Shown in pieces: positions 1 through 64,000 of a stretch of 64,000 nt of DNA. The stretch is taken from assembly GCF_015687155.1 (NCBI RefSeq), contig NZ_JADPQF010000003.1:496001-560000 (forward strand), in the 5' to 3' direction. The stretch comes from Aliikangiella sp. G2MR2-5 (GTDB taxonomy: Bacteria; Pseudomonadota; Gammaproteobacteria; Enterobacterales; Kangiellaceae). The notes under the pieces are model-generated. The model was not told where the DNA came from. It saw only the letters and a list, made by a program, of their open reading frames with translations, and did no database searches. Every line of letters starts with the position of its first letter. The stretch's first letter is position 1. The translations under genes and the position numbers were made by a program.

Positions 1-383
1 ATAAATGCGTTTTATCTTTTTACGAGATGGAGTGTGTTCTCAGCCAATTTAAAGCTAAAGCTATCATTGTTATTGCTTTACTGGAAAATTAAGAATAATC
101 AGATTTTTTTAACGCTTTTTGCATTTAATGAACAGATTTATTTATTGATGTCCTAATTTATTAAGTTCTTTACTACGGGTTTCATAATTTAAAAAAATAT
201 CGCGTCATCAGATAAAAAGGGGCGGCTGATTTGCTCTCTGAGAATATTTAGCAAGAATTTGGAACTTTAAAACAAACCTCAAAATTGGATTTTGGATAGA
301 TTCGAGTGTCTCGATTATCGCTTGTATGAAATCGAAAAAAATAAGAACTAAGAGTCAAAAAAAATTCAATCTTGGAGGCAAAA
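1..383. other. AT-rich leading intergenic region
   Basis: I see no gene on either strand here. The stretch is AT-rich and must contain the promoter of the hydrolase that starts at 384. The long opposite-strand open frame reaching into it is a shadow of that hydrolase. No convincing terminator or operator was recognised. Confidence 0.5.
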
Positions 384-2621
384 ATGAAAAAGGCGGCGCG
401 CTTATTAAGCACCATGTTATTGCTTTTCTCTACTGCAAATTTTTCAATAGCAGGAGAAAAAGTTAATGAATCAATAGATTTAGGAGGAAGTCGACAAGCG
501 ACCTGGTATCTACCTGACGGCCCTGCGCAAGGGTGGGTGTTGTTACAGCACGGTTTCCAGCGTAATAAAAGCAACCTCGATGATCTTGCGACACATCTGA
601 TGGATAACGGACTACTAGTATTAACAGTAAACGCGAGTGTTACTGGAGGGAACGCTAGCCTGGCAAGAGATTTCGCTGATGATCTGGTGGATAATTCCAT
701 TACACCACCCAATGGAGTAGCATTGCCTGAAAAAATGGTGCTTGCCGGTCATTCCGCAGGTGGCCTGTTTGTAAGTTATATGAGTGGTCGATTGGTTGAA
801 AGAAGTTTTCCTAATCTACAGGGGGTGATGTTGTATGATCCGGTAGATAAAGATGATGGAATGGAAGCTAACCTTCAGTCAGCAATCAATTCTGGAAGTA
901 AAGTTCTGTCTATACTGGCAAATTCAAGTTCATGTAACTCCAGTAATAATGCATTACAACCTCTAACGAATTTAAGTGAACCCTTTGTAGGAATCAAGCT
1001 GACTAATAACTCCAAGCATACAGATGTTGAAGGCAGTAGCACCGGCGGAATAATTACCTGGGTGTGTGGTACTCCCAAAGATTACAATGTTGCCTACCTC
1101 AAAGAATTCTCCACTGCGTGGATTAAAGATATGATCAGTGGAACCGTATCTTCTTCTTATTATCCTGGTGGAGATAGTCTGAACCAGCTTCTCGATGAGG
1201 ATGACGGTGTATTAATAAAAGAAATTATTGGCGATCCACCTATTGCTGATTTTTCTTATGGTGTCTCACAGCTTAGCGTAAATTTTGTTGATGAAAGCAA
1301 CGACCCTGATGGAAGCATTGTTTCCTATCAATGGCAGTTCGGTGACGGAGCTGAGTCGACAGTTCAAAATCCTTCTCACACCTTTGCACAGTCAGGAACC
1401 TATACTGTCACTCTTCTGGTTGAAGACAATAATGGACAAACCGGAACAATTAGCAAAAATGTTACCGTAAGCGCAGGTCCTCAGAATCCGATTGCAAGCT
1501 TCACCTATGCCTCAACTCAACTAGAGGCTAGCTTTAACGACTCTAGCAGCGACAGCGATGGCGAAATAGTTTCATGGGCATGGAGCTTTGGCGATGGCGC
1601 CACTTCTTCCTCACAGAATCCAGTGTATCTTTACTCTCAACCGGGAGATTATCAGGTAACTCTTAAAGTCACTGACGATGATGGCTTAACGGATGAAACT
1701 TCTATGATGGTTAGTGTTTCTATTGACGATGGATTTCTGGATAACGGGGAGGTTATTAACGATCTGTCTGCCGCGCAAGGTGAAGAGCTTCACTACAAAA
1801 TTCAGGTTCCTCAAGGTGCTAGTAATTTAAATTTTTCAATTAGTAGTGGTTCAGGTGATGCGGACCTTTATGTTCGCTACAATGCCGCGCCAACAACCAG
1901 TCAGTATGATTATCGACCTTATAAAAATGGTAATAATGAAACGGTTGAGGTTTCCAATCCACAAGGCGGAGTCTGGTACCTGATGCTAAGAGGTTACAGT
2001 AGTTTCTCTGGTGTTACCCTGACTGTTTCATTTACTACCCAGGATAATCAGGCACCCAATGCTGCGTTCACTTATACCTCAAATGGCTTAACAATTAACT
2101 TTACAGATGCTAGTACCGATGTCGATGGAACTATTGATGGTAGATTGTGGACATTTGGTGATGGCAGTCAATCACAAGATACAAACCCGAGTCATACTTT
2201 TGCACAGGCTGGTACTTACAATGTTACTTTGGCTGTTACCGATAATGACAATGCAAGCAACCAGACGACTCAGATTATAACCGTCAGTGAAACAGATGGT
2301 CCCGATGAAATTCACAATGGGGAAACGATAAGTGGTTTGTCAGCTTCAACTGGCGAAGAGATTCATTATGTCCTTAAAGGAGTGCCGCCTGCTACCGTAG
2401 AGCTTCAATTTTTAATTGAAGGAGGCACTGGTGATGCAGATATCTATGTAAGATATGGAGCAAAGCCAACAACAAGCGAGTACGACTACCGTCCATATCG
2501 CAATGGCAACTATGAGCCGGTCAACATTCCAGAACCAACTGCCGGTGACTGGTACGTTATGGTAAGAGCCTATAGCAGCTTTTCCGGTGTCAGCCTAAGC
2601 GCAAGTCATACAGTGAACTAG
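384..2621 (+). CDS. Exported alpha/beta hydrolase (lipase/esterase-like) with PKD and PPC domains
   Basis: Likely a secreted serine hydrolase acting outside the inner membrane. The ATG at 384 is chosen over the upstream TTG at 372 because a GGAGG at 374-378 precedes it. Residues 1-24 are a signal peptide. The alpha/beta hydrolase core covers about 35-255, with nucleophile elbow GHSAGG (Ser124) and a possible catalytic His212. Then come PKD 284-363, PKD 368-446, PPC 452-550, PKD 556-634 and PPC 641-742; each PKD has the W-x-FGDG core. PPC and PKD modules are typical of proteins exported by type II secretion in marine gammaproteobacteria and may bind insoluble substrate. Unlike the S1 proteases of this window, its PPC domains lack the Cys pair. 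The substrate cannot be inferred. Confidence 0.85.
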   Translation: MKKAARLLSTMLLLFSTANFSIAGEKVNESIDLGGSRQATWYLPDGPAQGWVLLQHGFQRNKSNLDDLATHLMDNGLLVLTVNASVTGGNASLARDFADDLVDNSITPPNGVALPEKMVLAGHSAGGLFVSYMSGRLVERSFPNLQGVMLYDPVDKDDGMEANLQSAINSGSKVLSILANSSSCNSSNNALQPLTNLSEPFVGIKLTNNSKHTDVEGSSTGGIITWVCGTPKDYNVAYLKEFSTAWIKDMISGTVSSSYYPGGDSLNQLLDEDDGVLIKEIIGDPPIADFSYGVSQLSVNFVDESNDPDGSIVSYQWQFGDGAESTVQNPSHTFAQSGTYTVTLLVEDNNGQTGTISKNVTVSAGPQNPIASFTYASTQLEASFNDSSSDSDGEIVSWAWSFGDGATSSSQNPVYLYSQPGDYQVTLKVTDDDGLTDETSMMVSVSIDDGFLDNGEVINDLSAAQGEELHYKIQVPQGASNLNFSISSGSGDADLYVRYNAAPTTSQYDYRPYKNGNNETVEVSNPQGGVWYLMLRGYSSFSGVTLTVSFTTQDNQAPNAAFTYTSNGLTINFTDASTDVDGTIDGRLWTFGDGSQSQDTNPSHTFAQAGTYNVTLAVTDNDNASNQTTQIITVSETDGPDEIHNGETISGLSASTGEEIHYVLKGVPPATVELQFLIEGGTGDADIYVRYGAKPTTSEYDYRPYRNGNYEPVNIPEPTAGDWYVMVRAYSSFSGVSLSASHTVN

Positions 2622-2631
2622 CCTGAACGGC

Positions 2632-2655
2632 AGGACAGAGGATTCTGTCCTGTCA
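2632..2655 (+). terminator. Hairpin after the hydrolase gene
   Basis: A perfect 8-bp stem (AGGACAGA/TCTGTCCT) with a GGAT loop starts 11 bases after the stop codon. The T-tract is poor, so termination is an inference. Confidence 0.5.
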
Positions 2656-2743
2656 TCTACTAATAATAAAGTTTCAGATTTTAAATCTTTCGAACTAATC
2701 GGAATATTTTTAATAAAGCTGAAAATAAATTAAGAGAAATATT

Positions 2744-4915
2744 ATGAAATCTATATTAAAGGTCAGTGGAACATTGACAGCATTGGTCTTCGCTAGTTCT
2801 CAACTGATTGCCAGTCCACAGAATTCAGAAATTGAAAAACTCTCCGTTCAACTGAACTCAAACAGTCTATTTAAAACTCAAAAACAGTCGGCGAGTCAAG
2901 TAGCAAAAAAAGTAAATGTTGAAGCGTTACTTATTGATCAGATAAGTATGAAACGTGCTAATACGCAAGATTTTCAGCTGGTTAAATCACACAAGATTGT
3001 AATCTCCAAGCCAGAAGCCAGTTTTATTAAAGTTCATTTCAACAATATACAGTTGCCATCTGGCGCGGTGATTGAAGTTAAAGATCCGCAAGGGACAATG
3101 ATTCACCGCTACGGCGAAGGAGAAAATTCACTGTTTACTTTAATGGAAGGTGATGATGGAGAGCGGTCTTTTTCTGCCTTATCCATTTTTGGAGACACTG
3201 CCATTGTAGAAGTTATTTTTACTGATGGAATATCCAGATCTTACCGAGTAGAAATCGATTCCATCATGCAAGGATTTAGTGAACTGGAGTTTGACGAAGC
3301 GCTCAATAGCTCTCCTATGTTAGATATTGAGCCTCAGTCTACTTGCGGTGTTAATGAAAGACGAGACGTGCAGTGCTGGGCTGACTCTAATCCGACCGAG
3401 TTTGAAAGAACGCGCCCCGTCGCAAAAATTCTGATAAATGGTTCGGCGGTTTGTAGCGCCTGGCGAGTTGGAGAAAGTAATCGAATGTTTACTAACAATC
3501 ACTGTATATCTTCCGCGTCCGGTGTGACCAAAACTGAGATATGGTTTAACTATCAAAAATCAGGATGTGGAAGCGGATCGACTTCGGGAACGGTTATTGT
3601 CACAGGAGATCAATTACTTGCTACCAGTAGTGACCTGGATTACACCCTGTTTACTGTAAAAAGGTTTGAAGATATTCAAGAGTTTGGCCATTACGGCCTT
3701 GATGTTAGAAATCCTGTGGAACAGGAGCGAATCTATATTCCTCAGCATGGACGTGGCCAGCCAAAACAGCTTTCTATTGAGAGTGATAAGAATAGTGACG
3801 GTTTATGTCGAGTCGATGTCACTCTGGCGGATGGTTCTGCGCCGAATACTGATATGGGCTATATGTGTGACACTATTGGCGGAAGTTCTGGATCGCCCGT
3901 ACTCGCCGCAAGTAGTAATAATGTTCTGGCGCTACATCATTTTGGTGGTTGCCCAAATCAAGGGGTTCTGATAAATCGAATCTGGCCTGAAGTTGCTACT
4001 CACTTTGATAACCAGATTCCGGTCGGAGACAATGGCACACCATCAGGCGAGCCTGTTGCCAGCTTTAATTTTGAATCATCCGGACTGGAAGTTACTTTCT
4101 CTGATACTAGCAGTGATAGCGACGGAACGATTGAAAGTCATTTATGGGACTTTGGTGACGGTCAGACAAGCAATGATAAAAATCCAGTTCATAGTTATTC
4201 TGTTGCGAATGATTATTCTGTCTCTTTATTAGTTACCGATAATGATGGCAATAGTGCTAGTAATACGCAAGTAGTCTCGGTAACAAATGATATTGATGGT
4301 GAATTAAGCAAGGGAGTTCCGGTTGCTAATTTATTTGCTCCAAGAGACGATGAACTAGAGTTTTTCTTTGATGTCCCTGAAGACGTCAATTCTCTTTCTT
4401 TTGATATTAGTGGTGGTTCCGGTGATGCCGATCTTTATGTGAGCTTAGGGGAAAAGCCAACGTCTCAGGAATATGATTGCCGTCCCTATAAAAGCGGGAA
4501 TATTGAAAATTGTCGTTTCAGCAACCCTCAGGCTGGACGATATTATGTGATGCTTAAAGCATACAGCGCTTTTTCAGGAGTATCTCTGGAGGCCGACTAT
4601 TTTGAAGCTGTTGATGGCGTTAGCTTTGAAGAGAGTGACCTTTCTGATAGTCGGGGCAACTGGAAACATTTTACTTTTGAAATCCCGAAGGGTATGTCTC
4701 AACTTAATGTTTCCATGTCTGGAGGAAGCGGAGACGCTGATCTTTATCTACGCTATGGTTCGCAGCCAACAACCTCAAGTTACGACTGCCGCCCTTATAA
4801 AAATGGTAACAGTGAAAACTGTACTGTCAGCAACCCACAAGCAGGTATCTGGCACATCAGTATCAGAGCTTACAGCAATTATTCTGGTGTGACTCTGATA
4901 GGAGAAGCCCACTGA
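2744..4915 (+). CDS. Exported trypsin-like (S1, lysyl-endopeptidase-type) protease with PKD and two PPC domains
   Basis: Secreted serine endopeptidase. The signal peptide ends near residue 24. A long propeptide (about 25-195) leads to the conserved STCGVNERRDVQCWA block that starts the catalytic domain. The triad reads His253 (FTNNHC), Asp299 (LDYTLF) and Ser382 (GGSSGSP), as in Achromobacter protease I/lysyl endopeptidase relatives. A PKD domain (about 434-515) and two PPC domains (520-617, 622-720) follow, the PPCs with a conserved DCRPYK...ENC Cys pair. It is a close paralogue of the protease at 28989-31256 by eye over prodomain, catalytic domain and tail. Cleavage specificity is not provable from sequence alone. 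ATG at 2744; no strong Shine-Dalgarno is visible. Confidence 0.9.
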   Translation: MKSILKVSGTLTALVFASSQLIASPQNSEIEKLSVQLNSNSLFKTQKQSASQVAKKVNVEALLIDQISMKRANTQDFQLVKSHKIVISKPEASFIKVHFNNIQLPSGAVIEVKDPQGTMIHRYGEGENSLFTLMEGDDGERSFSALSIFGDTAIVEVIFTDGISRSYRVEIDSIMQGFSELEFDEALNSSPMLDIEPQSTCGVNERRDVQCWADSNPTEFERTRPVAKILINGSAVCSAWRVGESNRMFTNNHCISSASGVTKTEIWFNYQKSGCGSGSTSGTVIVTGDQLLATSSDLDYTLFTVKRFEDIQEFGHYGLDVRNPVEQERIYIPQHGRGQPKQLSIESDKNSDGLCRVDVTLADGSAPNTDMGYMCDTIGGSSGSPVLAASSNNVLALHHFGGCPNQGVLINRIWPEVATHFDNQIPVGDNGTPSGEPVASFNFESSGLEVTFSDTSSDSDGTIESHLWDFGDGQTSNDKNPVHSYSVANDYSVSLLVTDNDGNSASNTQVVSVTNDIDGELSKGVPVANLFAPRDDELEFFFDVPEDVNSLSFDISGGSGDADLYVSLGEKPTSQEYDCRPYKSGNIENCRFSNPQAGRYYVMLKAYSAFSGVSLEADYFEAVDGVSFEESDLSDSRGNWKHFTFEIPKGMSQLNVSMSGGSGDADLYLRYGSQPTTSSYDCRPYKNGNSENCTVSNPQAGIWHISIRAYSNYSGVTLIGEAH

Positions 4916-5027
4916 GTGGTTAGTCTCTCATTCGCCAGGGACGGCGAGTATAACAAAAATAATGAAGATATCTTTAATCAGGAATTTCTCGTAAATCAAT
5001 AACAACTTTTTATGGTAGGAGACGAAG

Positions 5028-5513
5028 ATGAAACCATTATCAAAGATACTTTCGGCAATTTCTCTATCCTTGGTTATCGGTGCAGCACAAGCTAGTAGCA
5101 ACAACGCTGCCAGTACCTGTGATGATCCTGTGGCTTCAGTAATGAGAATAATGAATTGCATACAGAGTGAAAATGCGCTGTGTGCAGCATCAGGTTACGC
5201 AAGTGGTTTTACCAAACTGCATAATCGCATCGACACAGAAACTAATAAGCCGGGATATTTCTTTTGGCTAGGCGCATTTATGTTTATCGACTTCGAGCTT
5301 GACTTTGACCACGTTGCGCAGGTTAGTGATAATCAGGTTAGTATGCGTTATGTAGAAACGGTTACCTTTAATGATGGGGAAACCTTTAAACAACATGAAC
5401 ATGCTCTGGTGACCGTTAACAGTAGCTGCAGAATGACATTATGGGATCAATATGGTGATAATAAAGAGCAACAGGATGTTGATGATAAGGCGTCAACGCT
5501 TTTTCCTTTCTAA
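5028..5513 (+). CDS. Small exported protein of unknown function
   Basis: 161 residues with a clear signal peptide (about 1-22, cleavage after AQA) and a GGAG ribosome site 10 bases upstream. The mature part has Cys residues suited to disulphides and a pattern of alternating strands in the second half that resembles small SnoaL/NTF2-like folds; that is a guess. It follows the S1 protease on the same strand with a 112-base gap, so it may be co-expressed. No catalytic motif is recognised. Confidence 0.7.
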   Translation: MKPLSKILSAISLSLVIGAAQASSNNAASTCDDPVASVMRIMNCIQSENALCAASGYASGFTKLHNRIDTETNKPGYFFWLGAFMFIDFELDFDHVAQVSDNQVSMRYVETVTFNDGETFKQHEHALVTVNSSCRMTLWDQYGDNKEQQDVDDKASTLFPF

Positions 5514-5535
5514 ATAGTTGTTCTGTATAGGAGTT

Positions 5536-5572
5536 ATCCAGATGGTTTGTTTTATATCCTTCTGGATTTTTT
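5536..5572 (+). terminator. Rho-independent terminator
   Basis: ATCCAGA/TCTGGAT stem with an 18-base loop followed by a run of T, 22 bases after the preceding stop codon. Confidence 0.65.
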
Positions 5573-5583
5573 AATGGGGTACT

Positions 5584-5615
5584 TGGTCGTCAGGTGAAAT
5601 ATCATCTGGCGACCA
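5584..5615. terminator. Hairpin between convergent genes
   Basis: TGGTCGTCAG pairs with CTGGCGACCA (one G-T pair) around a 12-base loop, between the 3' ends of a plus-strand and a minus-strand gene. Probably supports termination of the GAF regulator from the other side. Confidence 0.45.
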
Positions 5616-5679
5616 GATTTATCGGTTCTAATGTTCGTTAATATAAGTTTTAATTGATATTTTTAGACACTGCTGCCCC

Positions 5680-6675
5680 TCAGGAAGCCCGCAGAGAGTA
5701 TTGTGGCCGGGTTAACTTTACCCACAAATAGTCACTGAGTTCTTTTTTTGCTTTTGCCAAATGTCGTGTAAATGTGCTGTAGGACATTCCAAGCTTATCC
5801 GCTACCGCTTGATGATTAATAAGCGGACTAAAATAAGTATGCTCAATAATAAAGTGAAGTTTCTGAGTTTTCGGTGTTGGTAGAAAAAGCTCATCACAAG
5901 CATCATTAATTTGCTTTTTGAGCCAGTCAAAAAGGGTGAGCGCAAATTTATCATCCGCGTTACTAAAAATATTTTCAAATACTGGGTGGTGATTAAAAGC
6001 CACTGGCTTGTGGTAGTGTTTTAATGTCTCGGTAATGAGTTTTGTAAAATCTTTGGCCGACAGTCCATTGAGGCTGGCAATGAAAGCATCTCGCTGATTG
6101 TTTGTTTTGCTTGCATTTAGAGTCGCATCAGGAAAAGGACTTCTTTTCTCCAGAGGCTTTTGTGGTAGCGGGGATGCGTTTCCGCTGACATGGTGAAATA
6201 CAGGGGCTGCTGTTGCTGCTAGTACTTCGAAAAGTGCATGGTGAAAGTCGTTAAAATAGTCTTTTTGTTCGTTTTCCGAATCAATCACTCCGATAACCTC
6301 ATTGTTATACAGAATAGGTACTGTGAGTTCAGAAAGACGATGTTCATCGTCGATAACATAGTTGGGAGTCAGAGTAGTATCGTCAATGATAATACTCTTT
6401 TTGAAGAGTGCTACCATCCCTACAATTCCTTCACCATATCTGAGCTGAATAGGATTGTCGATTTTTCCCTTTGAATTAAGTTTTTGACCGATCGCTGCTA
6501 CCTGAGTTAATTGCTTGTTAGCTGATTCCGCTCGATATATAACGCAATCATCCAGTCCGGCAGTAGAGATAACCTCGCACAGAAGGTTGGCTATGAGAGA
6601 ATAGTCGTCTGTTTGTAGAAGTTTATTGCTAAATGAACTGATAAATGGCAGTACTGATTGAAGATTATCCATCAT
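5680..6675 (-). CDS. GAF-domain transcriptional regulator with C-terminal helix-turn-helix
   Basis: Cytoplasmic sensor-regulator. A GAF domain occupies about residues 10-165 (GEGIVGMV and VPILYNNEVIGVID segments are typical). A linker follows, then a C-terminal segment (about 270-315) containing a helix-turn-helix (VADKLGMSYSTFTRHLAKAKKEL). The architecture resembles a GAF sensor fused to a DNA-binding tail; the ligand is unknown. The open frame extends to a TTG at 6681, but the two ATGs at 6675 and 6672 are better starts; no strong ribosome site decides. It is divergent from the M23-like gene at 6934 and could regulate it through the shared intergenic region. Confidence 0.75.
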   Translation of the reverse strand: MMDNLQSVLPFISSFSNKLLQTDDYSLIANLLCEVISTAGLDDCVIYRAESANKQLTQVAAIGQKLNSKGKIDNPIQLRYGEGIVGMVALFKKSIIIDDTTLTPNYVIDDEHRLSELTVPILYNNEVIGVIDSENEQKDYFNDFHHALFEVLAATAAPVFHHVSGNASPLPQKPLEKRSPFPDATLNASKTNNQRDAFIASLNGLSAKDFTKLITETLKHYHKPVAFNHHPVFENIFSNADDKFALTLFDWLKKQINDACDELFLPTPKTQKLHFIIEHTYFSPLINHQAVADKLGMSYSTFTRHLAKAKKELSDYLWVKLTRPQYSLRAS

Positions 6676-6826
6676 ATCCAACAGTGTTTTCTTTCATTAT
6701 AACCAATGCATTCGAAGATTTCATATTAAAGTTCAAGTACTTAGCAAACAGTGTCACCATTTTGATAAAAAACTGATAAATTTTTGGCAAAAATTCGATA
6801 AATGCATATTTTTCATTTTATTAAGA

Positions 6827-6936
6827 TTCCTTCCGGTAGCTTAACTGCGTTGAGTTAAGCGATTCAGACTGTGTCGCGTTCTCTGAATGAACATGGTGAT
6901 TGATCCCGAAAGGGAGCAGCTAAAAGGAACTTAATG
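6827..6936 (+). promoter_or_regulatory. Candidate structured 5' leader (multi-hairpin, sequesters the ribosome site)
   Basis: Directly upstream of the M23-like gene lie three successive hairpins: GCTTAACT/AGTTAAGC (6839-6860, perfect 8-bp stem, loop GCGTTG), ATTCAGA/TCTGAAT (6862-6888, 13-base loop) and TCCC-GAAA-GGGA (6904-6915, a GNRA tetraloop). An outer pairing of TTCCTT (6827-6832) with AAGGAA (6924-6929) would bury the Shine-Dalgarno of the ATG at 6934. TAGCT (6837-6841) could also pair with AGCTA (6918-6922), competing with the first hairpin. This is the logic of a riboswitch, thermosensor or other cis-regulatory RNA. It does not match the GEMM (c-di-GMP-I) consensus or other classes I know. 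Confidence 0.5.
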
Positions 6937-8631
6937 ATGAATTATTCGATTTTAAAGTGTTGTGCAAAGCTGGTTTCGGGAACCGCTTTGGCTATTTCCG
7001 CATTCTCAGCCCAGGCTGATTATTTGTATGATTTTCCGTTTAAAGGTCAGAATTTTTCTGATTATGAAAAACTTTATACCTTTAAACATGCAGATTCTAC
7101 TTCACAAAAACATGGCTTTGATATTTCCGGTAAGCGATTTAATTTTGGTACAGGAAAGTGGACTTCTCTTAAGGGAAATGTTGATGAAGATAAAAATGAA
7201 AATCGTGTTATCTATGAAAAATCAATTTATGCTATGCGCAGCGGAACTGTAGTGGGTTGCTGGCGAAGTGCACCGGAAAACCCTCGGGTAAAAAATGGTT
7301 CTGACTACCTTAAAGACGAACAGGGAGAGTATATACTGGATGATGAAGGTAACAAGATTTCCTCGCCAGAAAGACTATGGATACACCCGCGGCTTCGAGA
7401 TGTCGCCAACCGTACAATTCCCAAAGCTGGCAATCACCTGTTAATTAAACACGCTGACAATAGCTATGCACTCTACGCTCACATGGTGCCAGGGTCGATT
7501 CCTTACAAGTTTTGTCCACGTACCGAGAGTAATTATGATGAGTTGGGGCTGAGCAGTATACCTGGTAGTGACTATCCAGATATCACCGGGATCTCTCCGA
7601 CTCGTTCTTACACATTAACGGTTAACAAAGGCGACAAGATTGGTGAAGTTGGCAATAGCGGTAATTCAACCGGTCCACATCTTCATGTTCATGTTGCCGA
7701 AGGAGAGGTCGGCGGGAATACAGGTATCCCGATCAAATTTCGTCGTGGTATCGCTGCCAAGTATGAAAGCAGCAAGAAACACCCTTCCTGGGTAAGTTTT
7801 GCCGGCAAAGAGGTAAAAACCAGTTGGTCAGGTACTGATAGTACCGCGACTCTTATTTGGCCTGCACGCTCTCTAGGATCACAATATGTAAGACATGGTT
7901 TTAATTCGGATGGATATTCTGGTTTGTTTAAGCATCTGGTTGATTCTGGATTTAAGATTGACTGGTTTGATGGATTTACTGTTGGTAATACAACGCGATA
8001 TAACATGATCTGGAAGCCTGTCAATATTGGCTGGCGTCACTATAGCCGTAAAACATCTTCTGGTTATCAAAGCGTATTTAACAAAGCCGTTGATGACGGT
8101 TATGTGCCGACACATGTCGAGTCATACAATACTCCGTATGGTGTTCGCTATTCGGCAATTTTCGAAAAGAAATCTACAGGTTTTTTAGCCCGACATAATA
8201 TTTCTTATAACGAGCATATGAACACTTATAATCAGGCTAAAAATCTGGGAATGAGTCCAACCAGTATATCTGTGGTTTCAGTCAATGGTGAAAGACGATA
8301 TACCGTGCTTTATCAAAAGCGAAACATTGGTTCCTGGTCAATTCGTTCGCAAATGACTTCCTCACAATACAACACGACGTTTGCGGATATGAAAGCGAAT
8401 AACAAGTTTCCTGTATACCTGAACTCCTATGTTCACAATGGAACGGTTTATTATACTGCTGTCTTTGCGAGTAAACCTGAGAGTAATTATGTTGGAGCAA
8501 AGCATGGACTAACTGCATCGGGATTTCAAAGCTACTTCAATTACTACAGTGGTTACGGATACTTGACCAAGTTGATTACTGGTATTGATGGATATAACTA
8601 CACCCATTACGCTGGTGTATGGCGAAAATAA
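6934..8631 (+). CDS. Exported M23-like (LytM) peptidase with C-terminal BTRD1-type tandem repeats
   Basis: A signal peptide (about 1-28) exports this protein, which probably acts on peptidoglycan or a peptide substrate. The M23 region spans about 45-275: the motif corresponding to HxGxD reads K-H-G-F-D (His60, Asp63), followed by SIYAMRSGTVVGC, YAHM (His183) and the GNSTGPHLHVH signature (His249, His251). The classic first zinc ligand is shifted by one residue. Residues about 319-565 form five repeats of roughly 48 residues (for example 319-361, 367-411, 417-461, 467-512, 519-564) resembling bacterial tandem repeat domain 1 of polyglycine-hydrolase-like proteins. ATG at 6934 follows AAGGAA; ATG at 6937 is also possible. 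Confidence 0.8.
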   Translation: MMNYSILKCCAKLVSGTALAISAFSAQADYLYDFPFKGQNFSDYEKLYTFKHADSTSQKHGFDISGKRFNFGTGKWTSLKGNVDEDKNENRVIYEKSIYAMRSGTVVGCWRSAPENPRVKNGSDYLKDEQGEYILDDEGNKISSPERLWIHPRLRDVANRTIPKAGNHLLIKHADNSYALYAHMVPGSIPYKFCPRTESNYDELGLSSIPGSDYPDITGISPTRSYTLTVNKGDKIGEVGNSGNSTGPHLHVHVAEGEVGGNTGIPIKFRRGIAAKYESSKKHPSWVSFAGKEVKTSWSGTDSTATLIWPARSLGSQYVRHGFNSDGYSGLFKHLVDSGFKIDWFDGFTVGNTTRYNMIWKPVNIGWRHYSRKTSSGYQSVFNKAVDDGYVPTHVESYNTPYGVRYSAIFEKKSTGFLARHNISYNEHMNTYNQAKNLGMSPTSISVVSVNGERRYTVLYQKRNIGSWSIRSQMTSSQYNTTFADMKANNKFPVYLNSYVHNGTVYYTAVFASKPESNYVGAKHGLTASGFQSYFNYYSGYGYLTKLITGIDGYNYTHYAGVWRK

Positions 8632-8703
8632 CTTGCTCATTAAAGAGGCTTGCCTATGGTGAGTCTCTTATTACATTTCATGGACAGAAAAATAGAGGTT
8701 ATT

Positions 8704-9417
8704 ATGAAACTTAAACTTTTAGGTTTATTCAGCTACTCCATTTTGCTTATTTTATTTGGCTATTTTCTAGCGTCAAACAATGAAGCACCAAATTTAAATG
8801 GCCGGGCTAATCAAGAAAGCTCAACATTAAAAATTGAGTTTGATTCATCAACAGGTAAAACTAATCGACAGTTCAAGCGAACTTCTCTCGTTATTGTTGA
8901 CAAAGATGGTGCAGAGGGAACTGAAAGCGCTGGACAGGTGTTTACAAACGCAGACGTTGGCGTGAAAGATGTATCTAACTTGGGTGAACAGGAGTTGGCA
9001 ATTATCAAACTCGATACAGAAAAAGATCATATTTATGAAAGTTTGTTTCAAGTTAGCGATGAGGACTTTCAGTCAATGCGAGAAGCTCATTTGAAGCTGA
9101 GCGAAGCAGATTCTCCGGATTACAATTATGAAGACAAAATTTACCAGTATTCCTATCAACAGAATGACGTATCGATTGAAAAATTAAACTGCTTTTCCGT
9201 TTCTTGCGAAATGGTATTTCGCTTTCAATCTAAAGAAAGTTTTGCTCAACTCTACAAAGAGCTGGCGAGGCAGGATTGGTGGAATGCTACCGGGTATATT
9301 ACTGCTATAGATGACAAGCAGCTTAAAGTTCATTTAGTTCGATTTGGCGATGTGAGGTATAATGAGCAGGATGGATCGTCTGAATCAAATCAGGAAGAGA
9401 GTTTGATGGATGGCTAA
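8704..9417 (+). CDS. Membrane-anchored or exported protein of unknown function
   Basis: 237 residues. The ATG at 8704 (GAGG upstream) is preferred to the TTG at 8650 because it begins a clean signal anchor (residues 1-22, KLKLLGLFSYSILLILFGYFL). The rest is acidic and hydrophilic, with one Cys pair (CFSVSCEMVF) in the C-terminal half. It lies 72 bases after the M23-like gene on the same strand and may be an accessory factor to it. No known domain is recognised. Confidence 0.65.
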   Translation: MKLKLLGLFSYSILLILFGYFLASNNEAPNLNGRANQESSTLKIEFDSSTGKTNRQFKRTSLVIVDKDGAEGTESAGQVFTNADVGVKDVSNLGEQELAIIKLDTEKDHIYESLFQVSDEDFQSMREAHLKLSEADSPDYNYEDKIYQYSYQQNDVSIEKLNCFSVSCEMVFRFQSKESFAQLYKELARQDWWNATGYITAIDDKQLKVHLVRFGDVRYNEQDGSSESNQEESLMDG

Positions 9418-9439
9418 TTCATATCGAAATTTTTTTAGT

Positions 9440-9476
9440 AAAAATACCTCGGTCAAGCTTCTCGACTTCACCGAGG
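9440..9476 (-). terminator. Terminator of the amidohydrolase gene
   Basis: CCTCGGT/ACCGAGG stem (16-base loop). Read on the minus strand it is followed by TATTTTTA, fitting termination of the minus-strand amidohydrolase. Confidence 0.55.
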
Positions 9477-9540
9477 CTAAATCATCCTTCCCTGGACAAT
9501 AAACTGCTTTATTGAAAGTTATTACAAGTGGTTAGTACAT

Positions 9541-10731
9541 TTAGTTTTGAGACGGTGCAGGTATGCCAAATATTCTACGAGCGTTGCCTGCCATAACCTG
9601 TTGAGCTTCATCGAAGCTAAGATCAACTCGTTGCATGCTCTCCAACACTAGCTCTTTGTAGGATTTCGTTTTGCCAGGGCTTCCTGGACCATCCGAGCCA
9701 TAGATGACTTTATTAAGAATATTCGAATTTTTGGCGCGCTTTAGAACACCATCCATAATTTCTCCATTCGGATCATTTCTTTCCGAGCCTAGTGCAGAGA
9801 TCTCGATATAGGCGTTTTCATATTTCTCTGCAAGATAGAATACCTCTTCTATCTTGCTATAGCCTTCATGATTGGCATCGTTACCCGCATGTCCCAGAAT
9901 AAATTTTACTTGTGGAAACTGCTTAACTGCTTCTTCGAGGTACATCGGATCGAAAGTTCGCATTACAAACGGAAGTTGGTCTTCTTCAAATTCAGAGACT
10001 TTGCGAAGAGGGCTTGTTCCTACATGGTGATACACAGGCTTGTTGTATTTTTGAGCCAGTTTATAAATATCAAAATACCTCGGATCATCAAAAGGGGTTA
10101 AAGTATGCGCAAAAGCTAATTTGATACCAACAATTCTGGGGTGGGAGAGAGCGGCTTCCAGATTGCTTAAATTCGATACCTTATCCCGGTCCCAGTCTGC
10201 AACATTGATACTTGCCAGTCCATAGAAAAAAGGCATGTCATTAAACGTGTTACGATCATCGTCAAGATAGCCTAGCAAGTCTTCGTTTGGCTCTATTCCC
10301 CAGGTTTCAGGCGCGTATGTGGCAAATAGAATGCAGTTATTTGCTGCGGCTCGGCGACACTCATTTTTGATTCCGATAAAGGCGCCGTAAGGGTTGAGCT
10401 GGAATGAAGAAAAAAATCTTAGAAGCGGGATCTTCAAAGAATCTGGCAGATCAATTGGGAAAACGCTTTTAACAAATTCCTTTCCTTTTGGACCAAGCTT
10501 GTCATAACTACCCGGGTGGAGGTGCATATCCAGAACATCCAGAGCTTCATTGGCATATAAGGTGTCGAATTTTTCCCAGTCATGAACCCACTCACTAAAC
10601 TCGTCAAAGTTAGGAACTTTATTCATTGGTGTGTGTGCTTGAGATGACATAGACGCTGCGAGTAGCGAACTCAGCCCTGCGCCGAGTAATACTTTCTTGA
10701 TTTTGCCAAATTTCATTTTATTAATCTGCAT
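9541..10731 (-). CDS. Exported amidohydrolase-family (amidohydrolase 2, TIM-barrel) enzyme
   Basis: 396 residues with a signal peptide ending near SSQAHT (about 33). The mature enzyme has the metal-binding DMHLHPG (HxH) motif early, KPVYHHVGT mid-protein, GHAGND and a late YGSDGPG (metal or catalytic Asp), the order seen in PF04909 amidohydrolases. Such enzymes hydrolyse or decarboxylate ring substrates; the substrate is unknown. An AGGAGG precedes the ATG. It stands alone between intergenic regions. Export is uncommon for the family but the signal peptide is clear. Confidence 0.85.
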   Translation of the reverse strand: MQINKMKFGKIKKVLLGAGLSSLLAASMSSQAHTPMNKVPNFDEFSEWVHDWEKFDTLYANEALDVLDMHLHPGSYDKLGPKGKEFVKSVFPIDLPDSLKIPLLRFFSSFQLNPYGAFIGIKNECRRAAANNCILFATYAPETWGIEPNEDLLGYLDDDRNTFNDMPFFYGLASINVADWDRDKVSNLSNLEAALSHPRIVGIKLAFAHTLTPFDDPRYFDIYKLAQKYNKPVYHHVGTSPLRKVSEFEEDQLPFVMRTFDPMYLEEAVKQFPQVKFILGHAGNDANHEGYSKIEEVFYLAEKYENAYIEISALGSERNDPNGEIMDGVLKRAKNSNILNKVIYGSDGPGSPGKTKSYKELVLESMQRVDLSFDEAQQVMAGNARRIFGIPAPSQN

Positions 10732-11155
10732 TTTGGTGGCCTCCTGGATATCGAGTGTTTTAATTATTCTCTGGTGTTAGTTTGTCTTTTGAACTAAGCC
10801 ATAAATTGAGTTGATAAGCCTGAGCAGTCGTTATAACACCGTAGAGTTATTGACCCTATGGTTGAGCTTGTGTATGAGAATTACGGCAAAATAATTGAAA
10901 TTTAGTGTCAAACTGGTGTGAATGGAGCGGGCTGCTAATAGTTCTTCAAAATCGCGAAGTTAAGCCTGACAAAGGTTAAGCTTCATGTTCGCACATTCTG
11001 TTATATCTCCGCTTGCACTGACTTTCAACTAAAGGGGACCGAGACTTATCTTTTAGAGGAGTAAATGGCAGTATCAGATTAACGCCGACAGAAGAGCATA
11101 AAGCATCAGACTCCTAACCCAGTTAATGCATTTTTATATTGTTAAAATTATATAG
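10732..11155. other. Intergenic region, no gene recognised
   Basis: Must contain the promoter of the amidohydrolase. A ribosome-site-like AGGAG followed by ATG near 11055 opens a frame of only five codons and is not called. Nothing else was recognised. Confidence 0.4.
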
Positions 11156-11617
11156 CTATTCCTGACTATTATTGCGCCAAATAACCTCACTACCTTTTGC
11201 GTAAGGATCTTTACTAGTTGGTTCTGCCCAGTGCAGTGTTATGGTAGGTTCTGATTCTTCCGCTTCGGATAGCGTGAGTTCAATTCTTTCATCTAAGCAA
11301 TTCGCGAGAATTATATATGGGCCTTTGGAACGATACACACGAATGAGTTCCGCATTCAAGAAACTTAAACTCTCAGGGATTTCTGCTTTATAAAACTGCA
11401 TTTGATAGTTCTCTTGAGAGTGAATTTTGTTTAGTTTCTGCACTTCAATGAATACCGTTTCTAGCTGCTTTGGTGTAAGCGAGCGGACGCGAGTAACTGC
11501 AGGATGAGACTCCGGGGCGATACAACCAAAGCCATGATAGGGGTCTCCATCGCAAGCCGATACACAGAATAAAACAGTAGTAACTGCTAGAAGAATATAT
11601 CTTATTTTGTGCATCAT
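11156..11617 (-). CDS. Predicted lipoprotein of unknown function
   Basis: 153 residues with a lipoprotein signal peptide and lipobox VSAC (Cys near residue 22). The mature part is hydrophilic with a few Cys residues. No domain is recognised and no operon partner is adjacent. A start at the first of two ATGs (11617) is assumed; no ribosome site is clear. Confidence 0.65.
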   Translation of the reverse strand: MMHKIRYILLAVTTVLFCVSACDGDPYHGFGCIAPESHPAVTRVRSLTPKQLETVFIEVQKLNKIHSQENYQMQFYKAEIPESLSFLNAELIRVYRSKGPYIILANCLDERIELTLSEAEESEPTITLHWAEPTSKDPYAKGSEVIWRNNSQE

Positions 11618-12372
11618 ATTAGTTGCGTCTAATACTCAATAAAAGGACCTAAGTTTCAGCAATCCGACAAAGAAGCTAAATCAAAGTGCTAGTTTGTCAG
11701 GTAGTAGGAGATTTACCAGTACACCAGATACCATAGCAAGAGCAGTAACCTTCTTACAATCTGGTTTTTCTAAATCTTTTTAGTCATCTAATGTCGGGTT
11801 CAAAATCTAGATTGTAATTCAATCTGAGTATTTAGCCGCATATGGCTATGTGAGGATGCTATGTGCAGCTTCGCTTATAGAATACACACTCTGATTCATA
11901 GTCAGCGCTTTGATTCTTCAATTTCTAGATACTCGACCCAATAGTTTGCACCCAAAATCTTCAGCATTGCTCAGTGCCATGCATCATCATGAAACTCCAG
12001 AGCTCTATTTTCTTCTCACTGTGCTTCAGATATATAATTGCTCAGACGGCTCTTTGGCGTCAGTTTCGCTCAGCTTTCCGATTTCATGTAAGCACCACTG
12101 ATATAGGTATCGTCGCTGTTTTAGATTAGCTATATAACCCTTCTCGTTGATCACGATTATCTTGCTTTGCTCACATCACGCTTAATTAACGCAGTAAATT
12201 TCATTGATAGTGGTATTGATGCTCCGAAAATTAGAGATATAACTACTTAAACAACCATCTTACAGCAGCGCGTAAAATCCGCAAGCGGTATTATATGAGT
12301 TGGTGAATTTCTATAACAGCGGACGCTAGTCGTTTAACTAAGCTTTGTAGTGTTCTTCTGCAGAATCTCTTT
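11618..12372. other. 755-base intergenic region without recognised content
   Basis: A 63-codon open frame (11910-12101, plus) has no ribosome site or recognisable product and is not called. The size suggests a decayed gene or a missed non-coding RNA, but I cannot show either. Confidence 0.4.
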
Positions 12373-13317
12373 TTAGGGAAGTGTATCTGCTTTTGAAAGA
12401 ACCTCAGTTTCAAATTTTGCCTTCAGATACTCTTCCGATAGACTGCTATGCCAGAGTTGCCTTTTTTGTCCTTTATCTTTCGCTATTTCGCCTATTCGAC
12501 CGGGATTAAATTTGAAGATGTTGCTTGTTTGATATTGAGCAATAGGATCCTCATAAGCGTCTTGCGGAGAAATGATCTTCCAACCATTACTTCTTAGCTC
12601 ATCCACTAGATTGCCAATAAAGAGTGCAGAAATATCCATTTCATGCAGCAATAATACATGTCGAGGAGAACGCCCGAGATGCTTTACTGCCAGTTGATCA
12701 TAATGTTCGATACTTTGCATCAACACATCAATATAGTAGTCGCGCATTTTATCCAGACTGATTTCTTCTCCCTGCACAATGGCCTTTTGAAACAGGCCTT
12801 CCATATACCAGTCATAGTTGTTGAGAGTGATATAGGCATTTCGAAATCCATTCTCTTTCAATAGTCGTCGAAAACCATCTCTCTTTTTTAAGGTGTCGCC
12901 TTCTCGCAAATAAGGGAAGCGAAACCACTTTCGATAGTTATCGAATTGTCTTAAAAGTAAATCGGCTTGCTCGAAATCCTGCGAATATTCTTCGAGACTT
13001 AGTTGGTTAAAGTCAGAATGGGTATGAGTATGGTTAGCGATGATATGTCCGGCGTCACTATACATTTTTAAGCGAGAAATACCTTCCTCATCCAGGCGCT
13101 TGCTGACCGAAAAAAAGGCTACTTGTTGAACTTCGTGTTGTTTGAGAGTTCTTATCAGCTTTTTTGCTCTTTCTGACCCACTAAAATAGCCTGTGGCGAA
13201 TCTGGGCGAGTCATCAAAGGTCAGGGCTATTTCTTTTGAATGTAATGGGCTTGCAGTGTAAATAAATAGCAGTGCGATTAAAGCCCGTTCGACAAAGTAA
13301 CGGAAAGTAGCGGTCAT
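12373..13317 (-). CDS. Exported polysaccharide deacetylase (NodB/CE4-like)
   Basis: Predicted metal-dependent deacetylase of N-acetylated glycans (peptidoglycan or chitin-type). Numbered from the ATG at 13317: signal peptide about 1-26, motif 1 TFDDSP (Asp35-Asp36), motif 2 NHTHTHSD (metal His around 96-100), motif 3 RFPYLREGD and the late LLHEMD segment. The open frame extends to 13395, but the start at 13317 gives a proper signal peptide and has CAGGA upstream. It heads into a protease-rich block and is transcribed in the same direction as the adjacent S8 protease, 101 bases downstream of it. Confidence 0.85.
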   Translation of the reverse strand: MTATFRYFVERALIALLFIYTASPLHSKEIALTFDDSPRFATGYFSGSERAKKLIRTLKQHEVQQVAFFSVSKRLDEEGISRLKMYSDAGHIIANHTHTHSDFNQLSLEEYSQDFEQADLLLRQFDNYRKWFRFPYLREGDTLKKRDGFRRLLKENGFRNAYITLNNYDWYMEGLFQKAIVQGEEISLDKMRDYYIDVLMQSIEHYDQLAVKHLGRSPRHVLLLHEMDISALFIGNLVDELRSNGWKIISPQDAYEDPIAQYQTSNIFKFNPGRIGEIAKDKGQKRQLWHSSLSEEYLKAKFETEVLSKADTLP

Positions 13318-13418
13318 TGGATAAATATCCTGCAGTAGGCGGCTGATTAGAAGTCGACAGATGATACCATACAGCGTTATCGCTTTTCCTTCCACCTGCT
13401 CTTAAATTAGTATTTTAA

Positions 13419-14849
13419 CTATAACTGATTTAGCTGAGAAAGTGTTTCATAAGCTCTTTCAATATTGAGCTTTCCATATCCAAATTCATAATCCTTCCCT
13501 GTTTCTCCCAAATCTAATGTTGTATCCAGAAAAGTGCGGACGATAGTGCTTACACTAAGAGCTGGAAAATCTATTTTTGCTTTCAGGAAAGACACTATTA
13601 CCGGTGCTATTGCATAAGAGGTTCCACTAACTTTCTGATAACTGTTGATAGCAATTGGTGAAGCAACTAACCAGTCTTTTCCTTGAGCAACCAGAGACAC
13701 GTGAGGAGATGATGTTTTACAACTGCTTTCGCCAGATGAAGTTGTTGCTAATTTCTGATTCTTATCGTCGATTGCACCGACACTAATTAGTGGTGTCGTG
13801 TCTGTGCTGTAAAATAAATTCGCCGGGGTATAGCTTTGCCCCGGCTCCATGCCATAGTTTCCGGCAGCAAAAACAGAAACAATATCAGAAAGCCAGAGTA
13901 GTTCCAGAGGGTATTGCCATTCGATATGGCAGCCCGGCTGGTCAACTAGCCAGGCGTTAGCCAGAACATCAACTTTCGATTGCATGAAAAACCAGTCAAG
14001 GCATTGGATCACCGTTAGCTTGTTGAACCTTCCCTGTGGAAGTCCGTTGCAGGACAAATATTTGATTTTATTTTTGTTGTAATAGGATTGTCTGTAAGCT
14101 TTTGACTCTTGATACAACTTGTCTATTAGATAAATGATTCCGGTACCGTGTCCCAGTCCGCTGTCGATAAGGTCATGTGAATCATTTGCTGGGTTGTATT
14201 GCAATACATCAATATTTTTAAAAGACTCATGCTTGTTTGACACCCCGGAGTCGAGCAAGCCTACCACAGAAAAATTGTTTGCTGATTCCCTGATTATGTT
14301 TTCTGAATAGATGTGATCTATCGCATGTTTGTACTTTCTTTTTTTATCAGAGGACGTGTAAAAAAATATTGCTGAATTGTTCAGCGCAACATATCTGATT
14401 TTTTTTAGTCTGGATTTTTGATCTTTTTTTAGTGATTTATAGTAATTATTTACAGATTCAATGTTGAGATTTTTTGTGAGATTTTGAATTGCTCTTTTGG
14501 TTTCCTTTTTTGTGAGTTTTAGTTGTTGAAAATTGTGTTTTAAATTTGTCAGGTCGATGTTTTTTTTAAATTCGATGTATTCTGAGTCAGCTGATAATTG
14601 CTGTTTAAATAATTTTTTATGGCGTTGTATGAGGCGTATTTTGTGAAAGCAGTTTTTGTTACGCTTGTCCACAAAAGCATTGTTTTTGTCAAGGCATATG
14701 AATTCTTCGCTGTATGCGTTTGATGGCGAAGCTAAAAATAGTAAAGCGGTACAAAAAAAGCAGGTGCTTATGAAATTATCGCTCATTATAGATTTTTTTT
14801 TGTAAAGGTTAAACCATCCATTAGTATCTCTTTTTTCTGTGGTTGTCAT
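13419..14849 (-). CDS. Exported subtilisin-like (S8) serine protease
   Basis: 476 residues. Triad: Asp200 (VVGLLDSG), His234 (GLGHGTG) and Ser411 (SGTSYA), with the oxyanion Asn331 (AAGN). The N-terminal 190 residues are Lys/Asn-rich, and the DNA there has long A/T runs unlike the neighbours, suggesting a different origin or relaxed constraint. No recognisable inhibitor I9 propeptide is seen. Two starts are possible: 14849 (used) or the ATG at 14786, which begins a compact signal peptide (MSDNFISTCFFCTALLFLA); neither has a good ribosome site. Sequence around the triad is less canonical than in the two plus-strand subtilases nearby. Confidence 0.8.
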   Translation of the reverse strand: MTTTEKRDTNGWFNLYKKKSIMSDNFISTCFFCTALLFLASPSNAYSEEFICLDKNNAFVDKRNKNCFHKIRLIQRHKKLFKQQLSADSEYIEFKKNIDLTNLKHNFQQLKLTKKETKRAIQNLTKNLNIESVNNYYKSLKKDQKSRLKKIRYVALNNSAIFFYTSSDKKRKYKHAIDHIYSENIIRESANNFSVVGLLDSGVSNKHESFKNIDVLQYNPANDSHDLIDSGLGHGTGIIYLIDKLYQESKAYRQSYYNKNKIKYLSCNGLPQGRFNKLTVIQCLDWFFMQSKVDVLANAWLVDQPGCHIEWQYPLELLWLSDIVSVFAAGNYGMEPGQSYTPANLFYSTDTTPLISVGAIDDKNQKLATTSSGESSCKTSSPHVSLVAQGKDWLVASPIAINSYQKVSGTSYAIAPVIVSFLKAKIDFPALSVSTIVRTFLDTTLDLGETGKDYEFGYGKLNIERAYETLSQLNQL

Positions 14850-15036
14850 TGTTAATATTTACCTATCTCGAATCGCAAATTTTCAACTTCACTAATATCT
14901 CGAAAGTCGAAGGCTGATAGTTGGTTTGTAGTAAAAATAACTGATAGCGTCTTCTGGCGGCATATGGGATATGCCGTATTCAAAATAAGTCAAGCGAGAT
15001 GTTTGCACTTTTTAATCTTATAACAGGAGATATAAA

Positions 15037-15900
15037 ATGACAGTTATGCGAAAACAGGTCATCAAATTTGCTAGTCTGATGACTATTTTAATAGTCTCAG
15101 GATGCGGCTATTCTGACTATCCAGGGCACCCTGGACATAAGACTCAAAATGAAGCTTATGTACCAGCCTGGAGTACTGTAATTTCTGGATTTGGTGATGA
15201 GTACGACGGTACCTACGTTTATTCGGTCAAGTATAACAACCGAAATTGGCAAAAAAGCAATTATCAGTTTAACGTAGAGATTAAAAGCTATCGTAACAAG
15301 GTCGGTAGTTCTTATCCTCATAGACCAAATGTTTTTCCTGATGCTGATGGGTTTGATCGTGCAACAGGTTTCGCTGGCGGTACTTACTATCCCTATTGGA
15401 CAGCAACCGACCAAGACGCAAATATTGACGGTGGCTTAGCAAATTTTGACCAAACTCATCCGCTTGATGAAGATGGAAACTGGATTGAACCAGGACTTAT
15501 TCTTGTAGCCAATGCGCCGGAACAGGAAGTTGACTCTGTCGATTGGGACTTGCAATCGAGTGTAAAGAGTGCAGGCGAATTATTAAATAGTTTGATATCT
15601 AATAAAGGCAAGCTGAATAATCTAAGTTTCTCTATTAAGAATATCGAGCTTGATGGCGCTGTGTATCCCGCAGGCGGATTTCAGTTTGAAGTGTCGACTC
15701 AGACCGGTGGCTTCAATCAATTCAAAATCGTTAACCAACCAGCGACTGCTCAACTCATTAAAAGTATTCTGGACAATACCCAGGATCTAAAAAAAGTTGA
15801 ACTCAAACTTCATCTGGAAAATGGAATGGTTGTCGGACTACCAAAAGATTTAAGTGTTCGCTTTAACCATAAGGTTTTACGAAAGCTTGGACAGCTTTAA
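15037..15900 (+). CDS. Predicted lipoprotein paired with a subtilase
   Basis: 287 residues. AGGAG precedes the ATG at 15037. The signal peptide carries lipobox VSGC (Cys near 23). The mature protein is hydrophilic and strand-rich, with no recognised domain. The subtilase gene starts only 28 bases after its stop, so the two are almost certainly one transcript. An anchor, inhibitor or substrate-presenting partner for that protease is an inference only. Confidence 0.7.
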   Translation: MTVMRKQVIKFASLMTILIVSGCGYSDYPGHPGHKTQNEAYVPAWSTVISGFGDEYDGTYVYSVKYNNRNWQKSNYQFNVEIKSYRNKVGSSYPHRPNVFPDADGFDRATGFAGGTYYPYWTATDQDANIDGGLANFDQTHPLDEDGNWIEPGLILVANAPEQEVDSVDWDLQSSVKSAGELLNSLISNKGKLNNLSFSIKNIELDGAVYPAGGFQFEVSTQTGGFNQFKIVNQPATAQLIKSILDNTQDLKKVELKLHLENGMVVGLPKDLSVRFNHKVLRKLGQL

Positions 15901-15928
15901 TTGACGCGATAATAAGGAGAAAATAATC

Positions 15929-17395
15929 ATGAAAAAAATATTTAAGAAAACGCTGGTTAGCAGTTTGGTTTTGGCGGCCGCGTCTATGTCTCATATCGCG
16001 TCAGCTAGCAATGAGCAAAATGTGATTGTAAAGTTAAAGAATCCATCAGCCTCTTTTTCGATTAGCGCGAGCCAAAAGGATACTCTTAATGTTTCACCAC
16101 AAGCTTTTCACCAGAAGCAGGGCAAACTACGGCTAGCAAATGTTAAATCTTTTATTCAGAAAAATCAGATCAAGCCTAAGCATGTATACAGCAATGTATA
16201 CTCCGGTTTTTCTGCGACTTTGACTCAGGATCAGATCGATTCTCTTTTGAAAGATCCTAATGTGGCTGCCGTTTATCCTGATAAGATATATAACATTTAT
16301 GGAGCGAGTTTAAATAAAAACGCGCCTGAACAGCTAAAAGCGAGCAAAAAATCTAAGGCCCAAAAAACAACTAAGCGAAAGCGTAAGTTAATCGACTGGC
16401 CACAAGTGGTTCCTCAAGGACCTGCTGATTCTGGAGCGATGATCTCAAGTTATAGAGGGAATGGCCAGCATGTATATGTGCTGGATACCGGTGTTGATGT
16501 TAATCAAAATGATATTAAGGATAATCTGGGGTTATCTTATGCGCCAGAATTCTGTCACTGGCCGGGAGACAATAAAGTATGTCCTATGCCATTTTCGGAT
16601 GATCATAGCCACGGCACTCATGTAGCAGGAACAATACTGGCAAGCGACAATGACATAAATGCCCTTGGTATGGCACCTGAAGCGACTTTGCACGCTGTAA
16701 AAGTTTGTTCTAATGTGGGTAGCTGTCCCGGTTCAACAATCCTGGCGGGGCTTAACTGGGCGGTATTTGACATGTTAGGTCGCGGTACCGCTTCTGTTGC
16801 CAATCTGAGTTTAGGTGGACCAACGGATGAAGACGCTGGTGTCTGTGATGAAAATGGTTACGCTGGTGATAACTTCATTGCCGAGTCTTATTGTAATGCA
16901 GCTCATCAGGGGATGGTTATCGTAGTAGCTGCAGGAAATGACTCTGATGATGCCTCTGGCTACTCGCCAGCAGGTCTGGACTCGACCATAACTGTGAGCG
17001 CATATTCCAGCTACGACCCGGAAACCGGTGAAGCGGTTTATACTAATTTCAGTAACTATGGCGTAGGTTCAAATACTTGGAGTGATAGAGAGTCCGGGGT
17101 AATTACAATTGCTGCCCCAGGTGAATCAATCCTTTCTCTCAACCGAACTCATGCTACAACAAGAATGAGTGGGACATCTATGGCGGCTCCCGCTGTCGCT
17201 GGTGCTGCTGCTTTGGTTCTTGAAAAATATCCACAAGCAATGGATTTCTCAGCAATGCAAAACGTTAGACAGCTGTTAGTTGATAATGCCACCATTCCAG
17301 CATTTTATTCAACCAAGCCTGATTCAGATGGAAATGAACTTAACTTTCCACACGAAGAAGGTTTGCTAAATCTGCTGTTTCTTGATGATGAGTAA
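15929..17395 (+). CDS. Exported S8 subtilase with I9-like propeptide
   Basis: Secreted subtilisin-family endopeptidase, 488 residues. Signal peptide about 1-27. An inhibitor-I9-like propeptide covers about 30-122 (VIVKLKNP start, NVAAVYPDKI end). A basic linker (KKSKAQKTTKRKRK, about 140-153) is a likely processing zone. Catalytic Asp186 (VLDTGVD), His228 (SHGTHVAG), Asn337 (AAGND) and Ser417 (SGTSMAAP). There are no C-terminal add-on domains, unlike the next gene. AAGGAG precedes the ATG. Second gene of a lipoprotein-protease pair. Confidence 0.92.
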   Translation: MKKIFKKTLVSSLVLAAASMSHIASASNEQNVIVKLKNPSASFSISASQKDTLNVSPQAFHQKQGKLRLANVKSFIQKNQIKPKHVYSNVYSGFSATLTQDQIDSLLKDPNVAAVYPDKIYNIYGASLNKNAPEQLKASKKSKAQKTTKRKRKLIDWPQVVPQGPADSGAMISSYRGNGQHVYVLDTGVDVNQNDIKDNLGLSYAPEFCHWPGDNKVCPMPFSDDHSHGTHVAGTILASDNDINALGMAPEATLHAVKVCSNVGSCPGSTILAGLNWAVFDMLGRGTASVANLSLGGPTDEDAGVCDENGYAGDNFIAESYCNAAHQGMVIVVAAGNDSDDASGYSPAGLDSTITVSAYSSYDPETGEAVYTNFSNYGVGSNTWSDRESGVITIAAPGESILSLNRTHATTRMSGTSMAAPAVAGAAALVLEKYPQAMDFSAMQNVRQLLVDNATIPAFYSTKPDSDGNELNFPHEEGLLNLLFLDDE

Positions 17396-17719
17396 TCATT
17401 AGCACTTATAGCGCCTCTTTAGAGGGGCGCTTCTGCTTGACTCAAGAAGCAGTATGCTTAAACAATCAATAGTCGCTAAAAGTATTTTAATGTGATTGAA
17501 CAATAAAACGATTTGAATTTTTAATCTCAATTTAAAAACTTAAACAAGTTTAAAAAAATTCTAGTGCGCTTGTTTTTTCTGTTTTCGAGATACTTTCATT
17601 TATATCTCATTTTCTCTCTTCAAAAATCATTGTTGTTTTACATACTGGGACAACTGGTCGGATGTTTAGTGCCAGTTATAACAGGACCAAAAACAAAACC
17701 CTACGAAAGGAGAAACCGA
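17396..17719. other. Intergenic region between two subtilase genes
   Basis: Apart from a terminator-like hairpin at 17410-17436, no gene is seen. The downstream frame can be read from 17564, but that upstream extension has no ribosome site and is rejected in favour of the ATG at 17720. The promoter of the second subtilase probably lies here. Confidence 0.4.
17410..17436 (+). terminator. Probable terminator after the subtilase
   Basis: GC-rich hairpin (GCGCC near 17411 pairing with GGCGC at 17426-17430) beginning 15 bases after the stop codon; the T-tail is short. Confidence 0.5.
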
Positions 17720-19888
17720 ATGTATTGCATTCAGAAAATAATAAATTGTAGGTTATATCCAACAGCAAAAAAGTGGCGTTCTTTACTTGTGTTATTTGTT
17801 GCGATGTTAACCATTCAGGCTCATGCTGGAGCGAGCGACTCTCAAACTTTATTTCAAAGTTATTATGAAAAAGAGCTTATCGTTAAATTCAAAAGTGAGA
17901 GTGGAGAGCAGCGATTACCAACGGCTCTGGTAACTCAGAGATTGGAAAATATCAGCCAGGCGCTTAATGTTGAATTGAAACATTTGCGGGCGTTGGGATC
18001 TGGCGCAGAGTTAGTGACTTATTCTGGTAGTCTTAACGCTCCAAATCTAAATCGTCTGGCAAAATTAATGGCTAGTCGAGCCGATATTGTCTACGCAGTG
18101 CCAAATTTACGACTTTTTGCCATGGCAACGCCAAACGATTCTCGTTATAGCGAACAGTGGCACTACTACGAACAAAACGGTGGTATCAATATGCCTGCCG
18201 CCTGGGATATCAACGAAGGTAATGGTGCTGTCGTTGCGGTGATTGATACCGGGTATCGGCCACATGTCGATTTGGTTGACAATATTCTTCCCGGCTATGA
18301 CTTTATTTCAGATAGTGGTACCGCTCGAGATGGAGATGGTCGAGATAACGACGCGAGTGATGAAGGGGACTGGTTTGGCATTTTTGAGTGTCCCGGAGCT
18401 CTCTTTTTTCAGATGAACTCCAGTTGGCACGGAACTCATGTTGCCGGAACGATTGCCGCTGTTAATAACAATAGCGAGGGTGTTGCCGGGATTGCAACCA
18501 AAGCGAAGATTCTGCCGGTTAGAGTACTTGGTAAATGCGGTGGAACCATGTCTGATATTCAGGATGGAATGCTTTGGGCTGCGGGCATTTCTGTGCCCGG
18601 TATTCCTGACAACCCCAACCCTGCACAGGTAATTAATTTAAGCCTTGGTGGACAGGCTGCCTGTGATTCAGCGATGCAGGATGTTGTCGATCAAATTGTT
18701 GCAGCGGGAACCAGTGTGGTTGTTGCTGCAGGGAATAGTAATGCCGATGCGTCTGGGTTTACTCCTGCCAGTTGCGATCAAGTCGTGACTGTCGCTTCTA
18801 CCAATCGAAGCGGCGAGCGTTCGAGCTATTCCAATTATGGTTCGGTTGTCGAAGTGGCTGCGCCCGGAGGAGAAACTAGCGGAAGTCAGGCGAATGGAGT
18901 GTTATCAACTTTAAATACTGGAACCAAAACGCCTGAAAGTGACAGCTATGCCTTCTATCAGGGAACCAGTATGGCTTCTCCTCATACTGCCGGAGTGGCG
19001 GCTCTTTTATACAGCTACAAACCGGATATTACCCCTGCACAAGTGACGCAAACTTTGCAAGATACTGCGCGTAGTTTTCCTGGCAGCTGCTCTGGTTGTG
19101 GCGCAGGCATCATAGACGCGGCAGCTGCTCTTCAATCGCTTGATGGCGGGAATCAAGCGCCTGAAGCAAACTTTAATTATACTGCCAGCGGACTAAACGT
19201 CAGCTTTACTGACGCCAGTACTGATAATGATGGTAGTCTGATCAGCTGGAGCTGGGACTTTGGTGACGGGAATACATCAAGTGAACAGAATCCGACGCAT
19301 CTTTATGCTAGCTCAGGTAACTATGTCGTAGTTCTTACTGTTTCTGACGATCAGGGAGCGAGTGACTCTGCTACTCAGACCGTTAGTCTTAATGACGGCA
19401 ATAACCAGACACCAACTTCAAGTTTTAGTTTTACCGCTAATGCAACTCAGGTTGACTTTTCTGACCAAAGCAGTGATCCCGATGGGACTATTGTTGGCTG
19501 GAGCTGGGATTTTGGTGATGGCAGCTCGTCGAATGAACAAAATCCGAGTCATACATATGCGGCCGATGGAACTTACACCGTGGTATTAACTGTGACTGAC
19601 AATGATGGTGCTTCCCATTCGAGTAGTCAGGAAATTACTGTTACTTCACCAATAAATAGCATTGAGCTGAATGTGACAACCAGTAAAGTCTGGATTTTCA
19701 CTCAGGTTAACCTTGGATGGAGCGGGGCCAATGGAAGTCAGGTTGATATCTATGAAAATGGCAGTTTATATACAGCCGTTAATAATTCTGGAAGTTGGTC
19801 TGAATGGCGAGTGGGTGATGTGACTTCGACCTTTCGAGTTTGTGAAGCGGGTACTGATAGTTGTTCTGCAGACGTGCCAGCCAATTAA
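17720..19888 (+). CDS. Exported S8 subtilase with two PKD domains
   Basis: 722 residues from the ATG at 17720, chosen because AAGGAG sits just upstream and a signal peptide (ending near QAHA, residue 36) follows; the frame is open from 17564. A propeptide lies at about 45-135. Triad Asp176 (VIDTGY), His237 (WHGTHVAG), Ser417 (GTSMASPH), with oxyanion Asn339. PKD domains at about 480-557 and 563-642, and a C-terminal fibronectin-like beta domain (646-722) with a Cys pair. Likely a type II secreted degradative protease. Convergent with the M28 aminopeptidase, sharing a terminator. Confidence 0.93.
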   Translation: MYCIQKIINCRLYPTAKKWRSLLVLFVAMLTIQAHAGASDSQTLFQSYYEKELIVKFKSESGEQRLPTALVTQRLENISQALNVELKHLRALGSGAELVTYSGSLNAPNLNRLAKLMASRADIVYAVPNLRLFAMATPNDSRYSEQWHYYEQNGGINMPAAWDINEGNGAVVAVIDTGYRPHVDLVDNILPGYDFISDSGTARDGDGRDNDASDEGDWFGIFECPGALFFQMNSSWHGTHVAGTIAAVNNNSEGVAGIATKAKILPVRVLGKCGGTMSDIQDGMLWAAGISVPGIPDNPNPAQVINLSLGGQAACDSAMQDVVDQIVAAGTSVVVAAGNSNADASGFTPASCDQVVTVASTNRSGERSSYSNYGSVVEVAAPGGETSGSQANGVLSTLNTGTKTPESDSYAFYQGTSMASPHTAGVAALLYSYKPDITPAQVTQTLQDTARSFPGSCSGCGAGIIDAAAALQSLDGGNQAPEANFNYTASGLNVSFTDASTDNDGSLISWSWDFGDGNTSSEQNPTHLYASSGNYVVVLTVSDDQGASDSATQTVSLNDGNNQTPTSSFSFTANATQVDFSDQSSDPDGTIVGWSWDFGDGSSSNEQNPSHTYAADGTYTVVLTVTDNDGASHSSSQEITVTSPINSIELNVTTSKVWIFTQVNLGWSGANGSQVDIYENGSLYTAVNNSGSWSEWRVGDVTSTFRVCEAGTDSCSADVPAN

Positions 19889-19937
19889 ACTTTGCACTTA
19901 ACTAATTTTTGAAGCCGTATCGTCGCTTCGAAATTGA

Positions 19938-19970
19938 GACAAACAGGGAGGCTTTCCCTGTTTGTCATTT
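19938..19970. terminator. Bidirectional terminator
   Basis: Perfect 12-bp stem (GACAAACAGGGA/TCCCTGTTTGTC) with a 5-base loop between two convergent genes. Confidence 0.75.
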
Positions 19971-19976
19971 CTACAA

Positions 19977-21689
19977 TTAACGGTTATCACTTCTTCTGAT
20001 AAATCCTGATGCCAGCAAAGTACTGAATAACCATAATGTCAGCGGCCCGCCACCACTAGAGCGGGATAAAGTATCAATTGACTCTGGTTGTGGCTTGATA
20101 GTTACCACTAATTGTTGATAACTTCCTGTATTTGTCGATGAAGAAGAACTGGAAAGCTCGACAACAAAATGCTTCTCTTCATTGACCTGACCAACCTGTA
20201 ACGAAATTGCTTTGTTACTGGAATCATTGGCTTCCCAACTAAGGCTTCCTGATATTGCGGTATAATCGAGACCTCCAATTGCACTGCCATCAAGGGAATG
20301 ATAGCTGACAGTGACCGACTCGGAAGTATCTCCAATTCGTTCAACTTCTATCGTTGCCTGAGTACCTTCGATGATCTCAAGTGCATTGGTTTCAAATTGA
20401 ATCGAAGCGACTTCACTTTCGCCAATTTGACCTTTTCCCAATTCAGCGACATAGGCAATTGAAAGTTTTAGAAAATTAGTAGCATGTTCTTTATCAAAGT
20501 GAGTATCGTTACTGGTGTGTATCAAGTCATTGCTCTGATTAAAAGTCGCCTCAAACGGGAATGATGCTGCAAAACCCTGACTGTTCCATGACGCGTGATC
20601 GGAACAAGCGTAGCCGCATTGAGTGAAACTAAATTCGATGGCAGGAAAATAATGCTCAAGTAATTGCGTCATAAAGGTGGTTTGTGCATTATCGGTATAG
20701 TCGTTAACAAAAAAAATTTTTGTCGAGTTGCTGCCGTTATAGCCTGTCATATCAAACTGACTCACTCCGATAACATTTTTGTTCTGCTCTTTATAGGAAC
20801 TAGCTATTTCTGACGAGCCTCGAAGACCTACCTCTTCTGCTGCGTATCCGATTATTTGTATCGTGCGAGCAGGTCGGTAGTCTGCCGCCACAATGGCTCT
20901 TAACGTCTCTGTTATCACCGCAATACCAGAGGCATTATCATCTGCGCCGGGTGCTACATTGGCTGAAGGATTAAAGCCATTAATTGAGTCGAGGTGACCA
21001 CCAATGACAATAATTTCATCTGGCTTGCTAGTTCCTGCAATGGTCGCTATAACCGATGGTTGTAACCAGTTGTTGTGTTCAAACAGGGAGACCTGAATAT
21101 CGTTCCTTGAGGAGGCGAGACTTTGCCAGTGATCGCGAAGCCAGATGGCTGAATCATATCCAGATTGTCGGGCATAATAGCGACTATAAAAATTGCTCAG
21201 ATCAGAAACCGTGGAAGCCATATTGTCTGCGCTAATTTTAGTTAGCAAAGCATCAACACTGAACTGGTTATCAATAGAGTAGGCAAATTGCCGTTTATTA
21301 CTTGCCGAGGATAACAAAGAGTTTGCAATAAATGCTTTAGCCTCATCTTCGCTCTCATGATAGAAAAAACCACCACAACGTTGTTCATTGTCATGCATCC
21401 ACTTACTTAAACTGGTTATTTGCGATTCCGGTAGCTTAAGTAAGGAAATATTTTGGGATAACTCATTTAGATTTCTAATAGAGTTATGTTCATTAGCGGC
21501 TTGAACTTTAAGTAGCTCTGTCTGGTCTGACAAAAGTTTACTTGCGGTAATACTATCGAGACTAATCCAGACTTCACTATCTTCTTGCTCGATTTCACTG
21601 ATTTTTTCTGCGTTGGTTGCAAAGCTTGTTATTGTAAGCAAAGACAACAAAAAACAATATCGTAATAAAACTTGGTTAGTTCGCCGCAT
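19977..21689 (-). CDS. Exported M28 aminopeptidase with Calx-beta-like domain and GlyGly-CTERM tail
   Basis: 570 residues with signal peptide (about 1-27). The zinc peptidase domain (about 195-415) carries the Vibrio/Aeromonas leucine-aminopeptidase ligand set: His232 and Asp234 (GGHLDS), Asp250 (GADDNASG), Glu285-Glu286 (AEEVG), Asp313 (FDMTGY) and His391 (HTSND). Residues about 428-532 resemble a Calx-beta domain. The C-terminus (545-570, SSGGGPLTLW... then RR) fits the GlyGly-CTERM signal: Gly-rich start, hydrophobic helix, basic end. Such tails are processed by rhombosortase after type II secretion. It probably completes peptide degradation started by the neighbouring endoproteases. Confidence 0.9.
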   Translation of the reverse strand: MRRTNQVLLRYCFLLSLLTITSFATNAEKISEIEQEDSEVWISLDSITASKLLSDQTELLKVQAANEHNSIRNLNELSQNISLLKLPESQITSLSKWMHDNEQRCGGFFYHESEDEAKAFIANSLLSSASNKRQFAYSIDNQFSVDALLTKISADNMASTVSDLSNFYSRYYARQSGYDSAIWLRDHWQSLASSRNDIQVSLFEHNNWLQPSVIATIAGTSKPDEIIVIGGHLDSINGFNPSANVAPGADDNASGIAVITETLRAIVAADYRPARTIQIIGYAAEEVGLRGSSEIASSYKEQNKNVIGVSQFDMTGYNGSNSTKIFFVNDYTDNAQTTFMTQLLEHYFPAIEFSFTQCGYACSDHASWNSQGFAASFPFEATFNQSNDLIHTSNDTHFDKEHATNFLKLSIAYVAELGKGQIGESEVASIQFETNALEIIEGTQATIEVERIGDTSESVTVSYHSLDGSAIGGLDYTAISGSLSWEANDSSNKAISLQVGQVNEEKHFVVELSSSSSSTNTGSYQQLVVTIKPQPESIDTLSRSSGGGPLTLWLFSTLLASGFIRRSDNR

Positions 21690-22138
21690 GACCGACTACT
21701 CCATTACTCAATTAATCCAGGCTGGCGCAAAGTTTACGGCTTGCGCACATAGTCTCAAGCGACATATTTACATTTTTATACCAATTCAATGTTTTATTTT
21801 GTCTGGAGATAAAAAATCAATGAGTTAAGTTTTTAACTTTGAAAGTGAAATATCGCGAATGCAATAAAGTTAGAGGAGATACAATACCATGGATTGGGAT
21901 GACGCATGCTCTTCTATTGTATTAATTGGTGACAATTGACCCGCGAATTAGTTTTGTAAAGTTAAGTAAAGCTTTGCAAAGAATTTAAAAAATACTGATT
22001 TTATTGAATATCTGTTGAACCTATTTTCTATTTATTCCTCTACACATTGCCCTGGCCAGGGAGTCAATTTATTTTTAATCAGAACTACGGTTTTTTCTGA
22101 TGAAAATGATTTTTAAAGAATTGCCATAGGAATATATT
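21690..22138. other. Divergent intergenic region
   Basis: 449 AT-rich bases between the aminopeptidase (minus) and a lipoprotein gene (plus); both promoters must be here. A perfect 12-base palindrome CCCTGGCCAGGG occurs at 22050-22061, 78 bases before the lipoprotein start, and could be an operator. A small plus-strand open frame reaching 21828 is not called. Confidence 0.4.
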
Positions 22139-23617
22139 ATGCTAAAAATATTTAATCCAGAGATGAGTGCGTGGCTCAAAATTACTATTCCACTTGCGTT
22201 ACTTTTGGGGATGGTCGGGTGCAATGACGATAGTGACTCAACGTCAAGTGGCTACCTTCAACTTTATAATGTTTCACAAAATTCGCCTGGACTCTACCTT
22301 GTTATCGATGATAATGACGATGATGACGAGGAAATAGTTGGAGCGGTTTATCAAGGCAAGGTCTCCAGCCATATCGAGTTGGATGCCGGAAGTTACGACA
22401 TTGAAGTTGCCTGGCCGGAAGATGATGAGCTAGATGATATGACAATCTTATCCCAGACAAGCTCAACAATTGTGAATGATACGATTGAACTGATCGTTTT
22501 TGCTGAAGATGTAGAGGAAGCAAGCCTTATTCACTATTCGATCCCCGTTGTTAGCGACGATGACGATGAGGATGACGAGTTATTCAATCTGCGACTACTT
22601 AATTTGAACACGAATCAATCAACGATTGATATCTATATGTCCAAAGCTGATGAAACTTTTAATGAATCCGGTATGGTTGCGCAACTTAATTATAAAGATT
22701 TAACAGATAATCAAAAGATTGATCAAGATGAGTATGTTTTCTATATCACAGCTGAAGGTTCTTCTGAGATTTTATATCAGTCTGAAGAAATCGATTTCGC
22801 CTATGTTGGGCAATTTATTCTGGCAGTTAGAGAAAATGATGGGATTGGTGAGTCGCCTTATACAGTCGACTTGCTTTCCCATTATGCTTTGAATTATCCC
22901 GATACAAACTCTATCAGTCGTCTGTCTGTTTACAATGCAGTTACTCAACATGAACAGATACCCGAGTATAGCGATCAGGTAGATGTGACGTTACAGAGCG
23001 TCGGAGATGTTTTTACAATTGAAAACATTGCCTTTGAAAATTTCAGTCTACCGCTAGAAGTAAGCTCTGGAGATTATAGTGTTAAAGTATCTGATTCTGA
23101 CAGTCAATCCTTGTTGGTAGAAAATCACTTGCTCTCGCTGGAGCCTAATACAGATAAAACAGTGTTCCTTTATTCATTAGAAACTGAAGTGGATGATGAT
23201 GGTGATGGCGATGTTGATGAGGACGGTGACGGCGTGGTAGACGAATATGAGGTTACACTTAACTCTTTAGTGGTCGAAAATAGTACCAGTGAAAGTATCT
23301 ACGAGCATCAAATCAAAGTGGTAAACTTGATCGATGATTTTTCGAGTGTCTCAGTGTATTTTGTTAAAAGTAATGAAAACATAGAAACTGCAGATTATCA
23401 GTTATCTGCATCGAGCTTGAGTGAAAAAAATATCTATCTAAAGAATAACTCGTACAATGTTTATGTTATTGCTAAAGATAATACAACTGATCTGATATTA
23501 AGTTATTCAATTCTAACGCTTGACGAAAACTCCAATGAACAATTTTTAGTACTGGATGAGTCTGACTCCTCGGATACCGGATATAGTGCCTCATTTTTTG
23601 CACAACAAAGAAATTAG
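22139..23617 (+). CDS. Lipoprotein with DUF4397-like repeats and acidic linker
   Basis: 492 residues; lipobox MVGC (Cys near 28) after a hydrophobic signal. The mature part has repeated units that begin like DUF4397 (YLQLYNVSQNSPGLYLVIDD, LRLLNLNTNQSTIDIYMS and similar near 255 and 390), suggesting a multi-domain beta protein at the cell surface or periplasm. A very acidic stretch (about 355-372, DDDGDGDVDEDGDGVVDE) resembles calcium-binding thrombospondin-3-type repeats. No enzyme motif. It stands alone upstream of selD. Confidence 0.7.
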   Translation: MLKIFNPEMSAWLKITIPLALLLGMVGCNDDSDSTSSGYLQLYNVSQNSPGLYLVIDDNDDDDEEIVGAVYQGKVSSHIELDAGSYDIEVAWPEDDELDDMTILSQTSSTIVNDTIELIVFAEDVEEASLIHYSIPVVSDDDDEDDELFNLRLLNLNTNQSTIDIYMSKADETFNESGMVAQLNYKDLTDNQKIDQDEYVFYITAEGSSEILYQSEEIDFAYVGQFILAVRENDGIGESPYTVDLLSHYALNYPDTNSISRLSVYNAVTQHEQIPEYSDQVDVTLQSVGDVFTIENIAFENFSLPLEVSSGDYSVKVSDSDSQSLLVENHLLSLEPNTDKTVFLYSLETEVDDDGDGDVDEDGDGVVDEYEVTLNSLVVENSTSESIYEHQIKVVNLIDDFSSVSVYFVKSNENIETADYQLSASSLSEKNIYLKNNSYNVYVIAKDNTTDLILSYSILTLDENSNEQFLVLDESDSSDTGYSASFFAQQRN

Positions 23618-23806
23618 CGCCAAGGATTTCAAACGGATTTAACTTGAACTTTTTATAACGGTAAAAAGCGCGGGCTGACAATTAAAAGGTCGGCCTGTTC
23701 TTCCTGTTAGCCATCATCATCTCTCTGCTATTTTAGGTTTAGGGACTTTTCCTTTTATCCTAACCTCGTTACTATAGGCGTAATTACCACAGGGAACCTC
23801 TCAAAT

Positions 23807-24844
23807 ATGAATGAGCAAGTCGTAAAGTTAACCGAATTTAGTCACGGCGCCGGTTGCGGCTGCAAGATTTCTCCAAAAGTATTGTCGACAATTCTTCAAT
23901 CTTCTCTTCCTGTCATGGAGGATGAGCGCTTGTTGGTGGGAAATACCACCCGAGATGACGCTGCCGTTTATCAACTAGATGACAGTACTGCTGTTATCAG
24001 TACTACCGACTTCTTTATGCCAATTGTTGATGACCCGTTTACTTTTGGAAGAATCGCTGCGACAAACGCTATCAGTGACATTTACGCGATGGGTGGTACA
24101 CCGATTATGGCGATTGCTATATTGGGGTGGCCATTGGATAAGCTATCCCCTGACGTTGCGCAGCAGGTTGTTGAAGGAGGGCGCAAAGCTTGTATGGATG
24201 CAGGAATCATGCTGGCTGGCGGTCATAGTATTGATGCCCCTGAACCCATTTTTGGATTAGCTGTTACCGGGCGAGTTAGTCTCACAGACTTAAAGCAAAA
24301 CAACACTGCCAGGCAAGGAGACAAGCTCTATCTAACCAAACCTCTGGGTATCGGAGTTTTGACAACCGCTCAGAAAAAGAAAAAGCTGTTGCCTGAGGAT
24401 TCAAATATCGCAGTAAATGCCATGTGTCAGTTGAATACTTTTGGGGCACAACTTGTTGGAATTTCTGGCGTTAATGCAATGACTGATGTGACCGGTTTTG
24501 GTCTGGCTGGTCATTTACTCGAAATGTGTCAAGGAGCAGAGCTTTCTGCTGCGATTGAGTTCCAGTGTATCCCGCGTCTTAATAGGGTCGATCATTATCT
24601 GGCACTAGATTGCGTTCCCGGAGGTACCGGAAGAAATTATGACAGTTATGGAGAGCACCTGCCGTCACTAACCGCTAGTCAGATTCAATTATTATGTGAT
24701 CCACAAACGAGTGGCGGCCTGTTAATTTCTGTATCAGCTCAAGCAGAGCAGGCGCTTGTTGACAGAGCAAAAGAAAATAACCAGGAAATTTATCTTATCG
24801 GAGAAATGAAAGATAAATCTGAGCAATGGATAGAGCTAGTTTAG
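23807..24844 (+). CDS. selD: Selenide, water dikinase (selenophosphate synthase)
   Basis: Makes selenophosphate from selenide and ATP for selenoprotein and selenouridine synthesis. The glycine-rich N-terminal active-site segment reads HGAGCGCK, with Cys17 and Lys20 at the positions of the E. coli enzyme; it is the Cys, not the selenocysteine, form. The ATP-binding [22 protein letters not shown] and [10 protein letters not shown] segments are all present, and 345 residues is the normal length. mnmH starts 19 bases downstream, so the pair is an operon and the selenophosphate is at least used for tRNA. Confidence 0.96.
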
Positions 24845-24863
24845 TGGTACGGTTTACATTTTG

Positions 24864-25973
24864 ATGATAGTAGCAAATAGCAATCAGCCAATGATCAGTC
24901 GCCAGGATTATGCTCAAATCTTTCTTTCAGATCGTCCCCTGGTTGATTTGAGAGCGCCAATCGAGTTCGTTAAAGGAGCATTTCCTCGCAGTGTCAGCCT
25001 GCCTTTGATGTCCGACGATGAAAGGGCAAAGGTTGGTACCTGTTATAAACAAAATGGTCAACAAGCGGCTATTACTCTTGGACACCAGTTGGTTAGCGGC
25101 GAAAATCGAGCACAGAAATTAAAGGATTGGCTCCTGTTTATCGACAAGAATCCGGATGTTTTATTCTATTGTTTTCGTGGTGGATTACGCTCACGAGTTA
25201 CCTACGGCTGGTTAAAAGAAGCCGGGGCGGCAGTTCCCTATATCGAAGGCGGATACAAGGGGATGCGTCAATATTTAATCGAGCAACTTGAGAGCTTTCC
25301 GGTGAAACCAATGATTCTCTTAAGCGGAATGACAGGAAGCGGAAAGACTGAAGTTATTGGCCAATTAGAAAACAGTATTGACCTTGAGCAGCTGGCAGGA
25401 CATCGAGGTTCCAGTTTTGGCAAACAGATAGACAATCAACCCAGTCAGATCAGTTTCGAAAATAGACTGGCAGTAGAGCTATTAAAATGGAAGCAAAAAC
25501 AACAGCGCCAACTCGTGCTGGAGTCCGAAAGTCGAATGATCGGACGAAGAGCAATTCCTCATTCTTTTTTTGCCAAGATGAAAAATGCTCCTCGTATTCG
25601 TCTTGTCGATTCGCTCGATAACAGGATAGCACGCATTTTCAGAGAATATGTAGAAGAGCAGCTTGCCAGTTATCAGAGCCATTATGGCGAGGAAAACGGA
25701 ACTCTGAAATTTTCTGAAAGCTTGTTTCACTCTTTAGATCAAATTAAAAAACGCCTGGGAGGGGCAAACTTCTCTCTGGCGTATAAGTATATGTCTGATG
25801 CGTTGGCATCTCCCTATTCGGTTGACCGATTGAAACATCAGGCGTGGATTCGGGTTTTGCTGGAAAACTACTATGATCCACTTTATGAAAAACATAATCG
25901 ACAGTTTATGGAACAAACCAGGTTTGTCGGAAATCGTGAGCAAGTGCTAGCCTGGTTGCAGCAGAATATTTAA
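24864..25973 (+). CDS. mnmH: tRNA 2-selenouridine synthase
   Basis: Also called selU/ybbB. Replaces sulphur by selenium at wobble 2-thiouridines using selenophosphate from SelD. An N-terminal rhodanese domain has the active Cys103 in FYCFRGGLRS; a P-loop GMTGSGKT lies at about 155-162, followed by the HRGSSFG segment. The frame opens at a TTG (24861); the adjacent ATG at 24864 is taken as the start. 369 residues matches the family. Directly downstream of selD. Confidence 0.95.
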   Translation: MIVANSNQPMISRQDYAQIFLSDRPLVDLRAPIEFVKGAFPRSVSLPLMSDDERAKVGTCYKQNGQQAAITLGHQLVSGENRAQKLKDWLLFIDKNPDVLFYCFRGGLRSRVTYGWLKEAGAAVPYIEGGYKGMRQYLIEQLESFPVKPMILLSGMTGSGKTEVIGQLENSIDLEQLAGHRGSSFGKQIDNQPSQISFENRLAVELLKWKQKQQRQLVLESESRMIGRRAIPHSFFAKMKNAPRIRLVDSLDNRIARIFREYVEEQLASYQSHYGEENGTLKFSESLFHSLDQIKKRLGGANFSLAYKYMSDALASPYSVDRLKHQAWIRVLLENYYDPLYEKHNRQFMEQTRFVGNREQVLAWLQQNI

Positions 25974-26078
25974 CTTTATCAATCATCTTGATTGCGGCTA
26001 CCTATTGAGCTTGCAACATCTGAAAAATAGTCCAGACTTAACTACAAATTGTTTGCAAATAAGGTCGATAAGCGCACT

Positions 26079-27068
26079 ATGATCAAAGTTGGAATCAGCA
26101 GTTGTTTACTGGGCAACCCGGTTCGGTATGACGGCGGTCATCGAAACAACCGCTTTTGCAAGGAATCCTTGAGTCAGTTTTTTCAGTTTGTATCGCTTTG
26201 TCCTGAAGTGGGGATTGGCTTGCCTACGCCTAGAAAAACTATTCGCCTTGTTGGCGATGTGGATTCTCCCAGAGCCGTATTATCTGATGGTGGTGACGAA
26301 GATTTCACTACTGAGCTTCGTCAATTCGCAGAAAGCCACAAGAAAACATTGGAAAGTTTAAGTGGCTATATTTTATGCAAGGCTTCACCCAGCTGCGGTA
26401 TGGAGCGCGTGAAAGTGTATAATGACTCTGGCCAGGCAGAAAAAAAAGGAATGGGGATTTTTGCCGCCAGGTTACAGACGTTGTTGCCACATTTACCTCT
26501 GGAAGAGGATGGACGCTTAAATGATCCGCTCATTCGGGATAGCTTTATCAAAAGAGTCTTTATCTATAATGAATGGAAATCATTGCAAGATAGTGGGAGA
26601 GACGATAGTGAAATTGGTAGTGAAAGTGGCAAAAATGGACAAGGACTGACTACTCGAAAACTCCACGAGTTTCATGCGCGCCACAAGTTTACTTTGTTAG
26701 CACATAATCAGCCAATTTATCGTAAAGTAGGACCTTTATTGGCATCGGTAAACAAACAGAATATTGATGCTATTAGTGAGGAATACATCACCTTGCTTAT
26801 GTTGGGACTGAAAAAGGTGGCGACCCGAAAAAATAATACCAATGTGCTTATGCATTTACAGGGATATCTTAAAGATAAGTTAAGCGCCGAAGATAAAGCG
26901 GAATTAACTCAATGTATCCATGACTATCGAGACGGATTACAACCCATTCTCGGGGTTTTGACGTTACTAAAACATCATTTTAGGAAATTCCCGGAACCGT
27001 ATATCGATAATCAGTCATTTTTAGCGCCTTATCCTAAGGATCTGGCTATTCGAGTCGATACCCACTAG
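26079..27068 (+). CDS. DUF523-DUF1722 protein (YbgA/TudS-like)
   Basis: Fusion of an N-terminal DUF523 domain (about 1-150; ISSCLLG, SLCPEVGIGLP, KASPSCG give the conserved Cys residues) and a C-terminal DUF1722/YbgA domain (about 185-320). DUF523 proteins of the TudS type are [4Fe-4S] thiouracil desulfidases, so a sulphur-removal role on thio-nucleobases is possible but unproven here. The ATG at 26079 is preferred over a TTG at 26049. In E. coli ybgA also lies next to phrB, as it does here (44-base gap). Confidence 0.85.
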   Translation: MIKVGISSCLLGNPVRYDGGHRNNRFCKESLSQFFQFVSLCPEVGIGLPTPRKTIRLVGDVDSPRAVLSDGGDEDFTTELRQFAESHKKTLESLSGYILCKASPSCGMERVKVYNDSGQAEKKGMGIFAARLQTLLPHLPLEEDGRLNDPLIRDSFIKRVFIYNEWKSLQDSGRDDSEIGSESGKNGQGLTTRKLHEFHARHKFTLLAHNQPIYRKVGPLLASVNKQNIDAISEEYITLLMLGLKKVATRKNNTNVLMHLQGYLKDKLSAEDKAELTQCIHDYRDGLQPILGVLTLLKHHFRKFPEPYIDNQSFLAPYPKDLAIRVDTH

Positions 27069-27112
27069 GTTTTTGCTATTCGATTACAACTGCGCAACTG
27101 AGAATAACCCTT

Positions 27113-28579
27113 ATGCATCTGGTATGGTTTCGAAACGATCTAAGAATCCAGGATAATCCTGCTTTATTTCGTGCGATAGAGGATGCCAGTAAAAATGCTG
27201 AACCTGTAATTGCCTGTTTTTGTATCTGTCGTTCACAATGGGAAGAGCACGGTATTGGTCACAATCAGCAAAGATTAATGATGCAGGCTCTGGCTAATCT
27301 GAATGAATCGCTCACCAGACTCAATATTCCACTGGTTCTTCTGAGTACTGATAATTTTGAGAATAGTAATAAGCAACTGGAGTCGATTGTTAGTTTGCTC
27401 AAAATCAGCCACCTCTATTTTAATATCGAGTATCCATGGAATGAACGGCAGCGAGACAAGCTGCTGGTTGAGCGACTGAAAAATCGTGATAGCAATCTTA
27501 ATGTGCACAGAAGTGTTGCTGATTCTATTGTTGCCCCGTGGGAAGTGGTAAATGGCGAAGGCAAGGGATACAAAGTTTTTTCAGCCTTTGCGCGCAGCGC
27601 TAAAAACAAACTTGGTGAGTTTTTGCGTGAACCCTTGCCCAGTCCGAGAGCAATGCCTTCAGGTAACCTTAAGGTTGTAAATGGTATCTCGGAACAACTA
27701 ACAAACAGTGTTCTTATCGAAGACGTATCAACCTGTTTGACAGAAGTGATCGGGAGCAGTGCTGCAGAGGAAAAGCTACCTCTACCTGATATTAGCGAAG
27801 CCAGTGTTAACAGCAAGCTTGAAGATTTTTGTCGGGATGAGATTAATCAATATCAGATAGACAGAGATTTTCCGTCTATCGAGGGGACTTCGAAGCTTTC
27901 CTGTGCACTCGCGCTTGGAACCATCTCTGCATTGCAGTGCTATCACCGGGCAGGAAAGGAATCTAGTGATTCAGCGAGCAAATGGATAGATGAGTTGCTT
28001 TGGCGAGATTTTTATCGAGCTGTCATGTGGCACTTTAGCGGAGTGAGCAAAGGGCGCGCCTTCAACCCGGTTGACAAAGCGCTTCAATGGAAAAATGATG
28101 TCCATCAAATTCAGGCATGGAAAAGCGGCAATACAGGAATTCCGATTATCGATGCAGCTATGCGTCAACTTAATACTACGGGTTGGATGCACAATCGGTT
28201 ACGCATGATAGTTGCTTCATTTTTAACAAAAAATCTTTGGGTAGACTGGCGAATGGGTGAGGCTTACTTTGCCGAAAAACTTTTTGACTATGATTTTGCC
28301 AGCAATAACGGCGGCTGGCAGTGGTGTGCTTCAGTCGGTACCGATGCAGCCCCTTATTTTAGAGTTTTCAATCCGGCAAGCCAGCAAAAAAAGTTTGACC
28401 CTCAAGCTTTGTTTATCAAGCAGTGGCTACCTGAGCTAGCACCCTATGATGTCAGGACTATCCACAGTTTTGAAAAAACTGCGTTAGGCCGATACCCTCA
28501 GCCCATCGTTGATTTAAAGCAAACTCGAAAGGATGCCATTGAATTTTTCAAACAGGCGAAAGAGCTGGCGTCCTGTTAA
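27113..28579 (+). CDS. phrB: Deoxyribodipyrimidine photolyase (class I CPD photolyase)
   Basis: Light-driven repair of cyclobutane pyrimidine dimers. The N-terminal antenna-binding domain begins HLVWFRNDLRIQDNPAL; the C-terminal FAD domain holds WIDELLWRDFYRAVMW, AMRQLNTTGWMHNRLRM and the NNGGWQWCASVGTDAAPYFR segment that lines the flavin pocket. 488 residues is a typical length. Second gene of the ybgA-like/phrB pair. A diverged cryptochrome function is unlikely given the conserved repair-type motifs. Confidence 0.95.
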   Translation: MHLVWFRNDLRIQDNPALFRAIEDASKNAEPVIACFCICRSQWEEHGIGHNQQRLMMQALANLNESLTRLNIPLVLLSTDNFENSNKQLESIVSLLKISHLYFNIEYPWNERQRDKLLVERLKNRDSNLNVHRSVADSIVAPWEVVNGEGKGYKVFSAFARSAKNKLGEFLREPLPSPRAMPSGNLKVVNGISEQLTNSVLIEDVSTCLTEVIGSSAAEEKLPLPDISEASVNSKLEDFCRDEINQYQIDRDFPSIEGTSKLSCALALGTISALQCYHRAGKESSDSASKWIDELLWRDFYRAVMWHFSGVSKGRAFNPVDKALQWKNDVHQIQAWKSGNTGIPIIDAAMRQLNTTGWMHNRLRMIVASFLTKNLWVDWRMGEAYFAEKLFDYDFASNNGGWQWCASVGTDAAPYFRVFNPASQQKKFDPQALFIKQWLPELAPYDVRTIHSFEKTALGRYPQPIVDLKQTRKDAIEFFKQAKELASC

Positions 28580-28988
28580 AAAGCGCAACAATGTTTTGGA
28601 ATAATCCAGATAAATTATCTGTTCGCGTACAACCAATCGAACAATTTTTGTTCGCTGCAATAAACCATTAGTTTGATTGTGACATTTTTATTTCAGTCCG
28701 CAATAAATTACCAAAAGTTATTATCTCAAGCTTCAATCGTTTTTATAAAGCTTAAGTAAATATTCTTTTTATTCAAATATTTAGCATCTTGATTTTATTG
28801 TCCAAGAATTGGAATTGGCAGCTGTCGATTGCCTATGTGAATATTACCAATTTCTAATAAACCTCCTATGCTAGCGTGAAATCATCTCCATCGAAAAATA
28901 ACAATGAAAAATCACATTAACTTCAATGGAGAGATTGAGCAATCAAAGTATTGCTCAAATAATTCCAACAATAAATCCAGGAGGCTTT
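28580..28988. other. AT-rich intergenic region
   Basis: 409 bases upstream of the second S1 protease. An inverted repeat CGAACA-N5-TGTTCG at 28638-28654 lies 58 bases after phrB and resembles an operator or weak hairpin. The promoter of the protease must be here. No gene is seen. Confidence 0.4.
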
Positions 28989-31256
28989 ATGATTAAAACA
29001 ATAACAAGGTCGAAAGTTAGATACAAAATCGACAAAAATGGGCAACAAAAATGGTTGTGCGGAGGAATGGCAACACTCGCTCTCGGTCTGAGCGGATTGG
29101 TTTATGCCCAGGAGCCCGCACAGTCATCAGCTGAAGATGTACTGGCAAAGATGACACCGCAGCTTGTCTCTTCTATTTCACACAAAGCCAAGCTTGACGC
29201 TTCGCAACAGCTAACGCCACAGATAGTTACGGTTGCTTCTCGAGTCAGCTTGTCTGCGTCATTATCTAACCAGTCTTCAGGCTCGCTTAATGGACAGTTC
29301 CTCAACAAGAGAAAAAAAGTTATCCGTAAAGATGGTGCAAGCTTTATCAAAGTCCATTTCAATAAATTTGACATCCCTGAAGGAAGCTATGTTGAAGTAA
29401 GAAGTGCTGATGGTTCTCAGGTTCACACCTATAGCAACGGTGATTCTGCATTGAGAACAAAAAATGCAGAATCGAACGATGACGGGGTTAATCGCTTTTC
29501 AGCATTATCCATTATCGGCGATACCGCGATTATCGAGTATTTTCCCGGCACCAGTGGTACTACTCCAGGCGGCAATAAACAGTACCGAATAGATATCGAT
29601 CACATCATGCAGGGTTTCCCTGAAGAAGAAATCGAATTGATGATGCAAGCGAATACCTGGGACAATATTGATCCTCATTCCACTTGCGGTGTTAATGAAA
29701 GACGTGATGTACAGTGCTGGGCAAGCACGCATCCAACTGAGTTTGAGCGGACTCGTCCGGTTGCTCGTTTATTAATTAACGGATCGGGTCTATGTACCGC
29801 GTGGCGAGTTGGTAGCGACAATCACATGTTTACCAATAATCACTGTGTAGAAAGTCAATCTGAGTTAAGCAACACCGAAGTCTGGTTTAACTACCAACGT
29901 ACTTCCTGTGGTGGCGGAAGCAATGAACCGACAACAATTGTTACCGGTGAAACCTTACTTGCCACGGACTATACACTCGATTACACGCTTTTCTCGGTTA
30001 ATAATTTTTCCAATATCCAAAGCTTCGGTCACTTTGGTCTGGATGTGAGAGACGCAGTTGATCAAGAGCGAATTTACATTCCTCAGCATGGTTCGGGTAA
30101 TCCAAAAGAGCTTTCTATCGAGAGCGATCAAAATACCGGCGGTGTTTGTCGAGTCGATGAAGTTCTTGCCAACGGCCGTGGAACCAATACTGATATTGGC
30201 TATATGTGTGACACTATCGGCGGTAGCTCTGGTTCACCAGTTTTGGCGGCTTCTTCTAACAATGTTATAGCACTTCATCACTTCGGTGGTTGTACTAACC
30301 AGGGGGTACGAATTAAAAATATCTGGCCTCAGGTTTCCAGTTATTTTGGCGGCGTAATTCCTGACGGCGATAATAATCCTCCAACGGGTGAGCCTACTGC
30401 TGGTTTTTCCTATAGTACAAATGAACTGACTGTCAGTTTTACCGATCAAAGTAGTGACTCAGACGGCAACATTACTGCCCGCTCCTGGAATTTTGGTGAT
30501 GGCTCTTCTTCGACATCCACCAATCCAACTCATACCTACGCATCAGCGGGAAGCTATGATGTTACTTTGACGGTAACTGATAATGATGGTAATACCGACT
30601 CAACGATGCAAACTGTTCAAGTATCAGATGCGACTCAAGGAGAGTTAACTAAAGGCGTTCCTGTTACAGGACTATCTGGTTCTCAAGGTGATGAGGTTAA
30701 TTTCTGGATTGATGTGCCTGCCAATGCATCTGGCTTAACATTTGATATTAGTGGCGGAAGTGGCGATGCCGATCTTTATGTGCGCTATGGCGCTGAGCCA
30801 ACCACCAGTACTTACGACTGTCGCCCATACAAAAATGGTAACAGTGAAAACTGTACTTTTAACGCACCGCAGGCTGGACGCTATCATGTAATGATCCGTG
30901 CTTACAGTGCTTATTCTGGTGTTTCCTTGGTAGCAAACTATAGTGATGTAGTTGCAGGAGACAGTTTTGAAGACACCAATGTATCGGCAGCAAAAGGCGA
31001 GTGGAAACATTACACGCTAGAAGTTGCTGCTGGAGCGACTTCGCTGGATGCGGTGATTACTGGTGGTAGTGGTGATGCTGATCTTTACGTACGTTTTGGC
31101 TCTCAGCCAACAACAGGTAGCTACGATTGTCGTCCATACAAATGGGGTAACGAAGAAACCTGTAATGTGGCGAACCCTCAGGAAGGAACCTGGTATGTAA
31201 GCGTACGAGCTTATAATGCGTACTCAGGGTTAACAATCCGTGGAGAAGTACAATAA
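28989..31256 (+). CDS. Exported trypsin-like (S1, lysyl-endopeptidase-type) protease with PKD and two PPC domains, paralogue 2
   Basis: 755 residues from the ATG at 28989, which has GGAGG seven bases upstream; the frame is open from 28926. Signal peptide to about residue 40 (VYAQE). After a propeptide comes the same STCGVNERRDVQCWA start of catalytic domain as in the protease at 2744. Triad His285 (FTNNHC), Asp331 (LDYTLF), Ser414 (GGSSGSP). One PKD and two PPC domains with the DCRPYK...C Cys pair follow. Long identical stretches to the first copy point to duplication within this genome. A strong terminator follows. Confidence 0.92.
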   Translation: MIKTITRSKVRYKIDKNGQQKWLCGGMATLALGLSGLVYAQEPAQSSAEDVLAKMTPQLVSSISHKAKLDASQQLTPQIVTVASRVSLSASLSNQSSGSLNGQFLNKRKKVIRKDGASFIKVHFNKFDIPEGSYVEVRSADGSQVHTYSNGDSALRTKNAESNDDGVNRFSALSIIGDTAIIEYFPGTSGTTPGGNKQYRIDIDHIMQGFPEEEIELMMQANTWDNIDPHSTCGVNERRDVQCWASTHPTEFERTRPVARLLINGSGLCTAWRVGSDNHMFTNNHCVESQSELSNTEVWFNYQRTSCGGGSNEPTTIVTGETLLATDYTLDYTLFSVNNFSNIQSFGHFGLDVRDAVDQERIYIPQHGSGNPKELSIESDQNTGGVCRVDEVLANGRGTNTDIGYMCDTIGGSSGSPVLAASSNNVIALHHFGGCTNQGVRIKNIWPQVSSYFGGVIPDGDNNPPTGEPTAGFSYSTNELTVSFTDQSSDSDGNITARSWNFGDGSSSTSTNPTHTYASAGSYDVTLTVTDNDGNTDSTMQTVQVSDATQGELTKGVPVTGLSGSQGDEVNFWIDVPANASGLTFDISGGSGDADLYVRYGAEPTTSTYDCRPYKNGNSENCTFNAPQAGRYHVMIRAYSAYSGVSLVANYSDVVAGDSFEDTNVSAAKGEWKHYTLEVAAGATSLDAVITGGSGDADLYVRFGSQPTTGSYDCRPYKWGNEETCNVANPQEGTWYVSVRAYNAYSGLTIRGEVQ

Positions 31257-31296
31257 AACTAAACTGAGTATTTTATTTAGTCTACTCAATCTTTGC

Positions 31297-31325
31297 AGGA
31301 GCCTTTATTTAGGCTCCTTTTTTTA
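31297..31325 (+). terminator. Rho-independent terminator
   Basis: AGGAGCC/GGCTCCT perfect stem with an 8-base loop followed by seven T residues, 40 bases after the protease stop. Confidence 0.9.
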
Positions 31326-31447
31326 TTTAAATAGAGTGGAAAAATTTTGTGAAACCTTATCTATCCTGGTAAGGATTGGTTTACTCGGGCCGAAAACCGA
31401 GTTAGATTATATGATATCTCTTTTTATAGTCATTCATAGAGTTCTTC

Positions 31448-32050
31448 ATGTCCTATTTCCGTGCCGATGTTACCTTGTTCGCTCAGATGGTCGAAAAAGA
31501 CTGCCTGCGCTATAGCACCGATAATCGCGCATCATTGCGAACCTTGTTTAAAGTCCCGGGAAAAGCCGAGCACCATCATTACCTGGTTGTGACTTTGTTT
31601 GATGAGCTGGCGGAAGATGTGAGCCGAATGGATTTGGCCGACAGCTGGTTTGAGGTCAAAGGCGAGCTGGTGGACAGAAGTCCGGAATTTTCCACTCATA
31701 AATTGCCCGAGTTATCGGTTAGGGCTTACCAGATCGAATCCATTCCAATTGCTTCATCAACTTTATTGAATGTAGAGGTCATTGGTCGCTTAACCCATGA
31801 CCCGGAACATATTATCAAAGGCAATGATTTTGAATTTGCGCGCACTTCGGTTGCAGTGAATCGTAAAGAAAGAAAAGCCTGCTTTTTTAATATTTCGATT
31901 TTCAAGCCGCGCTTGATAAAAGAGGCTGAAGGCAAACTCAAAAAAGGGATTCAGGTTCTGATTTGTGGAGAGCTGACTTTCTTTGATAAAGGCGGTGATT
32001 CAAAAGTGCACACAGCGATTAAAATGAACCGGTTTTTGACTTTTAGTTAG
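31448..32050 (+). CDS. SSB-like OB-fold protein
   Basis: 200 residues. The C-terminal half (about 105-200) reads like a single-stranded-DNA-binding OB fold: LLNVEVIGRLTHDPE, then FEFARTSVAVNR, FFNISIFKP, LKKGIQVLICGEL. The N-terminal half (1-100; ADVTLFAQMVEKDCLR... YLVVTLFDELAEDV... WFEVKGELVDR) is a possible second OB fold. It lacks the acidic SSB tail (DDDIPF type), so it is not the housekeeping SSB. Role in DNA metabolism is inferred only. ATG at 31448. Confidence 0.65.
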   Translation: MSYFRADVTLFAQMVEKDCLRYSTDNRASLRTLFKVPGKAEHHHYLVVTLFDELAEDVSRMDLADSWFEVKGELVDRSPEFSTHKLPELSVRAYQIESIPIASSTLLNVEVIGRLTHDPEHIIKGNDFEFARTSVAVNRKERKACFFNISIFKPRLIKEAEGKLKKGIQVLICGELTFFDKGGDSKVHTAIKMNRFLTFS

Positions 32051-32136
32051 GTTTACAAAAGCTCAGGACTATTCGGTTCAAATACAGTCGTCTTGAAAAC
32101 CAATCAAATTTCGCTAAATAAAATTAAGGAAATCCT

Positions 32137-32427
32137 TTGTTTATCGTATCGTTAACCTATATCAAGCCACTTGAACAAGTGGATAAGTTTATCGCTGAAC
32201 ATATTGAATATTTAGATGAGCAGTACCGGTTAGGACATTTTCAATTGTCCGGGCGTAAGGTGCCGCGGACAGGTGGGGTTATTCTGGTTACCGCTGATTC
32301 TCGAGAGCAGCTAGATCAAATTTTGGCGCAGGATCCTTTTTATCGGGAAGAACTTGCCAGTTATGATGTGACTGAGGTGGTGCCTTCCAAAGCTTCTAAA
32401 GCGTTAGAAAGTTTAGTTGAGAGTTAG
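32137..32427 (+). CDS. YciI-like protein
   Basis: 96 residues of the YciI/YCII fold (small dimeric ferredoxin-like proteins): FIVSLTYIKPLEQVDKFIAEH at the start, LGHFQLSGRKVPRTGG in the middle, and DPFYREELASYDVTEV near the end. The start codon is TTG with TAAGGA eight bases upstream; no ATG is available. Biochemical role unknown for most members. Confidence 0.85.
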   Translation: MFIVSLTYIKPLEQVDKFIAEHIEYLDEQYRLGHFQLSGRKVPRTGGVILVTADSREQLDQILAQDPFYREELASYDVTEVVPSKASKALESLVES

Positions 32428-32546
32428 TCGTAGTTCTTTCTTTAAATTGAACTATTGAGTAGCTACTTCGATTTTCTAGTAGGTCAGTATTGTTATCAAT
32501 GAGATTTACCAAAAAATAAGCGTTAATTGTCTGAAGAGTTTTGAGC

Positions 32547-32654
32547 ATGAAAATCGCATTCATATTAAGTTGGAGCCTTTTTGTTATATGTGGCATTATC
32601 AGCTTAATGATGTGGCGAAAAAGTCACCTAACAAGTAATGGAAAAATGAAGTAA
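32547..32654 (+). CDS. Possible small single-pass membrane protein
   Basis: A 35-codon frame starting ATG at 32547 encodes a hydrophobic segment (residues 3-22) followed by a basic tail (WRKSH...). It lies in a 296-base gap. A GAAGAG upstream could serve as a weak ribosome site. Composition fits a small membrane protein, but there is no homology support. Confidence 0.3.
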   Translation: MKIAFILSWSLFVICGIISLMMWRKSHLTSNGKMK

Positions 32655-32723
32655 TAAATATGCTCAATTTATTTTGGCTTTGACCGACCTTAAATAAATC
32701 CGAATTTACTAGAGGAGAAGTAA

Positions 32724-33359
32724 ATGGATATAAACAACATTTTGGCTTTTATTGCGGTTGCCTCCTTACTGGTTATATCTCCCGGTCCTAATGGTTTTCT
32801 TATCACTAAAACTGTCCCTTTGTCCGGGCAAAAAGCGGGATTTGCTAACATTTGGGGCTTTGTCGCTGCGTTTTATGTGCATGGCACATTGTCCATCTTT
32901 GGTATTTCAGTACTCCTCGTTCAATCCGCTCAGGCGTTCTTTATATTTAAAATGTTGGGAGCAACCTATTTAATCTGGATAGGAATAAAAGCACTAATTA
33001 GCGCAGTCAAAGGTAACGTTTCCAGTGCTCTGGAATCACCTGGAAATACTAAGCCCATTACAATGAAAGCGGCTTTCGCGGAAGGATTTTTAACAAACGT
33101 GCTCAATCCAAAAGTATCCATGTTTTATTTGGCGGCCTTCCCTCATTTCATATCAGTTAATGAGAGTGCAATAAATGCTTATGCGTTGGTTACCGCTCAC
33201 TCTATCGTTAATTTTGTATGGTTTTCCCTGATGGTGTTTATGCTGTCACGTATTAAAAATGCCACCAATAACGCTTCGTTTAAACGTTGGTTGAATTCTG
33301 TAACGGGTGTTGTATTTATTGTCTTTGGTTCTAAATTGGCGTTAATGAAAAACGGCTAG
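32724..33359 (+). CDS. LysE/RhtB-family amino-acid exporter
   Basis: 211 residues with about six membrane segments. The N-terminal SPGPNGFLITKT motif and the mid-protein segment LNPKVSMFYLAAFP are diagnostic of LysE/RhtB exporters. AGAGGAG precedes the ATG. Substrate not predictable. Monocistronic by appearance; the left edge of the accessory patch begins just downstream. Confidence 0.92.
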   Translation: MDINNILAFIAVASLLVISPGPNGFLITKTVPLSGQKAGFANIWGFVAAFYVHGTLSIFGISVLLVQSAQAFFIFKMLGATYLIWIGIKALISAVKGNVSSALESPGNTKPITMKAAFAEGFLTNVLNPKVSMFYLAAFPHFISVNESAINAYALVTAHSIVNFVWFSLMVFMLSRIKNATNNASFKRWLNSVTGVVFIVFGSKLALMKNG

Positions 33360-33380
33360 AAAACAAAGGCCTCGGAAGAT

Positions 33381-33401
33381 TAAGTCGGGGTGTCTGATGA
33401 T
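33381..33401 (+). repeat. REP-like motif, copy at left edge of accessory patch
   Basis: Contains TAAGTCGGGGTGTCTGATGA, the same motif found in the array at 35744-35887 and, inverted and slightly changed, at 34475-34498. Probably a RAYT-mobilised REP sequence. Confidence 0.6.
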
Positions 33402-33428
33402 TAAATACAATAGCGTGAATACCTGGAT

Positions 33429-33975
33429 ATGAAAAAACTTTTATTCGTAACCATATTTTTTCTTACTTCTTACTTCTTACTTCTTACTTCTTACTTCTTA
33501 CTTCTTACTTCTTACTTCTTGCTTAAATTACTCTAGTTATAGAAATCTGTTGCAGAAATATGACAATAAAGGAGTAATATTAGTAAGAGTTAATGATCCT
33601 ACAGGCCTTAGAGCATCTCAGTTGGAAGTAGTCAATTTAAGTACAAATGAAAAAATTGTACTTACTGACGCTCTCATAAACTTAAATAGAAATAAGTTGC
33701 AATTGTTTAAGCTACCCGTTGGTCAATACAAATTAAGTAGGTATCGCTTCCACTCATATGCATCTCTAGATATTTCTAGTTCTGATTTTAGTTTCTACGT
33801 TAAAGAAAATGTAGTCAATTATGTAGGAGATTGGCACTTTGAGCAAAAGTGGAAAAATGCTCAGGCAAAATCTGTTAGTTATGAGGTTCGATATAGTGGC
33901 GAGACTTTACAAGAGTTTAGGTCACAGTACGAGCAATACTTAGATAGTTGGAAAGTAGAAAGTTTTATTGAATAA
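33429..33975 (+). CDS. Candidate phase-variable lipoprotein, out of frame in this copy
   Basis: An ATG at 33429 begins a signal peptide (MKKLLFVTIFF) that runs into a 7-bp tandem repeat. In the present copy that frame ends at TAG 33534-33536 after 35 codons. The downstream 141-codon frame (33550-33975) continues upstream without a stop through the repeat and contains an ideal lipobox LTSC followed by LNYSSYRN. The two frames differ by one base (121 mod 3), so losing one heptamer or gaining two joins them into a lipoprotein with Cys29 and a roughly 150-residue mature part. The mature part is hydrophilic and strand-rich (LPVGQYKL, NVVNYVGDWHF), with no known domain. A TTG start at 33550 is possible but has no ribosome site. 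Confidence 0.7.
33460..33522 (+). repeat. (TTCTTAC)8 heptanucleotide tandem repeat plus one variant unit
   Basis: Eight perfect units at 33460-33515 followed by TTCTTGC (33516-33522). It lies inside the signal-peptide coding region. Every reading frame gives the cyclic hydrophobic peptide FLLLTSY, with no stop in any frame. The G of the last unit creates the lipobox Cys codon in only one frame. Confidence 0.95.
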
Positions 33976-34089
33976 CAAACTGTAAAAGGTACCGAACTTA
34001 CGGGACTCGGTTTAACTACACTAATAAATCAGAAATGAATAAGATGAAAAGATTAAATCAGCCCCTCTGATTTATTGTTAATTTTCTTT

Positions 34090-34470
34090 TCAAGAAACCG
34101 CCGACCTAACACTCGGCATTAACCGCCGACTCACCGGTACTTGTTCATCATTACTCATAATTAAATTACCTCCACCGGCTTCGCTGATTAATGATTGAAC
34201 TTGATCGAGATTAACCAGATAGGAACGATGAACTCGTAAAAAAGTACTCGGTAGTTCACTTTCCAGTTTTTTCAAACTGCCGCTAAAGAGCTTCATTTGT
34301 TTGTCTTTTAAATAAAGCTCAACGTAATCTCCTGAAGCCTTGCAGTAAAAGATATCCAATGTCGAAACTTTTTCCCGCTTACCACTGCTATTCAGAGTAA
34401 GCGCTTTTGGGGTTTGTTTCTGGCTGGACTGGGCAAGTTTATATTCCAGTTTGGCAACCTGCTTTTCTTC
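34090..34470 (-). pseudogene. Truncated LytTR response regulator (DNA-binding domain only)
   Basis: The minus strand encodes a LytTR DNA-binding domain (FYCKASGDYVELYLKDKQ, FLRVHRSYLVNLDQV, PVSRRLMPSVRSAV) preceded by a linker (EEKQVAKLEYKLAQ). The receiver domain is missing: the frame hits a TAG at 34471-34473 exactly where the repeat element at 34475 begins. The intact cousin is the regulator at 44085-44945. The remnant lacks a good start codon (a TTG at 34359 opens an 89-codon frame). Probably disabled by insertion or deletion at the repeat. Confidence 0.75.
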
Positions 34471-34474
34471 CTAG

Positions 34475-34585
34475 ATTAAATCAGACACCCTGGTTTATAA
34501 TATATAAGTGATTTTTGATTCCTGAAATTAACTTTTCGAACATAAAAAGTAAAGCCGCTATTCCATAAAGGTGAGAAAATAAAGA
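34475..34585 (+). repeat. Diverged direct repeat, left copy
   Basis: About 105-110 bases resembling 36452-36562 at roughly three quarters of positions by eye. It starts with ATTAAATCAGACACCCTG, an inverted form of the local REP motif, and ends near GAGAAAATAAAG. Together the two copies flank the RAYT gene, REP array and DUF6985-like gene. Confidence 0.6.
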
Positions 34586-34678
34586 ACGTTCCTAATTTGT
34601 TTGTTTGGTTGATATTAGACAGCGAAATTCCTGCCAAATAGATACTAACTGATAATAAATGAAAACTATTTTTAATAG

Positions 34679-35665
34679 CTAAGATTGATAGAGCAACTTT
34701 GCCTGACCCATTCCTTTAATCCAGTTTTTCTTAATGGCCTTGGCTTTTTCTCTAAGCTTCTCAATAGACCCCATCATCGTCGGCTGTCCCTGATTGAGCC
34801 TTTGAATTTGGTCGAGCCAATTGCTTTGTCGAAGATTTAAACGATGAAAGGTTGAAGTTACATGTGGAGGAATTGTTGCTTTATTGGGATGAACAATTGC
34901 TCTACCAGTCCATTCCACTAAAGCCAGATAATCATTCAGGTTAAACGAATAGAGCGATTCATCCGCTGATTGATTCACAGGAGTGAGCGCTTCATTCATT
35001 TGAATAACGGAAGTTCTTAGCTTATCAATTCGCTTTTTGATTGAAGTATGGAGAGAGGCTTCAAGTTCCTGAGTTATCCCTGCTCGAATTGGATTAAGGT
35101 CAACATAAGCCATACAGGCAAGTACCGAAGTTTCATCGAGTAACGGAATGGATTGATAACGGGATTCCCAGAAGCGACCTTTGATACAATCTTCCAAGTT
35201 GCTCTGCTTGGCCAAAGGCTCGTTCAGCCTTGTCATAAACCAGGAAAGCTTACCGAGTCGCTTTCGATATTTGGTAAGTTTAGTTTTATCCGCAATGATG
35301 GCTTGCTTCTTCAACTCTCGAAGTTTGTTGTTCTCGGGTTTATCCAGCCGCCCCGGATAAGCCAATAGCCAACGTTCAGCCACTTGCTCGTCCGTCCATG
35401 CTAAAGACGCCTTGGGGTCAATCTTCAATACCAGATGGTAATGATTGTCCATGACGGCATAAGCGTAGAGAGAAACGGCAAAGATATTAGATAACTCCAA
35501 CATCCGTTTTTCCAGCCAAGCTTTTCGATGGTCATAGTTGTTTCCCGTTTCGGCATCTTCACCACATAAATATGCTCGCCGAACACAGCGGGAGATACAG
35601 TGATAAAATCCAGCTGAATCTTTGTCGACCAGATACTTTCTAGGTATAGGCATATTTTTTCTCAT
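34679..35665 (-). mobile_element. REP-associated tyrosine transposase (RAYT, IS200/Y1 superfamily)
   Basis: 328 residues. The Y1-transposase domain occupies the N-terminal part: PRKYLVDKDSAGFYHCISRCVRRAYLCG, then YAYAVMDNHYHLVL with the HxH metal site (His75, His77), as in IS200-like enzymes. A C-terminal extension (about 200-328) is usual for this long RAYT subgroup. RAYTs are usually single-copy domesticated enzymes that move REP sequences. REP-like copies lie just upstream (35744-35887) and further left. Starts at 35665 or 35653 (MPIPRKY) are both possible. The frame is intact. Confidence 0.85.
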
Positions 35666-35743
35666 CCATGAGAAGTGATTTCCTGATGTTAGTCTACTTA
35701 AAAAACTAATGAGGACAATCAGTCACAGTAAATGACGCTTGTA

Positions 35744-35887
35744 GGAAATGGCCGATAATTAATGTAGGATATGGATTAAGTCGGGGTGTCTGATAATAGG
35801 TCGGGAAATGGCCGGTAATTAATGTAGGATATGGATTAAATCAGGGTGTCTGATAATAGGTCAAATCAGGGTGTCTGATAATAGGTC
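35744..35887 (+). repeat. REP-like tandem array (60-bp unit)
   Basis: Two near-identical 60-bp units (35744-35803, 35804-35862), each holding GGAAATGGCC...TAATGTAGGATATGG and a TAARTCRGGGTGTCTGATAAT core, followed by a partial third copy (35863-35887) of just the core and ATAGGTC. It lies 80-220 bases upstream of the RAYT start, the usual place for its cognate REPs. Confidence 0.85.
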
Positions 35888-35973
35888 TAATAGGTCGTAA
35901 TCTATTGAAATAAATTGATTATCATAATACTCCCAGACAGTTCTAAGTGTTTCAGGTGAAAGCATTAGATTCG

Positions 35974-36426
35974 ATGAAAATAAAAAAACAAAGTTGGTAT
36001 AGTGAATTTCTTGGTTACGAAATCGAAGTCAATTTAAGAGTTGATGAAGATGAATCTGCAGAAAAACTGGTGCAGTTACTCGCCTCTATCGAAGAATGGG
36101 ATGTCAGTTTTTTTGGTAATTTAGAACCAATGCTATATTCATATTACAAAGAAACTCTTTTATGTTGTGGTGAAACCGAGCCAGTTATCGATTCTCAAGA
36201 TAAAATATGGAAGTATGTGAGAGTAAGTGAACTGCAAATTTTTTCTCATCACTCAAGGAGCTACGTAATGGCATGTGGTAGTTGTGACTGGGAGGAGGAG
36301 CATGGTTTGGAAATAGATATCGATGAATTTGGCAAAGTGGTTTATGTTGGTTCATTTATAGGTAATGGATTTCGGGCTAATCCAGACAACCCTGAGTATG
36401 GTAACTTTGTACTGAGCCGCTCATAG
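35974..36426 (+). CDS. DUF6985-like protein of unknown function
   Basis: 150 residues from the ATG at 35974 (a GTG at 35947 is an alternative). The first half (WYSEFLGYEIEVNLRVDED) is strand-rich; the second has the CDWEEEHGLEIDIDEFGKVVYVG segment, the WxxEHGL signature of DUF6985/DUF2262-type small proteins, some of which sit in immunity loci. Cytoplasmic, no signal peptide. It lies between the REP array and the right 105-bp repeat, so it may be cargo of the accessory patch. Confidence 0.6.
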   Translation: MKIKKQSWYSEFLGYEIEVNLRVDEDESAEKLVQLLASIEEWDVSFFGNLEPMLYSYYKETLLCCGETEPVIDSQDKIWKYVRVSELQIFSHHSRSYVMACGSCDWEEEHGLEIDIDEFGKVVYVGSFIGNGFRANPDNPEYGNFVLSRS

Positions 36427-36451
36427 AAATTAGGAAAATCTATTTTTACAA

Positions 36452-36562
36452 ATTAAATCGAACATCCTGATTTACAATATACAAGTGGTTTTTGATTGCG
36501 AAAATCAACTTCTCCAAAGTGAAAAAGTAAGACGGTTATTCTTTGAAGGCGAGAAAATAGAG
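36452..36562 (+). repeat. Diverged direct repeat, right copy
   Basis: Same orientation as the copy at 34475-34585; starts ATTAAATCGAACATCCTG. It marks the right edge of the accessory patch, between the 3' ends of the DUF6985-like and VWA genes. Confidence 0.6.
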
Positions 36563-36636
36563 CCCTATGAACAGGTGTAAAGTATGAGACTTGTTCTAAG
36601 AAATTATAAGACCAAGTCTCAATCTTTCTAGCTTAT

Positions 36637-37848
36637 TTAGTAATCATTTTCCTCATCATACTCCAGTCCTTTCTTTTCAGCCTGTTTCTTCAAAGTACTT
36701 AGTAACTTATCATCCAGACTTACCACATCTTTGGCCTGCTTTGCCTTTTGCTCCGCAATATATGCCTGACGCTTTTCTGAAAGGGCTTCCAGCTCTGCTT
36801 TAGCCTGTTTGCGTTCAGCGAGTTTCTTTTCTACCATTTCTTTCCGCATTATTCTGTTTCCTGTTACTCGAATAGCTTCAGGCAACTCGTCCTCGTCTAT
36901 TTCATCGAGTTCAATTTCGTTGTTTTCCAGTGCTTGCAGCAAATCTTTTCCGGGGGCTGATGCCATTCCTGAATCACTTAAATTGAATTTAGCTCTACGC
37001 GCCTGTACCGATGCATCTGCTTCAGCATAAATCTTTTTGGAATGTCTTTTTCTGATTTTTGCCTTTGCTTGTTCTTCAGCACTGCCGTAATAAAGTCTGG
37101 TATCATCCAGGCGTCGTGAGGCCTCGGCAATTTGTTCGTCAAAAGGAGTTGAAACAGCAAAGGCTTCGCCCGTAGTATCGACCTTAAATGTGTCTCCTTG
37201 TCCCAGTGCTGCGATTTTTTGCCATTCGTTTTTCATTTGTCTGTCGCCACCAGCCTGAATAGTGTTAATAACAATACCTTTTTGCTGTGCTGCTTTTATG
37301 CTTTGATGATAAGGAATATCGTCGGCATAGTCGTGGTGACCAGGGGCATCTCCTACCAGAAAAACTGTTTTGTAGGCTGTAGGATCCTGGCTCCACTGAA
37401 TTGCATGAACTGCTTTGTACAGTGCTTCATTAACTGACTCAGGACCATCTCCTCCACCCTGAGCTCGGAAGTCGAGAAGTTCAGCATAAACAGCATCCAG
37501 ATCTGACGATAGAGGAATCACCTTGGTAATATACTCATCGCCTCTGTCTCGATAAGCAACGAGGCCAATACGAATTTCAGGTGCTGGTTGCGCTTGCGCC
37601 ATGGTCGAAGCAATAGACCAGATTTTTTCTTTTGAAGCGTTAATCAGACCACTCATACTACCTGTGGTATCTAACGCAAAAACTAGCTCTACCACTGGGC
37701 GTTTAAAGGGTTTTACCATTTTCGGTTTTTCAATTTTGATCGACGGCAGCTGGTTTTTTTCAGGTAAGAGTTTTGCCTGACCGGAAACCGCAAGAACAGT
37801 CAATAGGGTAGAAGTCACTAGCAAGGTGGCAATGATAAAAGTTTTCAT
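36637..37848 (-). CDS. Exported von Willebrand factor A protein with TonB-box-like motif
   Basis: 403 residues. Signal peptide about 1-25. A VWA domain (about 52-240) has an intact MIDAS start DTTGSMS (Asp60-Ser64), GGGDGPES (131-138) and FLVGDAPGHHD. The C-terminal third is charged coiled coil (about 338-395). Residues 328-335 read VTGNRIMR, like the TonB-box segment of TonB-dependent receptors and the motif in the kinase loop at 40188-42545. Last gene of a three-gene operon: its ATG overlaps the end of the membrane-protein gene by four bases, with GGAGA upstream. Metal-dependent binding of a partner is the general VWA role; the partner is unknown. Confidence 0.85.
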   Translation of the reverse strand: MKTFIIATLLVTSTLLTVLAVSGQAKLLPEKNQLPSIKIEKPKMVKPFKRPVVELVFALDTTGSMSGLINASKEKIWSIASTMAQAQPAPEIRIGLVAYRDRGDEYITKVIPLSSDLDAVYAELLDFRAQGGGDGPESVNEALYKAVHAIQWSQDPTAYKTVFLVGDAPGHHDYADDIPYHQSIKAAQQKGIVINTIQAGGDRQMKNEWQKIAALGQGDTFKVDTTGEAFAVSTPFDEQIAEASRRLDDTRLYYGSAEEQAKAKIRKRHSKKIYAEADASVQARRAKFNLSDSGMASAPGKDLLQALENNEIELDEIDEDELPEAIRVTGNRIMRKEMVEKKLAERKQAKAELEALSEKRQAYIAEQKAKQAKDVVSLDDKLLSTLKKQAEKKGLEYDEENDY

Positions 37849-38558
37849 GATAATTCTCCGGGGATAATTTTATAAAAATGTTGTGCTTCTTTCAGATATT
37901 TCTGAGCTTTGTTATAGGCGTTTTCAAACTGCGTGCGGCTGTTGCTAAATTCTACGCCTGCAGCCGTTAGAGGCTCACGCTCAGGGACCTTCATTGAGAT
38001 CCCGTTCTTTGCTCCTTGCTTTACTTTGAACGCAGCTGTTGCCTGAGGCAGGAAGACCAGAAAAGCTTGAACCAGAAAGAAACTCCAGAAAGAGAGCAAC
38101 AAACTTTGTGATTCAGTAAACGCCCACATGGCTGCGACAAATCCAAGGGCGATAAAAGCGATATCGGCTAACGCATCAACGGTATTGCGATGGATGTAGA
38201 ATGTCCGCGCCAGCCAGATGGCGATTAAATTACTGCCGATAATCACATCCAATGAACTGATTGAGAATAGCAAGAACAGCTGTGAAGTCGTCAGGAATAG
38301 AATCAGCGAAACTTTTCCAACTTTGAGGCGACTGGTTTTGAGGACAGAAACAAGATAAAACATGGTGACCAGGCTGATTGTCGCCTTTAGCGATTCTATC
38401 GGAATATAAAACAGGTTAAGCCCTTCAAACGCAACGAATGCAACAATAGAAAGCCCCAGCCCGAGCAATACAAAGCGAATAAAATTTTTCGGTTGCAGTA
38501 GGCGATTGATTGACTGAGAACCAGCAGAAGATGCTGATAGCATTGATTGGGTGATCAT
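37845..38558 (-). CDS. Polytopic membrane protein of the psp-like operon
   Basis: 237 residues with about six hydrophobic segments between residues 28 and 175, then a soluble C-terminal tail with a possible amphipathic helix (FENAYNKAQKYLKEAQHFYK). No named family is recognised. It overlaps the PspA-like gene and the VWA gene by four bases each, with AGGAGA upstream of its ATG, so translation of the three is coupled. It may be the membrane receptor for the PspA-like protein. Confidence 0.75.
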   Translation of the reverse strand: MITQSMLSASSAGSQSINRLLQPKNFIRFVLLGLGLSIVAFVAFEGLNLFYIPIESLKATISLVTMFYLVSVLKTSRLKVGKVSLILFLTTSQLFLLFSISSLDVIIGSNLIAIWLARTFYIHRNTVDALADIAFIALGFVAAMWAFTESQSLLLSFWSFFLVQAFLVFLPQATAAFKVKQGAKNGISMKVPEREPLTAAGVEFSNSRTQFENAYNKAQKYLKEAQHFYKIIPGELS

Positions 38559-39109
38559 GATTTTTCTCCTGCTTGTCCAAACTGCTTTTGCGCGTGCAGA
38601 AAGGCGACTTCCACTTCATCCTGGGTGACTCCGAATGATTGACCCATTTCTGCTTCGGTGCTGTTGGCAATATCAAGAGCCTGAGCTTCAACCAGCTGAT
38701 GGTAGGCAGTTTCAATTTCTTCAAGTTTTTGCTCGAAATTTTCCAGCATTTGCTCGCTGTTTGAGTGGGCTTCTTCTAATGCTTCCTGTCGTTCTTTAAG
38801 TCTTGTCAGCTGTTTTCCGGATATCAGCTTTTGTTTGAGGATATTTTTGGCAAGCTGCTCGTCCTTTTTTTCAAAACAAAGTTGCAAGCTTTCCTCTGAG
38901 TGTTTAATCGTTTTTTCCGCCGCCTTGATACTTTTTTTTGCTTGCTCGATCAAACTTTTGAAGTGGGTCAGTTTTTGCTTTTCACTAGCTATTGCTTCTT
39001 CCATTTCGCGAATAGATTGTTTGATGAGTGTCGTTGGATCTTCAACGGCATCGAGAACCGAGTGCATATCTGCGGTAATTAATCGCGTGAGTCGTTTAAT
39101 CAGTGCCAT
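38555..39109 (-). CDS. PspA/IM30-family protein
   Basis: 184 residues, almost wholly coiled coil. The start ALIKRLTRLITADMHSVLDAVEDPTTLIKQSIREMEE is the PspA/IM30 pattern (an N-terminal helix then the alpha1-alpha2 hairpin). It is shorter than E. coli PspA (about 222). Members bind stressed inner membrane and form ESCRT-III-like assemblies. AAGGAG precedes the ATG. First gene of the operon with the membrane and VWA proteins, divergent from the two-component system at 39430. No sigma-54 promoter was recognised upstream. Confidence 0.85.
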   Translation of the reverse strand: MALIKRLTRLITADMHSVLDAVEDPTTLIKQSIREMEEAIASEKQKLTHFKSLIEQAKKSIKAAEKTIKHSEESLQLCFEKKDEQLAKNILKQKLISGKQLTRLKERQEALEEAHSNSEQMLENFEQKLEEIETAYHQLVEAQALDIANSTEAEMGQSFGVTQDEVEVAFLHAQKQFGQAGEKS

Positions 39110-39251
39110 ATTCTTTCTCCTTGGTAATTGTTGAAACCGGGTCCCAGTCTGCTTCAGATATCAGTGGTATTCGGAGACTCCAGAAAACCCGTTGCTGATT
39201 CGATAATTATCAGTTTAAGAAAGTCACAGATAAGAAATAAGACATCAATAG

Positions 39252-39289
39252 GTAAACTCTTAAGCACAAAAGTTTACATAGAATTTACC
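39252..39289. promoter_or_regulatory. Candidate OmpR/PhoB-type operator
   Basis: TTTAC occurs twice in direct orientation exactly 11 bases apart (39273 and 39284), and GTAAACT (39252-39258) is inverted relative to AGTTTAC (39271-39277). The 11-base periodicity is what OmpR/PhoB-family dimers recognise. A good candidate for autoregulation by the adjacent response regulator and control of the divergent operon. Confidence 0.45.
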
Positions 39290-39364
39290 TGTGGCTGGTG
39301 TAATATGCTGATATGATTAATTTAATGGCCTATTCTTGTTGAGGGGCTAGAAAGGTTTTAAATT

Positions 39365-39397
39365 GCGAGTAGCGAGTAGCGAGTAGCGAGTAGCGAG
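39365..39397 (+). repeat. (GCGAGTA)4 heptanucleotide tandem repeat
   Basis: Four perfect units (39365-39392) and a partial fifth, ending 33 bases before the response-regulator ATG. It lies in the promoter or 5' leader, where copy-number change would alter spacing rather than reading frame. Confidence 0.9.
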
Positions 39398-39429
39398 CTA
39401 CCCAGGCTGGAATTGATTTGGGATGCTAA

Positions 39430-40137
39430 ATGAGCCAACAAAATAAAATTTTAATCGTGGAAGACGAAGAAGCCATTCGAAGCGGATTGATCGATGTATT
39501 TGTCTATCATGGTTATCAGGTGGATTCGAGCGCTGACGGTCGGGAAGGGCTGGATAAGGTGCTCGCAGGGCAATATGATTTAATTCTGCTTGATGTGATG
39601 TTGCCTTCAATGAACGGCTTTGATATTTGCCAGGCAATCAGAGAAAAGGATAAAGCGCAGCCCATCATAATGCTCACAGCGAAAAATGCAGAGGAAGATG
39701 TCATTCAGGGCTTTTCTCTCGGCGCTGATGATTACGTCGCCAAGCCTTTTTCTGTCGCTCAGTTGGTGTTGAGGGTCAAGGCCGTATTACGAAGAACCGG
39801 CAAAACCGAAGAGGCCGTGCAAAACATCCGCTTATCAGCAGAAAGAGAAGTCGATTTAACTAATCTGAGCGTGACTGCCGGAAAAGAAAATATCGCCCTG
39901 ACCAAACGGGAAGCGGAAGTTATTCAATATTTGTTCGTTAACCGGCAAAGACCCGTCTCCCGTGAAGAATTGCTGGAAAAAGTCTGGGGATATAGCAAAG
40001 AACTGGAGCTGGAAACACGAACAGTCGATATTCATATCGCCAAAATTCGTCGAAAGATTGAAGTTGATCCCAAAGAAGCCTGCTTTTTACTGACCATTAG
40101 AGGTGCAGGATATAAGCTGGTATGTGAAGTTCGTTAG
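39430..40137 (+). CDS. OmpR/PhoB-family response regulator
   Basis: 235 residues: receiver domain 1-120 with phosphorylatable Asp55 (LILLDVMLP), acidic pocket EDEE and Lys of AKPF, then a winged-helix domain (about 135-233; REELLEKVWGY, TVDIHIAKIRRKIE, IRGAGYKL). Partner of the kinase that starts 50 bases downstream. Probably controls itself and the divergent psp-like operon. It is not a member of the dedicated sortase PdsR family as far as I can judge. Confidence 0.93.
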   Translation: MSQQNKILIVEDEEAIRSGLIDVFVYHGYQVDSSADGREGLDKVLAGQYDLILLDVMLPSMNGFDICQAIREKDKAQPIIMLTAKNAEEDVIQGFSLGADDYVAKPFSVAQLVLRVKAVLRRTGKTEEAVQNIRLSAEREVDLTNLSVTAGKENIALTKREAEVIQYLFVNRQRPVSREELLEKVWGYSKELELETRTVDIHIAKIRRKIEVDPKEACFLLTIRGAGYKLVCEVR

Positions 40138-40187
40138 CTTCTGTTGATGAGCTTTCTGTATTGTAGTTGAACGAGAAGAGAAGTTTT

Positions 40188-42545
40188 ATGCCACTATTGG
40201 TGAACCGCCGAAGAAACTTGAAATGGCTTTTTTTGCTATTTTTTTTAGCGCTCGCCATCCCGTCGGTTATTCTTAGCTGGAAAGCTTTTGAGCAATTACG
40301 CTGGGAATCTTTGGTTCAATATCAGCAGGAAGCAGCAAGCTTAACTCAGCAAATCAATGAACGCCTGTCTGCTGCGATTGAAAAAGAAGAAAGTCGAGCA
40401 GACGCTGACTATCGCTTTTTCAGATTGTCCGGTGATCCTAAGCGGGGGTATTTTTTACCCTCCGAACTTTCCAAATATCCGGTTGAATCAGAGCTCCCAG
40501 GGGTTATCGGCTATTTTCAGGTTAATGCTGATGGTTCTTTTACTACACCTTTGCTTCCTGATGACGAAATAAAAGTTTCTCAATTCAGACTTACAGCTGA
40601 CGAGCAAATAGTCAGGAAACAGCTGGCTCATCATATCAAAAGTGTGCTTCTGGAAAATCAACTGGTTACAGAACCCGCGCTGAACGCTGCCCTGACAAGT
40701 AGGACCAATCTGGAAGAAAACGAAATTATATATAAGCAACCTAATCGTCAAAGGAGCACGCACAGTAGTAGCAGAGGAGAAAATACTAACGCTCATATCA
40801 GGCAACGTATGAATGATGGCAGTGCTTCAACTGCTGCGAGCCCATCTCCTGGTACAGAACGAAAGCGCCATGAACTAGAAACTGATTTAAACGAGTCTTA
40901 TGATAGTGGCGCAGATTCGACTATTGAGCAAATGACTGAGCAGCAAAAACTAACGGTAACAGGAAGCCGAATTAAAAGAGGGGAAGGTCAATCGAGTTCT
41001 GGTTCGCAGTTGAGTTCTGAATCAAATATTCAATCAAGTTCTGACTCTGCTTCTGACTTTGATTATCACTCGGGTGCTAAATCGGTTAATGAAAGTCAGG
41101 AAGCTTTTAGTCAGCTACAAATGCCTGAAGTACAGTCAAAAATATCGAAAGACCTAACTTCCAATATTCAGCTTAGCAAGCTCAAAGCAAAAAAAGCCGT
41201 CGTCGCAAAAGCAAAAGAAGAAAGAAAAGAGAAGACACAGCAAAGCCAGAAAAAACGAGTAGAGCAAACCTATATTCCCCAACCGTTACAGAGTTCAATT
41301 GGTGATACTTTGGCTGACTATGCGCCAACTGAAACTTCAGCCTCGGCAGAGATGGAGCGTGCTGAAGAGCAAGCTCAGATCAGGCTGTTTAGCAGTGAGA
41401 TAGAAGCTTTTCGCTTCAGCTTATTGCGTAGCGGCCACCTGGTAGCCTATCGCCAGGTTTGGAGGCAAGGAGAAAGAGTCATTCAGGGGGCGCTAATTGA
41501 GTCAGAGGCTTTTCTTAAGGGAGCTATATTTGAACAGTGGGCTAACTCTGGACTAAGTAAATTGTCCTCTCTTCATATTGGTTATGCCGATAGTATTATG
41601 AAGAATTACATCGGCAAACAGGAAGTTTATGAAAACTTTTCCAGCCGCCGTAACCCGCTAAAAGGAAAGCAGCTCTTTTTCGCAAACCTGGAAGAACCTT
41701 TCAATCAGGTTTCACTTCTATTCACTATTAAAGATATGCCGCTCGGAGCAGGAGCAAGCTTTATTGCAATGGTTGCATTTAGTTTAATTAGTGTTCTGGT
41801 GATTGGTACGTTTTTACTCTATCGTTTAGCCATTCGACAGCTAAAACTTGCGCAACAACAGCAGGATTTTGTTTCATCCGTCAGTCACGAATTAAAAACT
41901 CCTTTAACCTCTATTCGAATGTACGGTGAAATTTTAAAGCAGGGCTGGATGGACGAAGCTAAGAAGCAGGAATATTACGACTATATATACAACGAATCGG
42001 AAAGATTATCACGCTTGATTGCCAATATTCTTCAACTATCCAAAGTCAATCGCGATGCTCTTAATCTGGATGTCAAAGCAGTAACAGTTTCAGAGTTAGT
42101 CAGTTTGATTCATTCGAAAATTGATCGACAAGTTGAGCAGAGCGAATTTACCGTTGAATTCAATGTCGATGATTCGGCAACCTCCATCAAATTGCTGGTC
42201 GAGCCTGACGCTTTTATTCAGGTAATGATTAATCTGGTCGATAACGCCATTAAATATGCGGCGAAAAGTGACAGTAAAACCATTATTATTGCCGTTAAAG
42301 AAAATGATAAAAATGTCGAGTTTTCCGTGCGAGACTTCGGGCCGGGAATTGCCAAAGGATACAGGAAAAAAATATTTGAGCCTTTTTATCGCGTGGGTAG
42401 TGAAATGACCCGGGAGTGCAAGGGAACGGGTATTGGTCTTGCTTTGGTTCGAGAATTGGTTACCGCGATGAACGCTAAAATCCAGGTTAAGAATCGTGAG
42501 CCGGGCGCTGAGTTTATTGTCAGCTTTGGCAAAATTGAAGAGTAG
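40188..42545 (+). CDS. Sensor histidine kinase with very long periplasmic domain
   Basis: 785 residues from the ATG at 40188 (a TTG at 40167 opens the frame; AAGAGAAG precedes the ATG). TM1 about 13-31, a periplasmic domain of about 490 residues, TM2 about 524-546, HisKA with His567 (SSVSHELKTPL), HATPase with LVDNAIKYA, VRDFGPGI and GTGIGLALV. The periplasmic part has a folded-looking start (30-180), a Ser/Gln/Lys-rich low-complexity middle (about 185-385) and a second folded part (about 390-510). The middle includes TVTGSRIKR (256-264), like a TonB-box. No HAMP domain is evident. Partner of the response regulator upstream. Confidence 0.92.
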   Translation: MPLLVNRRRNLKWLFLLFFLALAIPSVILSWKAFEQLRWESLVQYQQEAASLTQQINERLSAAIEKEESRADADYRFFRLSGDPKRGYFLPSELSKYPVESELPGVIGYFQVNADGSFTTPLLPDDEIKVSQFRLTADEQIVRKQLAHHIKSVLLENQLVTEPALNAALTSRTNLEENEIIYKQPNRQRSTHSSSRGENTNAHIRQRMNDGSASTAASPSPGTERKRHELETDLNESYDSGADSTIEQMTEQQKLTVTGSRIKRGEGQSSSGSQLSSESNIQSSSDSASDFDYHSGAKSVNESQEAFSQLQMPEVQSKISKDLTSNIQLSKLKAKKAVVAKAKEERKEKTQQSQKKRVEQTYIPQPLQSSIGDTLADYAPTETSASAEMERAEEQAQIRLFSSEIEAFRFSLLRSGHLVAYRQVWRQGERVIQGALIESEAFLKGAIFEQWANSGLSKLSSLHIGYADSIMKNYIGKQEVYENFSSRRNPLKGKQLFFANLEEPFNQVSLLFTIKDMPLGAGASFIAMVAFSLISVLVIGTFLLYRLAIRQLKLAQQQQDFVSSVSHELKTPLTSIRMYGEILKQGWMDEAKKQEYYDYIYNESERLSRLIANILQLSKVNRDALNLDVKAVTVSELVSLIHSKIDRQVEQSEFTVEFNVDDSATSIKLLVEPDAFIQVMINLVDNAIKYAAKSDSKTIIIAVKENDKNVEFSVRDFGPGIAKGYRKKIFEPFYRVGSEMTRECKGTGIGLALVRELVTAMNAKIQVKNREPGAEFIVSFGKIEE

Positions 42546-42570
42546 CTGTTTATCGCTAGTCTAAAATTTT

Positions 42571-42606
42571 TTGCCAAAGATCGGAAAACTCCAATATAAT
42601 AACGTT
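42571..42606 (+). promoter_or_regulatory. Sigma-70 promoter for a leaderless gene
   Basis: TTGCCA (42571-42576), an 18-base spacer, and a perfect TATAAT (42595-42600). The expected start of transcription falls on or next to the ATG at 42607, leaving no room for a ribosome site. Confidence 0.65.
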
Positions 42607-42843
42607 ATGAAATATGAAGTAATAAAAAAGTCCTGGTCCAAACGAAGGAAAGTGGACCAGTCGTTAGAAATAAAATCTATCTCCTTTCAGGACTTCCTTA
42701 AGCAACACAACCACTTTTGTCGAATGATAGTGACTTACTCGGATGGAAAAGTAGACTCCCTGCTATCACGCGTCGTATTTAATGAAATAAAGCAGCACTG
42801 GATCGTCGATGGTATGTCGGTTGCAGTACGACTAAAAGACTGA
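42607..42843 (+). CDS. Small protein of unknown function, probably leaderless mRNA
   Basis: 78 residues, basic at the N-terminus (KKSWSKRRK), soluble, no signal peptide. The middle (FCRMIVTYSDGKVDSLLSRVVFNEIKQHWIVDG) looks like a small alpha-beta domain. The frame opens at a TTG (42571) that is in fact the -35 box, so the ATG at 42607 is chosen. No homologue is recognised. Confidence 0.55.
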   Translation: MKYEVIKKSWSKRRKVDQSLEIKSISFQDFLKQHNHFCRMIVTYSDGKVDSLLSRVVFNEIKQHWIVDGMSVAVRLKD

Positions 42844-42990
42844 TTCCTGCAAAGAATCCGTTAAACCGAAGTCTTCTTGCGATAACCCGTGTTTCGGCTT
42901 TGCTGCTTGTCACGTATACTAAGTGAAAAATGGCTCTATTGTGTTACCAGGTAGGCTAAACCATAACTCCTAATTGATTATTTTATACTT

Positions 42991-44088
42991 ATGTCGTTTT
43001 TTAACCGTCTTTTACAAGCGCCTTATCAGTTTTATCTGCTCCATTTTTCGGGGTGGCTTGGCTATTATGTTATCGGCTACGTGGGGCTTTTTTATTGGGA
43101 TAAGCCGGCCAACTACTATTGGACTCTGATCATAGGCACCTTGATTGGTTTTACCTTAAGTTTTGCTTTTCGGCCTGTCTACCGTCGTATCTGGGATACG
43201 AGCACCACGCGAAAAGTCATCACAGTCATCCTGGTATCCTATGTACTCAGCGCTTTGTGGGTGGTTCCGGATAATCTTATTTTCTGGGATATGCATAAGC
43301 ATGGCTATCGTCCCAAATCCTATTTTGGCTATATCAGTGGTATATCTCACAAGTTTTACATTATGCTCACCTGGAGTTGTCTCTACTTTGGCATCAAGTT
43401 CTATGAAGGCATGCAGGACGCGACTCGCAGAGCGCTAAAAGCAACCGCGCTGGCGCACGAAGCCCAGTTGAAAATGCTGCGCTATCAGTTAAACCCTCAT
43501 TTTCTCTTTAACACGTTAAATGCAATCTCGACACTGGTTCTGGAAAAAGAAGGGGATAGAGCCAATCAAATGGTTACTCGGCTTTCCAACTTTTTGCGAT
43601 ATTCATTGGATAATGACCCAATGCAGAAAGTCACTCTTGAGCAGGAAATTACTACATTGCAACTCTATCTGGACATTGAAAAAGTGAGATTTGAGGAGCG
43701 TCTGGAAACTCGGTTTAATGTGGAGCCGGAAGCGGCCAAAGCGTTGATTCCCAGTCTGATTTTACAGCCTCTGGTAGAAAATTCCATCAAGTATGCTATC
43801 GCCAAGTCTGAAAAAGGTGGAACGATTGAGATTGAGGCAAAAGTTTTTGCCGGTGAGCTTCTTCTGCAGCTGCAGGATAACGGGCCCGGTGTCGAGCTTA
43901 TCGAAGGTGAGCTGCCAAAAGGAAGAGGAGTAGGCGTTAAGAACACTCGCGAGCGATTGCGAGAGCTCTATAACAGTAAACATTCATTTACACTACAAAA
44001 TCTTGAGCCTTCCGGTTTACAGGTTAATATTAGAATACCTTATGAAGTTGCTGAAGAAAGTAACGCCACCGCTCAGGTGTTGTCGTGA
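42991..44088 (+). CDS. LytS-type sensor histidine kinase
   Basis: 365 residues. Four membrane segments in the first 135 residues, then a short coiled linker and the PF06580 His-kinase domain with His170 in LRYQLNPHFLFNTLNA, followed by the HATPase (LVENSIKYA, LQDNGPGV, GRGVGVKNTRERL). The last four bases overlap the start of the LytTR regulator, so the pair is co-translated. The signal sensed is unknown; similar small LytS kinases lack a periplasmic domain. Confidence 0.92.
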   Translation: MSFFNRLLQAPYQFYLLHFSGWLGYYVIGYVGLFYWDKPANYYWTLIIGTLIGFTLSFAFRPVYRRIWDTSTTRKVITVILVSYVLSALWVVPDNLIFWDMHKHGYRPKSYFGYISGISHKFYIMLTWSCLYFGIKFYEGMQDATRRALKATALAHEAQLKMLRYQLNPHFLFNTLNAISTLVLEKEGDRANQMVTRLSNFLRYSLDNDPMQKVTLEQEITTLQLYLDIEKVRFEERLETRFNVEPEAAKALIPSLILQPLVENSIKYAIAKSEKGGTIEIEAKVFAGELLLQLQDNGPGVELIEGELPKGRGVGVKNTRERLRELYNSKHSFTLQNLEPSGLQVNIRIPYEVAEESNATAQVLS

Positions 44089-44945
44089 ACTCAGGTACAA
44101 GGATAAAGCCGGGGAATGGTATGAACTCAAATGAACCAAAGTCAAAGATCCGAACCATTATCGTTGATGATGAATCTCTTGCCCGGCGTGGGTTGAATAT
44201 TCGTCTGGAGCAGTTTCCTGATATTGAGTTGATTGCTGAATGTAAAAACGGTCGCGAAGCATTAGAGTCCATCGAATCACTTTGTCCTGATCTGATTTTT
44301 CTCGACATTCAAATGCCGGGGATCGATGGATTTGAGGTGGTTAAGCGAATGCAGGCGGATCATATGCCATTGGTAGTATTTGTAACCGCATTTGACCAGT
44401 ATGCGATTGATGCTTTCGAAGTTCACGCTGTTGATTATGTTCTAAAGCCGATAGAAAATGAGCGTTTGGCTACAGCAATCGAAAGAGTTCGCTCTCACCT
44501 TAAACAAAGTGATTCTGATAATCAGAAAAAGCGACTGATCGACTTAATCACCAATATTACCGGTCATACTCCTGCGAAAATAGATCAAATGCTGGAGACT
44601 GGCGAGTTTGAAGCACCCAAATATCCTGAAAAAATTGCTATTCACGATGGTGGGGAAACGACGCTTGTTGTCGCCTCTGATATCGACTGGGTAGAAGCTG
44701 CAGGTGACTATATGTGTATACATGCAAAAGAACAGGTGCATGTACTGCGCAGTACTATGAAAGCCCTTGAAAATAAGTTGAATCCGAGTAGTTTTCAACG
44801 AATACACCGCTCCACTATTGTCAACCTTAATAAAGTAGAAAAAGTTTGTTCGCATATCAATGGGGAGTATCATTTGATTCTCAGCGGTGGTGCTCGACTA
44901 AAAATGAGTCGCAGCTATCGAGACAAGATTAAGCATATTATCTAA
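44085..44945 (+). CDS. LytTR-family (AlgR/LytR-type) response regulator
   Basis: 286 residues from a GTG that overlaps the kinase stop (ATG at 44121 is an alternative; GGGGAATGG lies upstream). Receiver domain about 22-140 with Asp74 (IFLDIQMPG), and LytTR DNA-binding domain about 180-286 (VEAAGDYMCIHAKEQ, FQRIHRSTIVNLNKV). Forms a two-component pair with the upstream LytS kinase. The pseudogene at 34090-34470 is a remnant of a related regulator. It may control the RND pump 225 bases downstream. Confidence 0.93.
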   Translation: MNSGTRIKPGNGMNSNEPKSKIRTIIVDDESLARRGLNIRLEQFPDIELIAECKNGREALESIESLCPDLIFLDIQMPGIDGFEVVKRMQADHMPLVVFVTAFDQYAIDAFEVHAVDYVLKPIENERLATAIERVRSHLKQSDSDNQKKRLIDLITNITGHTPAKIDQMLETGEFEAPKYPEKIAIHDGGETTLVVASDIDWVEAAGDYMCIHAKEQVHVLRSTMKALENKLNPSSFQRIHRSTIVNLNKVEKVCSHINGEYHLILSGGARLKMSRSYRDKIKHII

Positions 44946-45170
44946 TCGTCATAAAACAATTTGACTATAATTTTTTTCTTTGAGCTATTGTGTACTAGCG
45001 ATTTTGTCGGAGTAAAAGACCGGATAATCTGTACACCTTCTATCAAATATTTCAAAGTATTTCAGCGCTGCATTTCGACTCAAAATAAACTCAGTTAAAC
45101 GCGAATTGGTTAACAATGTAATTTAGCCTGTTAGGCTTAAAGCATGAAACTTTAACTGAATCTGTTTGCG

Positions 45171-48100
45171 ATGAAACTAATATCACATGCGCTTAATAAT
45201 CCCGCTTCAGTCGCCGTTGCTGTGGCATTAATCCTTCTACTGGGTGTACTCAGTATTTTTAAGCTACCAGTTCAGCTATTTCCTGATATTGAGCGCCCAA
45301 GAATTGCCATACAAACACAGTGGCGAGCTGCGAGTCCAAAAGAAATTGAGTCAGAAATTGTAGAGCCTCAGGAACAGGTTCTAAGAGGTTTGGCCGGTAT
45401 GACTCAGATGAATGCTTTCGCCAATGCTGGTAATGCTTTTATCAACCTGGAATTTGATGTCGAAACCGATATGGAGCAAACACTGATTGAAGTCATCAGC
45501 AGAATGACAAGATTACCGCCTCTTCCGCGAGATGCAACTCCTCCACAAATAATGCTTGGCGGTTTTGGTGGTGGAGCTCCTGCTCTCACTTTCTTTTTCT
45601 TGCAAGCGCTTCCCGGTAATGAAAAAGCGGTAGAAGAGTACGTTGATTTTGTAAACAATAGTGTCGTACCCCGGATTGAATCGATACCTGGGGTGGCCAG
45701 CGTACAAACCTTTAATCAAAACTTCAGGGAAGAACTACAGATTCGTTTTGACCCAGTGCGTGCCGCGCAATTGGGTATTCAAATTCCACGCTTGATCAAT
45801 AGCATTAGTGGTACCAGAGATGTCTCTGGAGGGTTTGTAGATGTAGGGCGACGCCAATATACCTTACGATTCAAAGGGCAATATGAAGCCGAGCAGTTAA
45901 ATGAAATGGTTTTAGAGAGTCGCAATGGTCGAAATATCAAACTAGGTGATATTGCCGACATTGCTATTGCTCGAAATGATGCTAATGCGATGGCTATTCA
46001 AAATGGTAATCCTGCTTTTTCAATGCGAATTAATAAATCAAATGGTGCCAATACATTGGCAACATTGAATTTGGTGAAAGCTGAAGTAGAAAAAATAAAT
46101 CAGGAATTACTCGCTGATAAAAAGTTGACTATGGTTCAATCTTTTGATGCTTCAGTGTTTATTTACCGGGCAATAAATCTGGTCACCAGTAATCTATTTG
46201 TAGGTGTTATCTTATCTCTTTCTATTCTCTGGTACTTTGTTCGTCGTGCCCGCGCAACTTTCATTATTGCGACGGCGATTCCCATTTCGTTACTAACCAC
46301 TTTTGTTACCTTGCAACTTCTGGGGCGTTCTCTCAATGTTATTTCACTCGCCGGTCTGGCGTTTGCAGTAGGCATGGTTCTGGATGCTGCAATTGTTGTT
46401 CTGGAAAACATATTAAGGCAAAAAGAAAATGGACTGGATGAAGAACAAAGTGCCAGTCGGGGGGCTAGTCAGGTATGGCCTGCACTACTGGCTTCGACAA
46501 CTACTACGGCGGCCATATTTTTACCGGTGTATTTTATCAAAGATGTTGAAGGTCAATTGTTCGGGGATCTGGCGTTAACTATCGCTATTGCTGTATTTGT
46601 CAGTCTATTGGTTGCCGTTTTGCTTTTGCCGGTGCTGGCCAAAATGTATTTGCGAGACAAGCAGGTGATTGATCCTAATGCCGCTCTGTGGAATAGCATT
46701 ACCCAAAAAGTTACCAGGCTAACTCGTTCGCATAAAAGAAGACTAGTTATTACTGCGAGTCTGATGATTTTACCTGTGGTAATTAGTTTGCTAGCATTTC
46801 CGAAAATGGATTATCTTCCCCCTGTTAAACGCGATGCGGTTGACGCCAATCTAAGGTTTCCACCGGGCGCAAGTATCGAAACAGTTGAAACAGAAATCGT
46901 CAAGCCAATTGTAGAGCGCTTAAAACCCTATATGGATGGCGTTAAAGAACCTGCGTTAAAGAACTACTATATTTTCACTGGTCCGTTTGGGGGGAACCTT
47001 GGTGTTAGAGCAAAAGATCAGTCCAGAGTCGATGAGCTACTGGCAATTGTAAGAAAAGAGATTCTAGTCGATTTACCGGATACCAGTGCCGTCGCTTACC
47101 AGGGAAATCTGTTTGGTGGCTTTAACGGATCGCGTTCAGTCCAGATTTTGCTGCAATCGGCGGATACCGATGCGCTTGCAAAAGTTGCAGAAGATGCTGA
47201 AAGTTGGGTGAGTGAAGCTATACCCGGTGCCAGCGTTGATATCAATCCCAGATTAGAAAATGCCGAGCCCGAGTTAAGGTTGATTCCTAAGGATCAGAAT
47301 ATTCTGGAGAATGGCTGGAGTCGCAGGGAAGTGGGGTCGCTGGTGAGAGCGATTGGAGATGGACTATATATTGGTGAGCACTTTGATGGCAATAAGCGAC
47401 TTGATATTATTCTACGCGCCAAGAACTGGGATGACCCGGAAAGTCTTGCCAGCCTGCCTGTAGCAACCGGTAGCGGAGGAATAACACAGCTCGGAGAGTT
47501 AGTCGAAATTGAGCGAACCGTTGGTCCATCGCGTTTAAGCCGGGTCAATGGCCAGAGGACCGTGCGCCTTAATATCAGTCCGCCCCAGGGGTGGTCTCTG
47601 GAAGAAACAATTGAAACACTAAAGGAAAAAGTAACACCCCGATTGCGCAATGCAATGCCGGCTGATGGAGCCATTCAGTATGGAGGTAATGCCAGCCAGC
47701 TAAATAAGGCTATTGGTGTAATGGCTGAAAACTTTCTGTTTGCGCTAACTATTTTGTTTATGCTATTAGCCGCGCTTTTTCGCTCGATGAAAGATAGTTT
47801 ATTGGTACTGGTAACGATTCCTCTGGCTACTGTAGGTGGAATTTTATCACTACGGCTTCTTAATCTTTTTGTTTTCCAGCCTCTGGATCTTTTGACCATG
47901 ATTGGCTTTGTGATTCTGCTGGGACTTGTTGTCAACAATGCCATTTTGCTGGTGCATCAAACCAGGAGCGCGGAAAGAGAAGGCCTTTCTACCACAGAGG
48001 CGGTAACATCTGCTCTGAAGTTGCGACTACGTCCTATTTTTATGAGCACACTCACCAGCTTTTTTGGAATGCTACCTTTATTACTCATTCCCGGTGCTGG

Positions 48101-48323
48101 TAGTGTTATTTATCGTGGTCTGGCAGCCGTAATAGTCGGCGGCCTTGCGGTGAGTACGCTGTTTACTATTGTGTTGTTACCTTGCCTTCTGCAATTTAAG
48201 TGGAAGCATTTTAAAACCGATCAAATCGATACTTTTAATGCAAATGAATTGAAAAATTCCCGTTATGTAAAACAGTCTGCAAAAGCGTTAACCAGCGAAA
48301 TTAGCGCTAGTAAAAACGCGTAA
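45171..48323 (+). CDS. RND-family efflux permease (AcrB-like)
   Basis: 1050 residues, twelve membrane segments in the RND pattern with two large periplasmic loops (about 35-335 and 555-860). In TM4 the AcrB Asp407-Asp408 pair reads Asp405-Ala406 (GMVLDAAIVVLEN), and the TM10 Lys940 equivalent is Asn (GLVVNNAILLVHQ); this pattern occurs in some RND subfamilies and implies a different proton relay from AcrB. First gene of an operon with the adaptor (12-base gap). An outer-membrane partner is not adjacent; the TolC at 57092-58519 could serve. Substrate unknown. Confidence 0.93.
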   Translation: MKLISHALNNPASVAVAVALILLLGVLSIFKLPVQLFPDIERPRIAIQTQWRAASPKEIESEIVEPQEQVLRGLAGMTQMNAFANAGNAFINLEFDVETDMEQTLIEVISRMTRLPPLPRDATPPQIMLGGFGGGAPALTFFFLQALPGNEKAVEEYVDFVNNSVVPRIESIPGVASVQTFNQNFREELQIRFDPVRAAQLGIQIPRLINSISGTRDVSGGFVDVGRRQYTLRFKGQYEAEQLNEMVLESRNGRNIKLGDIADIAIARNDANAMAIQNGNPAFSMRINKSNGANTLATLNLVKAEVEKINQELLADKKLTMVQSFDASVFIYRAINLVTSNLFVGVILSLSILWYFVRRARATFIIATAIPISLLTTFVTLQLLGRSLNVISLAGLAFAVGMVLDAAIVVLENILRQKENGLDEEQSASRGASQVWPALLASTTTTAAIFLPVYFIKDVEGQLFGDLALTIAIAVFVSLLVAVLLLPVLAKMYLRDKQVIDPNAALWNSITQKVTRLTRSHKRRLVITASLMILPVVISLLAFPKMDYLPPVKRDAVDANLRFPPGASIETVETEIVKPIVERLKPYMDGVKEPALKNYYIFTGPFGGNLGVRAKDQSRVDELLAIVRKEILVDLPDTSAVAYQGNLFGGFNGSRSVQILLQSADTDALAKVAEDAESWVSEAIPGASVDINPRLENAEPELRLIPKDQNILENGWSRREVGSLVRAIGDGLYIGEHFDGNKRLDIILRAKNWDDPESLASLPVATGSGGITQLGELVEIERTVGPSRLSRVNGQRTVRLNISPPQGWSLEETIETLKEKVTPRLRNAMPADGAIQYGGNASQLNKAIGVMAENFLFALTILFMLLAALFRSMKDSLLVLVTIPLATVGGILSLRLLNLFVFQPLDLLTMIGFVILLGLVVNNAILLVHQTRSAEREGLSTTEAVTSALKLRLRPIFMSTLTSFFGMLPLLLIPGAGSVIYRGLAAVIVGGLAVSTLFTIVLLPCLLQFKWKHFKTDQIDTFNANELKNSRYVKQSAKALTSEISASKNA

Positions 48324-48335
48324 AAGGAGAAGTCA

Positions 48336-49442
48336 ATGAAAGCTTTTAGTCAAAGTCGAAAATATTTAAACTCGATTTTAAGGTCATGCGGAATGGTGGT
48401 CACTTTATCCGTTACTGGTTCTGCGCTTGCTGCAGAGAATGAAAAAAGTGATGCGAAACTGGTCAGTCTGGAACAAATTAAGCAAGAGTCTGTGGCACCA
48501 AGTATCTGGGTGGCTGCAAATGTTATCAATCGATTGTCGGCAGAACTCGCTTCCGAGCAAAGTGGAAAGGTTAGCTGGATTCTGGATGTCGGCGATACGG
48601 TAAAGAAAGGCGATGCTGTCGCTAAACTCGATAGTCGCGAACTGATTTTACTACTACAGGAAAAGAAGGTACAGATTTCACGCCAATCAACACAGGTTGA
48701 GTACTTAAACAAGCAACACACCCGATTGCTTTCATTATTGAAGAAGAATAATACTTCCGCAATGGAGTTAGACAGAGTCCAGAGAGATCTGAATATCGCC
48801 AGGCAGGAGCTGGATGCACTTAAGTTGCAACTAAAAAGGCTGACACTGGATCAGGAACAAACAGTTATTCGTGCACCTTTTGAAGGCCAAATTAATCGAA
48901 GATTTTCGCAGATCGGAGAGTATGTTTCTCTAGGCTCTCCTCTTGTAGAGCTAGTTAACCCGAAGCAACTTGATATTAGTGTAGCCGCTCCCATAGAACT
49001 AGCTTCTTATATTAAGGAAAATGACAGGGTGCTGGTTAAGGCCGGGGAACAATTACACAATGCGAATATAAGAAACTGGTCGCCAACTGGTGATGTGCGT
49101 TCCAGAACCTTTACTATCAACATCGATGCGACCAGTCTGCCTGTTATGGGTGGGGCGGGTGTAACTGTTTCTTTACCAAAAGGAGAAAATTCAATTACGA
49201 CACTGGTACCAAGAGATGCCTTGTTGTTGAGAGAAAAACAGGCCTATATTGTTACTGTTGATGACAATTTGACTGCCCAGAAAATTCCGGTTGAGATAGG
49301 CCATGGTGTCGCCGAATGGATTGGTGTTTATGGCGATATTGACATGACAAAACGAGTAGTGGTCCGAGGCGCAGAGAGCATCCAGAGTGGCGATAAAGTT
49401 CGTCTGAGCAATAACCCAATTAATGTTGCTGTTAATCATTAA
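48336..49442 (+). CDS. RND periplasmic adaptor (membrane fusion protein)
   Basis: 368 residues. N-terminal signal sequence to about residue 33 with no lipobox. The order lipoyl-like half, coiled-coil hairpin (about 110-165), second lipoyl half (VIRAPFEGQINRRFSQIGEYVSLGSPLVELV) and beta-barrel (LDISVAAPIE) is typical of HlyD/AcrA-like adaptors. AAGGAG precedes the ATG. Couples the inner-membrane RND pump to an outer-membrane channel. Confidence 0.92.
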   Translation: MKAFSQSRKYLNSILRSCGMVVTLSVTGSALAAENEKSDAKLVSLEQIKQESVAPSIWVAANVINRLSAELASEQSGKVSWILDVGDTVKKGDAVAKLDSRELILLLQEKKVQISRQSTQVEYLNKQHTRLLSLLKKNNTSAMELDRVQRDLNIARQELDALKLQLKRLTLDQEQTVIRAPFEGQINRRFSQIGEYVSLGSPLVELVNPKQLDISVAAPIELASYIKENDRVLVKAGEQLHNANIRNWSPTGDVRSRTFTINIDATSLPVMGGAGVTVSLPKGENSITTLVPRDALLLREKQAYIVTVDDNLTAQKIPVEIGHGVAEWIGVYGDIDMTKRVVVRGAESIQSGDKVRLSNNPINVAVNH

Positions 49443-49552
49443 TTCGGCAAAGAATGCTCGTATTAAATACGGAGAAACTTTCCCGCAAATATTTGATGTT
49501 ATTTGTTGTATAAGACATACTGAACAGGCCAACTATTATTTGTGGGGGAAAA

Positions 49553-49933
49553 ATGAAAAAGTCACAGTACATTTTGGGGCTTGCAATTATTGCAAGCTCT
49601 TCTTTATCGGCGGCTGAAAATCTGACTACAGTGTGCAAGTCTGCCGACAACATCCGTGAAATTAGTATTGTTTATCCTGAAGGTACACAGACTCCTTGTG
49701 AAGTTCATTACACAAAAAAAGGTGAAACAAAAGTATTGTGGAGTGCTAAAGCAGAGTCAGGTTATTGCGAGTCTAAAGCCGCAGATTTTATCGAAAAACA
49801 AAAAGACTGGGGATGGCAATGTGAGCAAGTCGTTATCGAAGGTGATGTAAAAGTTGAGTCACCTGAGAATAGCGAGTCCGTTGTTTCTGAGGAATTGGAA
49901 GAAACTTCAACGGATGAAGATTCTTCGTTATAA
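49553..49933 (+). CDS. Small exported protein of unknown function
   Basis: 126 residues; signal peptide about 1-20 (SLSAAEN). The mature core (VCKSADNIREISIVYPE, PCEVHYTKKGETKVLWSAKAESGYCESKAADF, KDWGWQCE) has four Cys residues suitable for two disulphides and resembles a hypothetical family common in gammaproteobacteria and pseudomonads. The tail is Glu/Ser-rich. GGGGGAA lies just upstream of the ATG. Confidence 0.75.
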   Translation: MKKSQYILGLAIIASSSLSAAENLTTVCKSADNIREISIVYPEGTQTPCEVHYTKKGETKVLWSAKAESGYCESKAADFIEKQKDWGWQCEQVVIEGDVKVESPENSESVVSEELEETSTDEDSSL

Positions 49934-50318
49934 GAGTCATAAGGCGAACATCAAGTAGTCAATGGTTAATCTTCTTTCTCATTTTCAGTTAAGCAGTAAA
50001 ATCTTGTCGTTAGCGCTAATAAAATAGTTTATATTGAATATTGCCATCGCGAGGTATTAGTTAATCAGTTTTTTTGCGTTTTAGCGCTAGCGACTTTGTC
50101 TTGCCGTACAATTGTTTTTAGCCTGTTGTTTGTCTGGTTGTTTCATTGTTATATATTCAATGTTTCTAAGCTGTTACAAAACTCAACAAATCGTAACTGA
50201 AATATCAGCAATAAATATATATTTTAGTTCTCGTAATTTCTAAAAAAGAAAGAGCTAGAAGCACAAGCTATTTACCATTGTTTTGTATTTTTTCTACCAA
50301 TGTCTCCTGGTATTTGGT

Positions 50319-50376
50319 AGCCCCTGTTAATTGTTAATTGTTAATTGTTAATTGTTAGTAGGGGAGGCTTTTTTCT
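50319..50376 (+). terminator. Terminator-like hairpin with (TTAATTG)4 loop
   Basis: AGCCCCT (from about 50319) can pair with AGGGG...AGGCT (about 50360-50369) followed by six T residues. The loop consists mainly of four TTAATTG units (50327-50354). The upstream gene ends about 390 bases earlier, so it may terminate an unannotated RNA instead. Confidence 0.45.
50327..50357 (+). repeat. (TTAATTG)4 heptanucleotide tandem repeat
   Basis: Four perfect units 50327-50354 plus a partial fifth, 260 bases upstream of a response-regulator gene. Confidence 0.9.
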
Positions 50377-50616
50377 TGACGACTCTCTTGAGTAGAGCTT
50401 TCCTCTATTGTGACCTTATTACAATTGATACACTTTGCTACAAATCATAAACTGAACTTCAGTCTACATTTGAAGGATAATTGATGACTGAGAGTTTATT
50501 TGCCGCCGGCGTACTAAGTTCCCAGGGATAGTTTTTTAACTGTTTGAAAAATAATAAAAAAATAACTAGAGTAATAAAGATGAATAGCCTGCTGGCGTAT
50601 AGATAAGGAAAGTGTT

Positions 50617-51321
50617 TTGGACAAATACAAAATTTTGCTGGTTGAAGACGATATTAAGCTGGCTGATATGATTTGCTCTTTTTTAGCTAAAAATGGTCTG
50701 GAAGTTTTTCATATTGCGGATGGTCTTGAGGCTTTGCAAAGAGTTGAAGAGCTTAAACCTCAGCTGATTATTCTCGATATTATGTTACCGGGACTTGACG
50801 GTTTGAGTGTTTGTCGCAAGTTGAGGGAGTCTTTTGCTGGCGTTATCATAATGCTGACTGCTTTAAGTGATGATATTGATGAGGTCGCTGGACTTGAAAT
50901 GGGGGCTGATGGTTATTTGGGCAAGCCAATAAAACCACGTGTTCTGTTGGCCCATGTAAGAGCACATTTAAGGCGTAACTCTCTGCTAGAAAACGAAAGC
51001 CTGGCTGATGAAACTAATAATCGAGTCGTTACTGGAGATCTGACCATTGATGCCGCTAGTCGAAAGGTTTTTCTTAAAGATGAAGAAATTGAGTTAACTT
51101 CTGCAGAATTTGATTTACTATGGTTACTGGCAGAATCAAAAGGTGAAATTGTCGATCGCGATACTCTGCACTTAAAAATCTTTCGTCTGGAATACGACGG
51201 AATGGATCGAAATATTGATATTCGCATATCAAGACTTAGGAAGAAACTTGGTGATGACTCAAAGCATCCCGAGCTTATCAAAACTATCAGAGGTAAGGGC
51301 TATATTCTGGCAAGTATGTAA
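50617..51321 (+). CDS. OmpR-family response regulator (RstA-like)
   Basis: 234 residues. TTG start codon with AAGGAAAG upstream; no ATG fits. Receiver domain with Asp54 (IILDIMLPG) and Lys in GKPIKP, winged-helix domain about 135-232 (LTSAEFDLLWLLAE, RNIDIRISRLRKKLGDD, IRGKGYIL). Paired with the kinase 20 bases downstream. The pair resembles RstA/RstB and the CpxR group of regulators. Confidence 0.9.
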   Translation: MDKYKILLVEDDIKLADMICSFLAKNGLEVFHIADGLEALQRVEELKPQLIILDIMLPGLDGLSVCRKLRESFAGVIIMLTALSDDIDEVAGLEMGADGYLGKPIKPRVLLAHVRAHLRRNSLLENESLADETNNRVVTGDLTIDAASRKVFLKDEEIELTSAEFDLLWLLAESKGEIVDRDTLHLKIFRLEYDGMDRNIDIRISRLRKKLGDDSKHPELIKTIRGKGYILASM

Positions 51322-51341
51322 TTTGCCAGCAGAATAACATT

Positions 51342-52658
51342 ATGAGTTATTTTTTCAGAATATTCGTTCTATTTGCAGTCAGCAACTACGCATTGCTCTT
51401 TTTTTATGACAACTACTACCTGGTGTCTATAGAAAACGAGTTTGTCACATCCAGCCGCGATCAATTGCGAAAGTTAACTTTAGGGTTAAGAGCTGAACTA
51501 TCTAAATCTGAAGATAATCAGGAAGCTGTGATTAATGAATTCGCGATGCAAAACAATATTCCGTCGCAGATAATGCTCCAGTCAGAACTCACTATTCCTA
51601 ACGAGTTAGCGGAAGAGCTTTTACAAGATGACTACATTATCGATATATACAGCTCTGTCGGCCCTATTTCATACCTTAATATCAGCAAGGGAAAAGTGGT
51701 TGAAATAGGTCCACTGGATCCATTTTATATGGACTCCACTTCTTATCAGCCACTATTTATTTTTCTCTCCATTCTTTGCAACCTCGTGATCGCAGCGATA
51801 AGTTATAGAGCTTTATTAAAGAGTGTCAGAAAGCTTGAAGTAGCAGTAGAAAATGTGCAAGAGAGAGAGCATGTTTCTGCAGAGTTTGTGGGAGAGCAAG
51901 GCCTTTTGAGAAGGGTTGCGGCAAAAATTTTAGCACTAGACAGGTACATACAAGAGATTGAAGAAACCAATATGCAAGTTATAGACGACCAGCGTGACTT
52001 GATGCATGCAGTGGCACATGAGCTGCGAAGTCCTATAGCCCGGATGAGTTTTGCACTCGAGCTGGTTGAAGAGGAAGATGCTTCCCCGGAAAATCGAAAG
52101 TTATTGAAAGAAATGCATGATTCTATCGATGAGTTAGAGTCTTTAATCCGGGAAATCTTAGGGTACTCTCGCCTGTCTCATGGAAAAATGACATTGAACC
52201 TTGAAGCGACCAACCTGTCTGCATTAATCACAGCTTTAACTGCAAGGCTTCAATCTCTTTATCCGCATGAATCTTTTGAAGTAGATTGTCAGTTAGAGAA
52301 CAATTCAATCATGGTTGACCCCAGGCTGCTGGAAAGAGCCGTGGTGAACCTTTTAAGAAATGCAGCTAGGTTTGCCAAAAGTCGAGTGAGAGTTTCTCTT
52401 TATAGCCAAGAGAGCAAAGTTTGCATTGCAATTGATGACGATGGCGTTGGCGTTCCCCCAGGAAAACGAAACAGAATCTTTGAAGCCTTTACTCGTCTAG
52501 ATCCTAGTCGCTCGAGAGATTCCGGAGGCGTCGGCCTGGGACTGGCTATCGTTAAAAAAATAGTAGAGAAGCATTTTGGCGAAGTGGAAGTTGATGATAG
52601 CTTGTTGGGAGGCGCAAGATTCGTTATTACTTTACCTGCAACTCAACCTACAGAATAA
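51342..52658 (+). CDS. Sensor histidine kinase (RstB-like)
   Basis: 438 residues. TM1 about 5-22, a periplasmic domain of about 110 residues, TM2 about 137-156, HAMP-like linker to about 208, HisKA with His226 (HAVAHELRSPIARM), HATPase with VVNLLRNAARFA, IDDDGVGVP and GGVGLGLAIVKKIV. The HELRSPIAR box and domain sizes are those of RstB/CpxA-type kinases. Cognate regulator immediately upstream. Confidence 0.92.
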   Translation: MSYFFRIFVLFAVSNYALLFFYDNYYLVSIENEFVTSSRDQLRKLTLGLRAELSKSEDNQEAVINEFAMQNNIPSQIMLQSELTIPNELAEELLQDDYIIDIYSSVGPISYLNISKGKVVEIGPLDPFYMDSTSYQPLFIFLSILCNLVIAAISYRALLKSVRKLEVAVENVQEREHVSAEFVGEQGLLRRVAAKILALDRYIQEIEETNMQVIDDQRDLMHAVAHELRSPIARMSFALELVEEEDASPENRKLLKEMHDSIDELESLIREILGYSRLSHGKMTLNLEATNLSALITALTARLQSLYPHESFEVDCQLENNSIMVDPRLLERAVVNLLRNAARFAKSRVRVSLYSQESKVCIAIDDDGVGVPPGKRNRIFEAFTRLDPSRSRDSGGVGLGLAIVKKIVEKHFGEVEVDDSLLGGARFVITLPATQPTE

Positions 52659-53049
52659 CAAAGCTTAAAGAGAAAGCCTGCTAGTTTAATTTTTTGTTTG
52701 ACAAAACTAGTGTTAGCTTGTCATTTCTTCTCCGACAGGGTTAACGGCCTCTCGGACGGTTAAAAATACCTCCTATCTGAAAGAGAGTGAATCTATTCAC
52801 AGTCTGGGCTACAAGCAGGTGAGCCGGGCTTCTGTATGCGGTAGATTTTAATGGCTGATATTCTCTATGCAGCAGTTACACAGGGAAATTGTGATTATTA
52901 TCGAGTGTGAATATGTAACTTGTTTTGAGATATTTTAAAACCTATAGTCACAGATAATTTCTTGATTAAGTTACGATAAATAAAGCAAGCTAATGAATTT
53001 AAAGGGTTTTCTATTAATTTCAAAGGACTTATTAGAAAGGGATTGATAG
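52659..53049. other. Intergenic region
   Basis: 391 bases with a short palindrome GTGAATCTATTCAC (around 52790) and a GC-richer patch (52725-52850) that may fold, but no known RNA family is recognised. The promoter of the next regulator must be here. Confidence 0.35.
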
Positions 53050-54030
53050 ATGAAAGTGCTACTCATCGAAGATAGTCAAACATTACAGTTTCAACTGACC
53101 AAATTAATTGAAGGATTTGGCCATGAGGTTATTGTTGCCGAAAGTGGTGAAACTGCTATTCAAATACTTGAACAAATCAGTGCTGACTTAATTATTTGTG
53201 ATGTCGAAATGCCAGGTCTGTCTGGATTTGAAACCGTACCAATTATTCGTGATTTGTTGGGAGACCATTGGGTACCGATTATCATGATGACTGGACGAGA
53301 GAGTGTGGAAGATTGTGTCGAAGGTTTAAGTATTGGCGCTGACGACTATCTTGTTAAGCCGGTACATAAGTCATTGCTGCATGCGAAAATCAAAGTGATG
53401 GAACGCTTTATTGATATGCAGGAAAGAATTGAAGAGTTAAAAAATCAACCTGCAAAGTCTAGTCAATATGATGAGCTTACCCATGTTTATACTGAGCCAA
53501 GTTTTTTTGAACACGCAGAGTCATATTGGGCAATTTCTGCGAGACAAAAATTAACTGTTAGCTTGCTGTTGATCGATATTGACTACTACGGTGCTTATGT
53601 TGATTATTGTGGACAACAAGCCGCCGACGATTGTATGCAGCAGGTCGCCAATGCGATCCATTCATCATCACAAAGACCCGGAGATCTAGTCGGCAGGTAT
53701 AGGGCGAGTGAGTTCATTGTGCTGCTTACTGACACTTCAGAAGATGGTGCTGCAAGAGTTGCCCAGAGAATCACTGCTGCGGTGGAAGAGCTGGGGATTC
53801 AACACAGGCGCTCTAAAGTATCTGGTGCCATTAGTGTTTCTGTCGGCGGGAGCGTTACTTCGAATGTTTCCGAGTTCTCTATTGAGCAGAATATCGAGCA
53901 TGCGTCAGAGCTTCTAAATGATACTAAGCTTGACCTTGAAACTCGTTATCAAATATCGAGGCTTGGAGCTCCAAATAGTGCGTCAAAGTTTGAAAATAGC
54001 CTGGTAGACTTAAAAAGCGTGGAGCTCTAA
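53050..54030 (+). CDS. Response regulator with degenerate GGDEF domain
   Basis: 326 residues. Receiver domain 1-120 with Asp51 (IICDVEMPG) and Lys of VKP, a short coiled linker, and a GGDEF-fold domain (about 138-300; YDELTHVYTEPSFFEHA, LLLIDIDYYGAYVDYCG). The signature GGDEF position reads RASEF (218-222), and no inhibitory RxxD site precedes it, so diguanylate cyclase activity is unlikely. More likely a c-di-GMP-independent signalling or GTP-binding output. Single gene with its own promoter. Confidence 0.85.
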   Translation: MKVLLIEDSQTLQFQLTKLIEGFGHEVIVAESGETAIQILEQISADLIICDVEMPGLSGFETVPIIRDLLGDHWVPIIMMTGRESVEDCVEGLSIGADDYLVKPVHKSLLHAKIKVMERFIDMQERIEELKNQPAKSSQYDELTHVYTEPSFFEHAESYWAISARQKLTVSLLLIDIDYYGAYVDYCGQQAADDCMQQVANAIHSSSQRPGDLVGRYRASEFIVLLTDTSEDGAARVAQRITAAVEELGIQHRRSKVSGAISVSVGGSVTSNVSEFSIEQNIEHASELLNDTKLDLETRYQISRLGAPNSASKFENSLVDLKSVEL

Positions 54031-54122
54031 AAGCTATAATTTACTAATGGCTGTATTTCTATGTCTGGTTGATAAGCAGCTGACTTGAAGCCAGCCGCAG
54101 CTTTCTTTTTGGTTTCTCTTAC

Positions 54123-54488
54123 TTATCTAGCTCTGGCAAGAGTATCTTGTCCCCAACCAATCAATTTGTCATTTTTAAATACAAGCGGAGTTGTTTCATC
54201 CTTGGTAGTGTCTCCGTCTGAATGACGATGTTGTGTGCGGTAATATAGAACTCTGTATTCATCATTGCCTTTAGTGAAGGCCTCGGAAAATTCAGGTGCT
54301 CCGAGCTTGTTGTGAACCTCCTGACGTGAGGCGTTGAGTGGTAACTCACTGATTATTTGACGGTTTTCCTTTTGCTCATGTCGCCAGTCGTTACCATCAT
54401 GCTCACCTCCGGGACGGTCAATAATTACACAGCCGGATAAAGATGTTGCCAATACAACAGAAAGGGCTACATTTGTTAAAACTTTCAT
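54123..54488 (-). CDS. DUF3192-family lipoprotein
   Basis: 121 residues with lipobox LSGC (Cys20). The body matches the DUF3192 pattern: ISELPLNASRQEVHNKLGAPEFSEAF, YRVLYYRTQ, DGDTTKDETTPLVFKNDKLIGWG. Small outer-membrane-type lipoproteins of this family are widespread in Shewanella, Vibrio and relatives; function unknown. The fold resembles BamE-like small lipoproteins. GAGGTAG precedes the ATG. Confidence 0.85.
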   Translation of the reverse strand: MKVLTNVALSVVLATSLSGCVIIDRPGGEHDGNDWRHEQKENRQIISELPLNASRQEVHNKLGAPEFSEAFTKGNDEYRVLYYRTQHRHSDGDTTKDETTPLVFKNDKLIGWGQDTLARAR

Positions 54489-54682
54489 AACTACCTCATG
54501 AAACTTGTCTATTTATGATGAATTGGTGTTGTATTGAACTATAACACCTCGCTCTTCAGGCTACAATTCGGAAAGTTTTACAAAATATGATCGAGGAGAG
54601 GAGCCGAAACTTGAGAAAACCTGGAGCTAATAACTGGCAGCTTTAGACAAACTGTTTTAAGACATTGGCAACAATGTGGTTG

Positions 54683-54973
54683 TTACTTTTTGAGGGCTTT
54701 TTTACGGCGCATTTCTTTGGGGTCCGCAATTAACGGGCGGTAAATTTCAATTCTATCCTGCTCTCTAAGTACTTCATCTAATTTGGTTACTTTACTAAAA
54801 ATTCCTACTTTAGTGGTACTCAGGTCTATTTCCGGATATTTGTTCAGTATTCCAGACATCTCTATCGCTTCCATAACAGTCGCTCCTTCATTGACCTTGA
54901 ATGAGATTAGCTCTTGTTCATCAGGAAGCGCGTATATTATTTCTACGGCTATCGTATTTGTGTTATCAGACAT
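54683..54973 (-). CDS. rnfH: RnfH-family protein
   Basis: 96 residues, beta-grasp (ubiquitin-like) fold: IAVEIIYALPDEQELISFKVNEGATVMEAI and the conserved EQDRIEIYRPLIADPKEMRRKKA end. Function poorly known; typically encoded next to ratA. Its ATG overlaps the last codons of ratA by eight bases, so it is translationally coupled. Confidence 0.94.
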   Translation of the reverse strand: MSDNTNTIAVEIIYALPDEQELISFKVNEGATVMEAIEMSGILNKYPEIDLSTTKVGIFSKVTKLDEVLREQDRIEIYRPLIADPKEMRRKKALKK

Positions 54974-55400
54974 TAAATACTTCCTCCGCGCGAGTTGTAA
55001 ATGCAGCGACCATAGACTGAATTAGTTGATTAAATATTCCGGAAAACGCCATTGACGCCAGTTTATTTGAAAATTCAAATTGAAGATCAAGTTCGATTTT
55101 GCAGGCATTTTCTGACAACGGTGTAAAGATCCATCGACCGGAAAGATGACGGAAAGGGCCGTCAAGCAATTTCATTTCTATATGGCTGAATGGAACCAAA
55201 ATGTTTTCGGTCGCAAAAGACTTGGCAATACCACTTTTGGCCACGTCGAGTCGCGCACAAACTTTATTCTCAGAGCGAGAAATAATGGTAGCCCCTTTGC
55301 AATGAGGAACAAATTCCGGATAACGTTCTATGTCGTCTACCAGTGAAAACATTTGCTCTGCAGAAAAAGGAACAAGCGCACTACGTTTAATCGATTCCAA
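54966..55400 (-). CDS. ratA: RatA/COQ10-like START-domain protein
   Basis: 144 residues of the polyketide cyclase/START family: RSALVPFSAEQMFSLVDDIERYPEFVPHCKGATI, GPFRHLSGRWIFTPL and the hydrophobic C-terminal helix. In E. coli RatA was described as blocking 70S ribosome association; relatives bind ubiquinone (COQ10). The frame opens at a TTG at 55412, but TTG 55400 has GGAG six bases upstream and aligns with usual starts. Between a LysM lipoprotein and rnfH in one minus-strand cluster with smpB. Confidence 0.93.
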   Translation of the reverse strand: MESIKRSALVPFSAEQMFSLVDDIERYPEFVPHCKGATIISRSENKVCARLDVAKSGIAKSFATENILVPFSHIEMKLLDGPFRHLSGRWIFTPLSENACKIELDLQFEFSNKLASMAFSGIFNQLIQSMVAAFTTRAEEVFNV

Positions 55401-55414
55401 GCTAAACTCCAAAC

Positions 55415-56476
55415 CTAGTACTGATTGAGTTTTTTGAGCAGCGTGTTAGTGCGCTGCTGATATTTTTTGGCGAGAGCGTGTTCAGGGTTTAGCTCAAGAA
55501 TTACCTCCCAATAATTAAGCGCTTCGTCCAGCTCGTGGTTTCGATAAAGAATTACAGCTTTTTCATGAAGCTTATTGATGAGAAGTGATTGCATTCTGAA
55601 TATTTTGGTATCTCTCGCAACCGTCTTATCCAGCCTTTTTGCACTAACCAGTTTTTCTGCAGATTGAAAAAAATATTTTCGCTCAAAGTAGGTAATCGCT
55701 TGCCTGGTAAATAGCTGAATATTGACGTTCTTTATAAACTGCTGGTAAATGTTACGTTGCGCCCTGTTTCGGCTTGTTTCTGCAATCTTTGTAACCTTTG
55801 CTGCCATATTTTCCATTTCGTCAATCGATTCCACACTTGCAACGTAATCTTTCAGTATCAACTTTTGTTCGCTTAAAAGGCGAGACATATCTTCAGGAAT
55901 AACAAATAGCGAGTTAGCTTTTTGAAGGCCTTGGTCAAATTGCTTTTTGCTTCGGTAATCCTTTAAGAGCCCGATGTTGGCACTCGAGCGACTTCGCTGT
56001 TTGAGAATAGATTTTCCCTGCTTGACTAAAGGAATTTTAATCCAGCTTCCGACTTTTAATTTTGAAGGATTTGATATTTTATTGAATCGAGCCAGTGAAA
56101 CAAAATATACTGAATCACCGAGCCAGTGCTGAGCAATTTGTCCCAGACTATCTCCCTCTTGAATCTGATATTTGGTTGTTTTATTTGTTCCGAAGATATT
56201 CTTTAAATCTTGCTTGAGCTGTTGCTTAAGTTTGCTGGCGCCTGGATGATGGGGATTAAATATAAGAACTTCATCGATTAGCGCTTCAGCTTCTTTATTC
56301 TTTCCTTTTTCCAGCAGAACGATTGCTCGATTGATTTGTTGATTCTGATTGGTTGTCGCCTGCATACTTAAGTCGGTCACACTGGCTTTCTGCGATGAGC
56401 GCTGGGCCATCTCACAGGAACTAACCGCCAAGATACCGAGAAGTAGGATAACTGTTTTCGTTATACGAATGGGCAT
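55415..56476 (-). CDS. LysM-domain lipoprotein with TPR-like helices
   Basis: 353 residues with lipobox VSSC (Cys21). A TPR-like helical region (about 35-95) is followed by a LysM domain (about 103-150; YQIQEGDSLGQIAQHWLGD, LKVGSWIKIP), a long helical region, and a C-terminal TPR-like repeat (ALNYWEVILELNPEHALAKKYQQR). Binds peptidoglycan via LysM, probably in the periplasm. Stop codon three bases before the RatA frame and 12 bases after smpB, so co-transcribed. Confidence 0.85.
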   Translation of the reverse strand: MPIRITKTVILLLGILAVSSCEMAQRSSQKASVTDLSMQATTNQNQQINRAIVLLEKGKNKEAEALIDEVLIFNPHHPGASKLKQQLKQDLKNIFGTNKTTKYQIQEGDSLGQIAQHWLGDSVYFVSLARFNKISNPSKLKVGSWIKIPLVKQGKSILKQRSRSSANIGLLKDYRSKKQFDQGLQKANSLFVIPEDMSRLLSEQKLILKDYVASVESIDEMENMAAKVTKIAETSRNRAQRNIYQQFIKNVNIQLFTRQAITYFERKYFFQSAEKLVSAKRLDKTVARDTKIFRMQSLLINKLHEKAVILYRNHELDEALNYWEVILELNPEHALAKKYQQRTNTLLKKLNQY

Positions 56477-56488
56477 TGAAGTGCTCGA

Positions 56489-56968
56489 TTAGTTAAAGTT
56501 ATTTTTCATTAATCGTTGCTTGTCTCTATCCCATTCCTTGGCTTTTTCCGTGGCGCGTTTGTCGTGCAGCTTTTTACCTTTAGCTGTACCAATCTTAAGC
56601 TTAACCTTGTTTCTCACCCAGTAAAGAGATAACGGGACTATGGTATAGCCATCTTTTGCCTGCGCCTCTATCAGCTTGGTAATTTCCGCCGCGTGCAAGA
56701 GTAGTTTTCTGTTGCGAGTCGGCTCAGCTTTGATATGAGTGGATGTGGTTATTAGCGGACTTACGTGACAACCATGCAAATAAACTTCTCCATTATGGAA
56801 AATGATATAAGCATCTGTAAGATTCGCCTTTTTCTCGCGCATCGCTTTGACTTCCCACCCTTGAAGCTCTAAACCAGCCTCAAAAGTATCTTCGATAAAG
56901 TAGTCGTGTCTCGCTTTGCGATTTTGAGCGATGGTATTTTCTGGCGTTTTCTTCTTTTTTCCAGCCAT
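56489..56968 (-). CDS. smpB: SsrA-binding protein
   Basis: 159 residues, the normal length. Required for tmRNA-mediated ribosome rescue. IAQNRKARHDYFIEDTFEAGLELQGWEVKAMREKKAN, YLHGCHVSPLI and the basic C-terminal tail (KKLHDKRATEKAKEWDRDKQRLMK) are diagnostic. The tmRNA gene is not in the window. Between tolC and the LysM lipoprotein gene on the minus strand. Confidence 0.98.
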   Translation of the reverse strand: MAGKKKKTPENTIAQNRKARHDYFIEDTFEAGLELQGWEVKAMREKKANLTDAYIIFHNGEVYLHGCHVSPLITTSTHIKAEPTRNRKLLLHAAEITKLIEAQAKDGYTIVPLSLYWVRNKVKLKIGTAKGKKLHDKRATEKAKEWDRDKQRLMKNNFN

Positions 56969-57050
56969 TGAATTACTAATAATCAGTCAGACAAATTTTG
57001 GGAAGATTATAGGGGAATTGACGAAGGATGTCTGTAGTTGTTGTAGATTT

Positions 57051-57078
57051 GAATGGTGTAACTTTAGTTACACCATTC
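57051..57078. terminator. Terminator-like palindrome after tolC
   Basis: Perfect 13-bp inverted repeat (GAATGGTGTAACT/AGTTACACCATTC) with a 2-base centre, between tolC (ending 57092) and smpB on the minus strand. The T-tail is weak. Confidence 0.6.
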
Positions 57079-57091
57079 ATCAAGGAGCATT

Positions 57092-58519
57092 TTATCGAAG
57101 AAGGCCGTTAACTTGAGATAAGTCTTCTTCTGTCAATAACCCAGCAGCACGCTTTAGTTTTAACGTGTTTAATATATAGTCATAGCGCGCTCTGGCATGA
57201 TCTCGTTTAGCAGAATAGAGTTGTTGCGTTTGTAAAAGCACATCAACTATTGTTCTTGTTCCTACCTCGAAACCTGCTTGAGTTGCTTCCAGGGCGCTTT
57301 GTGAAGAGACAACTGCTTGCTTTAGGGCATTCACTGAACTCACTGCGGCGACAACACCCAGATAGGAGCTACGAGTTTCGCTGACTGCTCGGCGATGATC
57401 TGCTTCCAGATTGTGAGCCGCTTGCTGATAAAGCGCTTGAGATTCCTTTACCTGAGAGTTGATACGGCCACCTGAATAAATCGGAATATTGAGCTCTAAT
57501 GAAATAGAGGTATTTTTAACATCATCCGTCGAAAGACTATTTGAAACAGTGCCTGTGTCTCCGGTCTGGTTATTGGTAATACGCCGGTTTGGAGATTCCA
57601 TCTCGCTACTGTCGTCAGAATATCGGGCAGACAAGTCAAGAGTAGGGTAGTGCCCCGCAAATGATATATCGATGCTTTTTTTAGCGATGTCCAGACCAAT
57701 TCGTGAGGCTTTAATCGATACATTGTTATTTTCTGCTTCTTTTACCCAGGACTTTATATCCGTTGGCTGTGGATTTCTTAACGGAATAGTGTCTTTTAGT
57801 CCGAGTAAACCATAATGGTATTGACCTGTGATTTGTTGAAGTGCTTCATGCGCATTATCTAATGCATTTTGTGCGCTAATCTGGTTGGCCACAGCACGGT
57901 CGTGGCGAGATTGCGCTTCATGAACATCAGTCATCGCGATTAGACCCACTTCAAATCGTTGCTTAGTTTGGGCAAGTTCTTTAGAGACTGCTTCAGTTTC
58001 TGCTTTGGAAAATTCAACACTATCGATAGCCGCGAGAACATTAAAATAGGCTTCTGCAACGCGAATTATCAGATCATGCTTGGCACCTTCATGGTTAACA
58101 TTAGATTGCAGCGCTCTTTTTTCAGCCTGTCGTAAATTTAACCAGGATGAGTGATTGTATATCTCTTGCCGTAAACTAATTGAGTAACCATCCGAGGTTG
58201 TTTCACTTTCGCTGGCGGAGGGGTCGTTAAAAGTGATAGGACTTCCACTTGGATCATCTGGAGTGTATAGACCAGATGAATTTCCTGAAGACTCTCTGTC
58301 GCTTTTTGAATAACTGTAAGTCGCACTTAGTTGAGGTAACAGTTGTGCCATACTTTGGTTAATGCGTTCATTGGTGGCCATTCTGCCAGCATCACTTGCC
58401 AGATAGGTAGGATCATTATCTTTTGCCAGATTGTAAACATCGAGCAGATTGTCTGCCCAGCTACTTGATGAAGCAAATACTACAAATAAGCTAAGGGCTA
58501 TTTTGGTCGGTTTTTTCAT
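57092..58519 (-). CDS. tolC: TolC-family outer-membrane channel
   Basis: 475 residues. Signal peptide 1-22 (SSSWADN). Two repeats of the OEP fold: LLDVYNLAKDNDPTYLASDAGRMATNERI with LLPQLSATYSYSKS, and later ISLELNIPIYSGGRINSQVKESQALYQQAAHNLEADHRR. Synteny with nudF, DUF1249, cpdA and parE to the right supports true tolC. Exit duct for type I secretion and RND pumps, possibly including the pump at 45171. Confidence 0.95.
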   Translation of the reverse strand: MKKPTKIALSLFVVFASSSSWADNLLDVYNLAKDNDPTYLASDAGRMATNERINQSMAQLLPQLSATYSYSKSDRESSGNSSGLYTPDDPSGSPITFNDPSASESETTSDGYSISLRQEIYNHSSWLNLRQAEKRALQSNVNHEGAKHDLIIRVAEAYFNVLAAIDSVEFSKAETEAVSKELAQTKQRFEVGLIAMTDVHEAQSRHDRAVANQISAQNALDNAHEALQQITGQYHYGLLGLKDTIPLRNPQPTDIKSWVKEAENNNVSIKASRIGLDIAKKSIDISFAGHYPTLDLSARYSDDSSEMESPNRRITNNQTGDTGTVSNSLSTDDVKNTSISLELNIPIYSGGRINSQVKESQALYQQAAHNLEADHRRAVSETRSSYLGVVAAVSSVNALKQAVVSSQSALEATQAGFEVGTRTIVDVLLQTQQLYSAKRDHARARYDYILNTLKLKRAAGLLTEEDLSQVNGLLR

Positions 58520-58927
58520 TGGGTTACCTATCTTTGTGAATCATCAATTCGTTAGTTTATAAATTTTCAAGTTTGGTCATTGCTTAAATTCAGTCCCTGA
58601 TTCTGCATCGTTATTACAACTTCTGTCTAAGTTGGCTGAAATATTTCCAGAGCAACTTTTGGAGCTTTTAGCCTAGACAAAGCAATCTGACCCACTTCAG
58701 GTGTGTTACTATTGTAACTCACCTTCGCCATTGGAATGAGCATAAAGTTATTAGTAAATTACTGAATTTGTAAACGGATTTTACAAATTTTTTAATATAA
58801 GAACAGTGGAGAGCGGACTATTTACTCAACAAATGCCCTTTTTTAGGGGAAATTGGCATATAAGGCTATTAATAGCATCGGAATATCTCGTTTTGATATT
58901 CCGACTTGCTTGTAGGACCCTGAATAT
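58520..58927. other. tolC upstream region with inverted repeats
   Basis: 408 bases. A perfect 10-bp inverted repeat AATTTGTAAA-CGGAT-TTTACAAATT (58765-58789) could be an operator, or a terminator read on the plus strand since T residues follow. GGAATATC/GATATTCC (about 58879-58901) may end the pcm-like gene. No gene seen. Confidence 0.45.
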
Positions 58928-59578
58928 CTAAAACACAAACTGATTTGGCTGTTCCGCGTTGATCATCGGAGCAGCATCCATTGGAAATAATGTTTCAGTT
59001 TGCCATTCGCCGTCGACAAGAGTGTAGACCTTCGCTGCATAATGTCCTTCGGTACCAATTATTGATACTACACGACCATTATTGTTAAGACATCGCTTGA
59101 ATGAATCAGAAAGTGTGGGAAGCGCAGAGGTGATCAGTACTGCATCGTAAGGAGCTTTGGCCAGCCATCCGTCAGAAGCATCTGTTTCCTCAATATCAAT
59201 ATTGTTAAAGGCAAGTTGTCTGAGTTTCTGTTGCGCGGAAGAAACAAAGTCGCCGATGATATCAACAGAATAAACCTTCTTGCATAATCGAGATAACACT
59301 GCGGCAGAGTATCCGCTGCCACATCCTATTTCTAGAACTTTTTCATCGCCTTCCAGTCCCATCGCCTGAATCATGCGGGCAAGTTCTCTCGGCGTTAACA
59401 TTGTCTGATTATGTCCTAGCGGTATGGCAATATCAGCATATGCAAGTCCACGATAGCTTTCCGGAACGAATTTTTCTCTGGGAATGGTGGCCATGGCACC
59501 CAGTAGCTTTTCGTCAAATACTTTCCACGGTTTTACTTGCTGCTCTATCATGTTAAATCGGGCTTTTTCGATATTCAT
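58928..59578 (-). CDS. Protein-L-isoaspartate O-methyltransferase-family protein
   Basis: 216 residues. ARFNMIEQQVKPWKV start, then MLTPRELARMIQAM and the SAM-binding VLEIGCGSGYSAAVLSRL with VYSVDI. This is the Pcm-like variant usually found beside tolC in pseudomonads and relatives, distinct from the pcm in the surE-pcm locus. It may repair isoaspartyl residues, or methylate another target. Transcribed toward tolC. Confidence 0.88.
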   Translation of the reverse strand: MNIEKARFNMIEQQVKPWKVFDEKLLGAMATIPREKFVPESYRGLAYADIAIPLGHNQTMLTPRELARMIQAMGLEGDEKVLEIGCGSGYSAAVLSRLCKKVYSVDIIGDFVSSAQQKLRQLAFNNIDIEETDASDGWLAKAPYDAVLITSALPTLSDSFKRCLNNNGRVVSIIGTEGHYAAKVYTLVDGEWQTETLFPMDAAPMINAEQPNQFVF

Positions 59579-59748
59579 TTTTTGTTTAACCCCTGCTCAT
59601 CGGATGTTGGGTCTGATATTTAAAATATTTAGGCTTTACCTGTGCACTAAAATAAGGTTAATGGGTATACCTTAAGATTGCTGGTTATTTTGCCCTACCC
59701 TGTTTAATATTGCCAATGATCTTGGTCACTTATCGAAAGAGGCGTCGT

Positions 59749-60351
59749 ATGTCCGGTAATGGTTTAAAAAGTGAATTAATAGAAAAAGAGACTCTTTACC
59801 AGGGCTTTTTCAAATTAGAACGTTTTCACTTGAAATACGAAAAATTTGAGGGCGGTTGGAGTGAAGTCATTCAAAGGGAAATATTTGAGCGAGGTAATGC
59901 TGCAGCCGCATTACTGTTGGACCCAGAGCAAGAGCTACTTGTTATGGTGGAGCAGTTTCGACCAGGAGCTATGTCCACCGAAAAATCTCCATGGCTTATT
60001 GAGCCTATTGCGGGGATGATTGAAAAAGGGGAATCTCCTAAAAACCTCATTGAGCGTGAAGCTGAAGAAGAAGCTGGCTGTCAAATAAAGCGAATGCGAA
60101 AAATCTGTGAGTATTTGGTAAGTCCCGGCGGCTCTACTGAGAGGATCTGGCTTTTTCTCGCTGAAGTCGACGCTCGCCAGGCATCCGATTACGCCGGGCT
60201 CGAGCATGAACATGAAGATATTAAAGTGCATCAAATTCCGGTGAAAAAGGCTTTCCAAATGCTGGAAAATGGCGAGTTTACTAACGCAATGACATTGATT
60301 TCATTGCAGTGGCTAAAGCTAAACTGGTCTCAAAATGACTTATTTGAGTAG
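59749..60351 (+). CDS. nudF: ADP-ribose pyrophosphatase (Nudix)
   Basis: 200 residues from the ATG at 59749; a TTG at 59710 gives an unlikely 13-residue extension. The Nudix box GMIEKGESPKNLIEREAEEEAG fits G-x5-E-x7-REUxEExG. The N-terminal dimerisation strands (YQGFFKLERFHLKYEKFEGG) are as in NudF. Hydrolyses ADP-ribose to AMP and ribose 5-phosphate. Divergent from tolC/pcm and upstream of the DUF1249 gene, the E. coli order. Confidence 0.95.
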   Translation: MSGNGLKSELIEKETLYQGFFKLERFHLKYEKFEGGWSEVIQREIFERGNAAAALLLDPEQELLVMVEQFRPGAMSTEKSPWLIEPIAGMIEKGESPKNLIEREAEEEAGCQIKRMRKICEYLVSPGGSTERIWLFLAEVDARQASDYAGLEHEHEDIKVHQIPVKKAFQMLENGEFTNAMTLISLQWLKLNWSQNDLFE

Positions 60352-60474
60352 GAATTTGCTGCATTTGTTCACATTTCTTCCTGAAAATTACCTCAAAATG
60401 TGGGAATATTTGTCTAATTCCGTTCCATCAGGTTATTTTGAGCTAAAATAATCGTATTTGTTGTAGGAGAATCA

Positions 60475-60933
60475 ATGACTTCGACCGCCACCCTAAAGAG
60501 CAAGGTGCGCAGTCGTCCTTATCAACCTGATTTGGATGAGCTACTGTCTCAGTGCGAGCTGAATTACTGGCTATTTCGTCGGTTGTGGCCGGAGTGTGTT
60601 GAACAGGATATATTGTCACAAGGTACTCAGAAATCACCAAATTGGGAGTGTGATGCTCCAGCAGTGAGGTTAACGGCTGATGTAACGGATGCCGCCAGGT
60701 ACACTACAACTATCAATCTGGAGATAGAGTCTCCGGGGAAGGCTGCAATAAAAGAAATCAAGCTGATTGTACGATTATATCATGATGTAAAAATGCTCGA
60801 AGTAATGGAAGGTAGTGGTCCTGGTGCTTTGAAAGCAATTTATGAGCATAACAATATTGAGAAAAAGCCCGTTGACGAGAAGCGTCAGATCAATCAGTTT
60901 CTTGGCGAATGCTTCAGAGCTTGTTTGAAATAG
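60475..60933 (+). CDS. DUF1249 protein (YqiB-like)
   Basis: 152 residues. YQPDLDELLSQCELNYWLFRRLWPE, TINLEIESPGKAAIKEIKLIVRLYHDVKMLEVMEGSGPG and KRQINQFLGECFRACLK are the DUF1249 family pattern. Cytoplasmic; function unknown. Located between nudF and cpdA as in E. coli. Confidence 0.93.
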   Translation: MTSTATLKSKVRSRPYQPDLDELLSQCELNYWLFRRLWPECVEQDILSQGTQKSPNWECDAPAVRLTADVTDAARYTTTINLEIESPGKAAIKEIKLIVRLYHDVKMLEVMEGSGPGALKAIYEHNNIEKKPVDEKRQINQFLGECFRACLK

Positions 60934-60956
60934 TGTATTCAGGAAGAAAAAAGCAG

Positions 60957-61796
60957 ATGACACCCAATGTAGAGAAAATACCATACGAAATACAACCCGG
61001 ACGGTTGGATGTTGTCAGATTGGTACAAGTGACTGATAGCCATATTTTTGCGGATCCAGAAGGATGTCTGCTTGGCCTTAATACCAGAAGCAGCTTTGAA
61101 GCTATTTGTGAACGAGTTGAACGCGAAGAATGGCGTCCTGATGCGCTGTTGGCTACCGGCGATTTATCGCAGGATGCTTCTGCTGAGTCCTATCAATATC
61201 TCGCTGACTATTTTAAAGATATGGACCTGCCGACTTTTTGGTTACCCGGAAATCATGATAATCCGGAGACAATGGATATCTATTTAAGCAATAATCGAGT
61301 TTTGCAGGCAAAGCAGTTACTAATAGGAAAATGGCAGATTATCCTGCTCGATTCATCTGTGAGAGGAAAAGTGCATGGCAGTCTGAATGATGAGCAATTG
61401 CACTTTCTAGAACGAGCTCTCAAGCGCTATCCGGATAAGCATGCACTTGTTTGTCTTCACCATCAGCCGCTCGATATCGGGAGTCATTGGCTGGATCAAA
61501 TCGGCTTAAAAAATGCGGATGAATTTAATCAGATCATTGCCCAATATCCTCAGGTAAAAGGGGTTCTATGGGGACATATTCACCAGGAGTTTGATCGCGT
61601 AAAAGATGGTATTCATTGGTTGGCGACACCGTCAAGCTGTGTACAGTTCAAGCCAGGGTCAGAGGACTTTTCTGCCGGCACGGAAGCTCCGGGATACCGT
61701 TATTTGAATCTGTTTTCCGATGGACGAATAGAGTCAATTGTACACCGTATCGATAATATGGAATTTACCGTCGACTATTCTATCAAGGGCTACTAA
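60957..61796 (+). CDS. cpdA: 3',5'-cyclic-AMP phosphodiesterase
   Basis: 279 residues from the ATG at 60957, which has AGGAAGAA upstream and begins 24 bases after the DUF1249 stop; an ATG at 60909 would overlap that gene. Metallophosphoesterase motifs VTDSHIF, LLATGDLSQD, LPGNHDNP, LHHQP, WGHIHQE are in order and spaced as in CpdA. Lowers cAMP. Part of the nudF-DUF1249-cpdA run. Confidence 0.95.
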   Translation: MTPNVEKIPYEIQPGRLDVVRLVQVTDSHIFADPEGCLLGLNTRSSFEAICERVEREEWRPDALLATGDLSQDASAESYQYLADYFKDMDLPTFWLPGNHDNPETMDIYLSNNRVLQAKQLLIGKWQIILLDSSVRGKVHGSLNDEQLHFLERALKRYPDKHALVCLHHQPLDIGSHWLDQIGLKNADEFNQIIAQYPQVKGVLWGHIHQEFDRVKDGIHWLATPSSCVQFKPGSEDFSAGTEAPGYRYLNLFSDGRIESIVHRIDNMEFTVDYSIKGY

Positions 61797-62131
61797 ATAC
61801 TGTCGGCACCTAATTCTGGCTATATTGGTTAATTCTTATCCTTTATTCTGTTTAAACCGTGGCAAAGTTCACCCGGTTTCTTTTTTCTACTTGCGAAATC
61901 CTGCGTTTGACGCGATTATAGTGCCCATAATTTAGCTGAATTCAGCTTGAAAACGCGCTTGTATTTTTAAAGTGCTGGTTCTACTGATATAAAAACATGA
62001 GCTGTAGTTTGGATTGTTGTTATTGATAGTCTTGTATTTACTAAAGGCCTATTAAAACAATATCCAGTCGCTGAATTCTGTCATTCGACAATATTGAAAA
62101 TAAGATAAAAACAGAAGTACGAAGGAATTCG
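61797..62131. other. Intergenic region before parE; yqiA absent
   Basis: 335 bases where E. coli has yqiA between cpdA and parE. No esterase-like frame is present. The promoter of parE must be here; no operator recognised. Confidence 0.5.
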
Positions 62132-64000
62132 ATGTCTAATACCTATAATTCCGATTCAATAGAAGTTCTCAGTGGTCTGGACCCGGTTAAGAAAAGGCCG
62201 GGCATGTATACCGATACCGCCAGACCTAACCATCTTGCTCAGGAAGTTATCGATAATAGTGTGGATGAAGCACTGGCTGGGCATTGTAAAAACTTAACGG
62301 TAATCCTGCATACAGATGGTGCGCTTGAAGTTCAGGATGATGGCCGTGGTATGCCTGTCGATATTCACCCTGAAGAAGGGATCAGCGGGGTTGAGCTTAT
62401 TCTCACTAAACTGCATGCCGGTGGTAAGTTTTCCAATAAAAATTACCAGTTTTCAGGCGGTTTACATGGTGTCGGGATTTCTGTTGTTAATGCGCTCTCG
62501 AGTCGTGTTGAAGTTCATGTAAAGCGAGATGGTAAAAAACATCAGATTAGCTTTGCTAATGGCGAACTGGCGTCTCCATTGGAGGTCGTTGGTGAGGTTG
62601 GCAAGCGAAATACAGGAACGACAGTCGTTTTTTGGCCTGACCCTCAATATTTTGATTCCGCCAAGTACTCTGTTGCCAAGTTAAAGCATCTACTTAGAGC
62701 CAAGGCAGTACTTTGCCCCGGTCTGAGTGTCACTTTGATTGACAACAATACCAATGAAAAAAGCGAGTGGTTCTATGAAGATGGCCTTAAAGACTACTTG
62801 AAAAATTCTGCGGTTGATCTGGAGAAGCTTCCGGATGAACCATTCTGCGGAAGCTTTGCAGGTGATACTGAAGCAGTAGACTGGGCTCTTTTCTGGTTGC
62901 CGGAAGGTGGTGAAGTATTAAATGAAAGTTATGTGAACTTGATCCCGACACCTCTCGGAGGGACTCATGTTAACGGGCTACGTAATGGCCTGCTTGATGC
63001 GCTGAAAGAATTCTGTGAGTTTCGCAATGCCTTGCCCCGAGGCGTCAAGCTAACAGCTGATGATCTATGGAGTGGACTCTCATTTGTTCTTTCCATCAAA
63101 ATGCAGGACCCACAGTTTTCAGGGCAGACCAAAGAGCGGCTATCGTCGCGTCAATCGGCGACTTTTGTTGCCGGAGTAGTCAAGGATGCGTTTTCCTTGT
63201 GGCTAAATAAAAATCCGACTTATGGTGACAAGCTGGCTGAGCTAGCTATTGCCAACGCGCATAAACGAATGCGATCTCGTAAAAAAGTTGCGCGCAAAAA
63301 AGTGACCAGTGGACCTGCGCTTCCCGGTAAGTTGTCGGACTGTGTCGGTCAGGACCCGATGGCATCGGAGCTATTTTTGGTGGAAGGGGACTCTGCGGGA
63401 GGATCGGCCAAACAGGCTAGAGATAAAGAGTTTCAGGCGATCATGCCGCTCAGAGGAAAGATCCTGAATACCTGGGAGGTTGATTCAAGTGAAATTCTTG
63501 CTTCTTCGGAGGTCCATGATATATCGGTAGCACTTGGACTAGACCCTGGGGCAGAAGATTTATCGAATTTGCGTTATGGCAAAATTTGTATTCTGGCTGA
63601 TGCCGACTCCGACGGACTGCATATTGCGACCCTCTTATGTGCATTGTTTGTGAGACATTTTACTCATCTGGTTGAGGCCGGTCATGTCTATGTTGCAATG
63701 CCGCCACTTTATCGTATCGATATTGGTAAAGATGTTTATTATGCTCTGGATGAAGATGAAAAGCAGGGGATTCTGGATCGTATCAAAGCCGAGAAGAAGC
63801 GGGGGAATATTAATGTTCAGCGCTTTAAAGGTCTGGGGGAAATGAATCCTAAACAACTGCGAGAGACTACAATGGCCAGAGAAACCAGGCGTCTGGTTCA
63901 GTTGACTATCGACTCGCATGAGAAGACTAATGAGTTAATGGATATGTTACTGGCGAAAAAGCGCTCCGCTGACCGAAAAGTCTGGTTGGAAGAGTATGGT
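62132..64000 (+). CDS. parE: DNA topoisomerase IV subunit B (3' end cut by window)
   Basis: Runs off the window after 623 codons; E. coli ParE is 630 residues, so only a short tail is missing. ATP-driven decatenation subunit. GHKL ATPase motifs QEVIDNSVDEALAG, DDGRGMPVDIHP, GGLHGVGISVVNALS; TOPRIM motifs LVEGDSAGGSAKQARD and DADSDGLHI. ParE rather than GyrB is indicated by length, the GRGMPVDIHPEEGISGVE and IMPLRGKILNTWEV segments, and the locus. GAAGGA precedes the ATG. Confidence 0.97.
   Translation, partial: MSNTYNSDSIEVLSGLDPVKKRPGMYTDTARPNHLAQEVIDNSVDEALAGHCKNLTVILHTDGALEVQDDGRGMPVDIHPEEGISGVELILTKLHAGGKFSNKNYQFSGGLHGVGISVVNALSSRVEVHVKRDGKKHQISFANGELASPLEVVGEVGKRNTGTTVVFWPDPQYFDSAKYSVAKLKHLLRAKAVLCPGLSVTLIDNNTNEKSEWFYEDGLKDYLKNSAVDLEKLPDEPFCGSFAGDTEAVDWALFWLPEGGEVLNESYVNLIPTPLGGTHVNGLRNGLLDALKEFCEFRNALPRGVKLTADDLWSGLSFVLSIKMQDPQFSGQTKERLSSRQSATFVAGVVKDAFSLWLNKNPTYGDKLAELAIANAHKRMRSRKKVARKKVTSGPALPGKLSDCVGQDPMASELFLVEGDSAGGSAKQARDKEFQAIMPLRGKILNTWEVDSSEILASSEVHDISVALGLDPGAEDLSNLRYGKICILADADSDGLHIATLLCALFVRHFTHLVEAGHVYVAMPPLYRIDIGKDVYYALDEDEKQGILDRIKAEKKRGNINVQRFKGLGEMNPKQLRETTMARETRRLVQLTIDSHEKTNELMDMLLAKKRSADRKVWLEEYG

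Follow-up and report, generated by a model that had tools for sequence, protein, structure and literature searches.

A heptanucleotide array within the signal peptide of an Aliikangiella lipoprotein gene: a probable contingency locus, OFF as sequenced

The window, by which we mean the whole stretch of 64,000 nucleotides of Aliikangiella sp. G2MR2-5 that was analysed, contains a tandem array of the heptanucleotide TTCTTAC at the beginning of a predicted lipoprotein gene. The features of the locus, in window coordinates, are the following.

33385..33398, plus strand: REP-like element TCGGGGTGTCTGAT, differing at one base from TCAGGGTGTCTGAT and lying 30 bases before ATG 33429; part of the neighbouring RAYT cluster
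33429..33459, plus strand: start codon, n-region and first part of the hydrophobic core (MKKLLFVTIF), from translation
33456..33461, plus strand: T6 tract adjoining the array, a weaker second slippage site
33460..33515, plus strand: array of eight perfect units, (TTCTTAC)8, reading FLLLTSY in each of the three frames
33516..33522, plus strand: ninth unit, variant TTCTTGC, whose TGC (33520-33522) is the lipobox cysteine codon in the body frame
33520..33975, plus strand: lipoprotein body frame, cysteine plus 150 residues and TAA; predicted beta-sandwich, family member
33534..33536, plus strand: TAG stop of the ATG 33429 frame at eight perfect units, from translation

In translation, the frame opened by ATG 33429 comprises 35 residues, MKKLLFVTIFFLTSYFLLLTSYFLLLTSYFLLKLL, and then meets TAG 33534-33536. 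The lipoprotein body lies in a second frame, offset by +1 from the ATG, which is free of stops from 33451 to the TAA at 33973-33975 and carries FLLLTSC followed by 150 residues. The frame shift between ATG and body coincides with the array. Upstream of the lipobox the body frame contains no ATG, GTG or TTG, the earliest being TTG 33550, which lies 3' of the cysteine. The start has the parts of a lipoprotein signal peptide, namely a positively charged n-region (MKK), the core FLLLTSY and, in the body frame, LTSC, which fits the lipobox pattern [LVI][ASTVI][GAS]C. The Shine-Dalgarno match for ATG 33429 is weak, and a search for a promoter-like site 5' of this codon found none.

Translation of the start region for n = 1-11 perfect units gave an in-frame lipoprotein only at n = 1, 4, 7 and 10, with the cysteine at position 15, 22, 29 and 36, respectively. 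The out-of-frame classes end after about 20-42 residues, and at n = 8 and n = 9 the ATG frame is stopped at 34-35 residues. An earlier note on this DNA had described the signal peptide of ATG 33429 as entering (TTCTTAC)8 and stopping at TAG 33534, and translation reproduced these coordinates. It had also described a downstream frame that is open through the repeat and carries LTSC and about 150 residues, which we found as well, with the refinement that the repeat consists of eight perfect units and one variant unit. Finally, its claim that the loss of one 7-base unit or the gain of two would take the gene from OFF to ON agrees with our translations, in which 7 or 10 units join the two frames into a complete lipoprotein (Cys29 at 7 units).

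A REP-associated transposase-like (RAYT/Y1) gene is found at window 34679-35665, and all five TCAGGGTGTCTGAT-like repeats in 1.6 Mb (33385, 34480, 35781, 35841 and 35866) lie within about 1.3 kb of it. Moreover, a LytTR DNA-binding domain is encoded at 34090-34470 on the minus strand; its 5' side is apparently truncated beside a REP-like repeat.

Judged by its sequence, the downstream frame belongs to a real family of predicted lipoproteins. It was open in 0 of 5000 dinucleotide shuffles, and a relative search recovered a protein from genome G028 (32% identity, E 2e-21) as well as weaker relatives in other members of the bacterial family. A profile built from nine members found relatives in 25 of the 40 genomes of this family. 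The start regions of 30 fetched loci, two of them not readable, were read by eye. About 23 of the 27 readable relatives have a lipobox near the N-terminus and four have a plain signal peptide by this reading, while the strict lipobox pattern in a script flagged 14. The lipoboxes include LSGC, LSAC and ITSC and are placed as in the window gene, and the window protein retains the invariant family positions G68, Y70 and Y101. A second, intact member (L249, C23:483967-484482, MSGDRVQVFLVRIFLIFSIVLITSC) lies in the same genome, about 12 kb before the window. The body is a real gene but out of step with its ATG, so the sequenced allele is OFF. Under the E. coli Lol rule, its leucine at position +2 suggests an outer-membrane location.

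No tandem repeat of at least 3 units of 5-9 bases was found in the start regions of the relatives among the readable loci. The earlier note had held that a normal, repeat-free gene in relatives would make the locus a simple artefact. Such genes do occur, in distant relatives of about 14-30% identity, but since the array here is a perfect one of 56 bases, they point to a lineage-specific repeat rather than an artefact. A syntenic repeat-free allele, sought via the LysE neighbour, was not found; in genome G005, the neighbour of the 71% orthologue of LysE on the corresponding side is another gene. A search by peptide patterns for close homologues of the gene in 84,980 species genomes returned none, and neither viral contigs nor plasmids contained a further copy of the locus.

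The AlphaFold2 model of the body (pLDDT 82, pTM 0.77) is mostly beta and has one helix close to the C-terminus. No Pfam or NCBIfam family matched the body above cut-off, and no PDB entry matched the model at E <= 0.001, the best Foldseek hit having an E of 0.002 and a low TM. This hit and a PDB profile match to 4oq1 (E 0.003) were both rejected as clues to function, as they reflect a generic beta-sandwich only.

The array is no chance occurrence. Within the 5.02 Mb genome it is the only exact array of 3x TTCTTAC. Arrays of 4x TTCTTAC with one mismatch allowed were detected in five of 395 genomes of the order, and exact 4x arrays in one of 399 genomes of the phylum, namely in this genome alone. 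Across the ~2.0 Mb of the genome that were surveyed there are five perfect heptamer arrays, of which only (TTCTTAC)8 is found inside a gene start. The units of the other four, all outside gene starts, are GCGAGTA, TGTTAAT, TTAAAGA and CAGCAAG.

These four arrays have settings of their own. (GCGAGTA)4.7, the second perfect heptamer array of the window (39365-39397), lies in a divergent intergenic region and ends 32 bases before ATG 39430 of a response-regulator gene, whose expression it could tune. (TGTTAAT)4.7 (window 50325-50357) lies within a GCCCC/GGGG hairpin followed by a T-run, a terminator-like structure with a predicted fold of -23 kcal/mol; given this position, the length of the array would be predicted to alter the terminator loop. 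(TTAAAGA)9.9 (G000:C23:457922-457990) lies at the 3' end of a gene for an ammonium transporter, where it overlaps the stop codon, and (CAGCAAG)8.4 (L106:14227-14285) is situated between sfsA-like and metK genes, upstream of metK.

Two of the four features of a contingency locus are present at the window locus: the repeat type and position, a perfect tandem repeat in the 5' coding region with a unit that is not a multiple of 3, and the unit-dependent ORF, full at some unit numbers and truncated at others. The best explanation of the locus is a translational contingency locus, and we consider it probable that it is one of the simple-repeat kind. Through slipped-strand mispairing in replication, a type II (lipoprotein) signal peptide would gain or lose TTCTTAC units in its hydrophobic core. 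Seven-base loops are commonly believed to evade repair by MutS. As 7 leaves a remainder on division by 3, the start, the core and LTSC share a frame only at unit numbers that equal 1 modulo 3 (4, 7, 10). At 4, 7 or 10 units an exported, lipidated protein would be made, the other two classes would run into an early stop, and the eight units of the sequenced genome would correspond to OFF. TTCTTAC contains no stop in any frame and translates cyclically in all of them, TTC TTA CTT CTT ACT TCT TAC giving FLLLTSY. The core thus survives any unit number, and the junction to the body alone decides. An A to G change in the last unit yields TGC, the LTSC cysteine codon in the body frame; the other two frames soon meet stops. 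Of the earlier proposal of a phase-variable surface lipoprotein in the OFF state, the lipoprotein, the repeat within its signal peptide and the broken frame stand, while switching is suggested by analogy with Aequorivita (see below) and surface exposure is a possibility only. Slippage rate, reversibility, selection for switching and membrane location are what we infer for the locus.

By the way they work, the closest known systems are Neisseria opa and E. coli neuO, and the window locus is homologous to neither. In opa, CTCTT repeats are found in the region coding for the leader peptide (PMC3960869). The likeness consists in a simple repeat, its unit length no multiple of three, within the region that codes for the signal peptide, where slippage shifts the frame of an exported protein (PMC3960869). 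However, the opa unit has five bases and the gene family encodes outer-membrane barrel adhesins that are substrates of signal peptidase I, whereas the window locus has a unit of seven bases, a lipobox and a lipoprotein of 151 residues that is not related to them. An Opa protein is ruled out by the unit TTCTTAC, by the lack of a Pfam family above cut-off and by the predicted small beta-sandwich. neuO of E. coli K1 has the heptanucleotide AAGACTC in its 5' coding region, and there, too, one unit class modulo 3 is ON (PMC13001214). Its product, however, is a prophage O-acetyltransferase, and the repeat encodes part of the enzyme rather than a signal peptide. neuO itself is ruled out, as the window unit is not AAGACTC and the body has no Pfam or NCBIfam family above cut-off. 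A heptamer repeat also controls the surface proteins encoded by hmw1A and hmw2A of Haemophilus (PMC2651432), but it lies in the promoter and tunes transcription, not the reading frame. More generally, heptamers are cited in PMC4679880 as the long simple repeats that occur most often in the majority of bacteria. TAACTGA in Beggiatoaceae and GGGAATC in Xanthomonas likewise dominate among the long simple repeats (PMC4679880, PMC4692102); unlike the window array they are mostly intergenic and not frame switches, and the other four perfect arrays of the genome resemble these.

We scanned 84,980 species genomes for ATGAAR with three TTCTTAC units 8-38 bases further on. The scan matched 19 loci, seven of which are at or near the starts of genes for exported proteins. 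A family of secreted proteins in Aequorivita (Bacteroidota) has the heptamer in its signal peptide; its homologues and paralogues all begin with ATGAAAAAATTTAC-(heptads)-TTGATCTTT. The unit counts compare species and paralogues, not isolates of one strain: copies with 3 (L191) or 6 heptads (L204) are in frame, with full frames of 385 and 162 residues, and copies with 1 (L194), 2 (L192, L202), 4 (L190) or 5 heptads (L189, L151) stop early, their bodies still being open. Another paralogue, L200, is free of repeats; its signal peptide is of the ordinary kind and its frame intact. As read from translations, the number of TTCTTAC units in the predicted signal peptide varies among relatives in Aequorivita and sets the reading frame. 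Several of the OFF copies have too few units for an easy slip back and may be dead genes. In addition, some copies of the family have central deletions that fuse the signal peptide to a C-terminal sorting-type tail.

In two genomes of Nitrospinota, 7 of 12 TTCTTAC arrays are located in the first 60 codons of ORFs of at least 150 codons, against a background of 5.5%; the corresponding P of about 1e-6 is optimistic, since both genomes were picked for having one such array. Going by names given from sequence reading, these ORFs include an LptE-like (L172), a TolC-like (L173) and a FliP-like protein (L187), among others. In the two Nitrospinota MAGs (L166-L188), many TTCTTAC/TTCTTGC arrays are preceded by purine-rich heptamers of the GAAGTAG and GGCAAGA types. 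Together the two heptamers could fold into a hairpin that encloses the start of genes for exported proteins, as a dispersed element caught in signal peptides. In a contig of an Acidobacteria MAG (L158:488-650, reverse strand), (TTCTTAC)18 runs into an N gap. A universal rule that places TTCTTAC in signal peptides was checked in samples not chosen for gene starts and rejected: in the order, the four further genomes with arrays have them between genes or at gene ends, and those of Flavobacteriaceae other than Aequorivita are likewise intergenic, so that use as a signal peptide is not universal. We put forward only tentatively, as something we rather doubt, that TTCTTAC has been acquired repeatedly and independently as a switch in signal peptides, here, in Aequorivita, in Nitrospinota and possibly in Chloroflexota. 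An array landing at the start of a gene for a secreted protein would, whatever the frame, supply a good hydrophobic core and could thereby create an on/off locus.

The window locus can be explained in other ways. In this genome heptamer arrays form a general class of microsatellites, so a neutral origin or a dead gene is conceivable: growth of the heptamer without selection would have broken the frame, leaving a fresh pseudogene with no selected switching. We regard this as unlikely but worth serious consideration, as the other long heptamer arrays of the genome have no role at gene starts, heptamers are so frequent among long simple repeats in most bacteria, the neighbouring LytTR gene looks truncated and the intact paralogue L249 is present. 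Also speaking against a switch are the repeat-free relatives, the TTCTTAC arrays away from gene starts in the order and in Flavobacteriaceae outside Aequorivita, the weak Shine-Dalgarno match and the lack of a promoter-like site before the ATG. However, the body is stop-free over 151 codons and its lipobox is intact, the array sits exactly between start and lipobox, where a change of length is best tolerated, and the present state is one slip from ON.

That the unit number mainly sets the length and hydrophobicity of the signal peptide, so that the ON states of 4, 7 and 10 units differ in targeting or processing and OFF is a by-product, would fit the seven residues gained per three units (Cys 22, 29, 36). 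We think this very improbable, since the protein is abolished at two of three unit numbers, and on/off control therefore dominates over length tuning. There is hardly any more to be said for a body made without the ATG, be it through slippage of the ribosome or in transcription, say at the T6 that adjoins the array, or as a soluble protein from TTG 33550, which is a possible start: a signal peptide opens nearly all relatives, T6 is short for programmed slippage and no Shine-Dalgarno match was noticed before TTG 33550. An assembly or consensus error in the unit number is just as remote. Tandem repeats are often miscounted, but the 63-base array is shorter than an ordinary short read, and a miscount by one unit would still leave the array in the signal peptide.

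The trick that a translational contingency locus would use here is known from other bacteria, but one and the same heptamer recurs in the export signals of unrelated bacteria. If the locus switches, a probably free-living bacterium would play an Opa-like lottery with the frame of a signal peptide, and contingency loci would extend more widely than host-adapted pathogens. The occurrence of TTCTTAC in signal peptides across phyla suggests a simple rule by which genomes could be searched, namely for repeats whose translation is a hydrophobic core whichever frame is read. Should the heptamer indeed be a recurrent switch, it would operate in largely free-living lineages, in which contingency loci have been little studied.
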